A stretch of 64,000 nt of DNA from Halobellus litoreus (GTDB lineage: Archaea > Halobacteriota > Halobacteria > Halobacteriales > Haloferacaceae). The translations under genes were made by a program, and so were the position numbers. This document shows, one piece after another, positions 1-64,000 of this stretch; position 1 is the first letter of the stretch, and each line of letters begins with the position of its first letter. The stretch covers positions 682,001 to 746,000 of the forward strand of contig NZ_JANHAW010000002.1 in assembly GCF_024464595.1 (NCBI RefSeq), read 5' to 3'. The notes below the pieces were generated by a model, which worked only from the letters and a program-made list of their open reading frames with translations, had not been told where the DNA came from and ran no database searches.

Positions 1-49
1 CAGCCATCGAAGCGAAGCCCCTTAGCGCCCGGCCCGTCTCGACTCGCGT

Positions 50-598
50 ATGCACGACGCACCAGAGGTGGCCGTCCTCCGGTACGGCCACCGCCCGGGC
101 CGGGACGACCGGATGACGACGCACGTCGGTCTCACCGCGCGGGCGCTCGGCGCGGATCGGGTGATCTTTCCCGACAACGCCGGCCAGTCCCGGGAGACGG
201 TCGAAGACATCACCGATCGCTTCGGCGGCCCCTTCGACGTGGAACTCACGGGGCAGCTGGACGCGACGATCCGCGAGTGGGACGGGTCGGTCGTCCACCT
301 GACGATGTACGGCGAGCGGGTGCAGGACGTGACCGGGGAGATTCGGGAGACGCATCGCGAAGATCCCCTCCTGATCGTCGTCGGCGGCGAGAAGGTCCCG
401 TTCGAGGTGTACGAGGCGGCCGACTGGAACGTCGGCGTCACGAACCAGCCCCACTCGGAGGTCGCCGGATTGGCCGTCTTCCTGGATCGACTGTTCGACG
501 GGCGCGAACTCGAACGCGAGTGGGAAGCCGCCGACCGCCGGGTGATACCCCAAGAACGCGGGAAGCGCGTCGTCGACGGGGACCTCGACGAGCCGTGA
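50..598 (+). CDS. trm56: tRNA (cytidine(56)-2'-O)-methyltransferase
   Basis: A 182-residue protein that matches the archaeal Trm56 family in length and sequence. The family uses AdoMet to methylate the ribose of C56 in the T-loop of tRNAs, in the cytosol. It is a SPOUT-class (alpha/beta knot) enzyme. The C-terminal knot signature is visible as IVVGGEKVPFEVYEAADWNVGV followed by a Gly/Asn/Gln/Pro-His-Ser-Glu-Val segment (residues about 107-140). The N-terminal LRYGHRPGRDDRMTTHVGLTAR region, split here only for description, is the other conserved block of the family. The start at 50 gives the usual N-terminus just before the first strand. It is the first complete gene of the window, so its upstream partner is not visible. 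Confidence 0.9.
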   Translation: MHDAPEVAVLRYGHRPGRDDRMTTHVGLTARALGADRVIFPDNAGQSRETVEDITDRFGGPFDVELTGQLDATIREWDGSVVHLTMYGERVQDVTGEIRETHREDPLLIVVGGEKVPFEVYEAADWNVGVTNQPHSEVAGLAVFLDRLFDGRELEREWEAADRRVIPQERGKRVVDGDLDEP

Positions 599-737
599 GC
601 GATCGAGGATCGAGGGCGATCGAAGAGCGAGGACGAGTCGCGAGCGGCCGCGTGATCAGTTACGGACGATCGGTTGCGTGAATAGCTACGAACGCGACAC
701 TCTCGGTGTACGTTGTCAGAGAGAACGCGAGAACGGC

Positions 738-1092
738 GGTGTAGACCTGGACGGGAGACGTTTTCCCCGACCTACACGGCCATCTGGGTCTGCCACGCCG
801 ACTTTAGCCGGAATTTCACCGGCAGTTGCCGGAGCGTTAGCCGGGTTCCCACCGGCGTTGTCGACGTAGCGTCGCCGAATTTCACGAAGTCCGCTTGCGC
901 GTACTCCGCTAGTTGGCCTTCTCCCTCGACCGCCCGGGCGGTCGAGCGTTCGGGTCGGTGCGGTCCTCCTTCGGAACCGTAACCTCGTCGCCTTCTGACG
1001 GACACTTCGGTTGTGGCTCCCAACTCGTTCCGTCTCGCCCGCGTCCGGGTGATCTGAAACGAGTCGTCCAGTGTGTCCCCGCCTTCTCGCGG
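738..1092 (-). ncRNA. Candidate structured non-coding RNA, unidentified
   Basis: The 650-base gap between trm56 and tfe has no convincing codons but dense base pairing on the minus strand. A TATA-like TTTATTATT with A-rich upstream bases lies at about 1110-1121 (minus), predicting a start near 1088-1095. Arms 1056-1065 and 1022-1031 form a 10-bp stem; two of its pairs are G-U as minus-strand RNA but A-C mismatches as plus-strand RNA, which favours the minus strand. An outer stem (1070-1078 with 1000-1006), a 22-base palindrome (925-946), a CCGGC/GCCGG hairpin near 820-833 and a terminal stem (739-744 with 772-777) follow. I looked for conserved RNase P and SRP RNA motifs and did not find them. 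Boundaries are approximate. Confidence 0.5.
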
Positions 1093-1216
1093 GAATTATA
1101 CCTACGAGCGGGGTAATAATAAATCATTTTGAATATTGTGTGAATGTTTTCCACGAGAACAACTGACGACCGCGTCGAAATAGTTCGGAGCGGACGAGCG
1201 ACCCCGCATCCGCAAC

Positions 1217-1222
1217 TTTAAA
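1217..1222 (+). promoter_or_regulatory. TATA box of tfe
   Basis: TTTAAA lies 27-32 bases before the tfe ATG at 1249. With archaeal spacing of about 25-30 bases from TATA to start site, the transcript would begin at or almost at the ATG, so tfe is probably leaderless or nearly so. Confidence 0.6.
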
Positions 1223-1248
1223 ACGACTGAGCGGCGCAACTGAGTACA

Positions 1249-1779
1249 ATGGCTTTTGAGGAGCTGCTGAACGACCCTGTCATCCAGAAGTACCTCCACG
1301 AGCTGGTCGGACCGACGGGGATGCCGGTGGCCGCGGCTCCGCCGGACGGCGAGGTGACCGACGAGGAACTCGCCGAGGAGTTGGGACTGGAACTCAACGA
1401 CGTCCGGCGGGCGCTTTTCATCCTCTACGAGAACGACCTGGCGGAGTACCGTCGGGTCCGCGACGAGGACTCCGGATGGCTCACCTATCTCTGGACCTTC
1501 CACTACGAGAACATCCCGGAGAACCTCCAGGAGGAGATGTACCGCCTCCTCGACGCGTTAGAGGAGCGTTTGGAGTACGAGCGAACCCACGAGTTCTACC
1601 TCTCGGAACCCGCGGGCATCCGCTTCGAGTTCTCCGAGGCGATGGAACAGGGCTTCCAGTGTCCGGAGACGGGTGCTCCCCTCGAACCGATGGAGAACGA
1701 CGAAATGGTCGAGGCGATGGAGCGCCGGATCGAGGAGGTCCGTGACGAACTCAACGTCGACGTGGGTCGGGACGACTGA
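1249..1779 (+). CDS. tfe: Transcription initiation factor TFE (alpha subunit)
   Basis: A 176-residue homologue of archaeal TFE/TFIIE-alpha, which helps open and stabilise the RNA polymerase-promoter complex with TBP and TFB. Residues about 1-90 form the winged-helix domain (EVTDEELAEELGL, then DVRRALFILYENDL). A helical linker (about 90-115) leads to the C-terminal zinc-ribbon region at about 116-145. There the four ligand positions read Ser119, Ala122, Cys138 and Thr141, so only one cysteine remains and zinc binding by the classical four-Cys site is unlikely. The surrounding IRFEFSEAME segment is otherwise typical of haloarchaeal TFE. The stop codon overlaps the next start (TGATG), so the downstream DUF2110 gene is probably translationally coupled. 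Confidence 0.93.
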   Translation: MAFEELLNDPVIQKYLHELVGPTGMPVAAAPPDGEVTDEELAEELGLELNDVRRALFILYENDLAEYRRVRDEDSGWLTYLWTFHYENIPENLQEEMYRLLDALEERLEYERTHEFYLSEPAGIRFEFSEAMEQGFQCPETGAPLEPMENDEMVEAMERRIEEVRDELNVDVGRDD

Positions 1780-2459
1780 TGGTCGTTCTCGCGACGAAGT
1801 GCTACGTCAGCGGTGACGCCCGCGACCGCGCGCTCGACAGTTTCGACTCCCTCGTCCGCAACGACGTCGGCGAACTCGAAGTCGGGTGGACGGTCGACGT
1901 CCGCGATGACGACTTCGTGAGCGTCGACCTGTCGGGCGAGGACGCGACCGTCGCGGCCAACGTCCTCGCGGAGACCTGGGGAGAGATCACCGACGAATTC
2001 GAGGACGGCGAAACGTACGTCGGCACGCTCGACTCCTGGGACGACGACGGCTGGGTCCTCGACGCCGGCGACGGGCGGCACGTCCGGATCGGGACCGACG
2101 AACTCGGCCTCGGGACCGGCTCGCCCGCGCAGATCCGGGACCGGTTCGGGGTCGTCCAGCACACGCCGCTTCGGTTCGTCGCCGGCGACACCCCCCGTCT
2201 CGCGGACGCGACGCGGGACCAACTGTACGACTGGACGCGCGAGGAGGGAGCCGGCCGCGTGAACGTCAACAGCGCGACCCGGGGGCAGGTCCGGGCGACG
2301 GTCAACCGGGCCGGTCACGCGAAGGACATCGTGACGGTCGAACGGCTCGGGCTCCTCGAACAGAGCATCGTCTGTCCGGAGGGGACCGACCCGCCGGGGC
2401 TGCTTGCCAGCATCGGCTCCTACCTCCGCTCGGAACTGAAGTGCGTCCTGACGTCCTGA
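1779..2459 (+). CDS. DUF2110 family protein
   Basis: A 226-residue cytosolic protein of the archaeal DUF2110 family; function not established. No transmembrane segment or signal peptide is visible. The first 120 residues are rich in short beta-strand patterns and acidic loops; the C-terminal part has a conserved-looking block with two cysteines (SIVCPEGTDPPGLL and the final KCVLTS). The ATG shares one base with the tfe stop codon. The tight link to tfe suggests a role in or around transcription or RNA metabolism, but this is inference from position only. Confidence 0.75.
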   Translation: MVVLATKCYVSGDARDRALDSFDSLVRNDVGELEVGWTVDVRDDDFVSVDLSGEDATVAANVLAETWGEITDEFEDGETYVGTLDSWDDDGWVLDAGDGRHVRIGTDELGLGTGSPAQIRDRFGVVQHTPLRFVAGDTPRLADATRDQLYDWTREEGAGRVNVNSATRGQVRATVNRAGHAKDIVTVERLGLLEQSIVCPEGTDPPGLLASIGSYLRSELKCVLTS

Positions 2460-2501
2460 GAGAGCGGAGGACCAATACATCTCGAACCCTCGAACCCACG
2501 T

Positions 2502-3296
2502 ATGAACCGACGACTCCTGCTCGCGGCCGGCTGTCTCGCCCTCCTCGCGGTCACCAGCGGCTGTCTCGGCATCGGAACCGGGCCGGTCTCCGCCGACCGA
2601 CTCGACAGCGAACCCGCGGCGCCCTACGAGTGGGAGACGAACCGCACGGCCCACGTCACGATCCAGGAGAACACGCAGTTCCGGACGGTGATGGAGACGA
2701 ACAGTTCGACGATCGAACTGTACCGCCGCGACGGCTTCGGGGGCACGAACCCGCTTTCGGTGCAGTCGGTCCGGTATCGATACCCCAACGGGACGGTGAT
2801 CACGGGGAGCGAGATCCAGAACCGCAGCGGCGAGGTCAGACAGACCCGCGACGAGACCATCGTGGCGCTGCCCGACGGCGCGCCGCCGAGCGGCGGTGCG
2901 CTCGCGTTCACCAGCGGCGGGACGCCGAAGCGCTTCACGCTCCCGACGTACGTCGAGGGCACCTACGAGGTGGTGTTGCCGCCGGATCGCCGGCTCGACT
3001 TCCCGATCTTCGGGCAGGTGTCGCCGGGCAACTACGAGACGGAGCGCGACGCGCAGGGGAGGGTCCACGTCGTCTGGGCGGAGCCGGTGACCGCCGACAC
3101 CGTCTCGATCCGGTTCTACCTCCAGCGTGACCTCTACATCTTCGGCGGGATCGTCGCCCTCGTCGGCGCGGTCGGCGGCGGCGGGCTGTTCTATTACCGC
3201 CGACAGATCGACCGACTCCGGCAGCAACGACTGGAGATGGGCATCGACGTCGAAATCGACGACGACGACGAGGGGCCGCCGCCGGGGATGCGCTGA
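2502..3296 (+). CDS. DUF5803 family membrane-anchored lipoprotein
   Basis: A 264-residue exported protein. The N-terminus is a lipoprotein signal (LLLAAGCLALLAVTSGC, lipobox cysteine at about residue 24) followed by a beta-rich extracellular part of about 185 residues with possible N-glycosylation sequons (NRT, NSS, NGT, NRS). A transmembrane helix near residues 213-235 (YIFGGIVALVGAVGGGGLFYY) is followed by a basic stop-transfer RRQIDRLRQQR and an acidic cytosolic tail. This architecture matches the haloarchaeal DUF5803 family; function unknown. It lies 42 bases after DUF2110 and may be co-transcribed with tfe. Confidence 0.75.
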   Translation: MNRRLLLAAGCLALLAVTSGCLGIGTGPVSADRLDSEPAAPYEWETNRTAHVTIQENTQFRTVMETNSSTIELYRRDGFGGTNPLSVQSVRYRYPNGTVITGSEIQNRSGEVRQTRDETIVALPDGAPPSGGALAFTSGGTPKRFTLPTYVEGTYEVVLPPDRRLDFPIFGQVSPGNYETERDAQGRVHVVWAEPVTADTVSIRFYLQRDLYIFGGIVALVGAVGGGGLFYYRRQIDRLRQQRLEMGIDVEIDDDDEGPPPGMR

Positions 3297-3366
3297 CCGG
3301 TGGAACCGGAGAGAGTTGCGAACGCGGAGGCGCTGCGCTTTTGTTCGCTTCGCGGCTACGAGACGT

Positions 3367-4065
3367 ATGCGAGTCGCAGTCGTCACCGTCGGAGACGAAC
3401 TCCTCTCGGGTGACACCGTCAACACGAACGCGTCGTGGCTGTGCGCACAGTTGACCGCGCGCGGCGTCGACGTCGAGCGCGTCACCACCGTCCCGGACGA
3501 CGTCGCCGACATCGCCCGCGTCGTCAACGAGTACCGCGCCGAACACGACGCCGTCGTCGTCACCGGCGGCCTCGGCCCTACCCACGACGACGTGACGATG
3601 GCCGGCGTCGCCGCGGCGGTCGGTCGCGACCTGGAACCGCACGAGGCGGCCCGCGAGTGGCTGACGGGCGAGGCGGGTTACACCGCCGAGGGCCTCGTCG
3701 AGGGGACCACCGACCTGCCGGCGGACGCCCGGATGCTCCCGAACACGGCGGGCGTCGCGCCGGGTGCCGTCGTGGAGGGCGTCTACGTCCTGCCGGGCGT
3801 CCCGGACGAGATGAAGGCGATGTTCGAGGGCGTCGCCGGAGAGTTCAGCGGCGAGGAGACCGTTTCGAGGACTGTCGACGTCGACGAACCCGAGAGCGAA
3901 CTGATCGACCGGCTGTCGGAGCTGCGGGAGCGGTTCGACGTCACCGTCGGGAGCTACCCCGGCGACTCGGTCCGCGTGAAACTCACCGCGACCGACGAGG
4001 CCACCGTCGACGACGCGGCGCGGTGGCTCAGTTCGCGGGTCGACCTCGTCGAAGACGCGGAGTAA
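3367..4065 (+). CDS. CinA-type molybdopterin-binding-domain protein
   Basis: A 232-residue protein with the MoCF/CinA N-terminal fold. The opening VAVVTVGDELLSGDTVNTN and the VVTGGLGPTHDDVTM block (about residues 60-75) are the signatures of the competence/damage-inducible CinA domain. Bacterial relatives carry a further C-terminal NMN amidohydrolase domain, absent here; the PNTAGVAPGA and YVLPGVPDEM segments fit CinA-type proteins better than MoaB/MogA. Related proteins act on nucleotides (ADP-ribose pyrophosphatase activity is known in full-length CinA), but the substrate here is not clear. The start at 3367 is chosen because the conserved RVAVVTVGDEL block begins immediately; the upstream in-frame extension overlaps the previous gene and is low-complexity. 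Confidence 0.8.
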   Translation: MRVAVVTVGDELLSGDTVNTNASWLCAQLTARGVDVERVTTVPDDVADIARVVNEYRAEHDAVVVTGGLGPTHDDVTMAGVAAAVGRDLEPHEAAREWLTGEAGYTAEGLVEGTTDLPADARMLPNTAGVAPGAVVEGVYVLPGVPDEMKAMFEGVAGEFSGEETVSRTVDVDEPESELIDRLSELRERFDVTVGSYPGDSVRVKLTATDEATVDDAARWLSSRVDLVEDAE

Positions 4066-4118
4066 TCGTCGAGGCGGGGAGCACCGGGCCGTCCGCGAAC
4101 GGCGAACGTCGGGACCGC

Positions 4119-4232
4119 TCAGCGGTACAAGTAGTAGAGCCAGCCGGCGGTCATCGCGAGACTGAGGAGGAGGATCACCGCGCCGGTCTCTGCGATCGGG
4201 AGGGCAACGCCCTCGGATGCGAGTGGAAGCAT
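4119..4232 (-). CDS. Small single-pass membrane protein (37 aa)
   Basis: A short minus-strand reading frame encoding 37 residues, starting at 4232. It has a short N-terminal segment, one hydrophobic helix (AVILLLSLAMTAGWLYYLY, residues 18-36) and a terminal Arg. The pattern is that of a single-span membrane microprotein. An A/T-rich TTCTTAAG element about 20-30 bases upstream (about 4254-4262) may be its promoter. The gene sits convergently with the CinA-like gene and divergently from the NAD-kinase-like gene. Function unknown. Confidence 0.55.
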   Translation of the reverse strand: MLPLASEGVALPIAETGAVILLLSLAMTAGWLYYLYR

Positions 4233-4346
4233 ACCACTCAGTTCCGAGAGACAGTTCTTAAGCGTTCATACTGTGGGCAGTGAGTACCGCTCACCCGACA
4301 TCACCGCACCGGCGGGCTTTTGCGCGCCCCGCCGTTGGGTTCGCGT

Positions 4347-5486
4347 ATGCGACTCGGGTTCGTAGTAAACCCCATCGCGGGGATGGGAGGCCGCGTCGGG
4401 CTGAAGGGAACCGACGGCAAAGTCGAGGAGGCGCGCCGCCGCGGGGCGGAACCCCGCGCGCCCGACCGCGCACGGCGGGCACTCGACGCGCTCCGTGAGC
4501 AGGTCGGCGACGACGTCGGCCTGGTGACCTGGGGCGGATCGATGGGCGCAGACTTGGCTCGGGAGAGGGGGTTCGATCCCGACGTTCTCGGCGGCCCCGG
4601 TTCGGATCCGACCGTCGGGGGCGACGGCGGCGGACCAGGGGCGAGCGGCACCGGCACGGCGAGCGAACCCGTGTCGGAGACGACCGCCGAGGACACCGTC
4701 CGAGCCGTCGAGGCGTTCCTCGATGCCGAGGTCGACCTCGTCGTCTTCGTCGGCGGCGACGGCACCGCGGCGGACGTCGCAGAGGTCGTCGAGGGGAGCG
4801 AGACGCCGATCCTCGGCGTGCCCGCGGGCGTGAAGGTCTACTCGTCGGTGTTCGCCGTCTCTCCCGAGGACGCGGCGCACGTGATCGCGACGTTCGAGCG
4901 GACCGAGCGCCGCGAGGTGCTCGACATCGACGAGGACGAGTATCGGGAAGGCGAGGTCCACCCCGAACTCCGGGCGATCGCCCGCGTCCCAGTCGCAGAG
5001 GAGTTGCAGTCCTCGAAGCAACTCGGCGGCGGCAACGTCGAGGCGCTCGCGGCGGGCGTCGCCGACGACGTCCGGGAGAGCGAGAAGACGTTCGTCCTCG
5101 GCCCGGGGAGCACCGTCGGCGCGGTCAAGGAGGAACTCGGCTTCGAGGGGTCGCCGCTCGGCGTCGACGTCTGGCGCGACGGCGAGGTGCTCGCCCTCGA
5201 CGCGAGCGAGTCCGAGATTCTGGACGCGCTCGGTCCGGCCGGCGAGAACGTCGTCATCGTCTCGCCGATCGGCGGCCAGGGGTTCGTGTTCGGCCGCGGC
5301 AACCCCCAGCTCTCCCCCGCCGTGATTCGCCGCTGTGACCTCGAAATCGTCGCCTCGCGCTCGAAACTCGACACGATCGGCGAACTCCGCGTCGACACCG
5401 ACGACCCGGACCTCGACGCCGACCTCCGCGGGTGGACGAAAGTCCGCATCGGCCGCTTCGAGCGCCGGATGATGCGGATCGTGTGA
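4347..5486 (+). CDS. ATP-NAD kinase family protein (COG3199 type)
   Basis: A 379-residue protein of the NAD kinase/diacylglycerol-kinase fold. The catalytic GGDGT motif is present (VVFVGGDGTAADVAEV), preceded by the N-terminal GFVVNPIAGMGGRVGLKGTDG block that marks the COG3199/AcoX-like branch and followed by PILGVPAGVKVYSSVFA. The C-terminal half holds SPIGGQGFVFGRGNPQLSP. The likely reaction is phosphoryl transfer to NAD or a related nucleotide, but this branch is poorly characterised. A Gly/Ser/Thr-rich insert (about residues 85-115) looks like a disordered halophilic loop. The start at 4347 is chosen because the conserved block begins there. Confidence 0.8.
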   Translation: MRLGFVVNPIAGMGGRVGLKGTDGKVEEARRRGAEPRAPDRARRALDALREQVGDDVGLVTWGGSMGADLARERGFDPDVLGGPGSDPTVGGDGGGPGASGTGTASEPVSETTAEDTVRAVEAFLDAEVDLVVFVGGDGTAADVAEVVEGSETPILGVPAGVKVYSSVFAVSPEDAAHVIATFERTERREVLDIDEDEYREGEVHPELRAIARVPVAEELQSSKQLGGGNVEALAAGVADDVRESEKTFVLGPGSTVGAVKEELGFEGSPLGVDVWRDGEVLALDASESEILDALGPAGENVVIVSPIGGQGFVFGRGNPQLSPAVIRRCDLEIVASRSKLDTIGELRVDTDDPDLDADLRGWTKVRIGRFERRMMRIV

Positions 5487-5589
5487 CGCTTTTTCGAGAT
5501 CGACGCGGATGGTATCGGACTGTGAAACTCATCGTCTCAATTATTTTAATATCGACTTATTCTAACCTCGAAATACAGACAGATAGAAG

Positions 5590-5598
5590 TTATATAAG
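5590..5598 (+). promoter_or_regulatory. TATA box of the PhoU-domain regulator
   Basis: TTATATAAG lies in an A/T-rich stretch about 50 bases before the ATG at 5643, predicting a 5' leader of roughly 20-25 nt. Confidence 0.5.
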
Positions 5599-5642
5599 CC
5601 ACATATAGTGAGGATTAAGGTCACTGAAAGCAAGGGTGTGAT

Positions 5643-6674
5643 ATGGAGACGCGTAAGGTACAGCGGTTGGGTCCCTCGACGCTGGCGATGACGCTGCCGG
5701 CGGAGTGGGCCAAGGAACACAACGTCAACAAAGGCGACGAGGTGTCGCTCCGGATGGGCGGGAAGGGCACGCTGACGGTGCTTCCGGAATCAGCGAGTCA
5801 GGAGGACTCGTCGGCGACGATCCGCGCGGACAACCTCGACGCCGACTCGCTCGAACGGGCGATCGTCGCCCAGTACGTCCTCGGGCGGCGGGTGATTCAC
5901 ATCGAGAAGAGCGACGGCGCGCTCGACTCCGAGCACATCAACGCCGTCTACAAGGCCGAAACGCAACTGATGGGCCTGGGCGTCATCGAGGAGACGCCCG
6001 ACCGGATCGCCATCCGGTGTTCGGTCGACCCCGAGGACTTCACGCTGAACAACCTCCTCGAACGGCTCGAAAACACCGGCAGCACGATGCGCGGGGAGGC
6101 GATCAAGGCGCTCGCACACGGGAACACGGACCTCGCACAGCGCGCGCTGAACCGCGAGCGACAGGCGAACAAGATCTTCGTCCTCCTGCTTCGACTGATC
6201 TTCACCGCCTACCAGAACCCGAACCTCGCTCGCGCCGTCGGCCTGGAGTCGGGGTTCCCGCTGATCGGGTACCGATCAGTGGCGAAGAACCTCGAACTGA
6301 CCGCCGACAACGCCGAGGACATCGCCAACATCGCGATGAACGCCGAGGGCCACACCCTCGACATCGACTCGGGGACGATGCGTCGCATCCGGGAGTTCAC
6401 CGACCAGGTCGACGAACTCACGAAGACGGCCGTGCAGTCCGTCGTCGAGCGCGACTACGACAAGACCGTCGAGTGCCGCACGCTGTTCCGACAGCTACGG
6501 GACCGCGAACAGGAGATCCTCAACGACCTTCCGGAGATGGAGAACGAAAAGCTGTTGCAGATCCGTGAAGTCCTCGTCAGCCTGCAACAGACCGCCCAGT
6601 ACGCGATGCGGAACGCCGAGATCGCGGCCAACCTCGCGCTGAACGAGGAGTCCGAACACGTCACGATCGGGTGA
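5643..6674 (+). CDS. PhoU-domain regulator with AbrB-type DNA-binding domain
   Basis: A 343-residue protein. Residues 1-50 form a SpoVT/AbrB swapped-hairpin domain (TRKVQRLGPSTLAMTLPAEWA, then NKGDEVSLR). The rest is helical, with two PhoU-like three-helix repeats (around residues 140-220 and 235-330) bearing acid-rich helices such as ADNAEDIANIAMN and YAMRNAEIAANLA. Haloarchaeal proteins of this design are annotated as phosphate uptake regulators; the combination suggests a DNA-binding sensor responding to phosphate or metal state. No Pst transporter genes are nearby, so the target is not shown. Confidence 0.85.
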   Translation: METRKVQRLGPSTLAMTLPAEWAKEHNVNKGDEVSLRMGGKGTLTVLPESASQEDSSATIRADNLDADSLERAIVAQYVLGRRVIHIEKSDGALDSEHINAVYKAETQLMGLGVIEETPDRIAIRCSVDPEDFTLNNLLERLENTGSTMRGEAIKALAHGNTDLAQRALNRERQANKIFVLLLRLIFTAYQNPNLARAVGLESGFPLIGYRSVAKNLELTADNAEDIANIAMNAEGHTLDIDSGTMRRIREFTDQVDELTKTAVQSVVERDYDKTVECRTLFRQLRDREQEILNDLPEMENEKLLQIREVLVSLQQTAQYAMRNAEIAANLALNEESEHVTIG

Positions 6675-6688
6675 GCGAACAGCCGACG

Positions 6689-7912
6689 TCACCCGAGCAG
6701 ACCGCCATCGTCGTCGGTCGTCGTGGCCGTCTCGGCCGGTGTCGTCGGTGTCTCCGCCGGTGTCGCCGTTTCTGTCGTCGCCGTCGTTGTCTCCGTCGGC
6801 GTCGCCGTCTCGGTCGGCGTCGGGGCGCTCGTCGTTTCGGCCCCGTCCCCGAGAATTCCGTCATCGTCGGTCGACGTCGTCTCGGTCCGGGTTTCGGTAT
6901 CCGACGGCGTCTCGGTCTGCGTCGTCGAGCCGTCGTTCTCCGCGGTCGAGTCACCACCCGGGTCAGTCGGTTTCGTCCCGAAGATGTCCGTCTCTATCGT
7001 CTCCGTGTACGTGAGCGGATCGAGCGGGACGCTCACCGTCGTCTCCGCGAGGTCTAACCGGGCGTCGAAGTCGATGCGGAGCTCTGTCACCTGGTTCCGT
7101 TCGAGGTGCGTCACCCACCACTCGTCGATCCTGTCGTTGCGGATATAGACGGTCGCCTCTACGCTCTCCGTGGACTTCGGCGGGACGACGTACTCCGAGT
7201 CGGTCGATCCCTCGCCGACGGCGACGTCGTTCATCGTGACGTCGTACCCGAGTTCGCTGACCCCGATCGGATACGGTTTCGGGTTGTACACGACGAAGGT
7301 GAGATCCATCGCCGTCCGAGAGTCCGTCACCTCGCCCCACTCCGCGCTCGTCTCGTTGACGTAGAGGACCGGATCGGAGACGAGCGGTTGGTCGGCGTTG
7401 ATCGGGCGCGTCTCCGTGGAGTTGAACTGCGAGAGCAGGTCGGTCTCGATCTGCCGGGTGACGTTCGGCGGATCGACGGTCCGTCCGAGCGTCCCCGAAG
7501 TAACCGAGGTGTCGACGGTGACAGTCGTCCGCTCGTCGTTGCGGACGTGTGAGATCCACCACGGCGGGATCCGGTCGTTGTCGGCCGCTGTCGTGACGTG
7601 CAGCGTCGAGTTGCCGGTCTCGACGGCGACGCCCTCCTTGCTCCCGTTCGCGAGCGACACGTCGTTCAGCAGCACGTCGTAGTCGACGGTGACGCCGCCG
7701 AGGGAGACGCCGATCGGGTTCGGGTTCGACACCGTGATGTCCGTCTCGACCACGGTCGTGTTCTCGTCGACCGGCCCGAACGCGTTCTCGACGCCGGCGA
7801 CCGCGGGAGCGCCGATCAGGCCCGCCGCGAACGCGCCGCCGAGCACTCCCACGGCGACCAGCGCGACGAGGACCGTCCGGAGGCGACCGCCGAGCGGGAG
7901 AATCGACCACAT
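6689..7912 (-). CDS. LEA14-type (WHy domain) membrane-anchored protein
   Basis: About 407 residues from the chosen start; longer in-frame starts exist at 7942 and 7951. The N-terminus is a transmembrane anchor (VLVALVAVGVLGGAFAAGLIG). Two LEA type 2/WHy beta-sandwich repeats follow, recognisable by the paired patterns ITVSNPNPIGVSLGGVTVDY and FVVYNPKPYPIGVSELGYDV and by the repeated D-R-I-x-x-W-W-x-x-H motif. The last 80 or so residues are a Thr/Pro/Glu-rich low-complexity tail, probably disordered or O-glycosylated. Likely extracellular; WHy domains are linked to desiccation and stress tolerance, but the function here is unproven. It converges with the PhoU-domain gene. Confidence 0.75.
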   Translation of the reverse strand: MWSILPLGGRLRTVLVALVAVGVLGGAFAAGLIGAPAVAGVENAFGPVDENTTVVETDITVSNPNPIGVSLGGVTVDYDVLLNDVSLANGSKEGVAVETGNSTLHVTTAADNDRIPPWWISHVRNDERTTVTVDTSVTSGTLGRTVDPPNVTRQIETDLLSQFNSTETRPINADQPLVSDPVLYVNETSAEWGEVTDSRTAMDLTFVVYNPKPYPIGVSELGYDVTMNDVAVGEGSTDSEYVVPPKSTESVEATVYIRNDRIDEWWVTHLERNQVTELRIDFDARLDLAETTVSVPLDPLTYTETIETDIFGTKPTDPGGDSTAENDGSTTQTETPSDTETRTETTSTDDDGILGDGAETTSAPTPTETATPTETTTATTETATPAETPTTPAETATTTDDDGGLLG

Positions 7913-8080
7913 CTCGTCCGGGGAAGACCGCGGCAGGTACATAGACCTCACGACACCGGGCGAATCGTGTCAGCACAGCGGCTCGAATGCCGGCGGGTCG
8001 TCGTCAGTCCGAAGACCGTCATCGCCGAGACGCGGACGTGAGTCGTATGAACTAAGTCGGAACCGGCACTCCTGAGTGGT

Positions 8081-8272
8081 ATGGAAACCGCAGCCGCCAG
8101 TTCCGACAAGGGATTCGGTCTGACCGTCCTCTTTTCGATCGTCGCCGTGCTCGGCGTGGCCGCGATGTTCGCCGCGGGCCTGAGCGGGGATCAGTTCGTC
8201 GCCGCCGTCGGCTTCGCCGCCGCGATCATCGCCGCCTCGCTGGCGGTGTCGGCGACGCACCTGTTCGGATGA
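8081..8272 (+). CDS. DUF7525-like small membrane protein
   Basis: A 63-residue protein with two hydrophobic helices (about residues 14-33 and 40-60) separated by a short GDQF turn, and a soluble N-terminus METAAASSDKG. It resembles the small two-helix haloarchaeal family annotated DUF7525; I assign the family from memory of the pattern. Function unknown. It is 50 bases upstream of a DUF7123 gene on the same strand. Confidence 0.65.
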   Translation: METAAASSDKGFGLTVLFSIVAVLGVAAMFAAGLSGDQFVAAVGFAAAIIAASLAVSATHLFG

Positions 8273-8325
8273 CCCCTTCGAACGGACGAGAAGCTTAAGA
8301 GCGAACCGCCCGTACACGGAGTAAA

Positions 8326-8550
8326 ATGAGCCAGTTCACCGAGGAGGAACAGCGCATCGTCGCGTACCTCCGCGAGAGCGTCTCCGCCGGCGAGCGGTAT
8401 TTCCGAGCGAAGAACATCGCCGACGCCATCGGCCTCTCGGCGAAGCAGGTCGGCGTTCGACTCCCGCGACTCGCCGAGAAGTCCGAGGACGTCGAGATCG
8501 AGAAGTGGGGGCGCGCGCGCTCGACGACGTGGCGGGTCACCCGCAGCTGA
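8326..8550 (+). CDS. DUF7123 family small winged-helix protein
   Basis: A 74-residue basic-tailed helix-turn-helix protein. The fold is suggested by EEQRIVAYLRESVSAG (helix 1), YFRAKNIADAIGLSAKQVGVRLPRL, described here in parts as a helix-turn-helix with the recognition helix near AKQVGVRL, and a C-terminal wing ending in WRVTRS. A paralogue lies at 60548-60793 and shares the layout and the closing EKWG...TTWxVT pattern. Likely a small DNA-binding regulator; targets unknown. Confidence 0.75.
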   Translation: MSQFTEEEQRIVAYLRESVSAGERYFRAKNIADAIGLSAKQVGVRLPRLAEKSEDVEIEKWGRARSTTWRVTRS

Positions 8551-8663
8551 ACCGCTGAGAGCCCCCAGCGGCTGAGCCACTGGCTGGTGCCCCGCCGGTC
8601 GAGCGACCCCCGAACCGGATCGCGATTCAGGACCTTTTTTGTCTCTGCCTTCCAGGATCGCGT

Positions 8664-9095
8664 ATGACGGTACGCGTGCGGCGGGTATTCGAGTTCGACG
8701 CCCCGCCCGAGGACGTGTGGGACTTCATCTCCGACCCCTCGAAGCGAGCGGATTCGATCAGCGTCGTCGAGCGGTACGAGGTCGACGAGGAGACCGGCGA
8801 CGCGACGTGGCACGTCCGACTGCCGATCCCGTTCGTGAACTCGACGGCACGCGTCGAGACGAGTGACATCGCTCGCGACCCGCCGCGACACGTCAAGTTC
8901 GTCGGCAAGTCCTCGGTGCTGCGCGTCACCGGCGAGCACACGGTCGAGGCGGTCGACGGCGGCGCGCGCCTCGTCAACGAGTTCGTCGTCGACGGTCGAG
9001 TCCCCGGCGTCGAGCGGTTCTTCGAACGGAACCTCGACGCGGAGCTGGAGAACCTCGAACGCGCGCTCCGACGGGCGGTCGAATCCGACACGTAG
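8664..9095 (+). CDS. SRPBCC (CoxG-like) family protein
   Basis: A 143-residue START/Bet v1-like protein. The N-terminal VRRVFEFDAPPEDVWDFISD is the usual first strand and helix of the SRPBCC fold; the C-terminal long helix (VPGVERFFERNLDAELENLERAL) closes the hydrophobic cavity. CoxG-like members bind lipids or aid membrane and cofactor processes, but the ligand here cannot be told from sequence. It is monocistronic. The start ATG at 8664 follows a CGCGT context without an evident Shine-Dalgarno site. Confidence 0.75.
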   Translation: MTVRVRRVFEFDAPPEDVWDFISDPSKRADSISVVERYEVDEETGDATWHVRLPIPFVNSTARVETSDIARDPPRHVKFVGKSSVLRVTGEHTVEAVDGGARLVNEFVVDGRVPGVERFFERNLDAELENLERALRRAVESDT

Positions 9096-9408
9096 GGGCC
9101 GGGGGCGACCGCGCCGTCCCGGAGGGTTTATTGATACCCCGCCGTTATCCAGGTTTGCCGACGACCGACGCTTTTCTCGTCGAAGTCGGCACAGACCCGC
9201 CGCACACCGCCGCAGTGTTTCGGGGTCCGCTGCGGCTCACCGCGTCCAGCGCTCCCTCGTCCCGGAGAGGGAGTGTCTGCGCGCACCACTCCCGCCTCCG
9301 CCTTCGCGACCGCTGTACCCGAGCCGAACGCGTCGACGCCCCCCGTACTCGCTGTGCTGCCGTACGTATACTCGGCCGACCCACCACTGCGCTCGACTGA
9401 AATGACCG
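9096..9408. other. 313-base intergenic region with hairpins
   Basis: No convincing gene. A TTTATTGA element at about 9127-9134 could be a plus-strand TATA box. Downstream is a strong two-part hairpin: GCCGAC 9157-9162 with GTCGGC 9185-9190, enclosing CGACG 9166-9170 with CGTCG 9178-9182. Shorter hairpins follow (CCGCAG/CTGCGG near 9212-9237; CTCCCT/AGGGAG near 9250-9271). The short reading frames across it have random composition. A small RNA is possible but not demonstrated. Confidence 0.35.
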
Positions 9409-10212
9409 CTACGGCGACGACGCCCGCTTCTCGATCTCGCCTTTCAGGACGGCCGCGTCGAAGTCGTGGTCCGGACGGATGTTGACGAAGTCGAGAAATC
9501 GAGCGGCCGCGAGCAGTTCGTCGGGATCGAACGCCGTCGACGCCGCTTCGACGGTCCGCTTACCGCCGATCAGGGGTTCGAGCGCCCCCAGCGCGCACGC
9601 GACGTCGTATGACTTCGCGTCCGAGGCGTTTCCCTCCCGGACGTTCGTCGCGTCGATGAAGTAGATCTCCCCATCCAGAATGAGCACGTTCTCCGCCCGG
9701 AGGTCGCCGTGGAGGAGGTCGTGCTCGTGCATTCGCCGCAGCGACTCGAAGAGCGTCGGCGCGAGGTCCGCCTCGGCCGCCTCGTCGAGTTCGTCGAGCG
9801 TCCGAAAGTCCGGGAGGTACTCCAAGACGAGAATCCCGAGGCCGTCGAACTCGAACGCCTCGACCGGTTCGGGCGCGTTCAGTCCGACCTCCCGCATCCG
9901 ACTCGTCGCTTCGAGCTCGTGTCGGGCCATCTCGACCGGCGTCTCGAAGTGTTCGAAGAAACCCTCAGTCCCCGAGGAGAAGGCTCCGAGGTTCCGTCCC
10001 GTCGTGAACAGCGTGTGAACGATCGAGTTCTGTCGAGTGATGACCTTCACGAACCACCGGTCGTCGACCACCATCGGCGTCGAGAGCCAGTTGTCGGCGT
10101 CGAGAAAGCGCACCCGGATCTCCTCGCGGTCGTACCGGTCGCGGATCTCGCGGGCGACGGCCTCCAGTCGCGACCACTCGACGCGACCGCGCAGGAGACG
10201 CCGGAGTTCCAT
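9409..10212 (-). CDS. RIO-family atypical protein kinase
   Basis: A 267-residue protein with RIO1-like kinase motifs: the nucleotide-binding lysine in WFVKVITRQNS, the hinge-like GILVLEYLPDFRTL, the catalytic loop HEHDLLHGDLRAENVLI (catalytic Asp) and the metal-binding loop YFIDATNVREGNA in place of a DFG/ID.. motif. RIO kinases act in ribosome assembly or phosphorylate unknown targets; this one is shorter than Rio1/Rio2 and lacks an N-terminal winged helix, so it belongs to the haloarchaeal RIO-like group. Its substrate is not evident. Its neighbours share no operon with it. Confidence 0.8.
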   Translation of the reverse strand: MELRRLLRGRVEWSRLEAVAREIRDRYDREEIRVRFLDADNWLSTPMVVDDRWFVKVITRQNSIVHTLFTTGRNLGAFSSGTEGFFEHFETPVEMARHELEATSRMREVGLNAPEPVEAFEFDGLGILVLEYLPDFRTLDELDEAAEADLAPTLFESLRRMHEHDLLHGDLRAENVLILDGEIYFIDATNVREGNASDAKSYDVACALGALEPLIGGKRTVEAASTAFDPDELLAAARFLDFVNIRPDHDFDAAVLKGEIEKRASSP

Positions 10213-10327
10213 AGTCCGACGAACGGTCTCCGAGCGTATATACCGTCGGCTTCCGTGAGGTGCGAGAACGTCCGTCGCCCGTGGTGCCGGTTCCGCCTCG
10301 TGGCAGCCGTTGTCGCCGCCGGAGGCG

Positions 10328-10777
10328 CTATGCGTCGTCGCTTTCTTCGCTCCCGCGGACAGTGAGGACCGGGACCGACGACCGCCGGACGGTCCGTTCG
10401 GTCACGCTTCCCAGCAGGTACCGTTCGAGACCGGTGCGTCCGTGCGTCCCCATCACGATCAGGTCGCAGTCCTCGTCGGCGGCGTACTCAACGACGACGT
10501 CGTCGGGAATGCCCGGTTCGACGGCGGTGACGACGGTCACGCCAGCCGCCTCGGCGCGCTCGGCGACGGACTCGACCACCGACTCGGCGCGGTCGCGAAG
10601 CGTCTGCTGGACCTGCTCCGGGCTGATCGCGGGCGCGCTGTGGCTCACGTCCCGCGAGTCGACGACCGAGAGCACGTGCAGTTCGGCGTCGTATTGGGCC
10701 GCGATGTCGAGCGCGTGTTCGACCGCGCTGTCCGCACACTCGCTGCCGTCCGTCGGGATCAGAATACGATCGTACAT
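10328..10777 (-). CDS. Universal stress protein (UspA family)
   Basis: A 149-residue UspA-fold protein. It begins with the typical YDRILIPTDGSECADSAVEHAL and carries the ATP-binding loop near residues 112-130 (VMGTHGRTGLERYLLGSVTE), then the closing SSVPVLTVR strand. It therefore probably binds ATP. The C-terminal EESDDA tail is a halophilic extension. A single-domain member; its role in stress response is inferred from the family. Confidence 0.92.
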   Translation of the reverse strand: MYDRILIPTDGSECADSAVEHALDIAAQYDAELHVLSVVDSRDVSHSAPAISPEQVQQTLRDRAESVVESVAERAEAAGVTVVTAVEPGIPDDVVVEYAADEDCDLIVMGTHGRTGLERYLLGSVTERTVRRSSVPVLTVRGSEESDDA

Positions 10778-10943
10778 ACCAGACGGTTCACAGACCAGCG
10801 GTTAGACGTTTTGGATGCCTATCAACGGGCGGGAACGACCGAAAGACGGCGGCGAGTGCCGGTAGTCGACGACGACCGACCGGACGGGCGTAGCGACACC
10901 GAACCGGACAGCCGTAAGGAGACCGCCGGCAGCCGGCACCGAC

Positions 10944-12011
10944 TCACTCGCTCAGGCGCTCGGCGATCCGGCGGGCTCCCTCCGCCGGGGCCAGGTCCGG
11001 ACGGTCCGCGGAGAGACACTCGACGTCGCGATCGAGTTCTGCCGAGAGGCGCTCCTCGAAGACGTCGACGATGCCCGGGATACAGGCCATCCCGCCCGTG
11101 AGCACGATCGGCTTCGAGAGGGCCAGTTGGTACGGTTTCATATGGTCGTTCGCCAGTTGTGCCAGGAAGTTGTTGGCGACCTCGTCGACGGCGTCGTCGA
11201 CGTAGTCGTCGAGCGGCTCCATCACCGAGCGCTCGATGGTGAACTCGTGGGCGCCGCCGCCGGGCTGTTGGATCACGTCGGTGAAGGGGTCGAAATCGTC
11301 GAAGTCCGCGTGGTCCTCCTTGTACTCCCGGGCCGTCGTCAGGTCGATGTTGACGCGGCCCTGCGTCTCCTCCTCGACGGCGTTCGCGATCCGGCGATCG
11401 ACCTCGTTGCCGGTGACCGCGCCGGAGACGAACGGCGAGAGCTGTTCGCCGTGGCGGTACGCGGAGGCCTCGAGGTTCGTCGAACCCATATTGACCGCGG
11501 CGAACACCTCGTCGATCGCGTCGAGTCCGTCGCCGAAGGCAGGGATCGACCCGCACAGCGACTCCGGGAAGCTCCGGATCAGGGCGTCGCCGACGGAACT
11601 CTCCTCGATGACCCGCGTGAGGTTCCGAAGCCCGGGTTCGTTGTCGATCGTCGGAATCGCGTAGACGACGGCGCTGTCGGCGTCCAACCCCTCCGAGGAG
11701 ACGACTTCCTCGAAGAACTTCGCAGCGAGGTCGGCTCGGTCGTCGTCTTCGGGAAGGCCGGAACGGAGCATGTACTGCACTTTGTCCGGATACTCCTGTG
11801 CGGCCTGTTCCCCGAAGAGCACGCGCTCCTCACCGGTCAGCGCGTCCTCGAACGTCGCCAGGCACGTCAGCGTCCGAACCGTCTGAACCTCCCCGTCGCG
11901 GACGTACTGGAGGACCGTTCGCGTGCTGCCGAGTTTGACCCCGACGGGCGTCGGTCCCGCGGCCTGCTCGGTTTCCTCGCCGTCCGCAGAAGCGTCTTCG
12001 TCATCCGTCAT
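10944..12011 (-). CDS. volA: Actin-superfamily protein, volactin/salactin-like
   Basis: A 355-residue protein with the actin/Hsp70 ATPase layout: phosphate-1 loop VGVKLGSTRT (residues 23-32), phosphate-2 loop AAVNMGSTNLEA (171-182) and the adenosine-binding PIVLTGGMACIPG (301-313). The first 20 residues are an acidic tail. Haloarchaeal homologues (volactin in Haloferax, salactin in Halobacterium) form dynamic filaments; volactin is needed for disk-shaped cells. The assignment to volactin rests on fold, length and haloarchaeal context, not on an alignment. It lies downstream of arlD-like, cheD, cheC and cheY on the same strand, which places cell shape beside motility control. Confidence 0.75.
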   Translation of the reverse strand: MTDDEDASADGEETEQAAGPTPVGVKLGSTRTVLQYVRDGEVQTVRTLTCLATFEDALTGEERVLFGEQAAQEYPDKVQYMLRSGLPEDDDRADLAAKFFEEVVSSEGLDADSAVVYAIPTIDNEPGLRNLTRVIEESSVGDALIRSFPESLCGSIPAFGDGLDAIDEVFAAVNMGSTNLEASAYRHGEQLSPFVSGAVTGNEVDRRIANAVEEETQGRVNIDLTTAREYKEDHADFDDFDPFTDVIQQPGGGAHEFTIERSVMEPLDDYVDDAVDEVANNFLAQLANDHMKPYQLALSKPIVLTGGMACIPGIVDVFEERLSAELDRDVECLSADRPDLAPAEGARRIAERLSE

Positions 12012-12127
12012 AGGAGAGTCGAAGCAGAACGCACAAAAAATCCTGTTGGTGTCTCGATTGACAGGAGGTGCGCGACTGCGCCGGCCGCTGTCCCGCCGCT
12101 GTCTCGGTACCGCGGCTGATCCCCCGA

Positions 12128-13147
12128 CTACGTCATCGACGCGAGTCGGGCGATGTACACCAGGCTCAGGTGGTGATCGTCGACGTCGTACTCGGTCGTC
12201 TCCGACACCTCACCGGAGAAGCCGACCAGGTAGTCCTGGAGTTCGGCTTCCACGTCCGCGGTGAGCCACTCGACGGTGTGGTAGTACCGCAGCGCGTCCA
12301 TCGTCCGTTTGTACCCGCCCTTCAGGACGAGGAACTCCAGCCAGTCGAAGACGAGTCGTTCGGCGGCGTAGGCGTCGGGCAGCGATCCCAGGTACGGTTT
12401 CGAGAGCCCGCCGTCGGCCGCGGCGGTCTCGTGAACGAGGAGCTGTTCGAGCTGATTCTGTCGGAGCGCTTCGCCGGCGCGCCCGCGGGGCCGTTCGCGG
12501 ATCTCCGTGTCGAACTCGAATCGACCGACGTCGTCGGGGGAGTCGAACCCGAGACCGGACTCGCGTCGGCGACGCGAGTCGGATCGAGCCTCACGACCGC
12601 GGGACGGCTCGTCGCGACGACCGCCTCGTCGTCGGTCCTGGCCGACGCCGTCGAAGCCGAGATCACGGGCGATCTGATCGGCCAGAACGACTTCGTCGTG
12701 GCCGCGGGCGTGATCCGAGCCACCGCGTCGCGGCGGGCTCACGCCTTCCCGCGGACGGACTGAGACTTCTTCGTCCGCCGCGTCGCGGTCGGCGGACGGG
12801 CTGTTCCGTCGGCGGCGGTCGCTCCGTCCGTTCCGTCGGCTCTCCCCGCCACCGCCGCGCTCCCGATCGGTGGTTTCGTCGTTCGCTCGGCGGCCGCTGT
12901 CCTCGCGTTTTCGATCGGTGGATCGCTCGCTCCGCCTGCGGCCGTTCCGACGGACCGACTCGCCGCTCGACGGCGACTCGGATCGGCGACCGTCGCGCCG
13001 GTCGCGGCGTCGGCCGTCAGACCGCGTTCTCGGGGCGTCGTCCGCGTCGGCGGACCGTTCGTCGCCGTCGGAGCGACGCGCCCCCCGGCGTTCGTCTGCG
13101 ATTCGTCTGAGTTCTCGGAGGTCGTAGTCGTCGGGGTCGATTGTCAT
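12128..13147 (-). CDS. arlD: ArlD/FlaD-like archaellum accessory protein with Arg-rich tail
   Basis: A 339-residue protein. Residues about 253-339 match the FlaD/E (ArlD/E) domain: LPDAYAAERLVFDWLEFLV and YDVDDHHLSLVYIARLASM mark its two ends. Residues about 15-235 are a low-complexity, presumably disordered region dominated by Arg, Asp, Ser and Gly with repeated RRxDRR/RRSE patterns. ArlCDE proteins form the cytosolic switch complex linking CheF and CheY to the archaellum motor. The strongly Arg-rich linker is unusual in a halophile and contrasts with the acidic ArlCE of this window. It lies 174 bases downstream of cheD and 116 upstream of the actin-like gene. Confidence 0.8.
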   Translation of the reverse strand: MTIDPDDYDLRELRRIADERRGARRSDGDERSADADDAPRTRSDGRRRDRRDGRRSESPSSGESVRRNGRRRSERSTDRKREDSGRRANDETTDRERGGGGESRRNGRSDRRRRNSPSADRDAADEEVSVRPREGVSPPRRGGSDHARGHDEVVLADQIARDLGFDGVGQDRRRGGRRDEPSRGREARSDSRRRRESGLGFDSPDDVGRFEFDTEIRERPRGRAGEALRQNQLEQLLVHETAAADGGLSKPYLGSLPDAYAAERLVFDWLEFLVLKGGYKRTMDALRYYHTVEWLTADVEAELQDYLVGFSGEVSETTEYDVDDHHLSLVYIARLASMT

Positions 13148-13321
13148 TGCCTGGCTCCTGTGTCACGGCGACCGAGACGCCGCTGTCTCATCGTTCCGAA
13201 CATTCACAAGTGGATGTATAAACGTAGCCCCGGAATTATCAGAACAGATACCGAGTACTGGGAAGAGTACCTCGATACCGTCGGCGTCGAGCCGGCCCAC
13301 GGCGTCACCGGGTGGGGGATG

Positions 13322-13885
13322 CTAGATGACGTGGGTCTCGCCGTGGGCGCGACGGATCGAGAGCTCCGCCGTCTCCACGTCGAGCCTCAGCGAGCGGCCG
13401 TAATCCCCGCCGACGTCGGTGGCGACGAGCGGTATGCTATGAGCCTCGAGTGCCTCGCGGGTGGCCGCGACGTTCCGTTCACCGACCGCGCCGGCACTGG
13501 ACTCGAACTCGAACATCGCGCTCCCGCCGGCGACTCGCGCCTCGATTCGCGCCCGGTCCGCGCCGGCGTCGACCACCTCCCGAGCGAGCGCCGGGACCGC
13601 CGTGTCGACGTACTTCCACACGTCTGAGTTCGTGTCGTTCCCCCGCGTCCGCGTGCCGTCTCCGTGCGCTCCCGCCTCGGCCTCCGCACTCGCGGCTGGC
13701 AGCATCGCGTGGGCGAGGCCGGCGACACCCGCGTCGACGTCGGTGAGCGCGATCCCGACGCAGGAGCCGAGACCGCTGGTCACGAGCGTCGATCCCGCGT
13801 GCGCGACGGCGTGGTCGGCGACGCCGACTTTGATTCGCTCGGGTTCGGATCGGTCGTTCGATCGGTCGGTGGTGTAGACCTTCAT
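13322..13885 (-). CDS. cheD: Chemoreceptor glutamine deamidase CheD
   Basis: A 187-residue CheD homologue. The catalytic cysteine is in TSGLGSCVGIALTD and the catalytic histidine in GLAHAMLP; KYVDTAVPAL is a further family block. CheD deamidates glutamines of chemoreceptors and binds CheC, raising its CheY-P phosphatase activity. An insert of about 20 Gly/Thr/Asp-rich residues after HAMLP is a halophilic loop. The gene lies 86 bases after cheC on the same strand, consistent with the CheC-CheD pair being made together. Confidence 0.92.
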   Translation of the reverse strand: MKVYTTDRSNDRSEPERIKVGVADHAVAHAGSTLVTSGLGSCVGIALTDVDAGVAGLAHAMLPAASAEAEAGAHGDGTRTRGNDTNSDVWKYVDTAVPALAREVVDAGADRARIEARVAGGSAMFEFESSAGAVGERNVAATREALEAHSIPLVATDVGGDYGRSLRLDVETAELSIRRAHGETHVI

Positions 13886-13971
13886 GAGTACCTTCGAGGA
13901 GGATCGATCGACCGCGGGAAGACACGGCGGAAATTCACGGCGCTCGTCTCGAACAACGCTGTTTCACGGCG

Positions 13972-15204
13972 TCAGTTCGCCTCTGGTGCGAGTTGGTCGA
14001 ACGCGGCACGGAGTTCACGCTCGTCGGGTAGCGCGTAGATGTCGCAGGTGAACGTCTCGTCGGGGGTCGCGATCGCCGAGTCGATGAGGAACGCGTAATC
14101 CTGGGTCCGCGCGAGTTCCGTCACCAGCGGGTCGACGATCGCCGAGGCGATGTCGTCGACGTACCGCGGCGGCGAGATCTCGATCGTCGTCTCCAGGGCG
14201 TTCGCCCACCCGTCCAGGAAACCGGACGTGACGATGTTGCCGATCTCCTGGAGCGCGCTCTTCCGCATCGCCGGGTTCGACTCCATCCCCGGCATCAGCG
14301 CGTCGGCGACGCTCTCGGCGGACTCGGGGTCGAAGAGGATCGCGATGTACCCCGACGGCGTTCCGCTGAACTCCAGGACGACGCCGCGGCGGGCGTCGTC
14401 GGTCAGTTCCATCGGCACGCCCTCGACCGGAACGAAGCTCAACCGACTCACGTCGACGTTGGTGTCGATGCCGGTCATCGCGGTGAGATCCTCTGAAGCC
14501 TGTCCGGCCCCCTCCGAGATCATTTGCGAGAACGAGGTGAACGTCTCGACCGGGATCGCGTCCTCGGCGTTGCCGGCGACGTCGACGATGGTTTCGACCG
14601 ACTCCTGCGTCGGGAGCATGTAGATGTAGAACCCCGCCTCCTCGTCGATCGTCTCGAGGTGGTTTCGAAACGCGAGGACGTGATCGGCGTCGATCGTGGC
14701 GCTGGACGCGTCGGCTCCGTCGGCACCGGCTGGTTCGCCCGGGATCTCCTCGGGGCCGACGACGTCCTGCAGTGACCGCCCCGCGTCCAGTTCCACGTAG
14801 GTCGGCGTGGTGATGTCGATCGAGTCGCCGAGGAAGTCGGCCCAGCCGTCGATGAACCCGCCGAGCATAATGTTTCCGAGCTCCTTCAGTCCGCTCGTGG
14901 CGAGGTCGCTCTCGGGGTTGTCGGACGCGCCGGGAACGAGCGCGTCGACGAGCGAGACGGCACGCTCCCGATCGAACGCGAGGACGGTGTGGCCCTCGAT
15001 CGCTCCCGAGAACCCGATGTGAACGGAGACGAGATCGCGCTCGCGGAACTCCCGTTCGACGTCGGCACGGGTCGCCATCTCGACTTTCGTGACGGCCACC
15101 CGCGCGTCGAACCCGGTCAGCGTGGTGAGCGACCCCGCCGCCTCCTCGGCTCCCGAGTGGGCGAGCCGACTGAAGGTCCGAAGCGACTGGACGTCGAGGT
15201 TCAT
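13972..15204 (-). CDS. cheC: CheY-P phosphatase CheC, duplicated-domain form
   Basis: A 410-residue protein made of two CheC/CheX/FliY-type units. Each holds the phosphatase signature with paired Glu and Asn: SGLKELGNIMLGGFIDGW (unit 1, about residues 108-125) and SALQEIGNIVTSGFLDGW (unit 2). Single CheC proteins are about 200 residues and themselves pseudo-symmetric, so this is a doubled form; haloarchaea often carry such versions. CheC dephosphorylates CheY-P and partners CheD. The ATG at 15204 overlaps the cheY stop codon (ATGA), so cheY and cheC are translationally coupled. Confidence 0.9.
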   Translation of the reverse strand: MNLDVQSLRTFSRLAHSGAEEAAGSLTTLTGFDARVAVTKVEMATRADVEREFRERDLVSVHIGFSGAIEGHTVLAFDRERAVSLVDALVPGASDNPESDLATSGLKELGNIMLGGFIDGWADFLGDSIDITTPTYVELDAGRSLQDVVGPEEIPGEPAGADGADASSATIDADHVLAFRNHLETIDEEAGFYIYMLPTQESVETIVDVAGNAEDAIPVETFTSFSQMISEGAGQASEDLTAMTGIDTNVDVSRLSFVPVEGVPMELTDDARRGVVLEFSGTPSGYIAILFDPESAESVADALMPGMESNPAMRKSALQEIGNIVTSGFLDGWANALETTIEISPPRYVDDIASAIVDPLVTELARTQDYAFLIDSAIATPDETFTCDIYALPDERELRAAFDQLAPEAN

Positions 15205-15569
15205 GCTTCGACGCCCACCACATCGTCGATGGCTTCGAGGACGTTCGGCTTCTGGAACGGTTTCGTGATGTAGCCGTCGGCCCCCGCTTCGACCGCCTGT
15301 CGCATCTTCTCCTCCTGGCCGACGGAGGTGCACATAATCACCGAGGAGTCGGGATCGATCGATTTGATCTCCGAGGTCGCCTCGATGCCGTTGCGGATCG
15401 GCATCACGACGTCCATCGTGACCACGTCGGGATCGAGTTCCCGGTACAGTTCGACGGCCTCGACGCCGTTTTCCGCCTCGCCGACGACTTCGTGATCGTC
15501 CTCGAGCAACTGCTTCAGGAGGTTCCGCATAAACGCCGAGTCGTCCACGACCAGTACGGAGCGTGCCAT
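15201..15569 (-). CDS. cheY: Chemotaxis response regulator CheY
   Basis: A 122-residue stand-alone receiver domain. The acidic pocket Asp9/Asp10, phosphoacceptor Asp53 (VVTMDVVMP), switch Thr81/Ser82 and Lys103 (ITKPF) are all present. CheY-P acts on the archaellum switch through CheF and ArlCDE in haloarchaea. It is the first gene of the coupled cheY-cheC pair; no cheA histidine kinase is in the window, so the phosphodonor must be encoded elsewhere. Confidence 0.95.
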   Translation of the reverse strand: MARSVLVVDDSAFMRNLLKQLLEDDHEVVGEAENGVEAVELYRELDPDVVTMDVVMPIRNGIEATSEIKSIDPDSSVIMCTSVGQEEKMRQAVEAGADGYITKPFQKPNVLEAIDDVVGVEA

Positions 15570-15670
15570 ACTGTCACTTCCGACAAACGCTGTATAAACG
15601 CATCGTCCCCATTATCAGCGCTGATACGCGATAGGCCGGTCGAGACGGCGACGCACCCAGTGACGGACCC

Positions 15671-16237
15671 TCACTCGTTCGGCGGGATCTGGAACGGTTC
15701 GTCTCTGAGCGCTTCGATGAGGTCCGCGATCGAATCGTCCGGCGTGAGGTCGTGGTCGCGGAGGACCGCCGCCAGGGTATTTGCAGGGTACGTGACCGTC
15801 GTGTTCGACGCCAACAGGAGGATGCCGATCGCCTCGCTCGGCGACGCCTCCGTATCGATCTGTTCGACGTACCACGTGACTAGCTCCCCGAACGCCGCTG
15901 CGACGTCGTCGGTGAACTGCTCGTGTTGCGCGATGTCACCGTCGAAGGCGGCTGTGAGCCCCACGCCGTAGTCGGCGTCGCTCTCGGAGACGTATCGGGC
16001 CATCTGCTGTCGGGCGAGCGTCCCCCGGTCGTCGGACGGGACCTCGCCGTCTGAGTCGCCGTCGCCGTCGGAACCACCCGCCGACGGCGCGTCGTCGTTG
16101 TCGGTCGCGACGACGTACCGGCCGTCTGAAAGCTCTGCGACCCGCTCGGAACTGGTGTAATCCAGTTCGTCGGGCCGGACCACACCCTCCTCCTCGCGCG
16201 TCGGCGGCGCGTCCTCGGGAGGGTCCGCGGGAGCCAT
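15671..16237 (-). CDS. Uncharacterised haloarchaeal protein upstream of cheY
   Basis: A 188-residue acidic soluble protein I cannot assign with confidence; a DUF7500-type family is possible. Residues 1-75 are low-complexity (Asp, Gly, Ser rich). The C-terminal half appears folded and helical: a block LARQQMARYVSESDADYGVGL, given here only as a marker of the start of the folded part, then DDVAAAFGELVTWYVEQI and EAIGILLLASNTTVTYP. It precedes cheY by 101 bases on the same strand, which suggests a chemotaxis or motility link by position only. Confidence 0.6.
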   Translation of the reverse strand: MAPADPPEDAPPTREEEGVVRPDELDYTSSERVAELSDGRYVVATDNDDAPSAGGSDGDGDSDGEVPSDDRGTLARQQMARYVSESDADYGVGLTAAFDGDIAQHEQFTDDVAAAFGELVTWYVEQIDTEASPSEAIGILLLASNTTVTYPANTLAAVLRDHDLTPDDSIADLIEALRDEPFQIPPNE

Positions 16238-16378
16238 ACCACAGAGTGCCTCCGGCGCGATAATAAGGCCATCGCAGACGGGGGTATCGAGCGCGAGTAC
16301 ATGTGTGATATCAGTATCAATAGCGAAAGCGGACGACCGTCACATTCACGTAATTCCGGTTAGAACGTAGCGCTGTCT

Positions 16379-16717
16379 ATGGAGTCTGACAGGACGCTCG
16401 CCGCGCTCGGGAACGAGTACAATCCCGACATCCTGCGCGCCGCTGACGAGGCCCACTCTGCACAGGAGTTCAGCGAAATGCTCGACATCCCGATCGCGAC
16501 GTGTTACCGTCGGATCGAGGAACTCACGGGTGCCGGACTGCTCGAACTGCACGACCGCGTCCTCTCGGACGAACACCGCCGAACGAACGTGTACCGCCGC
16601 GACATCGACGAGATCGTCATCAGTTTCGACGAGAACGAGCTCAACATCCAGGTGACCGAGCGCCCGGAAGTGAAGAACAAACTCGACGACGTCTGGCGGA
16701 AGATATCACAGGAATAG
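16379..16717 (+). CDS. Winged-helix transcriptional regulator beside the archaellin genes
   Basis: A 112-residue protein with an ArsR-type winged helix: AQEFSEMLDIPIATCYRRIEEL, of which the recognition helix is IATCYRRIEEL, then the wing GAGLLELHDRV. The C-terminal 40 residues (DEIVISFDENELNIQVTER) may be a dimerisation strand-helix unit. It is the first plus-strand gene before the two archaellins and is separated from them by 350 bases that hold direct and inverted repeats, so it is a reasonable candidate to control them; this is inference. Confidence 0.8.
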   Translation: MESDRTLAALGNEYNPDILRAADEAHSAQEFSEMLDIPIATCYRRIEELTGAGLLELHDRVLSDEHRRTNVYRRDIDEIVISFDENELNIQVTERPEVKNKLDDVWRKISQE

Positions 16718-17067
16718 CACAGGTCTCCGGTCGGGAGCGATCCGGTCAGACTCGTCTACGTTTGCGGAGTGTGGATTCTCGGCAATAGTCAGCGCGTCGG
16801 GTTTCGTATTTCGGCTGGTTCACGCTCGTCGTTCTTCGGCTGGTTCACGTTCCTCGATCGTAGCGGCGTGCTGACTCGGATTCGAACACTTTCTCGTGGG
16901 AGAGAACTTCCTAAAGTATCGTCATCTCCCGCTATACGGCCTGAATGTTTCAATATCATCTCTGATATCTCGGTCCGTACTATTATGTACAGTCCGTTGA
17001 TTGATCGACTTGACGGTCCTCACCTCCGGCGGGGAGGCACTGGGACCAGACTGGAGACAACAACAAT
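16718..17067 (+). promoter_or_regulatory. Archaellin promoter region with repeats
   Basis: A 350-base gap of lower GC than the surroundings and without a gene. It carries two 15-base direct repeats, TTCGGCTGGTTCACG, at 16810-16824 and 16835-16849 (25-base period), an inverted repeat ATATCA-N4-TGATAT at 16953-16968, and a TATA-like TACTATTATGTA at about 16979-16990. If that element is the TATA box, the leader of the first archaellin is about 60 nt. A GGCGGGGAGG-like purine run near 17028-17038 is too far from the ATG to be its ribosome site. Confidence 0.5.
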
Positions 17068-17712
17068 ATGTTCGAAGAAAACGACGCCGACCGTGGTCAG
17101 GTCGGCATTGGAACGCTCATCGTGTTCATCGCGATGGTTCTCGTTGCCGCGATCGCAGCGGGCGTCCTCGTGAACACGGCCGGCTTCCTCCAAGCGACTG
17201 CGGAGGACGCGGGACAGGAGAGCGTCGACAAGGTGACGAATAGGCTCGATATCGTGAGCACACACGGTATCGTGAGTGAGTCTGGAGGAGAGAAATACGT
17301 GAGCAGGCTGAATCTCACAGTCCGGCTTGCTGCTGGATCAGGCGCTGTGTCGCTTGATGATACCACAATCAGGTATCTGAGCGACACGGAGGCAGAAAAC
17401 CTGGTATATGAGAATATGAGTGGTAACGACCCGACCACTCTCGGTAGCGTGAGCGGGATGGGCGCGTCAAACTACACGGCCTACGCGCTTGACGATGACA
17501 GCAGCAACGGTTTCCCCGTCCTGAACGAACAATCAGATCGGTTCGAGATTGTCATCAATACTGCTAACACAGAATCCAGTGGCGGTGGTCTCGAGACTGG
17601 TGACAGCGTTGACCTCGACATCACGAGCCGATCGGGCGGTTCGTCGCAGGTCATCCTGACGATGCCCCAGCAACTCGCCGGCCAGGAGGACGGCGATCCG
17701 GTCCCGCTCTAA
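17068..17712 (+). CDS. arlA1: Archaellin 1 (archaellum filament protein)
   Basis: A 214-residue archaellin. The class III signal peptide is [10 protein letters not shown], with predicted ArlK/PibD cleavage between Gly and Gln, followed by the hydrophobic polymerisation helix ([21 protein letters not shown]). The C-terminal beta domain ends in [20 protein letters not shown]. Three N-glycosylation sequons are visible (NLT, NMS, NYT). Length is typical of haloarchaeal archaellins. Codon use in the middle is less GC-rich than in neighbouring genes. The second archaellin follows after 10 bases, so the two are co-transcribed. Confidence 0.95.
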
Positions 17713-17722
17713 GGTGATCTAA

Positions 17723-18349
17723 ATGGTAGAAATATTCAACAAAGACGATCGCGGTCAGGTCGGTATCGGTACGCTCATCGTGTTCATCGCGATGGTACTA
17801 GTCGCCGCAATCGCGGCTGGCGTCCTCGTGAACACGGCCGGCTTCCTGCAGGCGACTGCAGAAGACGCCGGACAGGAGAGCGTGGATAAGGTTACTAATC
17901 GCGTTGAAGTCGTCAATCAGCACGGTACTGTCGGGCTGAACGACACGATTTCCAATGTCACGATGACGATTCGACTCGCTGCCGGTTCCAGCGCCGTCGA
18001 TATGGATACGACGACGATTAAGTATCTCAGCGATGATGAGGTGGCGACACTCTCTAATAGTACGACTGATAATACTCTCGCTGCAGGGAATTCAACGCAG
18101 TTCAACCTCACGTCTGTGGAGGCAACTGACGACGACAACTCCTTCGGCGTGCTTAATTCCGGCGCGGATCGCTACGAAGTCAGAATCAACGCCTCCGCTA
18201 TAGAGGGCGGATACAAGTACAACGGCCTCGATACGGGTGATAAGATCCAACTTGACATCACGAGTCAGACCGGCGGAACGACGCAAGTAATCCTGACGAT
18301 GCCCCAGCAACTCGCGGGTAAGAACACCGGCGAACCGGTCAAGCTCTAA
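17723..18349 (+). CDS. arlA2: Archaellin 2 (archaellum filament protein)
   Basis: A 208-residue paralogue of the preceding archaellin. The signal peptide [11 protein letters not shown] is cleaved before GQVGIG-type Gln, and the next 55 residues are almost identical to archaellin 1, as is the [11 protein letters not shown] end. The middle is divergent and has six N-glycosylation sequons (NDT, NVT, NST, NST, NLT, NAS) against three in archaellin 1. It contains many A/T-ending codons. The two probably assemble into the same or alternative filaments, as known for other haloarchaea with paired archaellins. Confidence 0.95.
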
Positions 18350-18524
18350 GCTCCGGTCTCTCCCTCGTATCGTAGACGAATAGATTTTCACTTCTCTTGA
18401 CGCTGACCATAGAGCGGCAGCTCTAAGGAGCGGGTAGGGGTCTGTCGCAGAACGATCGCCGAGAATTATCGGCGAAACCGGCGAGGGTCCAATCGCGTGG
18501 TCTACCGGTACTTCAAGAGAAAAG

Positions 18525-19277
18525 TTACTCCAGCCCGCCGGCGTCCTCCTCGCCGAACATCGGGGGCGTGTCGCCCATCATCGAAAAGCCGGCCGCCTGT
18601 TCGTAGACTTCGATGCCGCCCTCTCCGATCTCCAGCGGAAACATCGAGTTCTTGATCGGCTGTTTCCGCATCTTCGCGACCCAGATGTATCGATTGGACG
18701 TCGATCCGGCGGGCGACTGAATGAGGTAGATGTTGCCGTCGGTCAGGAAGTTCTCCAGGCCGATCTCGGTATCGGGGAAGACCGCGGACTGCTCCATCGT
18801 CAGGATCGAGGTGAGCCCGCTGTCTTTCAGGATGTCGATGAACTTGAGGAGGTACTGGCGCTGTTCCTGCTCGTTCTCGAAGAAGAGCTGGAACATCGTC
18901 AGCGAGTCGAGGACGAGTCGGTCGTACTGCGTGTCCTGGAGGTCCTCGAGGATCGTATCGAGCGTCGACGAGAAGTCGCCGCTGCGGAGCAGCGTCCGCT
19001 TGTCGTACACCTTGATTCGTCCCTCCTCGACGAACTCGTCCCAGCGGTCGAACCCGATCGAGGCGGCGGCCTGGCTGATGTCGTCTGCGGTCTCCTCGAA
19101 CGTGAGGTAGATCCCGCCCTCGTCGAACTGCTCGACGCCGTTGTAGAGGTACTGGAGACCGAGAATGCTCTTTCCGGTGCCGGGGTTGCCGCTGACGAGC
19201 ACGGCAGCGTTCTTGACGATTCCCCCGTTGAGGATCGAATCGAGCCCCTCGATACCCGTCTTGACGAATTCTGGCAT
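18525..19277 (-). CDS. cirA: KaiC-like RecA-superfamily ATPase (CirA)
   Basis: A 250-residue single-domain KaiC-family ATPase. Walker A GNPGTGKS is at residues 30-37, the KaiC-type catalytic pair of glutamates is in YLTFEETADD, and Walker B is RLVLDSLTMF. The start at 19277 is used because the family block PEFVKTGIEGLDSIL begins there; the upstream extension is not family-like. Single KaiC-domain proteins next to haloarchaeal arl genes are called CirA and influence archaellation. It stands alone on the minus strand between the archaellins and arlCE. The C-terminus SMMGDTPPMFGEEDAGGLE is a short acidic tail. Confidence 0.8.
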   Translation of the reverse strand: MPEFVKTGIEGLDSILNGGIVKNAAVLVSGNPGTGKSILGLQYLYNGVEQFDEGGIYLTFEETADDISQAAASIGFDRWDEFVEEGRIKVYDKRTLLRSGDFSSTLDTILEDLQDTQYDRLVLDSLTMFQLFFENEQEQRQYLLKFIDILKDSGLTSILTMEQSAVFPDTEIGLENFLTDGNIYLIQSPAGSTSNRYIWVAKMRKQPIKNSMFPLEIGEGGIEVYEQAAGFSMMGDTPPMFGEEDAGGLE

Positions 19278-19673
19278 ACCTGTGATCACTTCCTGGCGAG
19301 TGTTGGCTACGAGGTCGGTCCCGCACGCGGATAATTCTTCGCACCCGATACGACTGTCCACCGACCGAGTCGTCCTCCGGTCGGTCATCCGGTTTCTTCG
19401 CCACACCGGGAGGTCCCGCCATCGGGCAGGAACGGGGTGAGTGCAGATCCCGCGGTCTTGTCACCCAGGTGCTCTATCACGAGCGATAATTTGGAGCGAA
19501 CCTTCTTGTACAGAACACTGGACAGTTAGGCTAATGATACCTGCTCCACCGAGACCGGACGACCGGACCGGTCGGACCACGCGTTCGGCGCGGCCCACAG
19601 AGCGGCGTGACGCTCCGTGGCGACCGTGCCAGGCGACGAGTGGTCGGTGCCGGTGCGACGGGAGGGGGTACGG
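19278..19673. promoter_or_regulatory. Divergent control region between cirA and arlCE
   Basis: A 396-base gap between the divergently transcribed cirA and arlCE. It holds no convincing gene; reading frames across it are low-complexity. It must contain the promoter of the arlCE-cheF run and that of cirA. A/T-rich candidates are AGAATTATCC (minus, about 19331-19340) for cirA and GATAATTT (about 19485-19492) for the arl run, neither strong. Confidence 0.4.
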
Positions 19674-21062
19674 ATGGGCGTGATGGACTGGATGGACGGT
19701 GACGACGGCGAGGAGTCCGATACCGTCGCGACCGACGGGCTGGGTTTCGACGAGGACCTCGACGGCGAGATGGGCGACCTCGACGGCGGGATGGACGACT
19801 TCGGCGACGAGATGGGCGATCTCGACGGCGAGATGGACGACTTCGGCGACGATATGGGCGGGTTCGACGACGGAGGCGACTTCGGCGGTGCCGACATCGA
19901 CCCCGACACGATCGCCGATATGGAGGATCGGATCTCCGAACTCGAGAACCAGGTCAGTTCGACCACCTCGGAGATGAACACCGTCCGCGAGGAGAACAAA
20001 CAGATCGGCGAGACCGTCGAGGAACTCGACGAGACGATCCGGAAGCTTCTCGACATCTACGAGATGGTGACCCGCGGGATCAACCCCTTCGTCGACGACG
20101 CTCGCGAGATGGGCGGTCTGGAGGGCGACGGGGCGTTCGGCCTCTTCGAGATGGAGGAGGAAACCGAAGACGACCTGGATTCGGACGTCGCGAGCGCCGA
20201 CGCGGAGTCGTTCTTCGACGAGGACTTCGGCGACCTCGACGAGGACCAAGACGAGGCCGAACTCGCCGCAGAGGACGAGCTCGCCGAGGAGGAGCACGAG
20301 GATCCCGCGATGGACCTCGACGAGGAGGACGACGAGGAAGATACCGCCGGCGGCGGTGCTAGCTTCGACGATCTGAAGGCCGAATACGAGGAGAACGAGG
20401 GCTGGGACGACGTCGAGGGCGACGAGGTAGAAGATGAGGCCGACGACGCGGCGGACAGTGATGGAGGAGCGGATCTCGACGGAGAAGCGGTGCCCGAAGA
20501 CGGCGAGGAAGGACCCGACGAAGCGCTGAACGGCGAATCGGAGGACGTTTTCGACGAGGAGGCAGAGGAAGTCGACACCGACGAGGCGTTGTTCGACTCT
20601 GAGACGGCTGACGAGACGAACGGGACGGTCGACGAAGCGGCCGACGAGACCGCAGCGTCACCGGAGACTCCGGCACGGGACCGAGCCACTGCGGCCTCGC
20701 GGAGATCGACCGACGACGAGGACGTGTACCTGTCGACGCTCCCGTCACGGTACACCGCCGAATCGGTCGTCCTGGAGTGGACGCGGTTCCTCGTCGAGAC
20801 CGGCGGAGCGATCGGTGCCGCTCGTGCGCTCCGACAGTACCGGTCGCAGGGCTGGATCACCCGAGACGTCGAGCGGACGATGAGCGAACACGTCCGGAAC
20901 GCCGCCACCGCGACCGAGACGGAGCGGCCGCAGGACCTCCGCGTCGAACACCACAAAGAGAGCCTGACGTACATCAGTCGGCTCGCCGGCGACGTCGACG
21001 AAGCGCGGCTCCTCGAAGAGCTATCGGCGCTCGGAGGTGGTGCTCGTGGGATTCGGCGTTAG
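19674..21062 (+). CDS. arlCE: Archaellum switch protein ArlCE (FlaC-FlaE fusion)
   Basis: A 462-residue very acidic protein. Residues 22-75 are an Asp/Gly/Met repeat (DLDGEMGDLDGGMDDFGDEM type). A coiled coil (about 82-128) leads into the FlaC/ArlC block ETIRKLLDIYEMVTRGINPF (121-139). A long acidic low-complexity linker (about 150-345) is followed by a FlaD/E domain (351-440; STLPSRYTAESVVLEWTRFL to HHKESLTYISRLAG). Fusion of ArlC and ArlE is known in haloarchaea. The start at 19674 is set by a GGAGGGGG ribosome site 7 bases upstream. ArlCE, with ArlD, sits under the motor and receives CheY-P through CheF. First gene of the arlCE-cheF run. Confidence 0.9.
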   Translation: MGVMDWMDGDDGEESDTVATDGLGFDEDLDGEMGDLDGGMDDFGDEMGDLDGEMDDFGDDMGGFDDGGDFGGADIDPDTIADMEDRISELENQVSSTTSEMNTVREENKQIGETVEELDETIRKLLDIYEMVTRGINPFVDDAREMGGLEGDGAFGLFEMEEETEDDLDSDVASADAESFFDEDFGDLDEDQDEAELAAEDELAEEEHEDPAMDLDEEDDEEDTAGGGASFDDLKAEYEENEGWDDVEGDEVEDEADDAADSDGGADLDGEAVPEDGEEGPDEALNGESEDVFDEEAEEVDTDEALFDSETADETNGTVDEAADETAASPETPARDRATAASRRSTDDEDVYLSTLPSRYTAESVVLEWTRFLVETGGAIGAARALRQYRSQGWITRDVERTMSEHVRNAATATETERPQDLRVEHHKESLTYISRLAGDVDEARLLEELSALGGGARGIRR

Positions 21063-21489
21063 CGGGTCGACGGCAGTCATCTTCCTCGGCATTCTGATCG
21101 CCTCGGGAACGCTGTACACGGCGGCGGCGGGCAGCGCGGAACAGATCTCCGACGCCCGGGACGAGGACAGTGAGGACCTCCTCGATCGGCGGAACACGGC
21201 CCTGGACGTCACGAGCGTCGTCTACGACAACTCGACAGACGAACTCGAGATCAACGTGACGAACGCCGGAACGACGACGCTCTCGGTGAACGGGACGAGC
21301 GTCCTCGTCGACAACGAGTTCGCGAACGCGTCTTCGACGCGGGTCGACGGCGATAGCGCGACCGACGTCTGGGGCGGCGACCGGACGCTCGTCGTCACCG
21401 TCAACGATGTCACCGCCGAACCGGATCGCGTGAAGGTGGTCGCCGAGAACGGCGTCGCAGACAGCAACTCGACGGTCGAGGTGGTCTGA
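21046..21489 (+). CDS. arlF: Archaellum stator protein ArlF
   Basis: A 147-residue membrane protein with an archaellin/pilin-like N-terminal helix (GSTAVIFLGILIASGTLYTAAAGSA) and an Ig-like beta domain with many N-glycosylation sequons. ArlF binds S-layer in the pseudoperiplasm and acts as stator together with ArlG. Two GTG starts are possible: 21046 is preferred because GGAGG ends 8 bases before it; 21037 is the alternative. The start lies inside the 3' end of arlCE (17-base overlap), and the stop abuts the next gene, showing tight coupling. Confidence 0.9.
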   Translation: MGFGVSGSTAVIFLGILIASGTLYTAAAGSAEQISDARDEDSEDLLDRRNTALDVTSVVYDNSTDELEINVTNAGTTTLSVNGTSVLVDNEFANASSTRVDGDSATDVWGGDRTLVVTVNDVTAEPDRVKVVAENGVADSNSTVEVV

Positions 21490-21939
21490 GTGGCCGACGT
21501 CTCCGTTCCGAGCCTGATCCTGTTCATCGCGAGCATCGTCATCGCGGCCGGCGTGGCTGGTGTCCTCATCGACACGGTGACCGGAATCAGCGGAGCGCTC
21601 GACGACCGCGGCGCGGACGTCGCGGAGAACATCCGCACCGACGTCGAGATCATCAGCAGCGCCGAGAGCGGCGTTTACGATAGCGGCACCGACACCGTCA
21701 CGCTGTACGTGAAGAACACCGGCCGCCGGACGTTGCCGGCCACTGGCCAGACTCTGGACGTGATCGTGGACGCGCAGTACCGGACGAACGTCTCCGTTTC
21801 CGTCGCCGACGGCGGCGAGGAGTGGCGGCCGCACGGCGTCGTCAGGGTGCGGATCGGCGATCTGGCCCTCGACGACGGCGACCACCGGGTGACGCTGACC
21901 GTCGACGGCGACGAAGAGATATTCAGGTTCCACCAATGA
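21490..21939 (+). CDS. arlG: Archaellum stator protein ArlG
   Basis: A 149-residue protein. It starts with a hydrophobic helix ([21 protein letters not shown]) and continues as a beta-sandwich domain ([21 protein letters not shown]), as in archaeal ArlG, which forms filaments capped by ArlF and anchored to the S-layer. GTG start immediately after the arlF stop codon. Its TGA overlaps the arlH ATG (ATGA). Confidence 0.9.
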
Positions 21940-22688
21940 GCACGAACCACTACCCGATCGGACTGAAGGACCACGACCGCCTCCAGAAGGAACTCGGCGG
22001 TGGGATTCCGAAGGGCTCGATCGTCCTCATCGAGGGCGACTACGGGGCCGGAAAGAGCGTGCTCTCCCAGCGCTTCACCTACGGGTTCACGAAGGAGAAC
22101 GTCGTCACGACGCTCGTCTCGACGGAACTGGGGGTTCGAGGGTTCCTCGATCAGATGCACTCGTTGACCTACGACGTCGTGAAACCGCTGCTCGACGAGG
22201 AGATCCTCTTCATCCCCGCGGAGATCGACGCCTCCGGAACCCTGACCGGCAGCGGCGAGGACGACGAGCGGAAGGACCTCCTGCGTCGGATGATGGAGGC
22301 CGAGACGATGTGGGACGCCGACGCGATCATCATCGACACCTTCGATGCGATCCTCCGCAACGACCCCAAGTTCGAGGCGCTCGTCCGACAGAACGAGGAA
22401 CGACAGGCCGCCCTGGAGATCATCTCCTTCTTCAGGGATCTGACGACGAAGGGGAAGACGATCGTGCTGACCGTCGACCCCTCGACCGTCGACGACGAGG
22501 CGATCGGCCCCTTCCGTTCGATCGCCGACGTCTACCTCCAACTGGAGATGGTCGAGGTCGGCAACGACGTCCGGCGGAACATCTTCGTCAAGCGTTTCGC
22601 GGGGATGGGCGAACAGGTCGGTGACCGCGTGGGGTTCTCGGTCCGCTCGGGGATCGGGATCGTCATCGAATCCAGGAGTGTCGCATAA
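21936..22688 (+). CDS. arlH: Archaellum regulatory ATPase ArlH
   Basis: A 250-residue RecA/KaiC-like protein. Walker A GDYGAGKS is at residues 34-41; the Walker B-like segment is [14 protein letters not shown]. ArlH binds ATP, interacts with ArlI and the ArlCDE ring, and regulates motor assembly and switching. It overlaps arlG by four bases at the start and arlI by one base at the end (TAATG). It is a distant homologue of the CirA protein encoded 3 kb upstream. Confidence 0.95.
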
Positions 22689-24355
22689 TGGCGACCGAAC
22701 ACGGCTCCGCGAAGATCGGCAACGACCTGAAACAGCACGCGGGTCGGTGGCGACACCTCCGCGAACACCTCAAGCGGTTCCGACAGATCACCGGCGAGTT
22801 CCCGAAGTACGTCGACGACCCCGACGGCTACGAGTCGCGGCGGCCGAACATCCTCTATCACCTCGGCGGGCCGGTCTACTGTCAGGTGTACGGGAACTTC
22901 GGCGAGACGACGAAGTACTACACCATCGAACCGGAGCTCGACGATCCAGAGCGAGACATCTTCGGACAGGTGAAAGACAAACTCTTGGAACGGTCCGTCA
23001 CCAAACCGGCACCGGCCGAAGAGACCGAGTACGAGGACCGGATCCAGGAACTGCTCGAAGAGATCGTCGTCCTCGAAAACGAGCGCGACGGCCGCCTCGC
23101 AGAACTCGTCCAGCGGCTGGAGCTCGGACCGCTCGAAGTATCCGAGCAAACCTACGAGAAGGTCCAGTACCGGCTGATCCGCGACATCGTCGGCCTCGGG
23201 CCGCTGGAGCCGATTATGCGTGACCCGGCGAACGAGGACATCCACGTCATCGGGCCGAACCAGGTCGACGTCGACCACGGGGAGTTCGGGCTCCTCGAGA
23301 CGACGGTCGAATTCGACTCGACCGAACAGTACGACAACTGGCTGCGGAACATGGGCGAACGGATCGGTGACCCCGTCTCAGACGCGCACCCGATCGTGGA
23401 CTCCACGCTCCCGGACGGATCGCGTATCAACATCATCTACTCCGACGACGTGTCGCTGAAAGGGTCTTCGCTCACGATCCGTCAGGGCGACGACGTGCCG
23501 CTGTCGATCTTCCAGATCGCGAAGTGGGGAACGCTGTCCCCGGAACTGTGTGCGTACCTCTGGATCGCGCTGGAGAACGAGCGGACGATCTTCGTCGTCG
23601 GGGAGACGGCGTCTGGGAAGACGACGACGCTCAACGCGATCACGTCGTTCATCCCCCGAGACTCGAAGATATACACGGCCGAGGACACCGCCGAGGTGCT
23701 CCCGCCGCACAACACCTGGCAGCAACTCCTGACGCGCGAGGGTCGCGGCGCGGACTCGGAAGTGGATATGTTCGACCTCGTCGCTGCCGCGCTCCGTTCT
23801 CGACCGGACTACATCATCGTCGGGGAGGTTCGTGGCGAGGAAGGTCGGATGGCCTTCCAGGCCGCACAGACCGGTCACCCGGTGATGCTGACGTTCCACG
23901 CCTCCGACATCGTTTCGATGATCCAGCGGTTCACCGGGGACCCGATCAACGTCCCCGAGACGTTTATGTCGAACGCCGACATCGCGTTGTTCCAGAACCG
24001 CGTCAAGCGCGGCAACGACACCCTACGTCGGGTCACCTCGGTGCAGGAGATCGAGGGGTACTCGAAGGAGATGGGCGGCGTCGTCACCCGCGAGGCGTTT
24101 TACTGGGACCCCGTCGAGGACGAGATCGTCTTCCAGGGCCGGAACAACTCCTACATTATGGAGGAGAAGATCGCGACGCTGCTCGGGTACGACGACACGC
24201 GGAAGATCTACGAGGACATCAAATTCCGCACGGAGATCATCGAGCGCGCGATTCAGGAGAACATCGTGGGCTATCACGAGGTCAACGAGTTCATCGAGGA
24301 CTTCCAGCGCGACGGGACGGAGGGTATCCCGTTCGACATCACGAGGGTCGACTGA
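22688..24355 (+). CDS. arlI: Archaellum motor ATPase ArlI
   Basis: A 555-residue type II/IV secretion-type hexameric ATPase that powers archaellum assembly and rotation. The N-terminal domain (about residues 1-220) is helical; Walker A GETASGKT is near residue 304-311 and the Walker B region LRSRPDYIIVGEVRGEEG near 370-387, with the Asp and His boxes between and after them (RDSKIYTAEDTAEV; QTGHPVMLTFHASD). Its stop codon TGATG begins a 15-codon minicistron that links it to arlJ. Confidence 0.96.
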   Translation: MATEHGSAKIGNDLKQHAGRWRHLREHLKRFRQITGEFPKYVDDPDGYESRRPNILYHLGGPVYCQVYGNFGETTKYYTIEPELDDPERDIFGQVKDKLLERSVTKPAPAEETEYEDRIQELLEEIVVLENERDGRLAELVQRLELGPLEVSEQTYEKVQYRLIRDIVGLGPLEPIMRDPANEDIHVIGPNQVDVDHGEFGLLETTVEFDSTEQYDNWLRNMGERIGDPVSDAHPIVDSTLPDGSRINIIYSDDVSLKGSSLTIRQGDDVPLSIFQIAKWGTLSPELCAYLWIALENERTIFVVGETASGKTTTLNAITSFIPRDSKIYTAEDTAEVLPPHNTWQQLLTREGRGADSEVDMFDLVAAALRSRPDYIIVGEVRGEEGRMAFQAAQTGHPVMLTFHASDIVSMIQRFTGDPINVPETFMSNADIALFQNRVKRGNDTLRRVTSVQEIEGYSKEMGGVVTREAFYWDPVEDEIVFQGRNNSYIMEEKIATLLGYDDTRKIYEDIKFRTEIIERAIQENIVGYHEVNEFIEDFQRDGTEGIPFDITRVD

Positions 24356-24425
24356 TGTGCGCCAGCAAGGGACACAGTTCGGACGAGGACAGAAATCGAT
24401 GAGCGATCCCGGGAGACAGCAATGA
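24355..24425 (+). other. Two overlapping minicistrons between arlI and arlJ
   Basis: The 66-base arlI-arlJ gap is filled by two short frames in a chain. The first, 24355-24402, starts on the last base of the arlI stop (TGATG) and encodes 15 residues (MCASKGHSSDEDRNR). The second, 24399-24425, starts in the first one's stop (ATGA) and encodes 8 residues (MSDPGRQQ); its stop overlaps the arlJ ATG at 24422 (ATGA). This could hand ribosomes from arlI to arlJ. A GGGAG element ends seven bases before the arlJ ATG, so arlJ may also start independently. Confidence 0.4.
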
Positions 24426-26173
24426 GTGAGACGAACGTCGATGCGGGCCTGAGTGCGCAGAGACAGCAGTTCCGCGAGTTCGTCTCGTCTCTGCTGGACG
24501 CGTACGAGCAGATGCCGATGGAGAATCGGAAGTACGCGATCACGGTCCTCGCGCCGACGGTTCTCATGTTCGTCCTCGGCGTCGTCGGCGCGATCACGCT
24601 GCCGCTCCCGGTGCTAGTCCGGATTCCGATCTTCCTGTTGGGGCTGTTGATGCTCGTCGGCGGGGTGCTCTATCCACGGCTGCTCGTCGAGGAGCAGCGA
24701 CGGGGGCTCGAGAACCAACTCCACCTCGTCATCACGCACCTGACGGTGCTGTCGACAACGAACATCGACCGGGTCGCGGTGTTCAGACAGCTCGGCCGCG
24801 AGGAGGAGTACGGCGAACTCGCCGTCGAGATGCGTCGGATCACCGAACTCGTCGACACGTGGAACCAGTCGCTCGACGACGCGCTCCAGCGGCGGGCGCG
24901 GGCGGTCCCCTCGCGGGAACTCGGGGACTTCCTCGATCGGCTCGCGTACTCGCTGAACGCCGGCCAGCACCTCGACGACTTCCTGCTCGGCGAACAGCGG
25001 ACGATCATCGAGAAGTACATCACCGTCTACGAGGGTGCCCTCGGGAACCTGGAGGTAATGAAGGACCTCTACCTGTCGATGATTCTCTCGATGACGTTCG
25101 CGATCATCAACGCCATCGTGCTCCCGATCCTCACCGGAACGGACGCCACGATGACTATCGCGGCCGTCATCGTGCTCTTCGTCTTCGTCCAGTTGGGCTT
25201 CTACTACGTCATCAAGACGATGTCGCCGTACGACCCGCTGTGGTACCACCAGGCCGATTACCGGACGAAGATCGACCGACAGATCGACATCGCGCTCTAC
25301 GGGTCAGTCGGGTTGAGCGCCGTGTTCGTCGGCGTGCTCGGACTCGGGGTCGCCGGATGGACCTCGATCGGCCAGACCGTCCAGCGCGTGATGCTCGACA
25401 CGCCCGTTCCGCTCCTGATCGCGACGCCGCTGACGCCGCTCGCGATTCCCGGGCTGGTGGCTCGCCACCACGAAAACCACGTCAAAGAGCGCGACGAGGA
25501 ATATCCGGGCTTCATTCGCGCGCTCGGCGCCTCCGAGAGCGCGAAGCAGTCGACGACACGAGCGGTGCTGGAGACGCTTCGGGAGAAGGACTTCGGCGTG
25601 CTCTCCAGAGAGATCGACCGCCTCTACGTCCGGCTGAATATGCGCGTCGGCCCCGACAAGTCGTGGTTCTTTTTCACCGCCGAGACGAGTTCCTACCTCA
25701 TCCAGAAGTTCTCCGAGATGTACCTCGTCGGCCGGCAGATGGGCGGGGAGCCGAAACAGCTCGGCGAACTCATCTCCGACAATATGAACGAGGTGCTCAA
25801 GCTTCGGCGGCAGCGTCAGCAGGCGACCGTGACGCTCATCGGCGTCCTTTACGGCATCACCGCCTCGGCGTCGTTCGCGTTCTTCATCGGCCTAGAGGTC
25901 GTCGAGATCCTCGCGACGTTCTCCTCGAGTATGAACCTCGCGCAGTTCGAGTTCGGCCAGCTGATCTACGCCGGCGTCTACGACATCCCGGTCATCGAGT
26001 ACCTCCTCTCGCTCATCATCCTCTTTAACGCCCTCCTGTCGGCGCTGATGATCCGGATGGTCGACGGCGGACACAAGGTGAACGCCTACCTCCACTTCGT
26101 TGTCCTCGTGTGGATCGGTTCCGGAAGCGCCGTGGTGACGTCGTCGCTGGCGGGGGGACTGATCAGCGTATGA
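24422..26173 (+). CDS. arlJ: Archaellum membrane platform protein ArlJ
   Basis: A 583-residue polytopic protein of the TadB/TadC-like platform family, with hydrophobic helices near residues 42-90, 215-265, 290-320, 330-345 and several in the last 150 residues. Large cytosolic loops hold conserved basic helices (EYPGFIRALGASESAKQSTTRAV). ArlJ anchors ArlI in the membrane and forms the rotor core. Its stop codon overlaps the cheF start by four bases. Confidence 0.94.
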   Translation: MSETNVDAGLSAQRQQFREFVSSLLDAYEQMPMENRKYAITVLAPTVLMFVLGVVGAITLPLPVLVRIPIFLLGLLMLVGGVLYPRLLVEEQRRGLENQLHLVITHLTVLSTTNIDRVAVFRQLGREEEYGELAVEMRRITELVDTWNQSLDDALQRRARAVPSRELGDFLDRLAYSLNAGQHLDDFLLGEQRTIIEKYITVYEGALGNLEVMKDLYLSMILSMTFAIINAIVLPILTGTDATMTIAAVIVLFVFVQLGFYYVIKTMSPYDPLWYHQADYRTKIDRQIDIALYGSVGLSAVFVGVLGLGVAGWTSIGQTVQRVMLDTPVPLLIATPLTPLAIPGLVARHHENHVKERDEEYPGFIRALGASESAKQSTTRAVLETLREKDFGVLSREIDRLYVRLNMRVGPDKSWFFFTAETSSYLIQKFSEMYLVGRQMGGEPKQLGELISDNMNEVLKLRRQRQQATVTLIGVLYGITASASFAFFIGLEVVEILATFSSSMNLAQFEFGQLIYAGVYDIPVIEYLLSLIILFNALLSALMIRMVDGGHKVNAYLHFVVLVWIGSGSAVVTSSLAGGLISV

Positions 26174-27258
26174 CCGCGGACTCGAACAGTCGGGAGACGG
26201 CGCAGGAGGATGGCAGTCGGTCGGACGGCTCCGAGCACGGCGACGTCGCCGAGCAGCGGTCGGAACTGCTCGAAGCGTATCGAGAGCGATCGAAGGACGA
26301 GAACGATTCGGGGGCGAAATCGAAGACGAACTCGAAGGGGAAATCGAAGCGCTCCCAGGAGACCGAAACCGGAGAGTCGATCGTCGTCGACTTCGTCGCG
26401 AACTTCGTCGCCGGCGGCGACGCCGCGTTCGATCCGGTGAAGGGACGGGTGCTGATGAGCGAACGCCGCCTGGTGCTCGCGACGTCGAACACGAAGACGA
26501 CAATCCCGATCACGTCCATCTACGACATCGCCGTCGGCCAGGTGCCGCCGGAGGTCGAGGAGTTCTTCGACTACACCGTGATGGTGGGCTACGTCGACGG
26601 CGATTACCGCCGGTCGACGGTCATCGGCGGCGACAGGGAGACGATCGAGAAGTTCTCGCTGCTGCTCTTCCGGGCGACGCTCAACGGATCGACCGCGCTG
26701 GTCACGCATCCCGCGAAGGTCGGGGGGCGCGTGATGGACACGCCGAAGCAGAAGACCGGGCTGCACCTCGATTACGAGTCGGTCGCGTTCCCCGGGAGCG
26801 ACGTCTCCACGACCGAGGAGGGCCCGTTCTCGATCGATCTGGCGTCGGTCATCTTCTTCGAGGTGATGGAGCGCTCCACGAACGACGGGGAGACGCGGCT
26901 GGTCCTGTCGGTCCAGCACGTCGAGAACGGCCAGACGGTCACCTCCGAGATATCGATGACGTCGCGGCGGAAGATGAACATCCTGGGGCGGTATCTCCGC
27001 CTCATCTACCACTGGATCAAGAGCGACGTCCGCGACGTCGACGTCGAAGAACACGAACTCGAAGTGCTCGTCGGCCTCTACTCGACGGCCGAGGAGATCG
27101 ATCTGGCCTCGCTGCTCGACATCGGCGAGGCCGAACTGGACGCGCGGCTGGAATCGCTCCACGAGGACGACCTCATCACCGACGAGGAACCGCCGGTGGA
27201 CCTGACACCGCAGGGGCGGTTCATCGTCAACGAGGAGTTCGAGGACATCAACGTTTGA
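26170..27258 (+). CDS. cheF: Chemotaxis-archaellum adaptor CheF
   Basis: A 362-residue CheF (DUF439-type) protein. After a low-complexity Ser/Lys/Glu-rich tail (about residues 1-65) come the family blocks: SIVVDFVANFVAGGD, VLMSERRLVLATSNTKTTIPI and, further on, VSVQHVENGQ-like beta strands, ending in a helical part with DLASLLDIGEAELDARL and TPQGRFIVNEEF that resembles a winged helix. CheF binds CheY-P, CheC/CheD and the archaellum, so it is the bridge between the minus-strand che genes and the arl motor. Last gene of the arlCE-cheF run; its ATG is in the arlJ stop. Confidence 0.92.
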   Translation: MTADSNSRETAQEDGSRSDGSEHGDVAEQRSELLEAYRERSKDENDSGAKSKTNSKGKSKRSQETETGESIVVDFVANFVAGGDAAFDPVKGRVLMSERRLVLATSNTKTTIPITSIYDIAVGQVPPEVEEFFDYTVMVGYVDGDYRRSTVIGGDRETIEKFSLLLFRATLNGSTALVTHPAKVGGRVMDTPKQKTGLHLDYESVAFPGSDVSTTEEGPFSIDLASVIFFEVMERSTNDGETRLVLSVQHVENGQTVTSEISMTSRRKMNILGRYLRLIYHWIKSDVRDVDVEEHELEVLVGLYSTAEEIDLASLLDIGEAELDARLESLHEDDLITDEEPPVDLTPQGRFIVNEEFEDINV

Positions 27259-27285
27259 ACTGACGGCGAACGGTCGGCCTCGGAG

Positions 27286-27516
27286 TCATCGCATCTCGTC
27301 CAGCGCGACGAACGCGTCGGCGTCGGCCGAAAGCCAGGCCTCGATCTGTTCGCAGCAGCTCTCGCGGCGGGGATAGATCGTGCACCGGTCCGGTCGTTCC
27401 TCGTAGCGCACGACGACGCTCCGGAGTTCGAAACGCCGACCACGCTGGGTTGCGTCGCTGTCCTCGACACTGGGCGCTGGAACGCGGTTCTCGGGGTTGC
27501 GGGGCGAGTCGGACAT
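27286..27516 (-). CDS. DUF7511-like small protein
   Basis: A 76-residue protein. The C-terminal half, with RSVVVRYEERPDRCTIYPR and a pair of cysteines (SCCEQIEAWLSADADAFV), matches a small haloarchaeal family I recall as DUF7511; the first 35 residues are low-complexity. The cysteines may bind metal, but only three are present. Function unknown. The start at 27516 is chosen over 27528 because MSDSPRNP is a typical haloarchaeal N-terminus. Confidence 0.65.
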   Translation of the reverse strand: MSDSPRNPENRVPAPSVEDSDATQRGRRFELRSVVVRYEERPDRCTIYPRRESCCEQIEAWLSADADAFVALDEMR

Positions 27517-27694
27517 CTCAGTCCTCAATCGGTCTTCGCCGTGGACGTACTAAACCGCTACCGTTGGCGGGCAAGTTCCGCCGGCGGGGACGGAATAAAG
27601 TGTTCGGGCGCAGTACTGAGTCAGTCATCACCCCCGCGACGGTCGGCGTGAATGGACGGAGTCAAGTGGGCGTACGTGCCACCGTCTCCAAGAG

Positions 27695-27883
27695 ATGGTA
27701 GATCCGACTTCCGACCTCGGAGAGGACATAGACGAAGCCGACGCGCCGTCGTGTGCGAGTTGCGGATCGAAGATAATTCAATCGCCGACGCACCGCGTCG
27801 TCACCTGGGTCGAAGACGGGAGCGTCCGGACGCAGCATTTCTGTTCCGAGGAGTGCAAAGTCGCCGCGGCCGACGAGGCGTAA
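27695..27883 (+). CDS. DUF7576-like zinc-finger microprotein
   Basis: A 62-residue protein with a treble-clef-like set of four cysteines: C20xxC23 in SCASCGSKI and the later FCSEEC, with a histidine before it (QHFCSEECK). It fits the small haloarchaeal zinc-finger proteins annotated DUF7576. Probably a metal-stabilised adaptor; target unknown. It converges with the XPD-type helicase gene. Confidence 0.7.
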   Translation: MVDPTSDLGEDIDEADAPSCASCGSKIIQSPTHRVVTWVEDGSVRTQHFCSEECKVAAADEA

Positions 27884-27965
27884 TCGGCGTCCCACCGCCT
27901 CGCCTGGACCGTGCGTTCGGCCGGGGCTGGACTCGTTTCGAGGTCGCCGGCGCGACGGTCGCTCG

Positions 27966-30374
27966 TCAGTCGTCGTCGGTCGACGACCAGAACCGCTCGA
28001 CGCCGTAGCCGAGCAGGTCCGGACTCACCGGGTCGAACTCCGCGCGCTCGGGCTCTGGCAGGTACTCCCGGACGCTGTCCCAAGAGGCCCTCGCGTACCG
28101 CGCGTCGACGAGCGCGCGGACGCCAACCTCGTCGGGACCGCGGATGACGCGCCCAATCGCCTGCCTGGCCTTCCGAACCGCCGGCACGGTCAGCGCCGTC
28201 TCGAAGCCGCTGCGGCCGCCCTGTCCGTCGGAGCCGAACCGTCGGTCGTACGCCGTCCGCAGGGCGCGGGTCCGCGGACTCGACGTGTCGATTATCGGGA
28301 CGCCGCAGACGACGGCGGCGGCGAGCCTGTCGCCGCGGTAGTCGACGCCCTCGGTGAGCGTGCCGCGGAGGCTCGTGACCAGCACTTTCGATTCGCCGCC
28401 GAAGAACTCGTCTTTCAGCGACTCCGTCGCGTCGTCGCCGGAGGACTCGTCGAGTAGGACCGGCCGATCGAGGCGCTCCGACAGCGCCTCCGCCATCCAC
28501 GCGGCCTCCGCGTAGTTCGGCATCCCGACGAGGACGTTTCCCGGCGATTGCGCGATCTCGCAGACGGCGTCGACGTGCGCGCGCCGCGTCGGGTTGTCCT
28601 CACCACGTCGGCCGCGGTTCTCGTGGGTGAACTTCGGCACGTCGACCGCGAACGACGCGCGGTGCTCCCGCGGGAACGAGAGGCCGTACGTCCGCTCCTC
28701 GACCGGTCGACCGGCGTCCGCGAGCGCGTCCAGTCCAGTCACCTCGCGGAAGACGTCCATCGGTTCCAGCGTCGCCGACATCAACACGCCGCCGCCGAAC
28801 TCGCCCAGTCGCTCGGCGATGGCCTCGCCCGGAACGCAGTTGTGCAGCGCGAGTCGGGCGTTGTACGCGCGCCGCCAGGATTGTTCCCGTTCCGTCTCGT
28901 CCCACGTCCGCTCTAGTTCGATCTCTCTGAAGTACGCCACGTGATCGGTTCGAGCCCAGTTCGCGAGCGTCCGCCCGACGGCGGGGGCGGCCCGCCGGAC
29001 GTCGTCGTCCTCGGCCTCGTTCAGGATGCGGGCGACCACCGCGCCGACGGACTCCGCGCGGAGCCAGGTCGCCTCGTCGTGGCCGGCGGCTTCGGCCCAC
29101 TCGGTCAGTTCGTCGACCGCGGGCTCCTCCGGCTCTCGGAGGGGTATCTCGTCGTCGTCGAGTCGTGAGAGATCCGCGCGCCAGTCCGGGAGCGTCCGAT
29201 CGAGATGCGCCCGCACGCGACGGTCGAGTTCCGAGCGGAGGTCGGAGACGAACGCGCGGGTCTCGCGGAGTTCGCGGAGCGTCACGTCCGCGTCGTCGAG
29301 TTCGCCGCGGACCAGGTCGGCGTCGGCGCTCGACGCGGCGTCGCCCCCGTCGCCGCCGGCGGTCGACTTTCCGGCCTCGGCGAACTCGACCGGCTGGATC
29401 ACGCGGGTCAGTTCGTTCTCGGCGTCTCGTAGCGTCGCGTCGGCGACGCCGTCGCTCACCAGGTCGCGCACCCGCGGTTCGAGCATATGCGCCTCGTCGC
29501 AGACGACGAACGTCTCCTCGTCCACGAGCGCGCCGGTGAACGAACCCACGGTCGTGGGGTCGAACGCGTGGTAGTAGTTCCCGAGAACGACCTCGACGTG
29601 CGGCAGGACCGCACCCATCACCGAGTGCGGACACGTCCCGTAGCCCGCGCTCAGTCGGACGAGTTCCGCGGGGTCGACGTGCCCCTTCTCGGTCAGATCG
29701 AACGGGATGGCTTCGATGGGGTCGCCGTCGTCGGGGACGTCGTCGAGGAACGTCGCGTAGAACGGACAGTACTCGGTGTCGCCGTACTCGGCCGTCTCGG
29801 GGAGGTACGGCGTCGGCTCGCCCGCGGTGGAGAGGTAGTCGGGGCCCCGAGTCGCTCCCGAATCCAGGAGTCCGGTCTGGGTCTGCCTGGCCTCCGAGAC
29901 CAGCGTGCCGGTCGAGGTCTCGCCGCCGTCTCCGACGAGGTTCCTCGTCCGCTCGCGGAGGCCCTCACACCGGTCGTACACCGTCTCGTCGTCGATACCG
30001 GCGACGCCCTCGCGGCTGTACGGACAGACGTCGGCCTTCCCGACGAGCGTCAGCCCCGAGACCGGTTGCCAATCGTCGGGAAGAGCCCTGTTGATCGTCT
30101 GCAGGTCCGACTCGAACTGCCTGAGCTGCTGCTTGACGCTCGTCAGGACGAGCACGCGCTCGTAGTCGGAGTCGGGGTCGCGCACCCGGTCGATGCCCGC
30201 GGTGAGCGCGAGCATCGTCTTGCCGGTTCCGCACGCCCCTTCGACGACCAGGAAGCCGTTCTCCTCGGCGGCGTCGACGGCGGCCTCGATGCCGTCGGCT
30301 TGCTCCGGATAGGGCTCGTCGTGACCGAAGACCGCCTGCCAACTCACGTCTCGCAGTCGCGCCGCGGCGTTCAT
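27966..30374 (-). CDS. XPD/Rad3-family ATP-dependent DNA helicase
   Basis: An 802-residue superfamily 2 helicase. Walker A GACGTGKT is at residues 46-53, the DEAH box is in FVVCDEAHMLEPRVRD, and motif VI is ARQAIGRVIRGPDE. Cysteines in KADVCPYS, VYDRCEGL, EYCPFY and YGTCPHS are spaced like the four ligands of the XPD iron-sulfur cluster. XPD-type enzymes unwind DNA 5' to 3' in repair. An acidic insert (about residues 325-350) is a halophilic feature. The gene is alone on its strand. Confidence 0.88.
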   Translation of the reverse strand: MNAAARLRDVSWQAVFGHDEPYPEQADGIEAAVDAAEENGFLVVEGACGTGKTMLALTAGIDRVRDPDSDYERVLVLTSVKQQLRQFESDLQTINRALPDDWQPVSGLTLVGKADVCPYSREGVAGIDDETVYDRCEGLRERTRNLVGDGGETSTGTLVSEARQTQTGLLDSGATRGPDYLSTAGEPTPYLPETAEYGDTEYCPFYATFLDDVPDDGDPIEAIPFDLTEKGHVDPAELVRLSAGYGTCPHSVMGAVLPHVEVVLGNYYHAFDPTTVGSFTGALVDEETFVVCDEAHMLEPRVRDLVSDGVADATLRDAENELTRVIQPVEFAEAGKSTAGGDGGDAASSADADLVRGELDDADVTLRELRETRAFVSDLRSELDRRVRAHLDRTLPDWRADLSRLDDDEIPLREPEEPAVDELTEWAEAAGHDEATWLRAESVGAVVARILNEAEDDDVRRAAPAVGRTLANWARTDHVAYFREIELERTWDETEREQSWRRAYNARLALHNCVPGEAIAERLGEFGGGVLMSATLEPMDVFREVTGLDALADAGRPVEERTYGLSFPREHRASFAVDVPKFTHENRGRRGEDNPTRRAHVDAVCEIAQSPGNVLVGMPNYAEAAWMAEALSERLDRPVLLDESSGDDATESLKDEFFGGESKVLVTSLRGTLTEGVDYRGDRLAAAVVCGVPIIDTSSPRTRALRTAYDRRFGSDGQGGRSGFETALTVPAVRKARQAIGRVIRGPDEVGVRALVDARYARASWDSVREYLPEPERAEFDPVSPDLLGYGVERFWSSTDDD

Positions 30375-30510
30375 ATCGGTGTCGGTGATGGCCCCGGCAT
30401 CGTATTTGAAGCCTCGGCCGAGACAGAGAAACCGCCGGCGGACCCGCGCCCTGGCCGACCGTCCCTGGTCGGGAGTGACGAGTCGACCTCTGGCCCGGTA
30501 CCGAACTGGC

Positions 30511-30882
30511 TTACTCGATGGCGCGGTCCACGTCCGCTGACTCGCCGACGCAGACGACGAGCGAGTCGCGCGCCGGAGCGTACACTTTCATCTCTCGACC
30601 CTTCACTGAGTAGCGGGTGTCGACGACGCGCACGAGGCCGGCTTCTCGGAGGTTGTCGAGGTGGTGTCTGACGTTCTGCAGCGACGTCCCGACGGCGTCA
30701 GCGAGTTCGGAGGCGGTGGCGGAGTCGTTCTGGAGGGCCGCGAGCGTCGAGCGGGCGGTGTCGGCGGCGAGGCAGTTGATGAGTCGGGCGGCTTCGTCGT
30801 CGTCGAGCGGGAGGACGCGGAAGTCGCCACCGTCGTCTTCGGTCGCACCTCGTTCCGTTTCAGACGGTAGCACACCCGACAT
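30511..30882 (-). CDS. ArsR-like helix-turn-helix regulator
   Basis: A 123-residue protein with a winged helix: AARLINCLAADTARSTLAAL then SATASELADAVGTSLQNVRHHLDNLREAGLV, of which the recognition helix is SLQNVRHHLDNL, then a wing (YSVKGREMKVYAPARDSLVVCVG). The start at 30882 is preferred; an upstream in-frame start at 30933 adds 17 basic residues. Many haloarchaeal relatives have an extra C-terminal membrane part; this one ends after the wing. It is divergent from nnr, 176 bases away. Confidence 0.75.
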   Translation of the reverse strand: MSGVLPSETERGATEDDGGDFRVLPLDDDEAARLINCLAADTARSTLAALQNDSATASELADAVGTSLQNVRHHLDNLREAGLVRVVDTRYSVKGREMKVYAPARDSLVVCVGESADVDRAIE

Positions 30883-31058
30883 ACCATCTGATTCCGGATT
30901 CTCGGACCTAAACCTTTCGGATTTTCGACACACATTCAGTCACGCGTGATCTATCAGGTCACGCACCTGCGAGGCGTCATCGGACGAAAGTCGTACCACC
31001 CGCGAGCGGGGCCACCGACCCGTCGCCTTTTAGGTCGGTTCGGACCGAAGGGCCGACG

Positions 31059-32495
31059 ATGATCACGAGCGACCGAATGGCTGCCGTCGATCGAAACGCC
31101 GAGGCGCTCGGCGTCCCGCGGAAGCAGTTGATGGAGTCGAGCGGCAACGCCGTCGCCCGCGGGGTCCGACGGCTCGCCGATCCGGGCGCAGCGGTCGCGG
31201 TCGTGGCGGGACGCGGGAACAACGGCGGCGACGCCTTCGTCGCGGCGCGGTTCCTCGACGACTACGATGTGTCCGTCCGTCTGCTCGGCCGGCCGGAATC
31301 GATCGCCACGGACATCGCCCGCGAGAACTGGGAGGCGCTCCGCACGGCGGAGTACGACGCGGAGACGGTGACGGACTCGGCGGATCTCGATCTGGCCGAC
31401 CCCGACGTCGTCGTCGACGGGATGCTCGGCACCGGCGTGACCGGAGCGCTCCGCGAGCCGGCGGCGACCGCCGCCGAGGCGATCAACGACCTCGACGCTC
31501 AGGTGCTCTCGATCGACGTGCCCTCCGGCGTCGACGCCGACACCGGCGAGTCCGCGGGCGTCGCCGTCGACGCCGACCGCGTGGTGACGTTTCACGACGA
31601 GAAGCCGGGCCTGCAGGCCCTCGACGCCGACGTCACCGTCGCCGACATCGGGATCCCGGAAGCCGCGGAGCGATTCACCGGGCCGGGCGACCTGCTCGCG
31701 CTGGGGCGACCGTCGCAGAGCCACAAGGGCGACTTCGGCGAGGTGCTCGTCGTCGGAGGCGGCCCCTACACCGGCGCGCCGGCGCTCGCCGCGCAGTCCG
31801 CGCTCCGCGCCGGTGCGGATCTCGTCCGCGTCGCCTGCCCCGAGTCGGTCGCCCGGGAGATCCAGGGCTACAGCGAGAACCTCATCCTCCGGCCGTACGA
31901 CGGGGATCACCTGGCGAGCGAGCACGTCGAGGACGTCCTCTCGCTCGCGGCCGAACACGACGTGGCCGTGCTCGGGCCCGGTCTGGGGAATCGCGAGGCG
32001 ACGCTCGCGGCCGTCGAGGAGTTCCTGGAGGAGTACGACGGCACCGTCGTCGTCGACGCCGACGCGCTACAGGTCGTTCCGGGAATCGAGACCGACGCGA
32101 CGCTGCTCTGTACGCCCCATCAGGGCGAGTTGCGGAAAATGGGCGGCGAGACCGACGACGACTGGCGGGCCCGGTCCGACCTGGTCGCGGCGTTCGCGGA
32201 CGACCTCGGACACGTCCTGCTCGTGAAGGGTGCCTACGACGTGATCTCCGACGGCGACGAGACGAGAGTGAATCGGACGGGGAATCCGGGGATGACCGTC
32301 GGTGGCACCGGCGACGTGCTCGCGGGCGCGGCCGGCGCGCTGGCCTGTGTCCTCCCGCCGCTCCAGGCGGCCGCCGTCGCCGCGTACGCGAACGGCCGCG
32401 CCGGCGACGAGGCGGTGGAGGCGAACGGGTACGGCCTCCTTGCGACGGACCTGATCGATCGACTACCCGCGGCCCTGCGGAGTGAAACGCAATGA
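31059..32495 (+). CDS. nnr: Bifunctional NAD(P)H-hydrate epimerase / ADP-dependent dehydratase
   Basis: A 478-residue two-domain repair enzyme. The N-terminal YjeF_N domain (about residues 1-210; VVAGRGNNGGDAFVAAR) epimerises R- and S-NAD(P)HX; the C-terminal ribokinase-like domain (about 215-475; TPHQGELRKMGG, then NPGMTVGGTGDVLAGAAGAL) dehydrates NAD(P)HX using ADP. Together they restore hydrated NAD(P)H. Its TGA overlaps the moaC start (ATGA), so the two are coupled, as in other haloarchaea. Confidence 0.95.
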   Translation: MITSDRMAAVDRNAEALGVPRKQLMESSGNAVARGVRRLADPGAAVAVVAGRGNNGGDAFVAARFLDDYDVSVRLLGRPESIATDIARENWEALRTAEYDAETVTDSADLDLADPDVVVDGMLGTGVTGALREPAATAAEAINDLDAQVLSIDVPSGVDADTGESAGVAVDADRVVTFHDEKPGLQALDADVTVADIGIPEAAERFTGPGDLLALGRPSQSHKGDFGEVLVVGGGPYTGAPALAAQSALRAGADLVRVACPESVAREIQGYSENLILRPYDGDHLASEHVEDVLSLAAEHDVAVLGPGLGNREATLAAVEEFLEEYDGTVVVDADALQVVPGIETDATLLCTPHQGELRKMGGETDDDWRARSDLVAAFADDLGHVLLVKGAYDVISDGDETRVNRTGNPGMTVGGTGDVLAGAAGALACVLPPLQAAAVAAYANGRAGDEAVEANGYGLLATDLIDRLPAALRSETQ

Positions 32496-33100
32496 CCACT
32501 GAGGAAACTATCGACGGAGAACCGAGAGAGCAGAGCGGCGAAGAGACGGGAGAGTCCGGAGACGACGAATCGGCGACGCGCCCCGACGGCGGTGGACGGG
32601 ACGAGGGAGACCACGACGCGGAACTGACCCACGTCGACGAGACGGGCGACGTCCAGATGGTCGACGTCGGCTCGAAGCCCGACTCGAAGCGGCGCGCCGT
32701 GGCCCGCGGAGAGATTCACCTCTCGTCGTCGACGATCGGGGCGATCCGCGACGACGAGGTCGAGAAGGGCGACGTGCTCGCGACCGCCCGTATCGGCGCG
32801 GTCCAGGCCGTCAAGCACACCTGGGAGACGATCCCGATGTGCCACCAGATTCCGATCACGAACGTCGACACCGACTTCGACGTCCGCGAGGAACGCGTCG
32901 TTCTCACCGTCACGGTCGAGACGACGGGCAAGACCGGCTGCGAGATGGAAGCCTTGGAAGGCGTCACGACTGGGCTCAACGTCGTCTGGGATATGGTGAA
33001 AGCGGCCGAGAAAGACGACGCGGGACAGTATCCCGGAACGCGGATCGACGGCGTCGAAGTCGTCACGAAGGAGAAGCGAGCGGTCGAGGGATCGGACTGA
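32492..33100 (+). CDS. moaC: Cyclic pyranopterin monophosphate synthase MoaC
   Basis: A 202-residue MoaC. The catalytic core begins near residue 47 (HVDETGDVQMVDVG) and contains the signatures PMCHQIPITN and TGKTGCEMEALEGV. MoaC forms cPMP from the MoaA product in molybdenum cofactor synthesis. The first 45 residues are an acidic, disordered extension not needed by the fold; no better in-frame ATG is seen, and the ATG overlap with nnr supports this start. Confidence 0.95.
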   Translation: MTTEETIDGEPREQSGEETGESGDDESATRPDGGGRDEGDHDAELTHVDETGDVQMVDVGSKPDSKRRAVARGEIHLSSSTIGAIRDDEVEKGDVLATARIGAVQAVKHTWETIPMCHQIPITNVDTDFDVREERVVLTVTVETTGKTGCEMEALEGVTTGLNVVWDMVKAAEKDDAGQYPGTRIDGVEVVTKEKRAVEGSD

Positions 33101-33135
33101 GCCGAGACTGATCGGAGGACGAGTCGAGCGGGGCC

Positions 33136-34488
33136 CTACGGGCTGTCGACGCTCGCCTCCGAGACGTCGCCGGCGTCCGCGGACCGCGTCGGCGCGTGCA
33201 CCTCGGCCGCCTTCGCTCGCGCCTTCTCCACGATGGCCGGGCGGGCGGCGAACTCGACCAGCACCTCCTCACCGGTGTACTCCTCCTGCTCGACGTTACC
33301 GTGGTCGTAGAGCCACGAGACCAGGCTCATCGCGTCGTCCGAGAGCGGCAGGAGGAGGCGCTCCTCGCGCCAGTCGGGGAGTTCGGCCTCGATCCGGGCG
33401 GTGAGTTCCGAGACGTTCTCGCCAGTCAGCCCCGAAACGGCGACCGGGTTCGGCGCGAGCGCCTCCAGCGCCGCGCGCTTCTCCGCCAGCTCCTCGTCGT
33501 CGATCCGGTCGATCTTGTTGAGGACGGTGACGATCGGCGCCTCGTTGCGCTCGTAGAGCGTGTCGTGACAGGTGACGAGTTTCTCGCGCATCTCCGCGAC
33601 TGACTCGGAGGCGTCGACGACGAGCAACACGAGGTCTGCACGATAGACGGAATCCAGCGTCGACTCGAAGGACTCGACGAGCCAGTGTGGCAGATCGGAG
33701 ATGAAGCCGACGGTGTCGGTCAGGAGCACGTCTCTCGTCCCGGTGTCCGCGCGGCGTGTGGTCGTCCCGAGCGTCGTGAACAGGCGATCTTCGGACTCGG
33801 CGGTCGGATCGAGGTCCGGGTGAAGATCCTCGTTCTCGGAGACGTCGAGGTCGTCGGCGAGCTGTCGCATCAGCGTCGACTTGCCCGCGTTCGTGTAGCC
33901 CGCGAGCGCGACGAGGTCGAAGCCCGACTCCCGGCGCTGTTCGCGGCGCGTCTCCTCTTTATCCGCAATCGCGTCGAGTTCCTGTTTGATGCGGGAGATC
34001 TGCGCTTTGATGTCGCGCTCGCGGCTCTCGTCGTACTCGCCGAGCCCCATGAATCCGGGGCGCTCGTCGCGCTTCGCCAGCGACGCCTTCGCCTCCGCGC
34101 GCGGGAGTTCGTACCGCAGTTCCGCGAGTTCGACCTGCAACTGCGCCTTCCGGGTGTTCGCGCGCTGGCCGAAGATCTCCAGGATGAGCGTGAAGCGGTC
34201 GATCACCTCGACGCCCTCGGGCAGTTTCCCGCCGATGTTATAGGTCTGGTACGGGCCCAGCCGGTTGTCGACGACGACCGCCTGGGCGTCGGTTTCTCTC
34301 ACTAACGCCGCGAGTTCCTCGACTTTTCCCTCGCCGAAGTGGTAGGCGGCGTCCTCCTCGCGCGACTGCGAGAGGTGGCCGACGACGTCGTAGCCGGCCG
34401 CGCTCGCGAGGTCCGCGATCTCGGTCAGATCGGCGTCGTCGCCGCCGTCCACCCGTTTGGCGACGACGACGGGGCTCGTTCCGCTCAT
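33136..34488 (-). CDS. hflX: GTPase HflX
   Basis: A 450-residue HflX-family GTPase. The N-terminal HflX domain has EVIDRFTLILEIFGQRANTRKAQ-type residues (the block ILEIFGQRA is shown here), a glycine-rich linker, then the G domain: G1 ALAGYTNAGKSTLMR, G3 LTDTVGFISDLPH, G4 LNKIDRID. HflX binds ribosomes and rescues or splits them after stress. The start at 34488 (MSGTSP) is preferred over 34503. A nested hairpin lies 28-76 bases upstream, in the likely leader. Confidence 0.92.
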   Translation of the reverse strand: MSGTSPVVVAKRVDGGDDADLTEIADLASAAGYDVVGHLSQSREEDAAYHFGEGKVEELAALVRETDAQAVVVDNRLGPYQTYNIGGKLPEGVEVIDRFTLILEIFGQRANTRKAQLQVELAELRYELPRAEAKASLAKRDERPGFMGLGEYDESRERDIKAQISRIKQELDAIADKEETRREQRRESGFDLVALAGYTNAGKSTLMRQLADDLDVSENEDLHPDLDPTAESEDRLFTTLGTTTRRADTGTRDVLLTDTVGFISDLPHWLVESFESTLDSVYRADLVLLVVDASESVAEMREKLVTCHDTLYERNEAPIVTVLNKIDRIDDEELAEKRAALEALAPNPVAVSGLTGENVSELTARIEAELPDWREERLLLPLSDDAMSLVSWLYDHGNVEQEEYTGEEVLVEFAARPAIVEKARAKAAEVHAPTRSADAGDVSEASVDSP

Positions 34489-34515
34489 ACGTCCACCGCG
34501 CACGCGGCGGCCTCG

Positions 34516-34564
34516 AAGTGGTTCACCTGCACTGTCTGAATGCAGGTACGCGGCCGAACCACTT
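34516..34564 (-). promoter_or_regulatory. Nested hairpin upstream of hflX
   Basis: Perfect outer arms 34516-34524 and 34556-34564 (9 bp: AAGTGGTTC/GAACCACTT) enclose perfect inner arms 34525-34531 and 34541-34547 (7 bp: ACCTGCA/TGCAGGT) with a 9-base loop; an 8-base bulge ACGCGGCC lies on one side only. It lies between hflX (start 34488) and the divergent transporter. It might be a leader structure of hflX or a protein-binding site. Confidence 0.45.
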
Positions 34565-34654
34565 GAACGCTACCCGCGCTGCCGGGCGCAGCCCACTCGG
34601 ACAGACCCCCGACTTCCGGCCACCCCGTGGTACGGCCTCACTCAGAAATAGCGT

Positions 34655-34666
34655 ATTCTATAGAAT
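34655..34666. promoter_or_regulatory. A/T-rich palindrome in the hflX-transporter gap
   Basis: ATTCTATAGAAT is a perfect 12-base palindrome in a strongly A/T-rich stretch (about 34645-34735) just upstream of the transporter gene. Such sites often serve as operators or symmetric TATA elements; function not shown. Confidence 0.35.
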
Positions 34667-34735
34667 CTAAAATCATCTATCACTCGTATCTTATAGATTA
34701 GTTTAACTTTGTCCGGATATAAGGAAATATACTCT

Positions 34736-35800
34736 ATGTTACGTCGTATTCGTTCACAGTTTCTCCCGCCCGACGCGACGCTTTTCGTCGCGCTCGCGAC
34801 GGTCTGGGGACTGTCGTTCGTCGCCATCGAAGCCGGACTCGCCCACGTGCCGCCGCTCTTCTTCGCGGCCCTTCGCTACGCGCTCGCCGGAGTGCTCGTC
34901 CTCGCGTACGCCGCAGTCACGACCGATCGGCTGCGCCCCCGCGGCCGCACGGAGTGGTTGAACGTCGCCGTCGTCGGCGGGTTCCTCGTCGGCGCGTACC
35001 ACGCTCTCCTCTACCTCGGCCAACTCTCGGTTCCCGGCCCCGTCGCCGCGGTCGTCGTGAGCCTCTCGCCGGTGCTGACCGCGGCGTTCGCGGCCGTGCT
35101 CCTCGACGACTCCCTCGACGCGGTCGCGGTCGGCGGCTTCCTGCTCGGCCTCGTCGGCGTCGCCGTCGTCGCCGACTTCGACCTCGGGGGGCTCCTCACC
35201 GCCGACGTCCTCGGGATCGGACTCCTCTTCGTCGCGGCCGCGGCCTTCGCGCTCGGATCGGTGCTCTCGACGCCGCTGCGGACGACGCTCGCCGACGTGT
35301 CGATGCAGGCGTGGGCGATGCTCGTGGGCGCGGCGGCGCTCTTCGCGGGCTCGATAGCCCGTGGCGAGTCCGTTGCCACCGTCGAGTGGACGACGACCGC
35401 CGTCGCCGCCCTGGCGTACCTGACGCTCTTCTCGGGCGTGCTCGGCTTCCTGATCTACTTCGCGCTGCACGAGCGAGTCGGCCCCGCCGAAAGCAACCTG
35501 GTGAGCTACTTCCAGCCGATCGTCGCCGCGCTCGCGGGCTGGGCCCTCCTCGGGCAGACTGTCACTGAAACCACCGTCCTCGGCTTCCTGGGGATCTTCG
35601 CCGGCTTCCTCCTCGTGAAACACGAGATAGTCCGCGAGCGACTGGGCGTGGGCGGTGTGCACTTCGCCCCGCGGAACCCGATGCTGACCTTCAGCTGCCG
35701 AGTCATCGAACGCGGTCGCGGGCTCACCTTCGAACGCGACGTCGCCTCCGAGGACCTCTACGGGTCGACGACGAGTGGCTTCGGCCACGACGCCGACTGA
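34736..35800 (+). CDS. EamA/DMT-family transporter
   Basis: A 354-residue polytopic protein with two EamA repeats and about ten hydrophobic helices (for example TLFVALATVWGLSFVAIEAGL and later FSGVLGFLIYFALHERVGP, then ESNLVSYFQPIVAALAGW). DMT exporters move amino acids, nucleotides or other small metabolites; the substrate is not predictable. The last 50 residues, after the tenth helix, are an extra cytosolic tail. The ATG at 34736 is chosen; the upstream frame opens with TTG and no ribosome site. A/T-rich promoter sequence lies directly before it. Confidence 0.85.
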   Translation: MLRRIRSQFLPPDATLFVALATVWGLSFVAIEAGLAHVPPLFFAALRYALAGVLVLAYAAVTTDRLRPRGRTEWLNVAVVGGFLVGAYHALLYLGQLSVPGPVAAVVVSLSPVLTAAFAAVLLDDSLDAVAVGGFLLGLVGVAVVADFDLGGLLTADVLGIGLLFVAAAAFALGSVLSTPLRTTLADVSMQAWAMLVGAAALFAGSIARGESVATVEWTTTAVAALAYLTLFSGVLGFLIYFALHERVGPAESNLVSYFQPIVAALAGWALLGQTVTETTVLGFLGIFAGFLLVKHEIVRERLGVGGVHFAPRNPMLTFSCRVIERGRGLTFERDVASEDLYGSTTSGFGHDAD

Positions 35801-35910
35801 TGGGCCGTCCAGAAGGTTCCACGAGCCGTTTCTTTCAGCGCCAATTCGGTGAATCAACCACCAGCTCGTGCGTGCGAGTAACTCGATTACCAGCAAGGGT
35901 TGCTTATTGG

Positions 35911-35927
35911 CACACACTAACTGTGTG
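35911..35927 (+). promoter_or_regulatory. Inverted repeat before the esterase gene
   Basis: CACACA (35911-35916) and TGTGTG (35922-35927) form an inverted repeat with a 5-base centre, next to an A/T-rich ATATATCATATG stretch and 25-40 bases before the esterase ATG. It has the size of an archaeal regulator's operator. Confidence 0.4.
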
Positions 35928-35951
35928 ATAACATATATCATATGCCGCCGT

Positions 35952-37097
35952 ATGAGTGACAAAAGATCATCAACATCCCGGCGAGGTTTCTTGGGAAAGA
36001 TGGCGGTTGGTGGTACAGTGCTTTTGGGAGCTACCGGATCGGTAACCGCAAGCAACGGAAAAGCGCCCACACCATCAGACGACATTTCCTTCAACGAGGG
36101 CCTCACGTACGCAACACGTGAAGCAGGTGAGAATCGGACTGCAGGTGATTTAGAACTGGATCTGTACTATCATCCGAATAGTAAGGAGCCGACACCACTC
36201 GTTGTGTATATCCACGGTGGAGGGTGGATTACCGGTTCACGCAAATCGACTCCAGACCTGATGGAGTACTTCGCCAGTCGCGGATACGCGATGGCGACGA
36301 TCGATCATCGCTATTCGTTCGTTCCTGACGACATCGATCCGTTCTTCCCGCCCAACGACATCAACCCGAAAGGGAAGTTCCCAGACCACATCGTAGACGT
36401 GAAAGCCGCAATCCGGTGGCTGCGAGCCCACGCCTCAGAGTACAACATCGACGTCGACAACGTCGCGACGTGGGGCTCGTCGTCGGGCGCCCACTTGTCG
36501 GCCCTGGCGGCGGCGGTAGACGACGTCGAAGAAGTCGAAGGAGACGTGTACGATATCAATCCGACAGTTGCCACCGAACAGAGCGGTGCGGTACAGGCCG
36601 CAGTACCGTGGTATCCACCCACTGATCTGCTGTTGATGGATGAACAGGACAGCAACGATTCGGGTGCTCAAGGGTTCATTCCACACAACGCTCGTAACTC
36701 ACCCGAATCGATGCTCATCGGGGAGAAAATTACTGAGGCTCCCGAAAAAGTGGCTCGCGCGAATCCCATCACGTACGTCGAGGATGGATCCGCCCCGATG
36801 CTGCTGATGCACGGTCGCCAGGACCGGCTCGTTCCGTACGAACAGAGCGAGATTCTCTACGAGGCACTTCGGGATGCGTGCGTCGAGGCGTCGTTCCACG
36901 AACTCGATCCGCTTGGACACGGGTTCGGATTCGACGATCTCACTCAGAAACCAGTCATTGACCAGACTGTCTATACGACCAAGGGCTGCAAGTCAAACAA
37001 CGGACGTGGCTCACCGCCAAAGGATCGCACGAGCAACGGGCCCCCAGCTGGCCCGAAGGTGGTCGAACAGTTCCTTGATAGCAATCTGGGCCGATAA
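35952..37097 (+). CDS. Tat-exported alpha/beta-hydrolase esterase
   Basis: A 381-residue hydrolase of the BD-FAE/HSL-like esterase group. A twin-arginine signal is at residues 9-34 (SRRGFLGK then a hydrophobic stretch). The oxyanion motif HGGGW is at 88-92, the nucleophile elbow GSSSG at 175-179 (Ser177), Asp291 (GRQDRLVP) and His323 (LGHGFG) complete the triad. It is probably secreted and cleaves carboxylic esters. The gene has more A/T-ending codons than its neighbours and ends near a hairpin-rich repeat, suggesting acquisition by transfer. The ATG at 35952 is preferred because the Tat signal starts there. Confidence 0.85.
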   Translation: MSDKRSSTSRRGFLGKMAVGGTVLLGATGSVTASNGKAPTPSDDISFNEGLTYATREAGENRTAGDLELDLYYHPNSKEPTPLVVYIHGGGWITGSRKSTPDLMEYFASRGYAMATIDHRYSFVPDDIDPFFPPNDINPKGKFPDHIVDVKAAIRWLRAHASEYNIDVDNVATWGSSSGAHLSALAAAVDDVEEVEGDVYDINPTVATEQSGAVQAAVPWYPPTDLLLMDEQDSNDSGAQGFIPHNARNSPESMLIGEKITEAPEKVARANPITYVEDGSAPMLLMHGRQDRLVPYEQSEILYEALRDACVEASFHELDPLGHGFGFDDLTQKPVIDQTVYTTKGCKSNNGRGSPPKDRTSNGPPAGPKVVEQFLDSNLGR

Positions 37098-37120
37098 ATA
37101 GAATCCCTGTCTTGAACATC

Positions 37121-37303
37121 CGCGAGCGAACGGAGTGAGCGAGCGGTTCACCGACGGAGCCGTCGGAGTTCCCGTGAGCGACTGACAGGAGCGAACGGGA
37201 GCACGGAAGAGCTCTGCTCTTCCGGAGACGGCGGAGTCGGATCTTTTTGGTCCAGATTTTTGCAAGGAGTGGTCGCGCGCAGCGCGACCACTCCTTGCAA
37301 AAA
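37121..37303. repeat. Modular hairpin-rich intergenic repeat
   Basis: A non-coding block between the esterase and thrS (converging ends). It contains CCGACG/CGTCGG (37151-37166), CGGAAGAGC/GCTCTTCCG (37204-37224) and a perfect 22-bp hairpin with a 3-base loop: arms 37257-37278 and 37282-37303, starting with TTTTTGCAAGGAGTGG and its complement. Such GCGAGCGAACGGAGTGAGC... plus TTTTTGGTCCAG modules recur between genes in haloarchaeal genomes in my recollection. The last hairpin, flanked by T- and A-runs, could terminate transcription in both directions. Confidence 0.6.
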
Positions 37304-37315
37304 GGTGGGTGGATG

Positions 37316-39241
37316 CTACTCGTCCAGGAAGTCCGGTTCGATCCGTTTCTCCTCGTACTCGGCTTCGAGGTGCGCGCGGAACGTCTCGATCTCGACGTCC
37401 TGATCCTCCCGCTCCTTGCGGTCGCGGACCGAGATCGTCCCCGCCTCTTGCTCGTCGCCGCCGACGACGATCATATACGGGACGCGGTCCTCCTGGGCCT
37501 CGCGGATTTTCCGTCCGAGCGTCCACGAGCGGTCCTCCACCGAGACGCGGAAGTCGCCGAGTTCGTTCTTCACGCGGTGGGCGTAGCCGAGTTGGTCGTC
37601 GCTGATCGGCAGGATTCGGACCTGTTCGGGCGCGAGCCAGAGCGGGAACTTCCCGTCGAAGTGCTCGATGAGCACCATGAAGAACCGCTCGTAGGAGCCG
37701 TAGAGCGCGCGGTGGATCATCACCGGGCGGTGGTCTTCGTTGTCCTCGCCCGTGTACGACAGCTCGAAGCGCTCGGGCATATTGAAGTCCAGTTGCACGG
37801 TCGGGCCGTCCCACTTTCTCCCGAGGGCGTCCTCGAAGGCGAAGTCGATCTTCGGGCCGTAGAAGGCTCCGTCGCCGGGTTCGAGGTCGTAGTCGATGCC
37901 CTGGTTTTCGAGCACGGATCGGAGCTGTGACTCGGCCTGCTCCCAGATCTCGTCGCCGCCGACCGACTTCTCCGGGCGCGTGGCGAGGGCGACGTGGGCG
38001 TCGAGGTCGAAGGTGTCGAGCACCTCGTAGATGGCCTCCATCACCTGATTCACTTCCTGCTCGATCTGCTCGGGGCGGCAGAACAGGTGGCCGTCGTCGA
38101 TGGTGAAGGACCAGACGCGCGAGAGCCCCGAAAGCTCGCCGCGCTGTTCCTTGCGATACACTTTGCCGTCCTCGAAGTACCGCACGGGCAGGTCGCGGTA
38201 GGACCACGACTTCTGATCGAAGATCGTCGCGTGCCCCGGGCAGTTCATCGGTTTCAACCCATATTCCTCGTCGTTGACGTCCATCAGGAACATATCGTCG
38301 ACGTAGTTGTCGTAGTGGCCCGACTTCTTCCACAGTTCCGTCCGGAACAGGTGCGGCGTCTCGACGGGGTCGTAGCCGGCGTCCAGATTCAGCGAGCGAG
38401 CGTAGTCGCCGAGTTCGTCGAGGATCTTCTTGCCGTTAGGGTGATACAGCGGCAGTCCGGGGCCGGTGACGTCGGGGATCGAGAAGAGGTCGAGCTCCTG
38501 CCCGAGCTTTCGGTGATCCCGCTCTTGGGCCTCCTCCCGGAGCGTGAGATACTCTTCGAGGTCGGACTCGGACTCGAAGGCCGTGCCGTAGACGCGCGTC
38601 AGCGTGTCCTCGTCCTCGTCGCCGCGCCAGTACGCCGACGAAATGTTCAGGAGCTTCACCGCGCCGATGTCGCCGGTCGACTCGACGTGCGGGCCCTGAC
38701 AGAGGTCCTCGAAGTCGCCCTGGACGTAGAACGAGACGGGGTCCTCGCCGGCGGCCTCGTCGTCGAGGATCTCGCGCTTGTAGCGGTTGTCCTCGTACGT
38801 CGCGATCGCCTCCTCGCGGGGACGGAGCTCCCGCTCGATCGGGAGGTCCTCCTCCAGAATCTCTTCCATCTCGGCTTCGATCTCGTCGAGGTCCTCGGCG
38901 TCGAGATCGACGTTCGCGACGTCGTAGTAGAACCCCTCGTCCGTCGGCGGTCCGATGGCGAGTTTCGCCTCGGGGTGGAGTCGCTGCAACGCCTGGGCGA
39001 AGACGTGGGCCGCAGAGTGTCGCAGGACGCGGAGGTACTCGCCGCTCTGGTCGGTGACGATGACGATCTCCGCGCCGTCGTGGACCGGTGCGGCCTTGTC
39101 GACGAGTTCGCCGTCGACGACGCCCGCGACGGTGTCGCGGCCGAGTCCGGGGCCGATCTCGTAGGCGACGTCCTCGACCGTCGCGTCCTCCGCGACGGAC
39201 AGTTCAGAGCCGTCGGGGAGACTGACAACGATTTCGCTCAT
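37316..39241 (-). CDS. thrS: Threonyl-tRNA synthetase
   Basis: A 641-residue class II synthetase of the bacterial-type layout: TGS domain (residues about 1-60), N2 editing domain with [11 protein letters not shown] (HxxxH), catalytic core with the zinc-binding [10 protein letters not shown] and motif-2-like [13 protein letters not shown], and a C-terminal anticodon-binding domain. It charges tRNA-Thr and can edit Ser-tRNA-Thr through N2. Most other archaea use an archaeal-type editing domain instead, so this form reflects an old bacterial acquisition known in haloarchaea. Upstream, an A/T-rich CTTATTCG (minus, about 39265) fits a promoter for a leaderless message. Confidence 0.96.
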
Positions 39242-39331
39242 ACGCGTTCGGAGTGCGAGCGCACGAATAAGTGTTTTCGAGTCGGTGGACGACGGGTCTG
39301 GAGTGTCGCGACACCGAGACCGTGTGAGCGG

Positions 39332-39724
39332 TCAGCAGATGGAGTGGAAGACGGCGAGAGTGCCGTCCGCATCGACCCGTACGTAGACGTCGCCGTAGCA
39401 CGCGTTCGTCGAAATCGTGGTGCGCTCGGTCGCGTTCAGCGCCGACGCGACGATACGGAACGATTCGATGCCGTCGGGGTCCGCGTCGGAGACGTCGTAC
39501 ACCTCGCGTTCGGCGCTCGGGTCGAGCGTGTGGGTCGCCTCGTAGACCGTCTCGTCGGTCGCCTCGCGCACGACGCGCAGGTCGACTTCCACGCTCCGAT
39601 TCCAGTCGTTCTCCAACTGCACCGCCTTATCGGGATCCGGGGTATTCGACGGCACTGCACCGAGACAGCCGGCGGTGATCAGGAGGGCGGTAAGCGAGAC
39701 CAGAGCGACGCGTGCAGAGGGCAC
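39332..39724 (-). CDS. Lipoprotein, tandem paralogue A
   Basis: A 130-residue exported protein. A lipobox (LLITAGCLG) places the lipidated cysteine at about residue 20. The mature part is beta-rich and shares PDPDKAVxxEN, NxSVExxxRVVREATxETVY, DADPDGIESFR and a Cys-terminated end (C...SIC) with the next gene. It is a shorter copy lacking the Pro/Thr-rich linker. Function unknown. Confidence 0.75.
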   Translation of the reverse strand: MPSARVALVSLTALLITAGCLGAVPSNTPDPDKAVQLENDWNRSVEVDLRVVREATDETVYEATHTLDPSAEREVYDVSDADPDGIESFRIVASALNATERTTISTNACYGDVYVRVDADGTLAVFHSIC

Positions 39725-39790
39725 AGTTCGGCGGTCGAGTCCGACCGGAAAGGACTTTGTGGAGACACGGAGCGGCGATCGGCCGACAGA

Positions 39791-40348
39791 TCAACAGATG
39801 GCGTAGTACGGATACAACTCGCCGTTCTCGGTGATCTCCACATACGCGTTCCCGTGGCACTCGTGGGTCTCGATCGTGACGCTCTCGGTGGCGTTCCGCG
39901 CGGTGGCGGTGACCCGGAAGGACTCGATCCCGTCGGGGTCGGCGTCAGCGAGGTTGTAGACATCGCGGTCCGCACCCGGCTCGAAGGTCTCCGTCTCGTC
40001 GTAGACCGTCTCGTTCGTCGCCTCGCGCACGACGCGGATCCGGATCTCGACCGACTGATTCCACCGGTTCTCCACGTGAACCGCCTTGTCGGGATCCGGC
40101 TGCTCCGACCAGCCCGCGGTCCCCTCGAACGTCGACTCCGGCCGGGTCCGCTCACCCGGCGTCGGCCCCGGCGGGGACCGCTCGGTCGGAGACGCCGAGT
40201 CGGTGATCAGAGACCGCGGTTCTGCCGTGGGCGGCGGCGTCTGCGTCGCCGCCTCCGATTCGGGACTGTCGGCTGGCACGCCGCCCAGACACCCCGCCGT
40301 CAGGAGTAGGAGACTCAGCGCGATCGGCGCGCGGTTCGTGAACGTCAT
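39791..40348 (-). CDS. Lipoprotein, tandem paralogue B
   Basis: A 185-residue lipoprotein (lipobox LLLTAGCLGG). A Pro/Thr/Ser-rich spacer of about 60 residues separates the anchor from the domain shared with paralogue A, whose two C-terminal cysteines (HECHG and the final AIC) could form a disulfide outside the cell. The two genes are 66 bases apart on the same strand and clearly arose by duplication. Confidence 0.75.
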   Translation of the reverse strand: MTFTNRAPIALSLLLLTAGCLGGVPADSPESEAATQTPPPTAEPRSLITDSASPTERSPPGPTPGERTRPESTFEGTAGWSEQPDPDKAVHVENRWNQSVEIRIRVVREATNETVYDETETFEPGADRDVYNLADADPDGIESFRVTATARNATESVTIETHECHGNAYVEITENGELYPYYAIC

Positions 40349-40417
40349 TACCAGGACAAACTGCAGTGGCGAGAAAGGGCTTTGTGGTGACTCAAGCGGG
40401 CATTTGAGGCAGTAGAA

Positions 40418-41230
40418 TCACTCAGAGAGCCCGCGCTTCACCTCGTCGGCGTGGGCGTCCGCGAGACGCGTCGGCTCCGGGAGCTTGTAGCCGGCGCAGA
40501 GTCGTTCGACGAGGTCGGTCGCGGTGTCGACGCGCACCCGGTGGCCGGGGCTGACGTAGATCGGGTTGACGATCGGTCGCGAGTCGTACTGCCGCGACTG
40601 GAACGCGTGGCCGATCTTCGTTCCCGGCGCGGCGTTCTCGACATCGTCGTCCGCGAGGATCGGTGTCCGCCAGCCCTCCGGCCGGCCGTCGACCCCGGTC
40701 TCGGGCGTCCCGCAGAGCAGTCCCTTCGCGACGCCGACGCTCGGCACGTCGAGCGTCACCCCGATGTGCGTCGCCAGTCCGGCCTGCCGGTAGTGGATGC
40801 GGCCGCTGCCGTCGAAGACGACCAGGTCCGGTTCGCAGGTCAGTTCCGCGAACGCGGCGAGGATCGGCCCGCCCTCGCGGAAAGCCAGCAGCCCCGGGAT
40901 GTACGGAATCTCCAAGTCGGTCACGGCGTGGGCGCGTTCGACCACCGTGTCGCCGCGGCGAACGACCACGACGCTCACCGCTCGGTCGTCGAGGAAGGCC
41001 TGATCGACGCCGGCGACGAGCGGTGCGGAGGCGGCCCCGTGGTCGGTCGAGAGCGTCCGTTGGCCGGTCGCGACGCCCGACCCAGTCGTTCGGTCGCTTC
41101 CGACCGTTCCGGGGTCGAAGTCGAAATCGTCGCTCCAAGTCGCGTCCGCGGCGACGTCCCGCTGGAGCGCCTCCATCTCCTCGCGGGTCGCGGAGGCGTC
41201 CGGAACGAATTCGGGGCGGGCCGGTTTCAT
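40418..41230 (-). CDS. nfi: Endonuclease V
   Basis: A 270-residue Nfi homologue, which cleaves near deoxyinosine in damaged DNA. The family motifs are SAPLVAGVDQAFLDDRAV, IPYIPGLLAFREGGPIL, LVVFDGSGRIHYRQAGLATHIGV and VPSVGVAKGLLCG; acidic residues in the first and third blocks bind Mg. DGSG replaces the DGHG of the E. coli enzyme. The start at 41230 leaves four bases after the rhomboid stop, so the two genes are co-transcribed. Confidence 0.92.
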   Translation of the reverse strand: MKPARPEFVPDASATREEMEALQRDVAADATWSDDFDFDPGTVGSDRTTGSGVATGQRTLSTDHGAASAPLVAGVDQAFLDDRAVSVVVVRRGDTVVERAHAVTDLEIPYIPGLLAFREGGPILAAFAELTCEPDLVVFDGSGRIHYRQAGLATHIGVTLDVPSVGVAKGLLCGTPETGVDGRPEGWRTPILADDDVENAAPGTKIGHAFQSRQYDSRPIVNPIYVSPGHRVRVDTATDLVERLCAGYKLPEPTRLADAHADEVKRGLSE

Positions 41231-41234
41231 CCCG

Positions 41235-42191
41235 TCAGTACCGTCCGCCGGGGCCACCCGGACCGCCGGGCCCGCCCCGGCCGCCGCCACCGAGCTGTAA
41301 CGACTTCGGGACGCCGACGCGACCTTTCACGCGCACGCCGTAGGCGAGCCCGACCAGGAGGCCCGCCAGGTGCGCGAGGTGGGCGACGTTGCCGCCGACG
41401 AGGCCGCCGCCCGCGGAGACCCCGAAGCCCGCGATGATGCTGAACGCGGCGAACCCGAACGTCAACACCCACAGCGGCATCGGGATGATGAAGTACAGAT
41501 ACACCTTCAGGTTCGGATTCAGTACGGTGAGAACGCCGAGAACGCCCATAATCGCTCCCGACGCCCCGACGACGCCCGCGCCGAAGGGACCGACCGTCAG
41601 GAGCGTCGAGAGGACCTGGGCGAGGCCGGCGACGATGCCCGCGCCGAAGAACAGCGCCGTGAAGCGTCTCGTGTCGAGATAGCGCTCGACGACGGGGCCG
41701 AAGAAGTACAGCGCGATGCTGTTGAACGCGATGTGGGTGAAGCCTCCGTGAGCGAAGATGGACGTGACCCACGTCCAGACGTACTCGATGTGCCCCGGCG
41801 AGAGGACGAAAATCGCCTGCCACGAAGAATTGGTCGCGTGAACGAACGGATTGAACGTTCCCGTGAGCAGAAACCCGACGACGTACTGGAGCAGGAACGT
41901 CACCCACATCACGCCGAGGAAGACGTAGCTCATATTCCCGCGGAAGTAACCCAGGGGGCCGCCCGTGCCGAGAATCCGGGCGACGAGGCCGTCCGACTCT
42001 GATCCACCGCCGCGGTTCCGAACCGTCTCGTCGAACCCGCTATCGAACACTCCCGAGGGGTCGTTCCAGTCGCCGAGCCCCGGACAGTCGTGGTTCTCCG
42101 GGAGTCGGTGCTCGGCGCAGAAGCTCTGACCGCACCGTCGGCACTGGTACGGCATATTCTCGTGTGCCCCGCACTCGTCGCAGGTAGCCAT
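41235..42191 (-). CDS. Rhomboid intramembrane serine protease with AN1-type zinc finger
   Basis: A 318-residue protein. Residues 1-37 are a zinc finger (CDECGAHENMPYQCRRCG, then FCAEHRLPENHDC) of the AN1 type. Six or seven helices follow with rhomboid features: the catalytic serine in GASGAIMG and the catalytic histidine in AHLAHLAGLLVG, plus HIAFNSIALYFFGP in the early helices. A Gly-rich tail ends the protein. Rhomboids cut transmembrane substrates; a cytosolic zinc finger may recruit partners. The ATG at 42191 is chosen. Confidence 0.9.
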   Translation of the reverse strand: MATCDECGAHENMPYQCRRCGQSFCAEHRLPENHDCPGLGDWNDPSGVFDSGFDETVRNRGGGSESDGLVARILGTGGPLGYFRGNMSYVFLGVMWVTFLLQYVVGFLLTGTFNPFVHATNSSWQAIFVLSPGHIEYVWTWVTSIFAHGGFTHIAFNSIALYFFGPVVERYLDTRRFTALFFGAGIVAGLAQVLSTLLTVGPFGAGVVGASGAIMGVLGVLTVLNPNLKVYLYFIIPMPLWVLTFGFAAFSIIAGFGVSAGGGLVGGNVAHLAHLAGLLVGLAYGVRVKGRVGVPKSLQLGGGGRGGPGGPGGPGGRY

Positions 42192-42277
42192 CACTCCCCG
42201 TAGTCACGGCGGGAGTAAAAGCGGTTCCCCTCGTCTACCGGAGTGCTCGCGCTTCGATCTCGCGGGCGAGCGGTGGC

Positions 42278-42424
42278 CTACGCGTCCTGCCCGCCTTCGG
42301 CATCCGCTGGTTGCTCGTCGCTCGCGGCCTGCTCGGTCTGAGCCCCGCCGTCGCCGTCCGCACGGCGTTCGCCGGGAACGACCGTCGGGTGCGCGATGCC
42401 GAGGCGCGGTTTGCTCGCGGCCAT
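42278..42424 (-). CDS. Hypothetical small protein (48 aa)
   Basis: A short reading frame with a start at 42424: MAASKPRLGIAHPTVVPGE, then an acidic Ala/Gly/Asp/Gln-rich tail. The N-terminal half looks like a conserved peptide and the tail has halophilic bias, but I recognise no family. An A/T-rich stretch about 45 bases upstream (near 42470) could be a promoter. Uncertain. Confidence 0.4.
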   Translation of the reverse strand: MAASKPRLGIAHPTVVPGERRADGDGGAQTEQAASDEQPADAEGGQDA

Positions 42425-42654
42425 AACAGTCGTCGGTAGGAGTCCCGCCGACAAAAGATTACCCATACGCATAACTTATCCCGGCGAGCGCGAGAGATTA
42501 CTGAGGGGTATGGCGCGGGCCGTCGACCCGTCTGGAGAGACACCCGCAGCGGACGAAATAGGGCGTCGGAGATGCGGCAGGTGAGAAACGCATCCGAAAC
42601 GAGCGGTAGTGCCCGCAGCAGCGCGTTACAGAAACGAAACCGCTGAAACGGACG

Positions 42655-43188
42655 TTACGCGAAGTGTTCTTCGTAGAGGTCCATCGCGTGCTCGATGGCG
42701 TCCTTCGCGGCCGCGGCGTCGTCCCAGCCGAGCGTCTCGGTCTCTTTGCCTTCCTCGAGGTTCTTGTAGGTCTCGAAGAACTCGGCGATTTCGGCCTTCT
42801 GCTGGTCCGTGAGGTCGTCGACGTCCTGAACGTTGTCGTATCGAGGGTCCTCGGCGGGGACGGCGATCACCTTGTCGTCCTTCTCCCCGTCGTCGTCCAT
42901 CTCCATCAACGCGACCGGGCGCGCCTCGATGATGCAGCCCGGGAACGTCTGATCCTCGACGAGGACGAGGATGTCGAAGGGGTCCTCGTCGTCGTAGTAC
43001 GTCTGCGGGAGGAACCCGTAGTCCGAGGGGTAGTGAACGTTCGAGTGGAGCACCCGATCCAGAACGACTCCGGGCACGTCCTTGTCGTACTCGTACTTGT
43101 TCCGTTCGCCTTTCAGACACTCGACGACAGCGTAGACGACGTCCGGGGCGTCCGGCCCAGTCTCGATGTCTTCCCAGAGGTTCGACAT
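42655..43188 (-). CDS. ppa: Inorganic pyrophosphatase (family I)
   Basis: A 177-residue soluble pyrophosphatase hydrolysing PPi to two phosphates with Mg. The signature YYDDEDPFDILVLVEDQ holds three of the metal-binding aspartates; YEYDKDVPGVVLDRVLHS and HYPSDYGFLP line the active site. The acidic insert MEMDDDGEKDDK is a common Asp-rich block here. Monocistronic. Confidence 0.95.
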   Translation of the reverse strand: MSNLWEDIETGPDAPDVVYAVVECLKGERNKYEYDKDVPGVVLDRVLHSNVHYPSDYGFLPQTYYDDEDPFDILVLVEDQTFPGCIIEARPVALMEMDDDGEKDDKVIAVPAEDPRYDNVQDVDDLTDQQKAEIAEFFETYKNLEEGKETETLGWDDAAAAKDAIEHAMDLYEEHFA

Positions 43189-43450
43189 ACCTGGTCAGTC
43201 TCCGAACGAGCAAAAAGTCCTTTCGCATCGTCCCGACACAGGCCCTGTGTCACGTGTCCACACCTATCTGAATGAATTTTCGACTGAGTTGATGCTCTGG
43301 TGGTATTCGTCGAATAATATCTATTTTGTCGGTAGATATACAGATATGTCCTAATTCAGTCCGTGTTTCGTCGGGCCAATCAGTCGGCTAAGGCCGCAGA
43401 CGGACGGGAGACGGTCGATATTCGTCAACGTAATTCCTCGTTGAGAAGGG

Positions 43451-43457
43451 TTAAATA
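43451..43457 (+). promoter_or_regulatory. TATA box of the PadR regulator
   Basis: TTAAATA is centred 26 bases before the ATG at 43480, so transcription should begin at or near the start codon (leaderless). The 290-base gap upstream to ppa is A/T-rich and may hold operators. Confidence 0.5.
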
Positions 43458-43479
43458 TCCCGGCGACTTTCATTCCGGT

Positions 43480-43839
43480 ATGTCAGAGGCACAAACAGTT
43501 ACCGAGGCAAACAGTGTGGTGCGCGACCTGACGGCGTTCCAGCAGAACATCCTGGTCATCCTCTCCGAGGAGCCGATGTACGGGCTCGCTATCAAGCGAC
43601 AGCTCGAGACCTACTACGGGACGGAAGTGAACCACGGTCGGCTGTACCCCAACCTCGACGACCTCGTCGAGATGGGGCTCATCGAAAAGAGCGAACTCGA
43701 CAAGCGGACGAACCAGTACGAACTCACCGAGGAGGGCCACGACGCGCTCTTGGATCAGTTCGACTGGATGTTCGCGAAGTTCGTCGCGGACGAGGGACGC
43801 GCCGCCGAGCTTTCCGACCTCGTCGAAGCGCACCGATAA
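43480..43839 (+). CDS. rosR: PadR-family regulator, RosR-like
   Basis: A 119-residue winged-helix protein. The PadR motifs are FQQNILVILSEEPMYGLAIKRQL, of which MYGLAIKRQL is the diagnostic part, the recognition helix region EVNHGRLYPNLDDLVEMGLI and the wing KRTNQYELTEEG. It closely resembles RosR, the reactive-oxygen-response regulator described in Halobacterium, including the N-terminal MSEAQT and the VNHGRLYPNLDDLV run; identification is from recollection of the family. It is single and divergent from ppa. Confidence 0.75.
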   Translation: MSEAQTVTEANSVVRDLTAFQQNILVILSEEPMYGLAIKRQLETYYGTEVNHGRLYPNLDDLVEMGLIEKSELDKRTNQYELTEEGHDALLDQFDWMFAKFVADEGRAAELSDLVEAHR

Positions 43840-43854
43840 GTCACCGTCGGCGAT

Positions 43855-44523
43855 TCAGGATCCGGGCACGTCGTCGCCGACGTCGTCCACGAGGTCGACG
43901 CTCTCGGCGACGATGGATTCCTGCGCTTCCGACGGCCAGGCGTTTCGCCGGTAGTACTCCGTGAGGAACTCCTCTCTCTCGGCCTCGGTGGCGTCGTCGA
44001 CGCGCTTCAGGTAGTGGTTACTCATAAAGTCCGCGAAGGCACGGACGTTGGCCGCGTGGTCGGGACCGTGCGCGCTCTCGACGGCGTCGACGATGGCTTG
44101 GTTGGCTGCTTCGACGGTCTCCCACTCCGCGCCGTGGTCCGGTCCCGACAGCGACACCTCCACCGCGCGGTCGGTGTCCTCGATCCGCTCGAACTGGACG
44201 ACGCCGTCCTCGACCCACTCGTCGGGGTGGAGCACCAGCGTGTCGTCCTCGTCGCGCACGCGCGCAATGAAGTCGTGATCGCTGACGAGACCGTCGCGTC
44301 GCTCGCGGTACGCCGCGGCGGCCTCCTCGACCGCCGCCTCTCTCGCCAGTCGGGTCAGTCGCTCGGCCTCCCCGACGACCCCTTCGGGTGGAGACGCGGT
44401 CGACCGCTCGCCGCCTGTCCCGCGGTCTCCGCCCGTCTCGGCCGGCGGATCGCCGTCTGATCTCTCTGTCTGCTCGGCAGTGCTCTCTCCGCGGTCGTCA
44501 CGTGGAATCCGTTCGTCAGGCAT
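43855..44523 (-). CDS. rnhA operon protein (DUF7108-like)
   Basis: A 222-residue acidic soluble protein. The first 50 residues are low-complexity; the rest is helical with conserved-looking segments VHPDEW-like TLVLHPDEWVEDGVVQFE and ADFMSNHYLKRVDDATEAEREEFLTEYYRRNAWPS, given here in part (FMSNHYLKRVDDATEAE). Haloarchaeal proteins of this type are encoded next to rnhA and annotated as RnhA operon protein. Its ATG lies inside the 3' end of rnhA (8-base overlap). Function unknown. Confidence 0.75.
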   Translation of the reverse strand: MPDERIPRDDRGESTAEQTERSDGDPPAETGGDRGTGGERSTASPPEGVVGEAERLTRLAREAAVEEAAAAYRERRDGLVSDHDFIARVRDEDDTLVLHPDEWVEDGVVQFERIEDTDRAVEVSLSGPDHGAEWETVEAANQAIVDAVESAHGPDHAANVRAFADFMSNHYLKRVDDATEAEREEFLTEYYRRNAWPSEAQESIVAESVDLVDDVGDDVPGS

Positions 44524-45112
44524 CGTCGAGCGCCTCGTTCGCTAGTGAGTCGGCGCGGTCGTTTACCGCTCTCGGTACGTGTTCGAGCGACCACCGGTCG
44601 AAGGAGTCCAGCAGTTCCAAGGCCCGGACGCGACGCTCGCGCAGTTCCGGGTTGTTGGTGTCGTACTCGCCTTTCACCTGCCGGACGATCAGCTGCGAGT
44701 CGCCGCGGACGTCCACTTCGTCGAACCCGTAGTCGCGGGCGGCTTCGAGCGCCCGTTCGAGGGCTTCGTACTCCGCGCGGTTGTTGGTCGTCTCGTCGAT
44801 TCGATCGCTCCCCTCGGCGACGACGCCGTCGCTCGTCACGAGCACCCACCCGATCGCTGCGGGGCCGGGATTGCCCCGGCTCGCGCCGTCGAAGTAGACG
44901 TGTGCGCGTCCGCCCTCTTCCGCCCGGAGCAGCGCTAAGAGGTCCGTCGGGCGGGACCCCTGCACGACCACTTTGTCGTCGTAGGCGACGGCGGTCGCCT
45001 CGCCCCGCTCGGCGCGCCATCGCTCGTAGTCGGTGTTCCCCGCCTCGACCGCGACGCCGGCGGCTTCGAGTCGGTCGCGCGCGACGTCGGGGTCGCAGTC
45101 GACACTCGGCAT
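44516..45112 (-). CDS. rnhA: Ribonuclease HI
   Basis: A 198-residue RNase HI which degrades RNA in RNA-DNA hybrids. The DEDD catalytic set is present: Asp75 (VYFDGASRGNPG), Glu114 (NNRAEYEALE), Asp138 (VRGDSQLIV) and Asp188 (DRADSLAN). Residues 1-65 form an extra N-terminal domain seen in haloarchaeal forms and not part of the catalytic fold. It is followed, with overlap, by the RnhA operon protein. Confidence 0.93.
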   Translation of the reverse strand: MPSVDCDPDVARDRLEAAGVAVEAGNTDYERWRAERGEATAVAYDDKVVVQGSRPTDLLALLRAEEGGRAHVYFDGASRGNPGPAAIGWVLVTSDGVVAEGSDRIDETTNNRAEYEALERALEAARDYGFDEVDVRGDSQLIVRQVKGEYDTNNPELRERRVRALELLDSFDRWSLEHVPRAVNDRADSLANEALDDA

Positions 45113-45521
45113 ACCCGAACAACTGCGGGAGCGCGAAAGAAGGGTTCGATGTCGGAACGGTCCTGACCGGCGTGGACGGACGGCCCTCGTGGCCGAGTTG
45201 ATGTCGCTGCCGAGCCGGCCTCGAACGTGAAATGGCGGACAGTCGGCACCCGCTCGCGACGAGGGTCTCGTCGGTGCCGCCGGTCCCCCAGCGACGGTCT
45301 CAGTTCGTCGTCGTTCCCCGCGTCGGCGGCAACTTTCTCGCCGGTCCCCGCGTCGACGTGCCGAGCAACCGCGATTCGACGCGGGGTCGTTTTCAGATCA
45401 CACGACGAGTGGCCGCTCGTTCTTATATAAACGCTCGTTCCGCAACGGGAATCGTCTTCGGCCGTATCCCGCCATTCGGCGGAGGGTTTAAATCCGTCGA
45501 GACAGCGAATATAAAAATGCG
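45113..45521. promoter_or_regulatory. Control region between rnhA and the Zn-less tfb
   Basis: A 409-base gap with no convincing gene. It has a hairpin at 45244-45279 (CGGCACC/GGTGCCG enclosing ACGAG/CTCGT) and a repeated arm CCCCGCGTCG at 45316-45325 and 45345-45354, either of which can pair with CGACGCGGGG at 45377-45386. Two TATA-like elements follow: TTATATAAA near 45422-45430 and TTTAAAT at 45487-45493, the latter 29-35 bases before the tfb ATG. A two-codon frame ATGCGATGA at 45517-45525 overlaps the tfb start. Confidence 0.5.
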
Positions 45522-46505
45522 ATGACACGGCCCACCCGCCAGCGGGAACAGGACGTCGAGAGGACGCGATGGCAGGGAGAACGCGAGGACGAGGCGGACG
45601 AAGCGGAAGACGACATCGATTTCGAGGATATGGACGAGGAAGACCTCGTCCGCACGGGAGACGGCGAACTGATTCACGAACCGACGGGGATCGTCGTCGA
45701 GGAGGAGCAGATCGACCCCGGGCCAGAGTGGCGGGCGTTCAACCACTCCGAGCGCCAGGAGAAGTCCCGCGTGGGCGCGCCCACGACGCAGACGATGCAC
45801 GACAAGGGGCTGACGACGACGATCGACTGGAAGGACAAAGACGCCTACGGGCGCTCGATATCCTCACGGAAGCGCTCGCAGATGCACCGGCTCCGGAAGT
45901 GGCAGGAGCGCATTCGAACGAAGGACGCCGGCGAGCGAAACCTTCAGTTCGCGCTCTCCGAAATCGATCGGATGGCGTCGGCGTTGGGCGTTCCTCGGTC
46001 CGTCCGAGAGGTCGCTTCCGTCATCTACCGGCGCGCGCTCAACGAGGACCTCATCCGCGGCCGCTCGATCGAGGGCGTCGCGACCTCCGCGCTCTACGCC
46101 GCCTGTCGGAAAGAGGGCATTCCCCGGTCGTTGGAGGAGATTTCGGACGTATCCCGGGTCGACCGAAAGGAGATCGGCCGGACGTACCGCTACATCTCGC
46201 AGGAACTGGGCCTGGAGATGAAGCCGGTCGACCCGAAGAAGTACGTGCCGCGCTTTTGCTCGGAACTGGAACTCTCGAAGGAGGTCCAATCGAAGGCCAA
46301 CGAGATCATCGAGACGACCTCGGAGAAGGGGCTTCTCTCCGGGAAGTCCCCGACGGGCTTCGCGGCGGCGGCGATCTACGCGGCATCACTGCTCTGCAAC
46401 GAGAAGAAGACCCAGCGCGAGGTGGCCGACGTCGCCCAGGTGACCGAAGTCACCATCCGGAATCGATACCAAGAACAGATCGAAGCGATGGGCATCCACA
46501 GTTAG
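45522..46505 (+). CDS. tfb: Transcription initiation factor TFB lacking zinc-ribbon cysteines
   Basis: A 327-residue TFB. The B-reader/linker part ([31 protein letters not shown]-type; key residues SRVGAPTT) and both cyclin folds ([19 protein letters not shown]... and [24 protein letters not shown]...) are intact, as is the C-terminal helix-turn-helix [12 protein letters not shown] that reads the BRE. The N-terminal zinc ribbon, however, is shortened and has no cysteine (about residues 38-65). The partner TFB at 55408-56457 has all four. The ribbon normally recruits RNA polymerase, so this version may work differently. TFB directs polymerase to promoters with TBP. Confidence 0.93.
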
Positions 46506-46537
46506 GATCCCCGATCCGCGGTCGACGTGGCAGTGAT

Positions 46538-47821
46538 TCAGTCTCCAGAGGCGGACGCCGAATCGACCGCCGGAGCGGGCGGTTCGTGCGTTCCGAACTC
46601 GGGATGCGTCTCCTCCATCCACAGCACGACGAGCGCACCCGAGAGGAACATCGAGGCCGCCGTCACGTAGAACGCGGCTTCCAGGCCCACGAACTCCATC
46701 GTGAGACCGATCAGAATCGCGCCGACCCCGTACCCCGAGTCACGCCACATCCGGTAGACGCCCATCCCCGCAGACCGCCACGTCGGATGCGCCGCGTCGC
46801 CGGGGACGGTCATCAGGTTCGGATACAGCAAGGCCATCCCCAGCCCCGCGACCGCAGCGAGGACGGCCCAAGAGAGGAACGAGTCGACGAACGCCATCGC
46901 GAGGACGCCCGCACCGGCGAGGAACATCCCGGCGATGACCGGTGGACGCCGGCCGATGCGGTCTGCGAGGCCGCCGGTTCCGATCTGGGAGAAGTACATC
47001 GCGCTGTGGACGCCGACCACGACGCCGACGGCTTCGATTCCGAGCCCCCGACTGGTGAGATACAGCGGAACGGCGATCCAGAAGAGCGTATCCACGAAGT
47101 TCTCGATGTGGCCGGCCTGCGCCGCCGCGAACAGGGTCCGGTCGCCGTAGGTCGCCCGCTTGAGCACCTCGTCGAAGGGCAGGTTGGCGTCGCGGTCCTC
47201 CTCGTCGCCCTCTGCCTGCGCATACTGCACGGTCTCCCTGATCAGGAACACGGCGATCAGGAGAGCGAGGACGACGACCGCACCGAGGAAGTAAAACGGC
47301 TCCGGGCGGAGCCCCGTCTGCCCGGCGACGACGCCCGTGATCCACGCGCCGACGGCAACGCCGCCGTACCCGAACGCCTCGTCGATGCCGACCGCTAAGC
47401 CGCGCTGGTCCGGTCCCGCGAGGTCGACTTTGGCGTTGATCGCCATACTCCAGGTCAGCGCCTGATTGACCCCTAAAAGGACGTTCCCAACGGTGATCCA
47501 CGCCCAACTGGGCGCGAAGATCAGGATGACCGGCAGCGGAAGCGCGGTCACCCAACCGAGCACCAGGACGGGTTTCCGTCCGTACTCCTCGCCCCACTTG
47601 CCGGCGTAGAGGTTGAGAAGCGCCTTCACGAACCCGAAGGAGACGACGAACGAGCCGATGACGAACATCGATTCGACGCCCAGTACGTCGCGGCCGAGGA
47701 CGGGAACGACGGCGCGTTCGGATCCGATGGTCAGTCCGGTCGCGAACACAAGGAGAACGTGCAGCGAGAACTGCCCGAGGTGCTCGCGAATCCCCTGTTT
47801 GATGCGCGCCGTGTCGCTCAT
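46538..47821 (-). CDS. MFS transporter
   Basis: A 427-residue major facilitator with about twelve hydrophobic helices. The loop motif GKWGEEYGRKPVLVLGW between helices 2 and 3 and DRIGRRPPVIAGM in the second half are MFS signature-A blocks. Substrate unknown. The start at 47821 (MSDTARIKQ) is used. It converges with tfb. Confidence 0.85.
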   Translation of the reverse strand: MSDTARIKQGIREHLGQFSLHVLLVFATGLTIGSERAVVPVLGRDVLGVESMFVIGSFVVSFGFVKALLNLYAGKWGEEYGRKPVLVLGWVTALPLPVILIFAPSWAWITVGNVLLGVNQALTWSMAINAKVDLAGPDQRGLAVGIDEAFGYGGVAVGAWITGVVAGQTGLRPEPFYFLGAVVVLALLIAVFLIRETVQYAQAEGDEEDRDANLPFDEVLKRATYGDRTLFAAAQAGHIENFVDTLFWIAVPLYLTSRGLGIEAVGVVVGVHSAMYFSQIGTGGLADRIGRRPPVIAGMFLAGAGVLAMAFVDSFLSWAVLAAVAGLGMALLYPNLMTVPGDAAHPTWRSAGMGVYRMWRDSGYGVGAILIGLTMEFVGLEAAFYVTAASMFLSGALVVLWMEETHPEFGTHEPPAPAVDSASASGD

Positions 47822-48278
47822 AGCACACTCTGGCGTTCGCACGCGGTCGACCACGGTGGTCGGCTCCGAGAGCGGTGCCGGCGCGCGGACCTTGCACGGA
47901 TCGCGCCGTTGGTCTTGCTCGCGGACGGGCCGGGCGATTCGACCGGTTTGGACTGGTTCGACGGCGGAATCAGCGGTTCGTCCGTGCGCCAGGAACGCCG
48001 TTCACGGTTCCCGTAGCGCGTCCCGGCGTCCGTTTCGACAACGGAGTCGTCGACCCCGACGTCGACGCGGCCGGCCCCGCCCTGACACTCCCGATCGACG
48101 TGCGCCGACTTGCGTCGGACCTCAAGGCCGTGTCCCGTGCGGTTCTCGGCCCGTAACCGAGTAGTGAGTTCCTCCGAGGCGATTTTATTCATCTGTGAAA
48201 GCATAGTGCACAGCCTGGCATATGAGTAGTGCCGGACATAGCCGGCAGTGATATGATTCTCGAAGCCGATGTGACGAT
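47822..48278. other. 457-base gap with no convincing gene
   Basis: Several short frames cross this gap on both strands (for example 47875-48156 plus and 47818-48204 minus), but none shows a recognisable domain or the acidic bias of the other proteins. A small hairpin TGCCGG/CCGGCA is at 48230-48247. A/T-rich TTTTATTC near 48183-48190 is the best TATA candidate for the following regulator. I see nothing else. Confidence 0.4.
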
Positions 48279-49013
48279 ATGAGCCTCTATCAGGCGTCGT
48301 TCCGGGTGAAACACGAGTGCCCGTACCGAGAACTCTCGGAGGCCCACCCCGATCTCACGATCCGGGAGTGGTACCTGAGCGACTGTCAGGTACTCGAGAT
48401 CACCGCGGAGGGAACACCAACGGACGCTCTCGTCGAACGAATCGACCGGATCGGGACCGTCCTACACGAGTCGATCGGCGAAGACGGGCTCCACGTCGTC
48501 ACCCAGTCGTGTCTCTGCTCGCTGGAGGACTCGATCCTCCAGCGTTTCGAGTCGTTCAACTGCCTCTACCAGCCGCCCACGGTCCACCGACACGGCTGGG
48601 AACACTACACGGTCCTCGCGTTCGACGACGACGACGTGCGGGGGCTCCTGCGGAACCTGGAGGCCGACCGCGACATCGACGTCCTCTCGAAGACCGCGAT
48701 CGACGAACAGCCGCTGCCGCACAGTATGCTGGCCCCCGTCGACCGACTGTTCGAGGATCTCACGGACCGGCAGTTGGCGGCCCTCCGCCTCGCGCTCGAC
48801 AGCGGGTACTACGAACAGCCGCGGGGGACGTCGCTCCGAGCGCTCGCGGCCCAGACATCGGTGGCGCGTTCGACGTACGAGGAGCACCTCCGGAAAGCGG
48901 AGAACAAACTGCTCACCAACGCCGGGCAGTTCCTGCGGCTGATCGCCGCGACCTCATCGACGGATCCGCTCGTTGGGGAGACGGGACGAACCGGGAAGCA
49001 GGGTGCCGACTGA
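48279..49013 (+). CDS. Bat-type helix-turn-helix regulator (HTH_10)
   Basis: A 244-residue regulator of the bacterio-opsin-activator family. The C-terminal domain (about residues 160-220) has the HTH_10 signature LTDRQLAALRLALDSGYYEQPRGT and SYEEHLRKAENKL-like recognition region (TYEEHLRKAENKLL). The N-terminal 150 residues form an effector domain of the Bat type, with four cysteines (ECPY, DCQV, SCLC, NCLY) that might sense redox or metals. Target genes are unknown. Confidence 0.8.
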   Translation: MSLYQASFRVKHECPYRELSEAHPDLTIREWYLSDCQVLEITAEGTPTDALVERIDRIGTVLHESIGEDGLHVVTQSCLCSLEDSILQRFESFNCLYQPPTVHRHGWEHYTVLAFDDDDVRGLLRNLEADRDIDVLSKTAIDEQPLPHSMLAPVDRLFEDLTDRQLAALRLALDSGYYEQPRGTSLRALAAQTSVARSTYEEHLRKAENKLLTNAGQFLRLIAATSSTDPLVGETGRTGKQGAD

Positions 49014-49110
49014 GAGTAAGCGGCCGGTGGTGGTCCGGGGCCGCGGTCGGGGTATCGACGACGAAGCCGACGCCGAAGGTTCATATCCGTCGCCGACCCA
49101 CTACCACGCG

Positions 49111-50379
49111 ATGAAACTGGACGAGTACGTCGACCTCGAACGCAACGAGCGCGCGGAGCGTCGGCGACTCGCCGAGGAGAAGTCCTACGACATCCTCGAT
49201 CACCTGGAGACGTTTCAGGACCGCTTCGAGGAGACGCTCCAGGGCGACTCGCTGTACGGCGGCGTCTCGCCGTCGATCTTCGTCGGCACCTCGAACTACC
49301 CGCGGGTCTCGACGGGGCTGCTCTCTCCGGTCGGCCACGACGACGACGCCGAGCGCTTTTCGACCTCCGGCGCGTGGTACGACGAGGGCGTCTCGATCGA
49401 CGACGTCTTCTCGCGGCGGACGTCCCTTCTCAACTCCAACCGTTCGCAGAAGGTGACGAACGTCGCAGACTCCTGGAACGGGTTTCTGGGAACCCAGCGG
49501 GAGGTCGCGATCGCCGACCGGCCGGTGACGGTCGAAATCGGTCTCGACGAGCGGCCCGACGTCGACCTCGACGTCGGCGTCGAGGACGTCGCGACCCCGG
49601 TCGGCCCTCGCGCCCGCGCCCAGTCGGCGGACCTCGCCGAGAACCCCCACGTCCCGCGCCTCGTCGAGAAGACCCTCGAAGACGACGACTGGAACGCCGA
49701 GGGGGCGATCAACTACCTCTACCGGCGCGGCTTCGACGTCTACGACATCAACACGATCCTCTCTGCGGGCGCGCTCGGGCAGACCGAACAGCGCCGACTC
49801 GTCCCCACGCGGTGGTCGATCACCGCCGTCGACGACACCGTCGGGCAGTTCCTCAGGGGGAAGATCCGGACGAACCCGGGGATCGACGGCGTCGAGATCC
49901 ACCGCAACGAGTTTTTGGGCAACGCCTTCTGGGTGATCCTGGCGCCGGGGAAGTGGGAGTACGAACTCGTCGAGATGAAGGCCCCGGGGAGCGTCTGGAA
50001 CCCGGATCCCGAGGCCGGGATGTACCTCGCCGCCGACAGCGAGGGCCGAGAGGGCCGGACGGGCTACGTCGACGAGACGGCGGGCGCGTACCACGCCGCC
50101 CGTCTGGGCGTGCTCGAACACCTGGCGGAGCGCGGCCGGCAGGCGAAGGCGCTCGTCCTGCGTCACGTTTCCGACGACTACTGGGGCCCCGTCGGCGTCT
50201 GGCAGGTGCGCGAGACCGTCCGCGACGCCTTCGAGGACGAACGCGGGACCGCGGAGACGTTCGCGGGAGCGGTCCGCGGCGTCACGGAGCACCTCCCGGT
50301 GTCGCTTCCGACGCTCCGCCGCAAGTCGACGATGGCCGCCGGCCTCCAGACGACGTTCGGCGACTTCACGCGGCAGTGA
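49111..50379 (+). CDS. nreA: DNA repair protein NreA
   Basis: A 422-residue Nre-family protein, a PCNA partner in archaeal DNA repair. Family blocks include GGVSPSIFVGTSNYPRVSTG, NSNRSQKVTNVADSWNG, RWSITAVDDTVGQFL, NAFWVILAPGKWEYELVEMK. The C-terminus QTTFGDFTRQ is a PIP-box-like PCNA-binding motif. The haloarchaeal form lacks the N-terminal zinc finger of other Nre proteins. The start at 49111 is used because the family N-terminus begins there; the upstream in-frame extension overlaps the previous gene. Confidence 0.93.
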   Translation: MKLDEYVDLERNERAERRRLAEEKSYDILDHLETFQDRFEETLQGDSLYGGVSPSIFVGTSNYPRVSTGLLSPVGHDDDAERFSTSGAWYDEGVSIDDVFSRRTSLLNSNRSQKVTNVADSWNGFLGTQREVAIADRPVTVEIGLDERPDVDLDVGVEDVATPVGPRARAQSADLAENPHVPRLVEKTLEDDDWNAEGAINYLYRRGFDVYDINTILSAGALGQTEQRRLVPTRWSITAVDDTVGQFLRGKIRTNPGIDGVEIHRNEFLGNAFWVILAPGKWEYELVEMKAPGSVWNPDPEAGMYLAADSEGREGRTGYVDETAGAYHAARLGVLEHLAERGRQAKALVLRHVSDDYWGPVGVWQVRETVRDAFEDERGTAETFAGAVRGVTEHLPVSLPTLRRKSTMAAGLQTTFGDFTRQ

Positions 50380-50502
50380 GCGGGCCAACCGGATAGGCGA
50401 ATCCCAAACCGAACGACGGTGGTGGGGGACATACACGCTGACGCCGGATCGGGCGGTACTACTTTAACAGTTCGCTGAGACCTACCACCGGAGGTCTACA
50501 CG

Positions 50503-50901
50503 GTGGAAATCTCAGATAAGCTCTTGTGTCTGTTCAACGCGGATGTTCGTGAGGAAGAAGACCGTTACGTCGTCGAAGTGCCGAAGCGAGAGGTCGAGAC
50601 CGGATCGATCGAACCCGGCGAGGCCTACCGCGTCGCGCTCATCTCTCGTGCGGTCGAGTCCCAGTCGGAATCGACCGAGACAGATCGTCCGTCCTCCGAG
50701 CCGCAGCCACCGGTCGAGCCCGGAGAACTTCGCTACGTGGAGATCGAGGACATCGGCAAGCAGGGCGACGGCATCGCCCGCGTCGAGCGGGGATACGTCA
50801 TTATCGTACCCGGCACAGAGGTCGGCGACCGGGTGAAGATCGAGGTCAGCGAGGTCAAGTCGAACTTCGCGGTCGGCGAAGTGATCGAAGAAGAGGTCTG
50901 A
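50503..50901 (+). CDS. TRAM domain protein
   Basis: A 132-residue protein. The C-terminal 60 residues form a TRAM domain (VEIEDIGKQGDGIARVERGYVIIVPGTEVGD, of which GKQGDGIARVERG is diagnostic), an RNA-binding beta barrel as found in archaeal RNA chaperone-like proteins. The first 70 residues are a short basic-acidic extension (CLFNADVREEEDRYVVEVP). The start is GTG at 50503; TTTAAC at about 50462-50467 is a likely promoter element. Confidence 0.85.
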   Translation: MEISDKLLCLFNADVREEEDRYVVEVPKREVETGSIEPGEAYRVALISRAVESQSESTETDRPSSEPQPPVEPGELRYVEIEDIGKQGDGIARVERGYVIIVPGTEVGDRVKIEVSEVKSNFAVGEVIEEEV

Positions 50902-50916
50902 GGTCCGGTTCCATCC

Positions 50917-52650
50917 TTAGTCTGCGCGCGGGTGCTCCTCCGTCGGATACTCGCCGGTAAACGTCGCGAAATCGATTTCTGGGCTCGGCACGGCCGCCGC
51001 GGAGTCGTACGGCCGATTGACGACGATGTCACCGGCGGTCCGGTCACCGATTCCCGGAATCGCGGTGAGTTCGTCCATCGACGCCGCGTTGGGATCGAGC
51101 GGGTACGGAACCCCGGTGACCGACCGGAACCCGTGGTCGACGACCGCGACGTCGACCGTCGTCCCCAACGGGCGCTCGCCCGGGATGCCCACGAGGAGCG
51201 GATACGTGCCGAGCTGTCGACCGAACGTCCGCCCGTCCTGGTGGTATTCGAGGTGGACGTCCGGCAGCACCGTCCCCACCGGCGCCAGCCGTCGGAGCAT
51301 CGGCCGGTCGATCTCCTCGCGGACCTCGCGTTTGTACTGCTTGAAGCGCTTCTTGTGCGCCTTCGCGATGTTCGCGCCCTCGTCGGCCATCTCCGTCCCC
51401 TCGAAGGCCATCACCTGCCGGATGTTGATCCGTCGGACCATCAGCCCGGCGTCGTAGACGCGCTGGAGGAACTGCTTGTTGTGCTCGAACGTCTCCGCGC
51501 GCTCGCCCTTCAGCCCGTGTAAGAGGTTGATCCCCGGAAGGAGTTTGGGGAGCCGATTCGCGGCGTCGGGACCGTGCGTCGGCGCGTCGGCGGGATCGTC
51601 GCCGGGACGCCAGCCCGCCTCCTCGTTGACGATCTCGATCGCGCGGAAGCACTCGTCGGCGGTGACGTTCAGGTGGTTCTCCTCCTGCACCAGCGGGTCA
51701 GCGGATTCGAGACCGAACGCGGCAGTATCGCCCGGGGTGTTGTGCTCGGCGATGATGCGGATTCCCTCTCTGGCCTTCTCGGGCCAGTTCACCACCGTGA
51801 TCGGGTTCATATTGTCGAGGTGCAGCGTCCTGAGGTCGGGCGCGACCTCCCGGATCCCGCCGTACAGTCGCCGCAGCGCCTCGGGGTTCGGTGCCTCCCC
51901 GTCGCCGCCGTACGCGAGGATGTCGGCCTGGCGACCGAGCCGGAGGTGTCGGACGCCGCGGTCGTACAGCGCCTCGACCTCGCCGACGACCGATTCGGGG
52001 GTTCGGAACGCCGGATCGCCGTACATCGGCTCCGTGCAGAACGAACAGCGGTAGGCGCAGCCCCGTGAGGTCTCCAGTTCGCAGATGAGGTAGTCGGGGT
52101 GGTTCGGGTGCTGTTCGACGACGAACGCCCCCTTCGCGGCCCAGCGGTCCAGTTCCTCGTTGTCGCGGTAGCGGTTCTCGAATCCCTCCAATCCGCTATC
52201 GACGAGGTCGTGGGCCGCGGCCTCGACGTCGGCCATCGCGAGGAAATCGTAGTCGAGGTCCTGCCGCTGCATCTCCTGTGCGCCGGCGTTCTCCTCGCCG
52301 ACGCCGAAGCGGATCGGCCCGCCGATGACGGACACGCCCTCGGCGACCCACGCGAGTTCCCGCACCTCGTCGGGCTCGGCGGGCGTTCCGCCGACGTACT
52401 TTCCGGGGACGGTCATCCCGCCGAGGTAGACGAACAGATCGGCGTCGGCGACGTCTGCCCACTTGCTCCGCTCCTCGCGGAGTTCGTCGATCGTGTGATA
52501 CGTCACGTTCGACTCCGGGACGCCGGCGTCGACGATCGCACCGGCCGTGAACCGCGGGTACGTCGAGATGTACGGCGGCACGCCGAAGTGCGCCGGCTCG
52601 TCGACGTAGCCGTCGACGAGCGTCACGGAGAGGTCGGCCGGATCGGTCAT
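50917..52650 (-). CDS. Archaeal radical SAM protein with C-terminal helix-hairpin-helix
   Basis: A 577-residue radical SAM enzyme. The [4Fe-4S] motif CAYRCSFC follows an N-terminal cobalamin-like/UPF0313-type domain. The last 60 residues hold a helix-hairpin-helix (ASMDELTAIPGIGDRTAGDIV), and a TRAM-like beta region precedes it. The family is widespread in archaea and of unknown substrate; binding of nucleic acid is suggested by the HhH and by the neighbouring TRAM gene. The start at 52650 is used; the longer frame begins in sequence with no family similarity. Confidence 0.88.
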   Translation of the reverse strand: MTDPADLSVTLVDGYVDEPAHFGVPPYISTYPRFTAGAIVDAGVPESNVTYHTIDELREERSKWADVADADLFVYLGGMTVPGKYVGGTPAEPDEVRELAWVAEGVSVIGGPIRFGVGEENAGAQEMQRQDLDYDFLAMADVEAAAHDLVDSGLEGFENRYRDNEELDRWAAKGAFVVEQHPNHPDYLICELETSRGCAYRCSFCTEPMYGDPAFRTPESVVGEVEALYDRGVRHLRLGRQADILAYGGDGEAPNPEALRRLYGGIREVAPDLRTLHLDNMNPITVVNWPEKAREGIRIIAEHNTPGDTAAFGLESADPLVQEENHLNVTADECFRAIEIVNEEAGWRPGDDPADAPTHGPDAANRLPKLLPGINLLHGLKGERAETFEHNKQFLQRVYDAGLMVRRINIRQVMAFEGTEMADEGANIAKAHKKRFKQYKREVREEIDRPMLRRLAPVGTVLPDVHLEYHQDGRTFGRQLGTYPLLVGIPGERPLGTTVDVAVVDHGFRSVTGVPYPLDPNAASMDELTAIPGIGDRTAGDIVVNRPYDSAAAVPSPEIDFATFTGEYPTEEHPRAD

Positions 52651-52787
52651 AGCCGAACGAAGACGGCCGAGCGGTAAAACGCTCACTCTCTCGGTTCCGG
52701 TCGGAGACGGCGCGCGGTTGCCGCAGGCCACCCATCGAACCGACCGAGACCGCAAGAGGCGTTATCGGGCGGGGCCTCCGTCGAAAT

Positions 52788-53414
52788 ATGACCGACGATG
52801 CCGACTCAGACGTGACACTGCGTCCGGCCCGGCCGGCGGACGCGACCGCCGTCCGCGACATCTACGCGCCGTTCGTCCGCGACACGCCGGCGACGTTCCG
52901 CACCGAGGTCCCCTCGGTCGAACACGTCGCCGAGGAGATCCGCGAGAAACGCGCTGACGACGAGTACCCGTGGTACGTCGCGGTCGGCGAGGGACGCGAC
53001 AGCGACGCGGGTGTCGATAGCGACGATGCCGACGCCGAGGTCGTCGGCTACGCGTACGGCAGTCGACTCCGCGGACGCCGGGCGTATCGCTGGGTCGTCG
53101 AGACCTCGGTCTACGTCGACCCCGGCGCGCAGCGCGGCGGCATCGGGACGGCGCTCTACGACCGCCTGCTGGACACGCTCCGCCGACAGGGGTACTGTGG
53201 CGCCTACGCGGCCCTGGGAATGCCGAACCCCGAGAGCGAGGCGTTTCACGAGCGACACGGCTTCGAGCGCATCGGGGAGTTTCCGGCTGCGGGCTTCAAA
53301 CTCGGGGACTGGCACGACGTCGTCTGGTATCACAGGCGACTCCGCGACCCCGACGGCGAGCCCGACGAACCGCGTCCGGTGTCCGACGTCGACGCCGCGT
53401 TCGACGGCGGTTGA
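52788..53414 (+). CDS. GNAT-family N-acetyltransferase
   Basis: A 208-residue GNAT. The core starts with VTLRPARPADATAVRDIYAPFV and contains the acetyl-CoA binding VYVDPGAQRGGIGTALYDRLL and FHERHGFERIGEFPAAGFKLG, the last being typical of phosphinothricin/methionine sulfoximine acetyltransferases. An Asp/Ser-rich loop (DSDAGVDSDDADAE) is inserted. Substrate unknown. Confidence 0.85.
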   Translation: MTDDADSDVTLRPARPADATAVRDIYAPFVRDTPATFRTEVPSVEHVAEEIREKRADDEYPWYVAVGEGRDSDAGVDSDDADAEVVGYAYGSRLRGRRAYRWVVETSVYVDPGAQRGGIGTALYDRLLDTLRRQGYCGAYAALGMPNPESEAFHERHGFERIGEFPAAGFKLGDWHDVVWYHRRLRDPDGEPDEPRPVSDVDAAFDGG

Positions 53415-53442
53415 GCCGCGGCGTCGCGCTCGCCCGTAGGAG

Positions 53443-53462
53443 GCCGCGCCGGCCGGCGCGGC
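53443..53462. terminator. GC palindrome after the GNAT gene
   Basis: GCCGCGCCGG followed by its reverse complement CCGGCGCGGC is a perfect 20-base palindrome, extended at a distance by AGGAG/CTCC. It lies 29 bases after the GNAT stop and before DHQ synthase II. It may act as a terminator stem, but it has no T-run. Confidence 0.35.
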
Positions 53463-53517
53463 AATCCTCCGCAGAGTCGCCACGTTCAAGCGCTCCGGCC
53501 GAGTTGCACCGACAACG

Positions 53518-54705
53518 ATGACACGAAGCGTCTGGCTCAAGGCCGACGACAGCGTCGGCGACTGGGAGACACGGAAGCGACGGATCACGGCGGGCCTCGA
53601 AGCGGGCGTCGACTGGGTGCTCGTCGACGAGGCCGACGTCGCCCGCGTGCGATCGCTCGGCGACGTCTCCGTGGCCGCGTTCAAGACCGACGCCGACAGC
53701 AGCCTCATCGACGACGTCGAGGCCGGCGAGGACGACGACGGAGACGCCGGGCGCGCCGACGCCTACATCGTCGGCAAGAACGGCGAGGGCGACGGAACGG
53801 TCGACCTGCCCGAGGATCTCTCCGGGTCGGCCGACCTCACCACGCTCCGCCGCGAGGACGAGCGAGCGCAGGGGGCGTACGTCCGGATCCTCTCGAAGGA
53901 CTACGAGGGGTTCGCCGAGGCGGCGGCCGAGGACGCCGACTACACCATCGTCGTCGGCGAGGACTGGACGATCATCCCACTGGAGAACCTCATCGCGCGG
54001 ATCGGCGAGGAGACGGACCTGATCGCGGGCGTCACGACCGCCGAGGAAGCAAAGACGGCGTTCGAGACGCTCGAACTCGGGTCCGACGGGGTCCTCATCG
54101 ACTCCGACGATCCCGACGAGATCAGGAAGACCGTCGAGATCCGCGACGAGGCCGAGCGCGAGACGTTGGACCTCCAGTGGGCGACCGTGACGGCGGTCGA
54201 GCGCACGGGGATGGCCGACCGGGTCTGCGTCGACACCGGGAACCTGATGGATCACGACGAGGGGATGCTCGTGGGGAGTATGGGCCGCGGCCTCTTCTTC
54301 GTCCACGCCGAGACCGCCGAGTCGCCGTACGTCGCCTCGCGGCCGTTCCGCGTCAACGCCGGCGCGGTCCACGCCTACGTCCGGACGCCCGACGGCGGCA
54401 CGAAGTACCTCTCGGAACTCAAGAGCGGCGACGAGGTGCAGGTGGTCGATTCCGGCGGCAAGACCCGCGAGGCCGTCGTCGGCCGCGTGAAGATCGAGAA
54501 GCGCCCGATGTTCCGCGTCGAGGCCGAGATCGACGGCGATCGCGTCGAGACGCTCCTGCAGAACGCCGAGACGATCAAGGTCCCGACGCGCGAGGGTCGG
54601 AAGTCGGTCACGGATCTCGAAGCCGGCGACGAGGTGCTCCTGTACTACGAGGAGACCGCCCGGCACTTCGGCGAGGCCGTCGAGGAGAGCATCATCGAGA
54701 AGTAG
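53518..54705 (+). CDS. 3-dehydroquinate synthase II
   Basis: A 395-residue enzyme of the archaeal alternative shikimate route, which makes 3-dehydroquinate from 2-amino-3,7-dideoxy-D-threo-hept-6-ulosonate. The N-terminal VWLKADDSVGDWETRKRRIT and the repeated lysine/aspartate blocks (DSDDPDEIRKTVEI; RVCVDTGNLMDHDEGMLVGS; FRVNAGAVHAYVRTPDG) are family features. An acidic insert (about residues 65-80) is halophilic. The partner ADH synthase gene is not in the window. Confidence 0.93.
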   Translation: MTRSVWLKADDSVGDWETRKRRITAGLEAGVDWVLVDEADVARVRSLGDVSVAAFKTDADSSLIDDVEAGEDDDGDAGRADAYIVGKNGEGDGTVDLPEDLSGSADLTTLRREDERAQGAYVRILSKDYEGFAEAAAEDADYTIVVGEDWTIIPLENLIARIGEETDLIAGVTTAEEAKTAFETLELGSDGVLIDSDDPDEIRKTVEIRDEAERETLDLQWATVTAVERTGMADRVCVDTGNLMDHDEGMLVGSMGRGLFFVHAETAESPYVASRPFRVNAGAVHAYVRTPDGGTKYLSELKSGDEVQVVDSGGKTREAVVGRVKIEKRPMFRVEAEIDGDRVETLLQNAETIKVPTREGRKSVTDLEAGDEVLLYYEETARHFGEAVEESIIEK

Positions 54706-54886
54706 TCCGGCGACGCCGCTGAAATCCTCGTTCCCGCCGATCCCGACATCAGCTTTCTCCGCACGCTCCACAATCGTATTTTTCGATGTCTCGCAGGTGC
54801 GTACCGACCGTCGAGGTCCGGCTGGTCGGGGGCTGCCTGCGAGGATTTCGACGCGTCGGTTCGTCGGCAGCGCTGGACGGCCGACG

Positions 54887-55315
54887 TTACTGCTCGTCGG
54901 CCGGCCGTTCCCACTCCAGTTCGATCGTACACCACGGGCAGAAGTCGATTTCGGGGTCGAGTTCCCCGCCGCAGTTCGGACACTGCGGTCCGTCGGTCGT
55001 CTGCGGACCCGCGGCGGCGAGACGGTAGGCGTCGACCGCGCTGATCAGCAGGAGGGCGAAGAGCGGCGCGGTGACGGCCGCCGGCAGGGTCGCGGGGTCG
55101 ACCGCCGCGACGGCGGCCGGGTCCGCGAGATCGAGCGTCGACGGATCGACGAACGTCCAGAGGAGCACGAGCGCCGCGCCGACGACGAAGGAGAACCAGG
55201 CGGCGGCGCGTCGCCAGCGACGGAGGTAGAGGTGGCCCGCGCCGGCGACGCCCAGGCTTGCGCCCAGGACGGCGACGAGTGTCGCGATCAACGCACGGCG
55301 ACGCGTTCCGGTCAT
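54887..55315 (-). CDS. Zinc-ribbon membrane protein (DUF7575-like)
   Basis: A 142-residue protein with a hydrophobic helix near residues 9-28, a second near 38-55, a third near 80-100, and a C-terminal zinc ribbon (CPNCGGELDPEIDFCPWCTIE). This matches haloarchaeal proteins annotated as zinc ribbon (DUF7575). The ribbon would face the cytosol. Function unknown. Confidence 0.75.
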   Translation of the reverse strand: MTGTRRRALIATLVAVLGASLGVAGAGHLYLRRWRRAAAWFSFVVGAALVLLWTFVDPSTLDLADPAAVAAVDPATLPAAVTAPLFALLLISAVDAYRLAAAGPQTTDGPQCPNCGGELDPEIDFCPWCTIELEWERPADEQ

Positions 55316-55407
55316 ACCAGACTCCGACGCCGCGATGAGTTATAAACGTCCGGGAATCGACCGAAGCACCGAGGCCGGGGGGCCGACCGCGGGATCGACC
55401 GATACGA

Positions 55408-56457
55408 CTACGCGAGGCCGATGCTCTCTTCGGCTTCGAGCAGTTCGTGGTAGCGGTTCCGGATCGTGACCTCAGAGATGTCTGCGACGTCGCTGACGGC
55501 CGCCTGCGTCGTCTTCTCGTTGGTGAGAAGCGCCGCGGCGTAGACGGCGGCGGCGGCGAGGCCGACCGGGGACTTCCCGGAGTGGACGCCCTTCTCCTTG
55601 GCGTTCTTCAGTAGCTGACGCGCGCGGAGCTTCGCCTCGTCGGAGAGGCCGAGTTCGGAGGCGAACCGGGGGACGTACTGTTCGGGGTCCGCGGGCTTGA
55701 CCTCCAAGGACAGTTCGCGCGCGATGTATCGGTAGGTGCGCGCGACCTCGCTCTTGGGAACGCGTGAGACCTCCGAGATCTCGTCGAGCGATCGGGGGAC
55801 GCCGGCCATCCGGGCGGCGGCGTACACGCAGGAGGTGGCGACGCCCTCGATGGAGCGGCCGGGGAGCAGGTCCTCGTCGAGCGCGCGGCGGTAGATAACC
55901 GAGGCGGTTTCGCGCACGTTCTCGGGGAGGCCGAGCGCGGAGGCCATCCGATCGATCTCGCCGAGCGCCTGTTTGAGGTTGCGCTCCTTCGAGTCGCGCG
56001 TCCGGAAGCGCTCGTTCCATTTGCGGAGCCGCTGCATCTTCTGGCGCTGGTTCGACGACAGCGAGTTGCCGTAGGCGTCGCGGTCGCGCCAGTCGATGTT
56101 CGTCGACAGCCCCTTGTCGTGCATCGTGTTCGTCGTCGGCGCGCCGACGCGGGACTTCTGGTCTTTCTCCTTGGCGTCGAACGCGCGCCACTCGGGGCCG
56201 CGGTCGACGGAGTCTTCGGTGATGACCAGTCCACAGTCGTCACAGACGGTCTCGCCGTGCTCGTCGTCGACGACGACGTTGCCGCCGCACTCCGGGCACG
56301 ACAGCTCTTCGTCGGCGGTCTCGGATTCGGTCTCCTCTTCCTCCTCTCCGGGTCGAACCCACCGCTGGCCGGCCGAGTCGCCGTCTCGGCCCTCGTTCGT
56401 TCGCGACTCGTCTCTCGTTCTCGCGTTCACGCGAGTGTAGGTACTCTTCTCGCTCAT
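55408..56457 (-). CDS. tfb: Transcription initiation factor TFB with intact zinc ribbon
   Basis: A 349-residue TFB. The zinc ribbon has all four cysteines (Cys54, 57, 72, 75; SCPECGGNVV and ETVCDDCGLVI), followed by the B-reader [22 protein letters not shown] (shown here as SRVGAPTT), two cyclin folds and the BRE-reading helix-turn-helix [13 protein letters not shown]. Compared with the other TFB of this window, the cores are clearly homologous. It is a canonical general factor. The start at 56457 (MSEKSTYTRVN) is used. Confidence 0.95.
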   Translation of the reverse strand: MSEKSTYTRVNARTRDESRTNEGRDGDSAGQRWVRPGEEEEETESETADEELSCPECGGNVVVDDEHGETVCDDCGLVITEDSVDRGPEWRAFDAKEKDQKSRVGAPTTNTMHDKGLSTNIDWRDRDAYGNSLSSNQRQKMQRLRKWNERFRTRDSKERNLKQALGEIDRMASALGLPENVRETASVIYRRALDEDLLPGRSIEGVATSCVYAAARMAGVPRSLDEISEVSRVPKSEVARTYRYIARELSLEVKPADPEQYVPRFASELGLSDEAKLRARQLLKNAKEKGVHSGKSPVGLAAAAVYAAALLTNEKTTQAAVSDVADISEVTIRNRYHELLEAEESIGLA

Positions 56458-56540
56458 CGGTATAGCGACGAATGCTCCGTGCCACAGATACGGATGAGAG
56501 AGGCCCGGAGCGGTCCGTACCAACCCCACCGACGGAGAAG

Positions 56541-56549
56541 ATAAAAAGG
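56541..56549 (-). promoter_or_regulatory. TATA box of the intact tfb
   Basis: On the minus strand the sequence CCCTTTTTAT (complement of ATAAAAAGGG, 56541-56550) is about 85 bases upstream of the tfb ATG, with a BRE-like TCCGAA just before it. It predicts a leader of about 60 nt. A second symmetrical TATA-like TTTATATA at 56621-56628 could serve transcripts in either direction, including the following plus-strand gene. Confidence 0.45.
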
Positions 56550-56754
56550 GTTCGGAATCGGTTGCTCGAATCGAACGCACAGCCCCGAACCGAGCGATCC
56601 ATCGAAAACGACCGTGATGATTTATATACGAGTTGAACCCGGTGAACCGGTCGCGTACGTCGGGTGCCGAAGTCGGTCGCCGCGAATCGCGGCGTACGAC
56701 TCCGACCGTCGCCGGGTCCACAATACACTTGGTCTCGACGGCGCGATAGCCGGT

Positions 56755-57582
56755 ATGGACCCGCCGAGGAGGAGGACCACCGACGCCGCAGACCGGGCGA
56801 GCGCGGCCGGCTCCGAGGACACCACCGACCCCGTCGAGCGCGTCGTCTCGCTCGCCCCGAGCGCCACCGCGACGCTGTCTGCGATGGATGCCGCGGACGC
56901 CGTCTGCGGCGTCACCGCTCACTGCGCGCTCGACCGCCCGGTGGTGGGCGGGTGGCTGAACCCCGACTACGACCGACTGGCCGAAATCGGTCCGGACCTG
57001 GTCTGCACCGCCGACGCCCTCCAGGCGGATATCAGCGAGGAACTCCGCGAGCGCGGCTACGACGTCCGCCACGTCGAACCCGAGACCCTCGACGAGGTGA
57101 TCGATTCCTTCGCGGCGCTCGGCCGCGCAGTGGGGCGACCCGAGGCAGGCGACCGACTCGCGGCCGACGCCCGGGAGCGGGTCGCCGCCGTCCGGGCGAG
57201 GCGGGAGGCGCGCGTGGCCGCGGGTGACGACCGCGACGCGCGCCCCGTCGTCTACTGCGAGGAGTGGGGCGATCCCCCGATGGCCGCCGGCAACTGGGTT
57301 CCCGAGGCGGTCGAAGTCGCCGGCGGTCGGTACCCGTTCTGCGAACCTGGCGGGCGTTCGCGCGAAGTCTCACGCGAGCGCGTCGAGGCCGCGGACCCCG
57401 AGCACGTCGTCGTCCACCACTGCGGGCACGGCGACAGCGTCGATCCCGACATTCTCGACGACCGCGGCTGGGACCTGGACGCGGCGGTCCACGTCCTCGA
57501 CGACGACCTCCTGAATCAGCCGAGTCCGGCGCTCATCGACGGTATCGAGACGTTGGCGGAGTTGTTCGACGACGGCGCGTGA
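56755..57582 (+). CDS. BtuF-like helical-backbone metal/cobalamin-binding protein
   Basis: A 275-residue protein of the helical-backbone substrate-binding fold (cobalamin-binding BtuF class). The opening RVVSLAPSATATLSAMDAADAVCGVTAHC and PDLVCTADALQADISEEL are typical. Unlike secreted BtuF proteins it has no signal peptide or lipobox; its N-terminus is charged (MDPPRRRTTDAADRAS), so it is probably cytosolic. Cys and His residues (VTAHCAL, YCEEWG, PFCEPGG, VHHCGHGD) may bind metal. The start at 56755 is preferred to the 56614 frame start. Function uncertain. Confidence 0.8.
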   Translation: MDPPRRRTTDAADRASAAGSEDTTDPVERVVSLAPSATATLSAMDAADAVCGVTAHCALDRPVVGGWLNPDYDRLAEIGPDLVCTADALQADISEELRERGYDVRHVEPETLDEVIDSFAALGRAVGRPEAGDRLAADARERVAAVRARREARVAAGDDRDARPVVYCEEWGDPPMAAGNWVPEAVEVAGGRYPFCEPGGRSREVSRERVEAADPEHVVVHHCGHGDSVDPDILDDRGWDLDAAVHVLDDDLLNQPSPALIDGIETLAELFDDGA

Positions 57583-57846
57583 GCCGCCGCGGGCCCGAAT
57601 GCGACGCCCCACCGGACCTCGCGTACGTTCATATGCGATGGGGAGACCAGAGCGGGCGTGAGCTGAGAAGAGCCCCGCGCCGGGCAGCGGTCGTTCGGTA
57701 CGTCGGCGCGGGAGCGAGCGGCTGCGCCGGCGGGCTGTCGGTCCGGCGGCGCGTACCGACTGTTCGCCACGATAGACGACGAGCGCCGAGCCACTGCTCT
57801 CGCCGAAACCGACACACGTAACCCCCGGGTGCGTCCACCCGTGGGT

Positions 57847-58374
57847 ATGCGAATCGCAGTCGGCAGCGGGAACCCGGTGAAACGCGACGCGACCGTCCGC
57901 GTCTTTCCCGACGACGACGTCTTCGCCGAACCGGTCGCCTCGGGCGTCGGAGAACAGCCGATGGGCCGCGAGGAGACCCGGCGCGGCGCGCGCAACAGAG
58001 CCGAAGCGGCGCTCGGGACCGACGCCTACGACCTCGGCGTCGGGATCGAGGGCGGCGTCGCCGACGTCGAACCGTCGGCGGCGAGCGGGGACGAAGGCGC
58101 AGAGCTGTATCTGGTGATGTGGGCCGCCGTCACCGACGGCGACCGCTGGGGCGTCGGTGCCGGACCGAGTCTCCCGTTGCCCACCTCCATCGCCCTCCGA
58201 GTCGGCAACGGGGAGGAACTGGGGCCGGTGATGGACGACGTCCTCGGCGAGTCGAACGTCGCCGAGAACCAGGGGGCCGCGGGCGCGTTCACCGGCGGGA
58301 AGCTGACCCGGACGGATGCGCTCGACGCCGCCGTTGCGGCCGCTGCCTCGCCTTTTCTGAGCGATCTGTACTGA
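57847..58374 (+). CDS. yjjX: Inosine/xanthosine triphosphatase (DUF84)
   Basis: A 175-residue NTPase of the DUF84/YjjX group. The opening RIAVGSGNPVKRDAT and the blocks PMGREETRRGARNRAEAAL and DLGVGIEGGVAD are diagnostic. It hydrolyses non-canonical ITP/XTP to protect nucleic acids. The ATG at 57847 is used; the upstream GTG at 57841 is an alternative. The C-terminal acidic Asp/Gly-rich loop is a halophilic feature. Confidence 0.88.
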   Translation: MRIAVGSGNPVKRDATVRVFPDDDVFAEPVASGVGEQPMGREETRRGARNRAEAALGTDAYDLGVGIEGGVADVEPSAASGDEGAELYLVMWAAVTDGDRWGVGAGPSLPLPTSIALRVGNGEELGPVMDDVLGESNVAENQGAAGAFTGGKLTRTDALDAAVAAAASPFLSDLY

Positions 58375-58415
58375 GAAATCGCGGGGTCTGGACGCACCCG
58401 GAACCGGGCCTCGAC

Positions 58416-60344
58416 TCAGTCGAGTTTCGGCGACTCCTCCGCGCCGCGGACTTCGCGGGTCTCCTCGACGGCGGTCGTCAGCGAGACGTTGAGCCCCAGC
58501 ATCGACGCGTAGCCGCCGACGACGGTGACGACGTTCTTCACGGCGTGGTCGAGGACAGCCGCGCCCAGCGCGAGTTCCGGTCCCAGCGGCGTCAGCGCGA
58601 CCACGAGAAGCGTGAACGCGCCCTCGTAGAGGCCGATCCCGCCGGGCGACAGCGGCAGCACCTTCGCGAGGTTACCGACGCTGACGGCGAAGAAGCTCAC
58701 CGCGATCAGTTCCACCAGCGGGAGCGCCGGCGCGAACGCCGCGAGGACGAGCAGCGCCGTCACGACGTCGAGCGTCCAGATCAGGACGCTCGTCGCGCCG
58801 ACGCGGGCGAAGCCGGTGCGCGTTCCCGCCACCGTCTGGAGGTCGCCGACGAACCGCCCGATCACGCCGGCGACGAAATCGGCGTACGAGTCCGTGCTCA
58901 CGCGGTAGACGAGTTCGGTTACGTAGTCGCGATCGCTCCGCGCGGAGACGGCGATGGCGCCGACCGCGGCGATGGCGACGAGACTGACGCCGAACGCGAC
59001 GGCGACGGCCACGCGACCCGCGCCCTCGGCACCGACGAACGCGCGGGCGAGTTCGGCCGTCTGTCCGGTGACCGTGTAGCCGATGAGGACGACGCCGGCC
59101 ATCGACGCGATGGTGAGGAGGTCGAACACCCGCTCGGCCGCCAACGACGCGAACCCGGAGGGGTACGGAATGGCGCGTCGGGCCTTGACCACGTACGCGC
59201 GGATGAGGTCGCCCGCGCGGGCGGGGAACACCAGGTTGCCGGTCTGGCTGATGAACACCGCGCCCGTCAGGAAGTCGACCCGTTCTCGGTAGCCGAGTTC
59301 CGCGAGGATGTCGCGGTAGCGGAGGCCGCGGAGCGGCCACGACAGGAGGTAGACGAGCGTCGCCGCGACGACGAGGACCGGGTCGGCCGCCCGCATCTCC
59401 GAGAGCACGGTCCCGAAGTCGATGTACTGCGTCATCAACACAAGCGCGAGGAGGGCCAGACCCCCGCCGGCGACGAGGCCGACGCGCTTCGAGAGCCGCG
59501 GTCGAACGGACAACTGCCACCAGGTGCGGAGGATCTGACTGCCCATTCCGAGGACGTCGCGGACGAGGTCGACTTTCGTGTCGCCCTTCGGTTCCCAGTC
59601 GACGGGGAACTCGGCCACCTCGTAGCCGGCGCGCTGTGCGCGGACGAGCATCTCCGTGTCCCAGAACCAGTGAGCGTCCTCGACGTCCGTTCGGAGGTCC
59701 TCGAACGCTTCCCGGCTGAACGCCTTGAAACCGCACTGGTGATCGCGGAGGTCCGACCGGAGGAGCGTGCGGACGAGGCCGTTGTAGACGCGGCTCGGAA
59801 CCCCGCGTTTCGCGGGCCGGTCGGCGACGTTCTCGGGCATCCAGCGCGATCCGGTAGCGACGTCGGCCGCTCCCGAGCGGACGCGCTCGACGAGTTCCTC
59901 GAGGTGCCGCATATCGGTCGCCAGATCCGTGTCGAAGTAGACGAGCGTGTCGCCGTGGGCGGCCTCGAACGCGCGTTCTAAGGCCCCGCCGCGCCCGAGA
60001 CGCTCGTCGCTGTGGACGTGTCGGACGCGGTCGTCCTCCGCGGCCAACCGGTCCGCGATCGACGGCGTTCGATCCTCGCAGCCGTCCTCGGCGACGATCA
60101 CCTCGAAGGTTCCCGGGTCGAGGAAGGCCGCGAGCGTCCCGAGCGTCGTCGCGACCGTCGCCTCGATCGTGTCGGCCTCGTTGTAGGCCGGGAGGACGAC
60201 GCTCACGGTCACTCCCTCGGCCGTGGCCCCGCTGGTGACCGCGTTCGTCGGGGCGCCCCCGTCCGCGCGGTCCCCGCCGCTCTCGGCAGTCTCGGGGGAC
60301 GGATCGGAACGTTCGCTCCCGTCGCCGCGGTGGGGACCAGCCAT
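58416..60344 (-). CDS. aglD: AglD-like glycosyltransferase with flippase-type membrane domain
   Basis: A 642-residue two-domain enzyme. Residues about 45-250 form a GT2 domain (VSVVLPAYNEADTIEAT, then FEVIVAEDGCEDRTP, DTLVYFDTDLATDM with the DxD-like DTDLA). Residues about 290-620 form an integral membrane domain of the UPF0104/lysylphosphatidylglycerol-synthase type, with many helices and the block LPLSPGGIGLYEGAFTLL. AglD of Haloferax volcanii, which charges dolichol phosphate with mannose for the last sugar of the N-linked pentasaccharide, has this design. The exact sugar here is not known. The start at 60344 is used; longer frames start in low-complexity sequence. Confidence 0.8.
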   Translation of the reverse strand: MAGPHRGDGSERSDPSPETAESGGDRADGGAPTNAVTSGATAEGVTVSVVLPAYNEADTIEATVATTLGTLAAFLDPGTFEVIVAEDGCEDRTPSIADRLAAEDDRVRHVHSDERLGRGGALERAFEAAHGDTLVYFDTDLATDMRHLEELVERVRSGAADVATGSRWMPENVADRPAKRGVPSRVYNGLVRTLLRSDLRDHQCGFKAFSREAFEDLRTDVEDAHWFWDTEMLVRAQRAGYEVAEFPVDWEPKGDTKVDLVRDVLGMGSQILRTWWQLSVRPRLSKRVGLVAGGGLALLALVLMTQYIDFGTVLSEMRAADPVLVVAATLVYLLSWPLRGLRYRDILAELGYRERVDFLTGAVFISQTGNLVFPARAGDLIRAYVVKARRAIPYPSGFASLAAERVFDLLTIASMAGVVLIGYTVTGQTAELARAFVGAEGAGRVAVAVAFGVSLVAIAAVGAIAVSARSDRDYVTELVYRVSTDSYADFVAGVIGRFVGDLQTVAGTRTGFARVGATSVLIWTLDVVTALLVLAAFAPALPLVELIAVSFFAVSVGNLAKVLPLSPGGIGLYEGAFTLLVVALTPLGPELALGAAVLDHAVKNVVTVVGGYASMLGLNVSLTTAVEETREVRGAEESPKLD

Positions 60345-60547
60345 TACCCAATGCTGGCTCTCCGGCGCGTATGAACTTTCTGTCTCGATTCGGGTCCGGT
60401 TCCCGGTCGCGACGGAGTTAGGTGACCGTACCTTCAGTCGAACCCTGGGGGTCGAATACCGGCCTCGCAGGGAGAAAATCGAATCACTGCGCGGTGTTAG
60501 CCTCCCGTACCAAACCGAACATAGGGCGGTATCGCGTGGGTGTCTGT

Positions 60548-60793
60548 ATGAGCGCGACTGCTTCGACGACGACTGCACCGAACCTCAGCGAGAAACAGCG
60601 CCGGATCCTGCGGTACCTCCGTGCGAACGCCGACGAGCGGACGTACTTCAAATCGCGGCTCATCGCCGAGGAACTCGATCTCTCGGCGAAGGAAGTCGGC
60701 GCGAATATGCGCGCGCTGCTGGACGGCGACGTCGACCTCACCGTCGAGAAGTGGGGCTACTCGTCCGGGACGACCTGGAAAGTGACGAACTAG
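60548..60793 (+). CDS. DUF7123 family small winged-helix protein (paralogue)
   Basis: An 81-residue paralogue of the protein at 8326-8550. It shares the helix EKQRRILRYLRAN, the helix-turn-helix SRLIAEELDLSAKEVGANM and the end EKWGYSSGTTWKVT. The first 15 residues (MSATASTTTAPNLS) are a loose tail. A small DNA-binding regulator is likely. It is divergent from aglD. Confidence 0.75.
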   Translation: MSATASTTTAPNLSEKQRRILRYLRANADERTYFKSRLIAEELDLSAKEVGANMRALLDGDVDLTVEKWGYSSGTTWKVTN

Positions 60794-60867
60794 CCTGGCC
60801 CTGGCGACCTGAAACGGGCGGTGAACAGCAGTCGTTTTACCGACAGCGTCTCGACTCGGAAACGGTA

Positions 60868-61383
60868 ATGGCCGATCAGACTCCGACGAAGCGGCGACGG
60901 CTCCTGGAAGGCATAAGCGCCGGCGGCACGGCGCTGCTCGCCGGATGCACAGATCAGTTCGACCTCGGTGGCGACGCCGGCACCGACGAGCACGCGGGAT
61001 CGCACGGGGAGGCGAGCACCGATGGCGTCGCCGCAATCGCGACCATCGACCAGGAGGCGCTCCGGGAGGAACAGACCCGACTCCGGTCTGAACTCCAGAG
61101 CGGCAATATCACCCAGGAAGAGGCCCAAGAGGAGTTGGCGACGCTTCGGCAGGAGTACCTGGACGAGGCGATGACCGCGCTCGGCGACACCGCCGCGGAG
61201 GCCGAGGGCGTCACCGTCGAAACGGAGTACCGGTCGCTCGGCGCGGTGATCGTGAGCGGCGACGCAGGGGGCGTTCTGGGACTGCTCAGCGCCGACGCTG
61301 TGAGTGCGCTCGTTCCGCGTGCGGACGTCGAAGAACAGGTGCAGACGCGGACGGCGCAGGGAACGGAAAACGCTCAGGGCTGA
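60868..61383 (+). CDS. Tat-exported lipoprotein, unknown function
   Basis: A 171-residue secreted lipoprotein. The signal has a twin-arginine-like RRRLLEG, a hydrophobic stretch and the lipobox cysteine in TALLAGC. The mature part has an acidic spacer, a helical segment of about 40 residues (REEQTRLRSELQSGNITQEEAQ) that may form a coiled coil, and a globular end (YRSLGAVIVSGDAGGVLGLLS). I do not recognise the family. Confidence 0.7.
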   Translation: MADQTPTKRRRLLEGISAGGTALLAGCTDQFDLGGDAGTDEHAGSHGEASTDGVAAIATIDQEALREEQTRLRSELQSGNITQEEAQEELATLRQEYLDEAMTALGDTAAEAEGVTVETEYRSLGAVIVSGDAGGVLGLLSADAVSALVPRADVEEQVQTRTAQGTENAQG

Positions 61384-61422
61384 CGCATCGGTCCGTGGGA
61401 CCGCCGTTCTCGCTACCCCTTG

Positions 61423-62043
61423 CTACGGATCGTAGCGGAGGAGCGAGTCGGCTTCCGCGGCCAGCGCGGCCGCCTCGGGACCGAACGAGTCCGCGTACCT
61501 GATCACGAGCGTGAGCAGCGTCTCCGGTCGTTCGACCGCATAGCGGTCCTCGCGCGAGAGCAATCCGGCCTCGTCGAGTTCGCTCGCGTACCCGCTCACG
61601 GTCGCTCGCGAGACGTCGAGTCGGTCAGCGAGTTCGGAGCCGGTCGTCCCCGGGTTCCGGAGGAGTTCGACGAGCATCCCCCGCGGCGTCCGCCGGCGGA
61701 GATAGCCCAGCGCCGTCCGCTCGAACGCCGAGAACCGTCCCGCCGGGAAGAACCGCTTGTAGTCGCCGTCGCGCTGGAAGACGAGGGTGCCGTCGTCGAC
61801 GAGGCGGCGGAGATGATGTTGTGTCTCGCCCGTCCCGAGACTGAGATCGTCACGGATCTTCGAGAAGTGCGCGCCCGGGGTCGAGGCGACGTAGCCGACG
61901 ATGGCGTCGCGGGCGTCGCTCGTCGTCTCGGCGGCCTCGGCGCTCCCGCTGGCTCCGAGTCCCGCGAGCGGCGAGGCCGCCCCCAGGGCGGCGAAGCGCC
62001 GCAGCGTCGTCCGTTTCTCCTCGTCGATGTCGCGATCCGCCAT
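61423..62043 (-). CDS. Double winged-helix regulator with signal-like N-terminus
   Basis: A 206-residue protein with two winged-helix units: ARDAIVGYVASTPGAHFSKIRDDLSLGTGETQHHLRRLV, of which the recognition helix is TGETQHHLRRL, and later MLVELLRNPGTTGSELADRLDVSRATVSGYASEL, with recognition helix SRATVSGYASEL. Residues about 16-38 (RRFAALGAASPLAGLGASGSAEA) look like a Tat-type or membrane-anchoring sequence, odd for a cytosolic regulator. Haloarchaea have regulators with N-terminal membrane segments, so it may be tethered. Target unknown. Confidence 0.7.
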   Translation of the reverse strand: MADRDIDEEKRTTLRRFAALGAASPLAGLGASGSAEAAETTSDARDAIVGYVASTPGAHFSKIRDDLSLGTGETQHHLRRLVDDGTLVFQRDGDYKRFFPAGRFSAFERTALGYLRRRTPRGMLVELLRNPGTTGSELADRLDVSRATVSGYASELDEAGLLSREDRYAVERPETLLTLVIRYADSFGPEAAALAAEADSLLRYDP

Positions 62044-62163
62044 TCGGTTCACCCGTAGTACGGTGCGACGCGGTCAAAAGCGCTTCGCTCGGGTCAATCG
62101 ATCGAATAGAACGACCGAACCGCTCGAAAACCGTCGGGGCGGGTGTTGTAAGACGATCTACAC

Positions 62164-63423
62164 TTACTCTCGTTCGGTCTCGACCGCAGGGTCGGCTTCG
62201 TCGGTCGTCTCGTCGTCACCGGCGTCCGAGTCGGGTTCGCTACCGGCGTCCGGGTCGGGTTCGCCACCGGCCGCCGCCTCCGTCTCCGCGTCGCCGACGA
62301 CCTCGTCCGGTTCCGTGAACGAGGCCCCGTCGGCCTCGCTGATGACTTCGTCGGGGCTCTTGATGTCCGTGCCGCCGCCCTGCTTGATCGCTTCGGCCTC
62401 CTGTTCGAGTTCCTCGACGTCCATCTCGGTCGCCTGATCGATCTGTCCGAGGATCTCCTCGATGTCGTCGAGGCCGAGCAGCTCTCGGGTCTCCGAATCG
62501 AAGTCGAGGCTGTCGAGCCCCGCCTGCTCCTGCACGTCCGAATCGGTCAGCTGGCGGCCGTAGCGGCCGAGGAGACTCGTGAGTTCCTGCGGGAGCACGA
62601 ACGTCGTCGACTCGCCCTGGCCGATGGTCTCTAAGCTCTCCATCCCCTTCTCGATGATCGCGCGTTCGCCCATCGACTCGGCGGACTTCGCGCGGAGGAC
62701 CGTCGAGATGGCGTCACCCTGCGCTTCGAGGATCTGGCTCTGCTTTTCGCCCTGCGCGCGGATGATGTTCGACTGCTTCTCACCCTCGGCCTGCTCGACC
62801 GCGGAACGCCGTTCACCCTGCGCTTCGAGGATCATCGCGCGGCGGCGACGCTCGGCGGACGTCTGCTGCTCCATCGCCTGCTGGACGTCCTGGGAGGGGT
62901 TGACCTCACGGACTTCGACGCTCTCGACGCGGACGCCCCACTCGTCGGTGGGTTCGTCGAGTTCGCGGCGGATCCGACCGTTGATCTCCTGACGCTTGTT
63001 GAGCGTGTCGTCGAGTTCCATGTCGCCGATGACCGCCCGCAGCGTCGTCTGCGCGAGGTTCGAGACGGCGCGCTTGTAGTCGTCGACCTCCAGGAACGCC
63101 TTCTTCGCGTCCATCACCTTGATGTAGACCACGGCGTCGGCAGTGACCGGCGAGTTGTCGCGGGTGATCGCCTCCTGTCGGGGCACGTCGAGCGTCTGCG
63201 TCCGCATATCGAACGGGTACGTCCGCGAGACGAACGGCGGAATGAAGTTGATACCCGGCTCCAGGAGTTTCCGGTACTCGCCGAAGACCGTCAGCGCCTT
63301 CTTCTCGTAGGCGTCGACGATCTCGACCATCTGATAGACGGTGACGATCGCGAGGAGGAGCACGAGTATCCCGACGGTCGGGATACCGATGCCTGTCTGC
63401 AGCGAAACGGGACCAAGTACCAT
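62164..63423 (-). CDS. SPFH/band 7 (stomatin-like) membrane protein
   Basis: A 419-residue protein. One helix (GIPTVGILVLLLAIVTVYQMV, residues 13-33) anchors it, followed by the SPFH domain (about 40-200; EPGINFIPPFVSRTYPFDMR) and a heptad-like coiled-coil repeat (ILEAQGERRSAVEQAEGEKQ and three more AQGE/AEGE copies). The last 110 residues are acidic and disordered. Such proteins oligomerise in membrane microdomains and scaffold proteases or channels. The start at 63423 is used; an in-frame ATG at 63450 would add nine residues. No NfeD partner is adjacent in the window. Confidence 0.88.
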   Translation of the reverse strand: MVLGPVSLQTGIGIPTVGILVLLLAIVTVYQMVEIVDAYEKKALTVFGEYRKLLEPGINFIPPFVSRTYPFDMRTQTLDVPRQEAITRDNSPVTADAVVYIKVMDAKKAFLEVDDYKRAVSNLAQTTLRAVIGDMELDDTLNKRQEINGRIRRELDEPTDEWGVRVESVEVREVNPSQDVQQAMEQQTSAERRRRAMILEAQGERRSAVEQAEGEKQSNIIRAQGEKQSQILEAQGDAISTVLRAKSAESMGERAIIEKGMESLETIGQGESTTFVLPQELTSLLGRYGRQLTDSDVQEQAGLDSLDFDSETRELLGLDDIEEILGQIDQATEMDVEELEQEAEAIKQGGGTDIKSPDEVISEADGASFTEPDEVVGDAETEAAAGGEPDPDAGSEPDSDAGDDETTDEADPAVETERE

Positions 63424-63494
63424 ACTCGGGACTTGGTGTGTCGCTCTCATAAGCGTTGGCCCGAGGACCCAACGCCGCGGCGACGAGGCGACAG

Positions 63495-64000
63495 CTACGG
63501 GACGTCGTACGCGATCAGCGGTTCGAGCCCGACCAGGAGAGTCCGATCGATACTCGCGAGCGGTGCGAGCGGTAACCCCTCCGGCGGAAGCGTGGCTTCG
63601 TCGACCCGGTCGCCGGAGTCGAAGTCGAACATCCGCAGCTGGTGGTATTTGTCGAGGGCGAAGACGTAGTTGTCGACGACCGCGGGTCGGTCGGTGTAGG
63701 CGTCCATCTCGCCCCACCACCGCTGTTCGCCGTCGTACCCGACGTTGAAGATGCCCGCTTCGCCGTTGGCGAGAATCCCATCGGACGTGAAGCGCAGATC
63801 GCTGACCGACCCGCGGAGCGTGGTCCCCCAGATCAGTTCGTGTTCCGAACCGGTGAGTCGGTATCGGTAGACGTTGCTGGAGGTGGCGACGAAGAGGTCG
63901 CCGTCGCGAACGTAACCCGTCCCGTACAGGTGTTTGTCGTACGACGCGACTTCCGATCGCGAATCGAGCGCGTAGAGGTCGAGGAAGTTGAACGTCCCGA
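63495..64000 (-). CDS. Beta-propeller (PQQ/WD-like) protein, truncated by the window edge
   Basis: The C-terminal 168 residues of a larger protein, whose 5' end lies beyond base 64000. The visible part alternates short strands and turns with repeated patterns such as DGDLFVATSSNVYRY, SDGILANGEAGIFNVGYDGEQRWW, DNYVFALDKYHQLRMFD, as in PQQ-like or other beta-propeller blades. The end is PLIAYDVP. Signal or anchor cannot be judged because the N-terminus is missing. Confidence 0.75.
   Translation of the reverse strand, partial: GTFNFLDLYALDSRSEVASYDKHLYGTGYVRDGDLFVATSSNVYRYRLTGSEHELIWGTTLRGSVSDLRFTSDGILANGEAGIFNVGYDGEQRWWGEMDAYTDRPAVVDNYVFALDKYHQLRMFDFDSGDRVDEATLPPEGLPLAPLASIDRTLLVGLEPLIAYDVP

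Follow-up and report, generated by a model that had tools for sequence, protein, structure and literature searches.

What occupies the noncoding gap upstream of tfe in Halobellus litoreus, and does it work with any known protein? In the window (the whole 64,000-nucleotide stretch of DNA analysed, to which plain coordinates refer) the gap lies between an upstream gene (ORF 50-598, which we take to be aTrm56) and tfe (1249-1779), and the ORF list offers no convincing coding ORF within 598-1249. The initial annotation placed a structured RNA gene on the minus strand at 738-1121. The minus strand of the gap folds with a z score of −4.0 (0 of 100 shuffles were equally good) and the plus strand with −2.4 (1 of 100), and the proposal is upheld by this fold, by homologs in relatives and by covarying helices. 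The locus was right and the extent has to be shifted, as the RNA probably runs from about 1093 to about 726, some 12 nt past 738, and the stretch 1094-1121 is promoter rather than RNA. The features, all on the minus strand, are as follows.

726 to 1093, minus strand: RNA gene, about 365 nt (predicted 5′ end near 1093, predicted 3′ end near 726)
1114 to 1123, minus strand: TATA-like element TTTATTATTA, about 32-33 nt before P1
1079 to 1091, minus strand: 5′ strand of P1, pairing with 726-739 with base 734 bulged
726 to 739, minus strand: 3′ strand of P1, pairing read from the window sequence
1065 to 1078, minus strand: 5′ strands of P2 and P3 (P2, 1078-1075 with 746-743; P3, 1071-1065 with 753-747)
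743 to 753, minus strand: 3′ strands of P2 and P3, same pairing
1023 to 1064, minus strand: P4 arm (1064-1056 with 1031-1023)
973 to 1020, minus strand: P5 arm, which includes the inner helices P5b and P5c, from covariation
754 to 969, minus strand: P6 (969-965 with 758-754), leading to the P7 module
767 to 958, minus strand: module closed by P7 (958-952 with 773-767), single copy in the window
925 to 946, minus strand: P8 hairpin, a palindrome of 22 bases
884 to 918, minus strand: 5′ strand of P9 (GGCC; 918-915 with 781-778) and P10
909-903 with 890-884 and 901-899 with 894-892, minus strand: P10, from covariation
807 to 856, minus strand: variable insert containing a pair of GCCGGUGNNANNCCGGC hairpins (856-840 and 823-807), read from sequence
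873 to 1028, minus strand: core recognised by both covariance models (R1 and R2)

When 700-1130 was used as a DNA query against 99 genomes from the family, 21 had matches; some of these are probably spurious matches to coding sequence, as L016, L020 and L022 seem to be on inspection by eye. Covariance model R1 was built from 19 sequences, window included, and scores 144.6 bits (E 1.9e-34) in its own genome, where the window is one of its training sequences. Searched with R1, 107 of 391 Halobacteria genomes and 40 of 86 genera carry the RNA, with E values down to 7e-38, and the conservation on which the initial annotation had staked its proposal is therefore present. The RNA is usually single-copy; two copies were seen in tandem in G022 (L172, 5119-5270 and 5563-5713) and at separate loci in G083, G020, G335 and G062.

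Helices P1 to P10 were derived from 54 non-redundant sequences, and as they were picked on the same, related sequences the counts given here favour the structure somewhat. In the predicted fold P1-P3 form the closing stem, P4, P5 and P6 radiate from a four-way junction, and a P7-P10 module follows. On 59 sequences 92.1% of the cells of the core are paired, against 74.1% when shuffled (0 of 500 shuffles as good) and 33-45% with partners slid; 26 of 31 core pairs change on both sides, so the covarying pairs that had been named as a refuting check do exist. Each helix of the full-length composite beats all 300 shuffles. P1, which closes the RNA at its ends, is 78% paired against 62% shuffled (0/300), and P2 and P3 are 95% paired each (0/300). 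These three covarying helices are the outer stem noticed earlier, although the 2-base bulge described there is a single base in P1 of the window. The 10-bp stem 1056-1065/1022-1031 and the 22-base palindrome of the same annotation are recovered as P4 and P8, both of which covary across relatives (P4, 138 double changes against 49 shuffled, 0/300; P8, 91% paired against 64% and 109 double changes against 29). Corresponding values are 95% paired for P5, 93% against 69% for P5c (0/300), 95% against 90% for P6 (13 double changes against 1.5; 0/300), 96% against 78% for P7 (0/300) and 92% against 75% for P10 (0/300); for P9 the column composition, judged by eye, suggests a G-C/A-U exchange. P3 can also be read from the sequence in a second archaeal class, as CUGGGUG/CACCCAG, and we take this transfer together with the slid controls to be the stronger evidence for the structure. 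With covarying helices that exceed both the shuffled and the slid controls, this is a structured noncoding RNA.

Between P9 and P10 lies an internal loop, AACUA/GAA (AAGUA in most homologs), which we assume to be loop-E-like. The insert varies in length among homologs, and hairpins like GCCGGUGNNANNCCGGC recur in L004, L006, L007 and L011; to us they recall the T-loop hairpin of cobalamin riboswitches. Genus g27 (L149, L154, L013 and L015) has six tandem P7-P10 modules spaced 113-127 nt apart. The six-module RNA is about 900 nt long. An RNase-P-like P2/P4 pseudoknot of the RNA ends was also considered and dropped, as covariation backs the nested P1-P2-P3 stack.

The ends of the RNA are marked in homologs as well. 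A TATA-like match of at least 7/8 is found in 51 of 68 homologs against 8 in a control region, and by another pattern in 44/69 against 6/69; the distances peak at −33 from P1. The TATA-like element of the initial annotation (TTTATTATTA, 1123-1114) is thus confirmed at a nearly fixed distance, and because it lies about 33 nt before P1 the transcript probably begins at P1. Apart from the window itself, 67 of the 68 homolog loci contain the 3′ end block. The RNA is presumably expressed.

Could this be a known RNA, such as RNase P RNA, SRP RNA or a tRNA-like RNA, in diverged form? Its size and complexity are comparable, and tRNA-Leu genes adjoin some homologs. Comparison with the 4227 families of Rfam 15 gave no family matching the RNA at gathering thresholds in the whole window, zero matches in 500-1500 up to E=5 and, at 13 homolog loci up to E=1, nothing that overlaps the RNA. 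The covariance search called for at the outset has come back empty over the RNA. For SRP RNA, tRNA and tmRNA (the last two also sought with ARAGORN) no match by either route overlaps it. Archaeal RNase P RNA (RF00373) likewise is a single gene for a multi-branched RNA of a few hundred nt, but its covariance model has no match in 500-1500 up to E=5, and the genome has its own, full RNase P RNA elsewhere (C2:1339051-1339542, 122.9 bits). The known-RNA reading, one of two offered earlier, can therefore hardly be credited. As for C/D box guide RNAs, Rfam offers none that matches convincingly, and this RNA is far more base-paired. A case comparable in how it works is Y RNA with Ro60, in which a structured RNA goes with a protein that handles RNA, often in genomes with an RNA ligase; protein and fold differ from those here, where Rfam again gives no match. 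A literature search found no account of the RNA, supplementary tables and subscription papers lying outside its scope, and RNA-seq lists may already contain it as an unnamed transcript. The other reading, a haloarchaeal RNA of no described class, agrees with the lack of an Rfam match, the conservation and the covarying pairs: this is a large structured RNA family of an undescribed class, absent from Rfam 15 and present in two archaeal classes. Elsewhere in the window ARAGORN called a tRNA-Arg at 5165-5255 within the long ORF 4320-5486, which has no Rfam call and is probably false.

The position upstream of tfe is true of the window and peculiar to Halobellus. Its divergent orientation in the gap upstream of tfe would suit a role as leader or regulator of that gene in cis, and an RNA of a mobile element might also be imagined. 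However, the RNA was found at only one of 80 named tfe loci, that of Halobellus inordinatus, and elsewhere homologs lie in varied, unrelated gaps with widely varying neighbours: secD-like and rnhB-like genes on either side in some (several of these gene names are our own reading), a DUF309-like and an inositol-phosphatase-like gene nearby in others, and tRNA-Leu alongside in others again. Neither conserved tfe placement nor recurrent transposase flanks were seen around the homologs, plasmid and phage collections gave no match, and there is usually one copy per genome. We consider both ideas highly improbable; a functional tie to tfe was dropped, and the tfe context is incidental.

A different partner is suggested by the neighbours in ten of the examined loci, where a PIN protein matching TIGR03875 (‘RNA ligase partner’) lies next to the RNA. 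This protein can be equated with HARP, a protein-only RNase P, because RNA-free RNase P chains of solved structure are matched by the genome's own copy (E 2.6e-38) and from the published description (PMC12153264). HARP is present in 161 of the 391 Halobacteria genomes, the RNA in 107 and both in 101; HARP is thus found in 101/107 genomes with the RNA against 60/284 without it, and only 6/230 HARP-negative genomes have the RNA. The odds ratio is 63 (p about 1e-42, ignoring the kinship of genomes), against 5.3 for the Rnl3 RNA ligase and 0.32 for rhodopsin, the last from a class sample with approximated RNA-positive members. At genus level, the only level at which phylogeny was taken into account, the RNA occurs in 39/57 HARP genera against 1/29 others (p 2e-9). 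Within Halobellus it is found in G000, G068 and G359 and HARP in the same three and G373, and the nine other Halobellus genomes listed are without either. Beyond the sample, 6 of 8 further RNA-positive genomes have HARP, and with 101/107 inside it the RNA is HARP-associated in its distribution. In the second class of the phylum all three genomes examined have the RNA and all are HARP-positive. Outside Halobacteria 3 of 39 HARP-positive genomes matched up to E=0.1, of which two are real; the weak match in G538 was discarded, being by eye within ribosomal RNA sequence, and in the remaining HARP lineages tested there the RNA was undetected. At least 12 genomes, from 8 genera, have the RNA no more than about 1 kb from HARP, divergently in some and convergently in others. 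Most genomes have the two well separated (in the window genome the RNA is on C2 and HARP on C1), which argues against simple linkage. One genome has two HARP genes (G018:C14 and G018:C10), one of which adjoins the RNA.

The exceptions were considered in both directions. Eight genomes (6 in the sample, 2 beyond) have the RNA and no HARP, and by a grouping made after the fact all but one carry deviant RNA subtypes, the exception being a single normal copy in a genome of 89% completeness. One deviant type is without the usual P5c loop (G073, G082, G339, G402 and G410) and the other has a short P5 (G135, G244 and the second copy of G354). Hidden diverged RNAs in HARP-positive genomes scored as RNA-negative were sought with R2 and the idea was rejected: 39 of the 60 genomes gave one weak copy (G168), and 20 HARP loci gave zero. 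The G168 copy (L240) looks degraded, and that genome has both HARP and ligase. On HARP-negative genomes R2 gave no convincing match, four genomes later found HARP-positive being set aside.

HARP and Rnl3 (TIGR01209) have been described as co-occurring partners by Seshadri and Gopalan (2025; PMC12153264), who suggested that HARP prepares RNAs for the ligase by trimming. As there, our evidence is co-occurrence and frequent proximity with HARP; the partner in that study is a protein, and the candidate here is an RNA that also covers ligase-free HARP genomes. Genomes with RNA and HARP number 62 with ligase and 39 without, those with HARP and no RNA 59 with ligase and one without (a genome that is 85% complete and has a partial HARP), those with RNA and no HARP 6 and those with neither RNA nor HARP 224. 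Put otherwise, the ligase is present in 59/60 HARP genomes that lack the RNA, and the RNA in 39/40 ligase-free HARP genomes. Independent losses would leave about 15 HARP genomes with neither, against the one seen, a deficit that is suggestive only, the genomes being related. Haloferax volcanii has HARP and no ligase match. Rnl3 was dropped as a primary partner of the RNA, which tracks HARP and anticorrelates with ligase within HARP genomes.

What, then, is the RNA to HARP? HARP (the homolog of Aquifex RNase P; TIGR03875; PDB 7e8j and others) binds and cuts structured RNA and has a distribution that is nearly a superset of that of the RNA; it is known as a protein-only enzyme, and the HARP literature searched describes no RNA partner. 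Archaeal HARPs are credited with specialised but unknown functions (PMC10941002), and where HARP was knocked out, in Haloferax volcanii and in Methanosarcina mazei, no growth phenotype was seen (PMC12153264). That the RNA implies HARP and HARP does not imply the RNA suggests that the RNA depends on HARP, and from these genomic patterns a functional link of some kind is very probable. We give about an even chance to a dedicated HARP partner RNA whose persistence is HARP-dependent. It would be transcribed from its own promoter-like element, starting at P1, would bind HARP, an oligomeric nuclease, in a stable complex of RNA and protein, perhaps imitating tRNA-like coaxial stems, and in the bound state would direct or restrain HARP activity. 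Direct binding seems slightly better than evenly balanced, and regulation of HARP by the RNA somewhat less probable than not. Against this reading stand the eight RNA-positive genomes without HARP, the knockouts without a growth phenotype and the 59 HARP genomes with ligase and no RNA, where HARP does not need it.

The same dependence on HARP would be expected if the RNA were a natural HARP substrate, cut for maturation or destruction and, where Rnl3 is present, circularised by it. P1 joins both ends, as circularisation requires, and trimming by HARP for the ligase has already been proposed (PMC12153264). However, a TATA-like box at −33 would set the start at P1 and leave little or no 5′ leader, which favours a bound partner or regulator over a substrate for 5′ processing, and 39 genomes have RNA and HARP with no ligase; we think this explanation unlikely. 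The RNA and HARP might instead be independent members of an accessory RNA-metabolism package of the same lineages or niches, with no direct contact between them. HARP, ligase and RNA are indeed all patchy within hypersaline lineages (see also PMC12153264), and genomes are non-independent samples, but the association holds within Halobellus and at genus level, RNA and HARP adjoin in both gene orders, and the RNA tracks HARP far better than it tracks ligase, so that this account too is improbable, and a little more so.

For HARP itself, a usually single-copy RNA that nearly requires it is a direct candidate for its working partner and a concrete handle on its role in archaea. We suggest, tentatively, that HARP in halophilic archaea may have a dedicated RNA subunit or regulator, a modular RNA with up to six repeated arms. 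If true, this would be an RNA-protein form of an enzyme named for lacking RNA.
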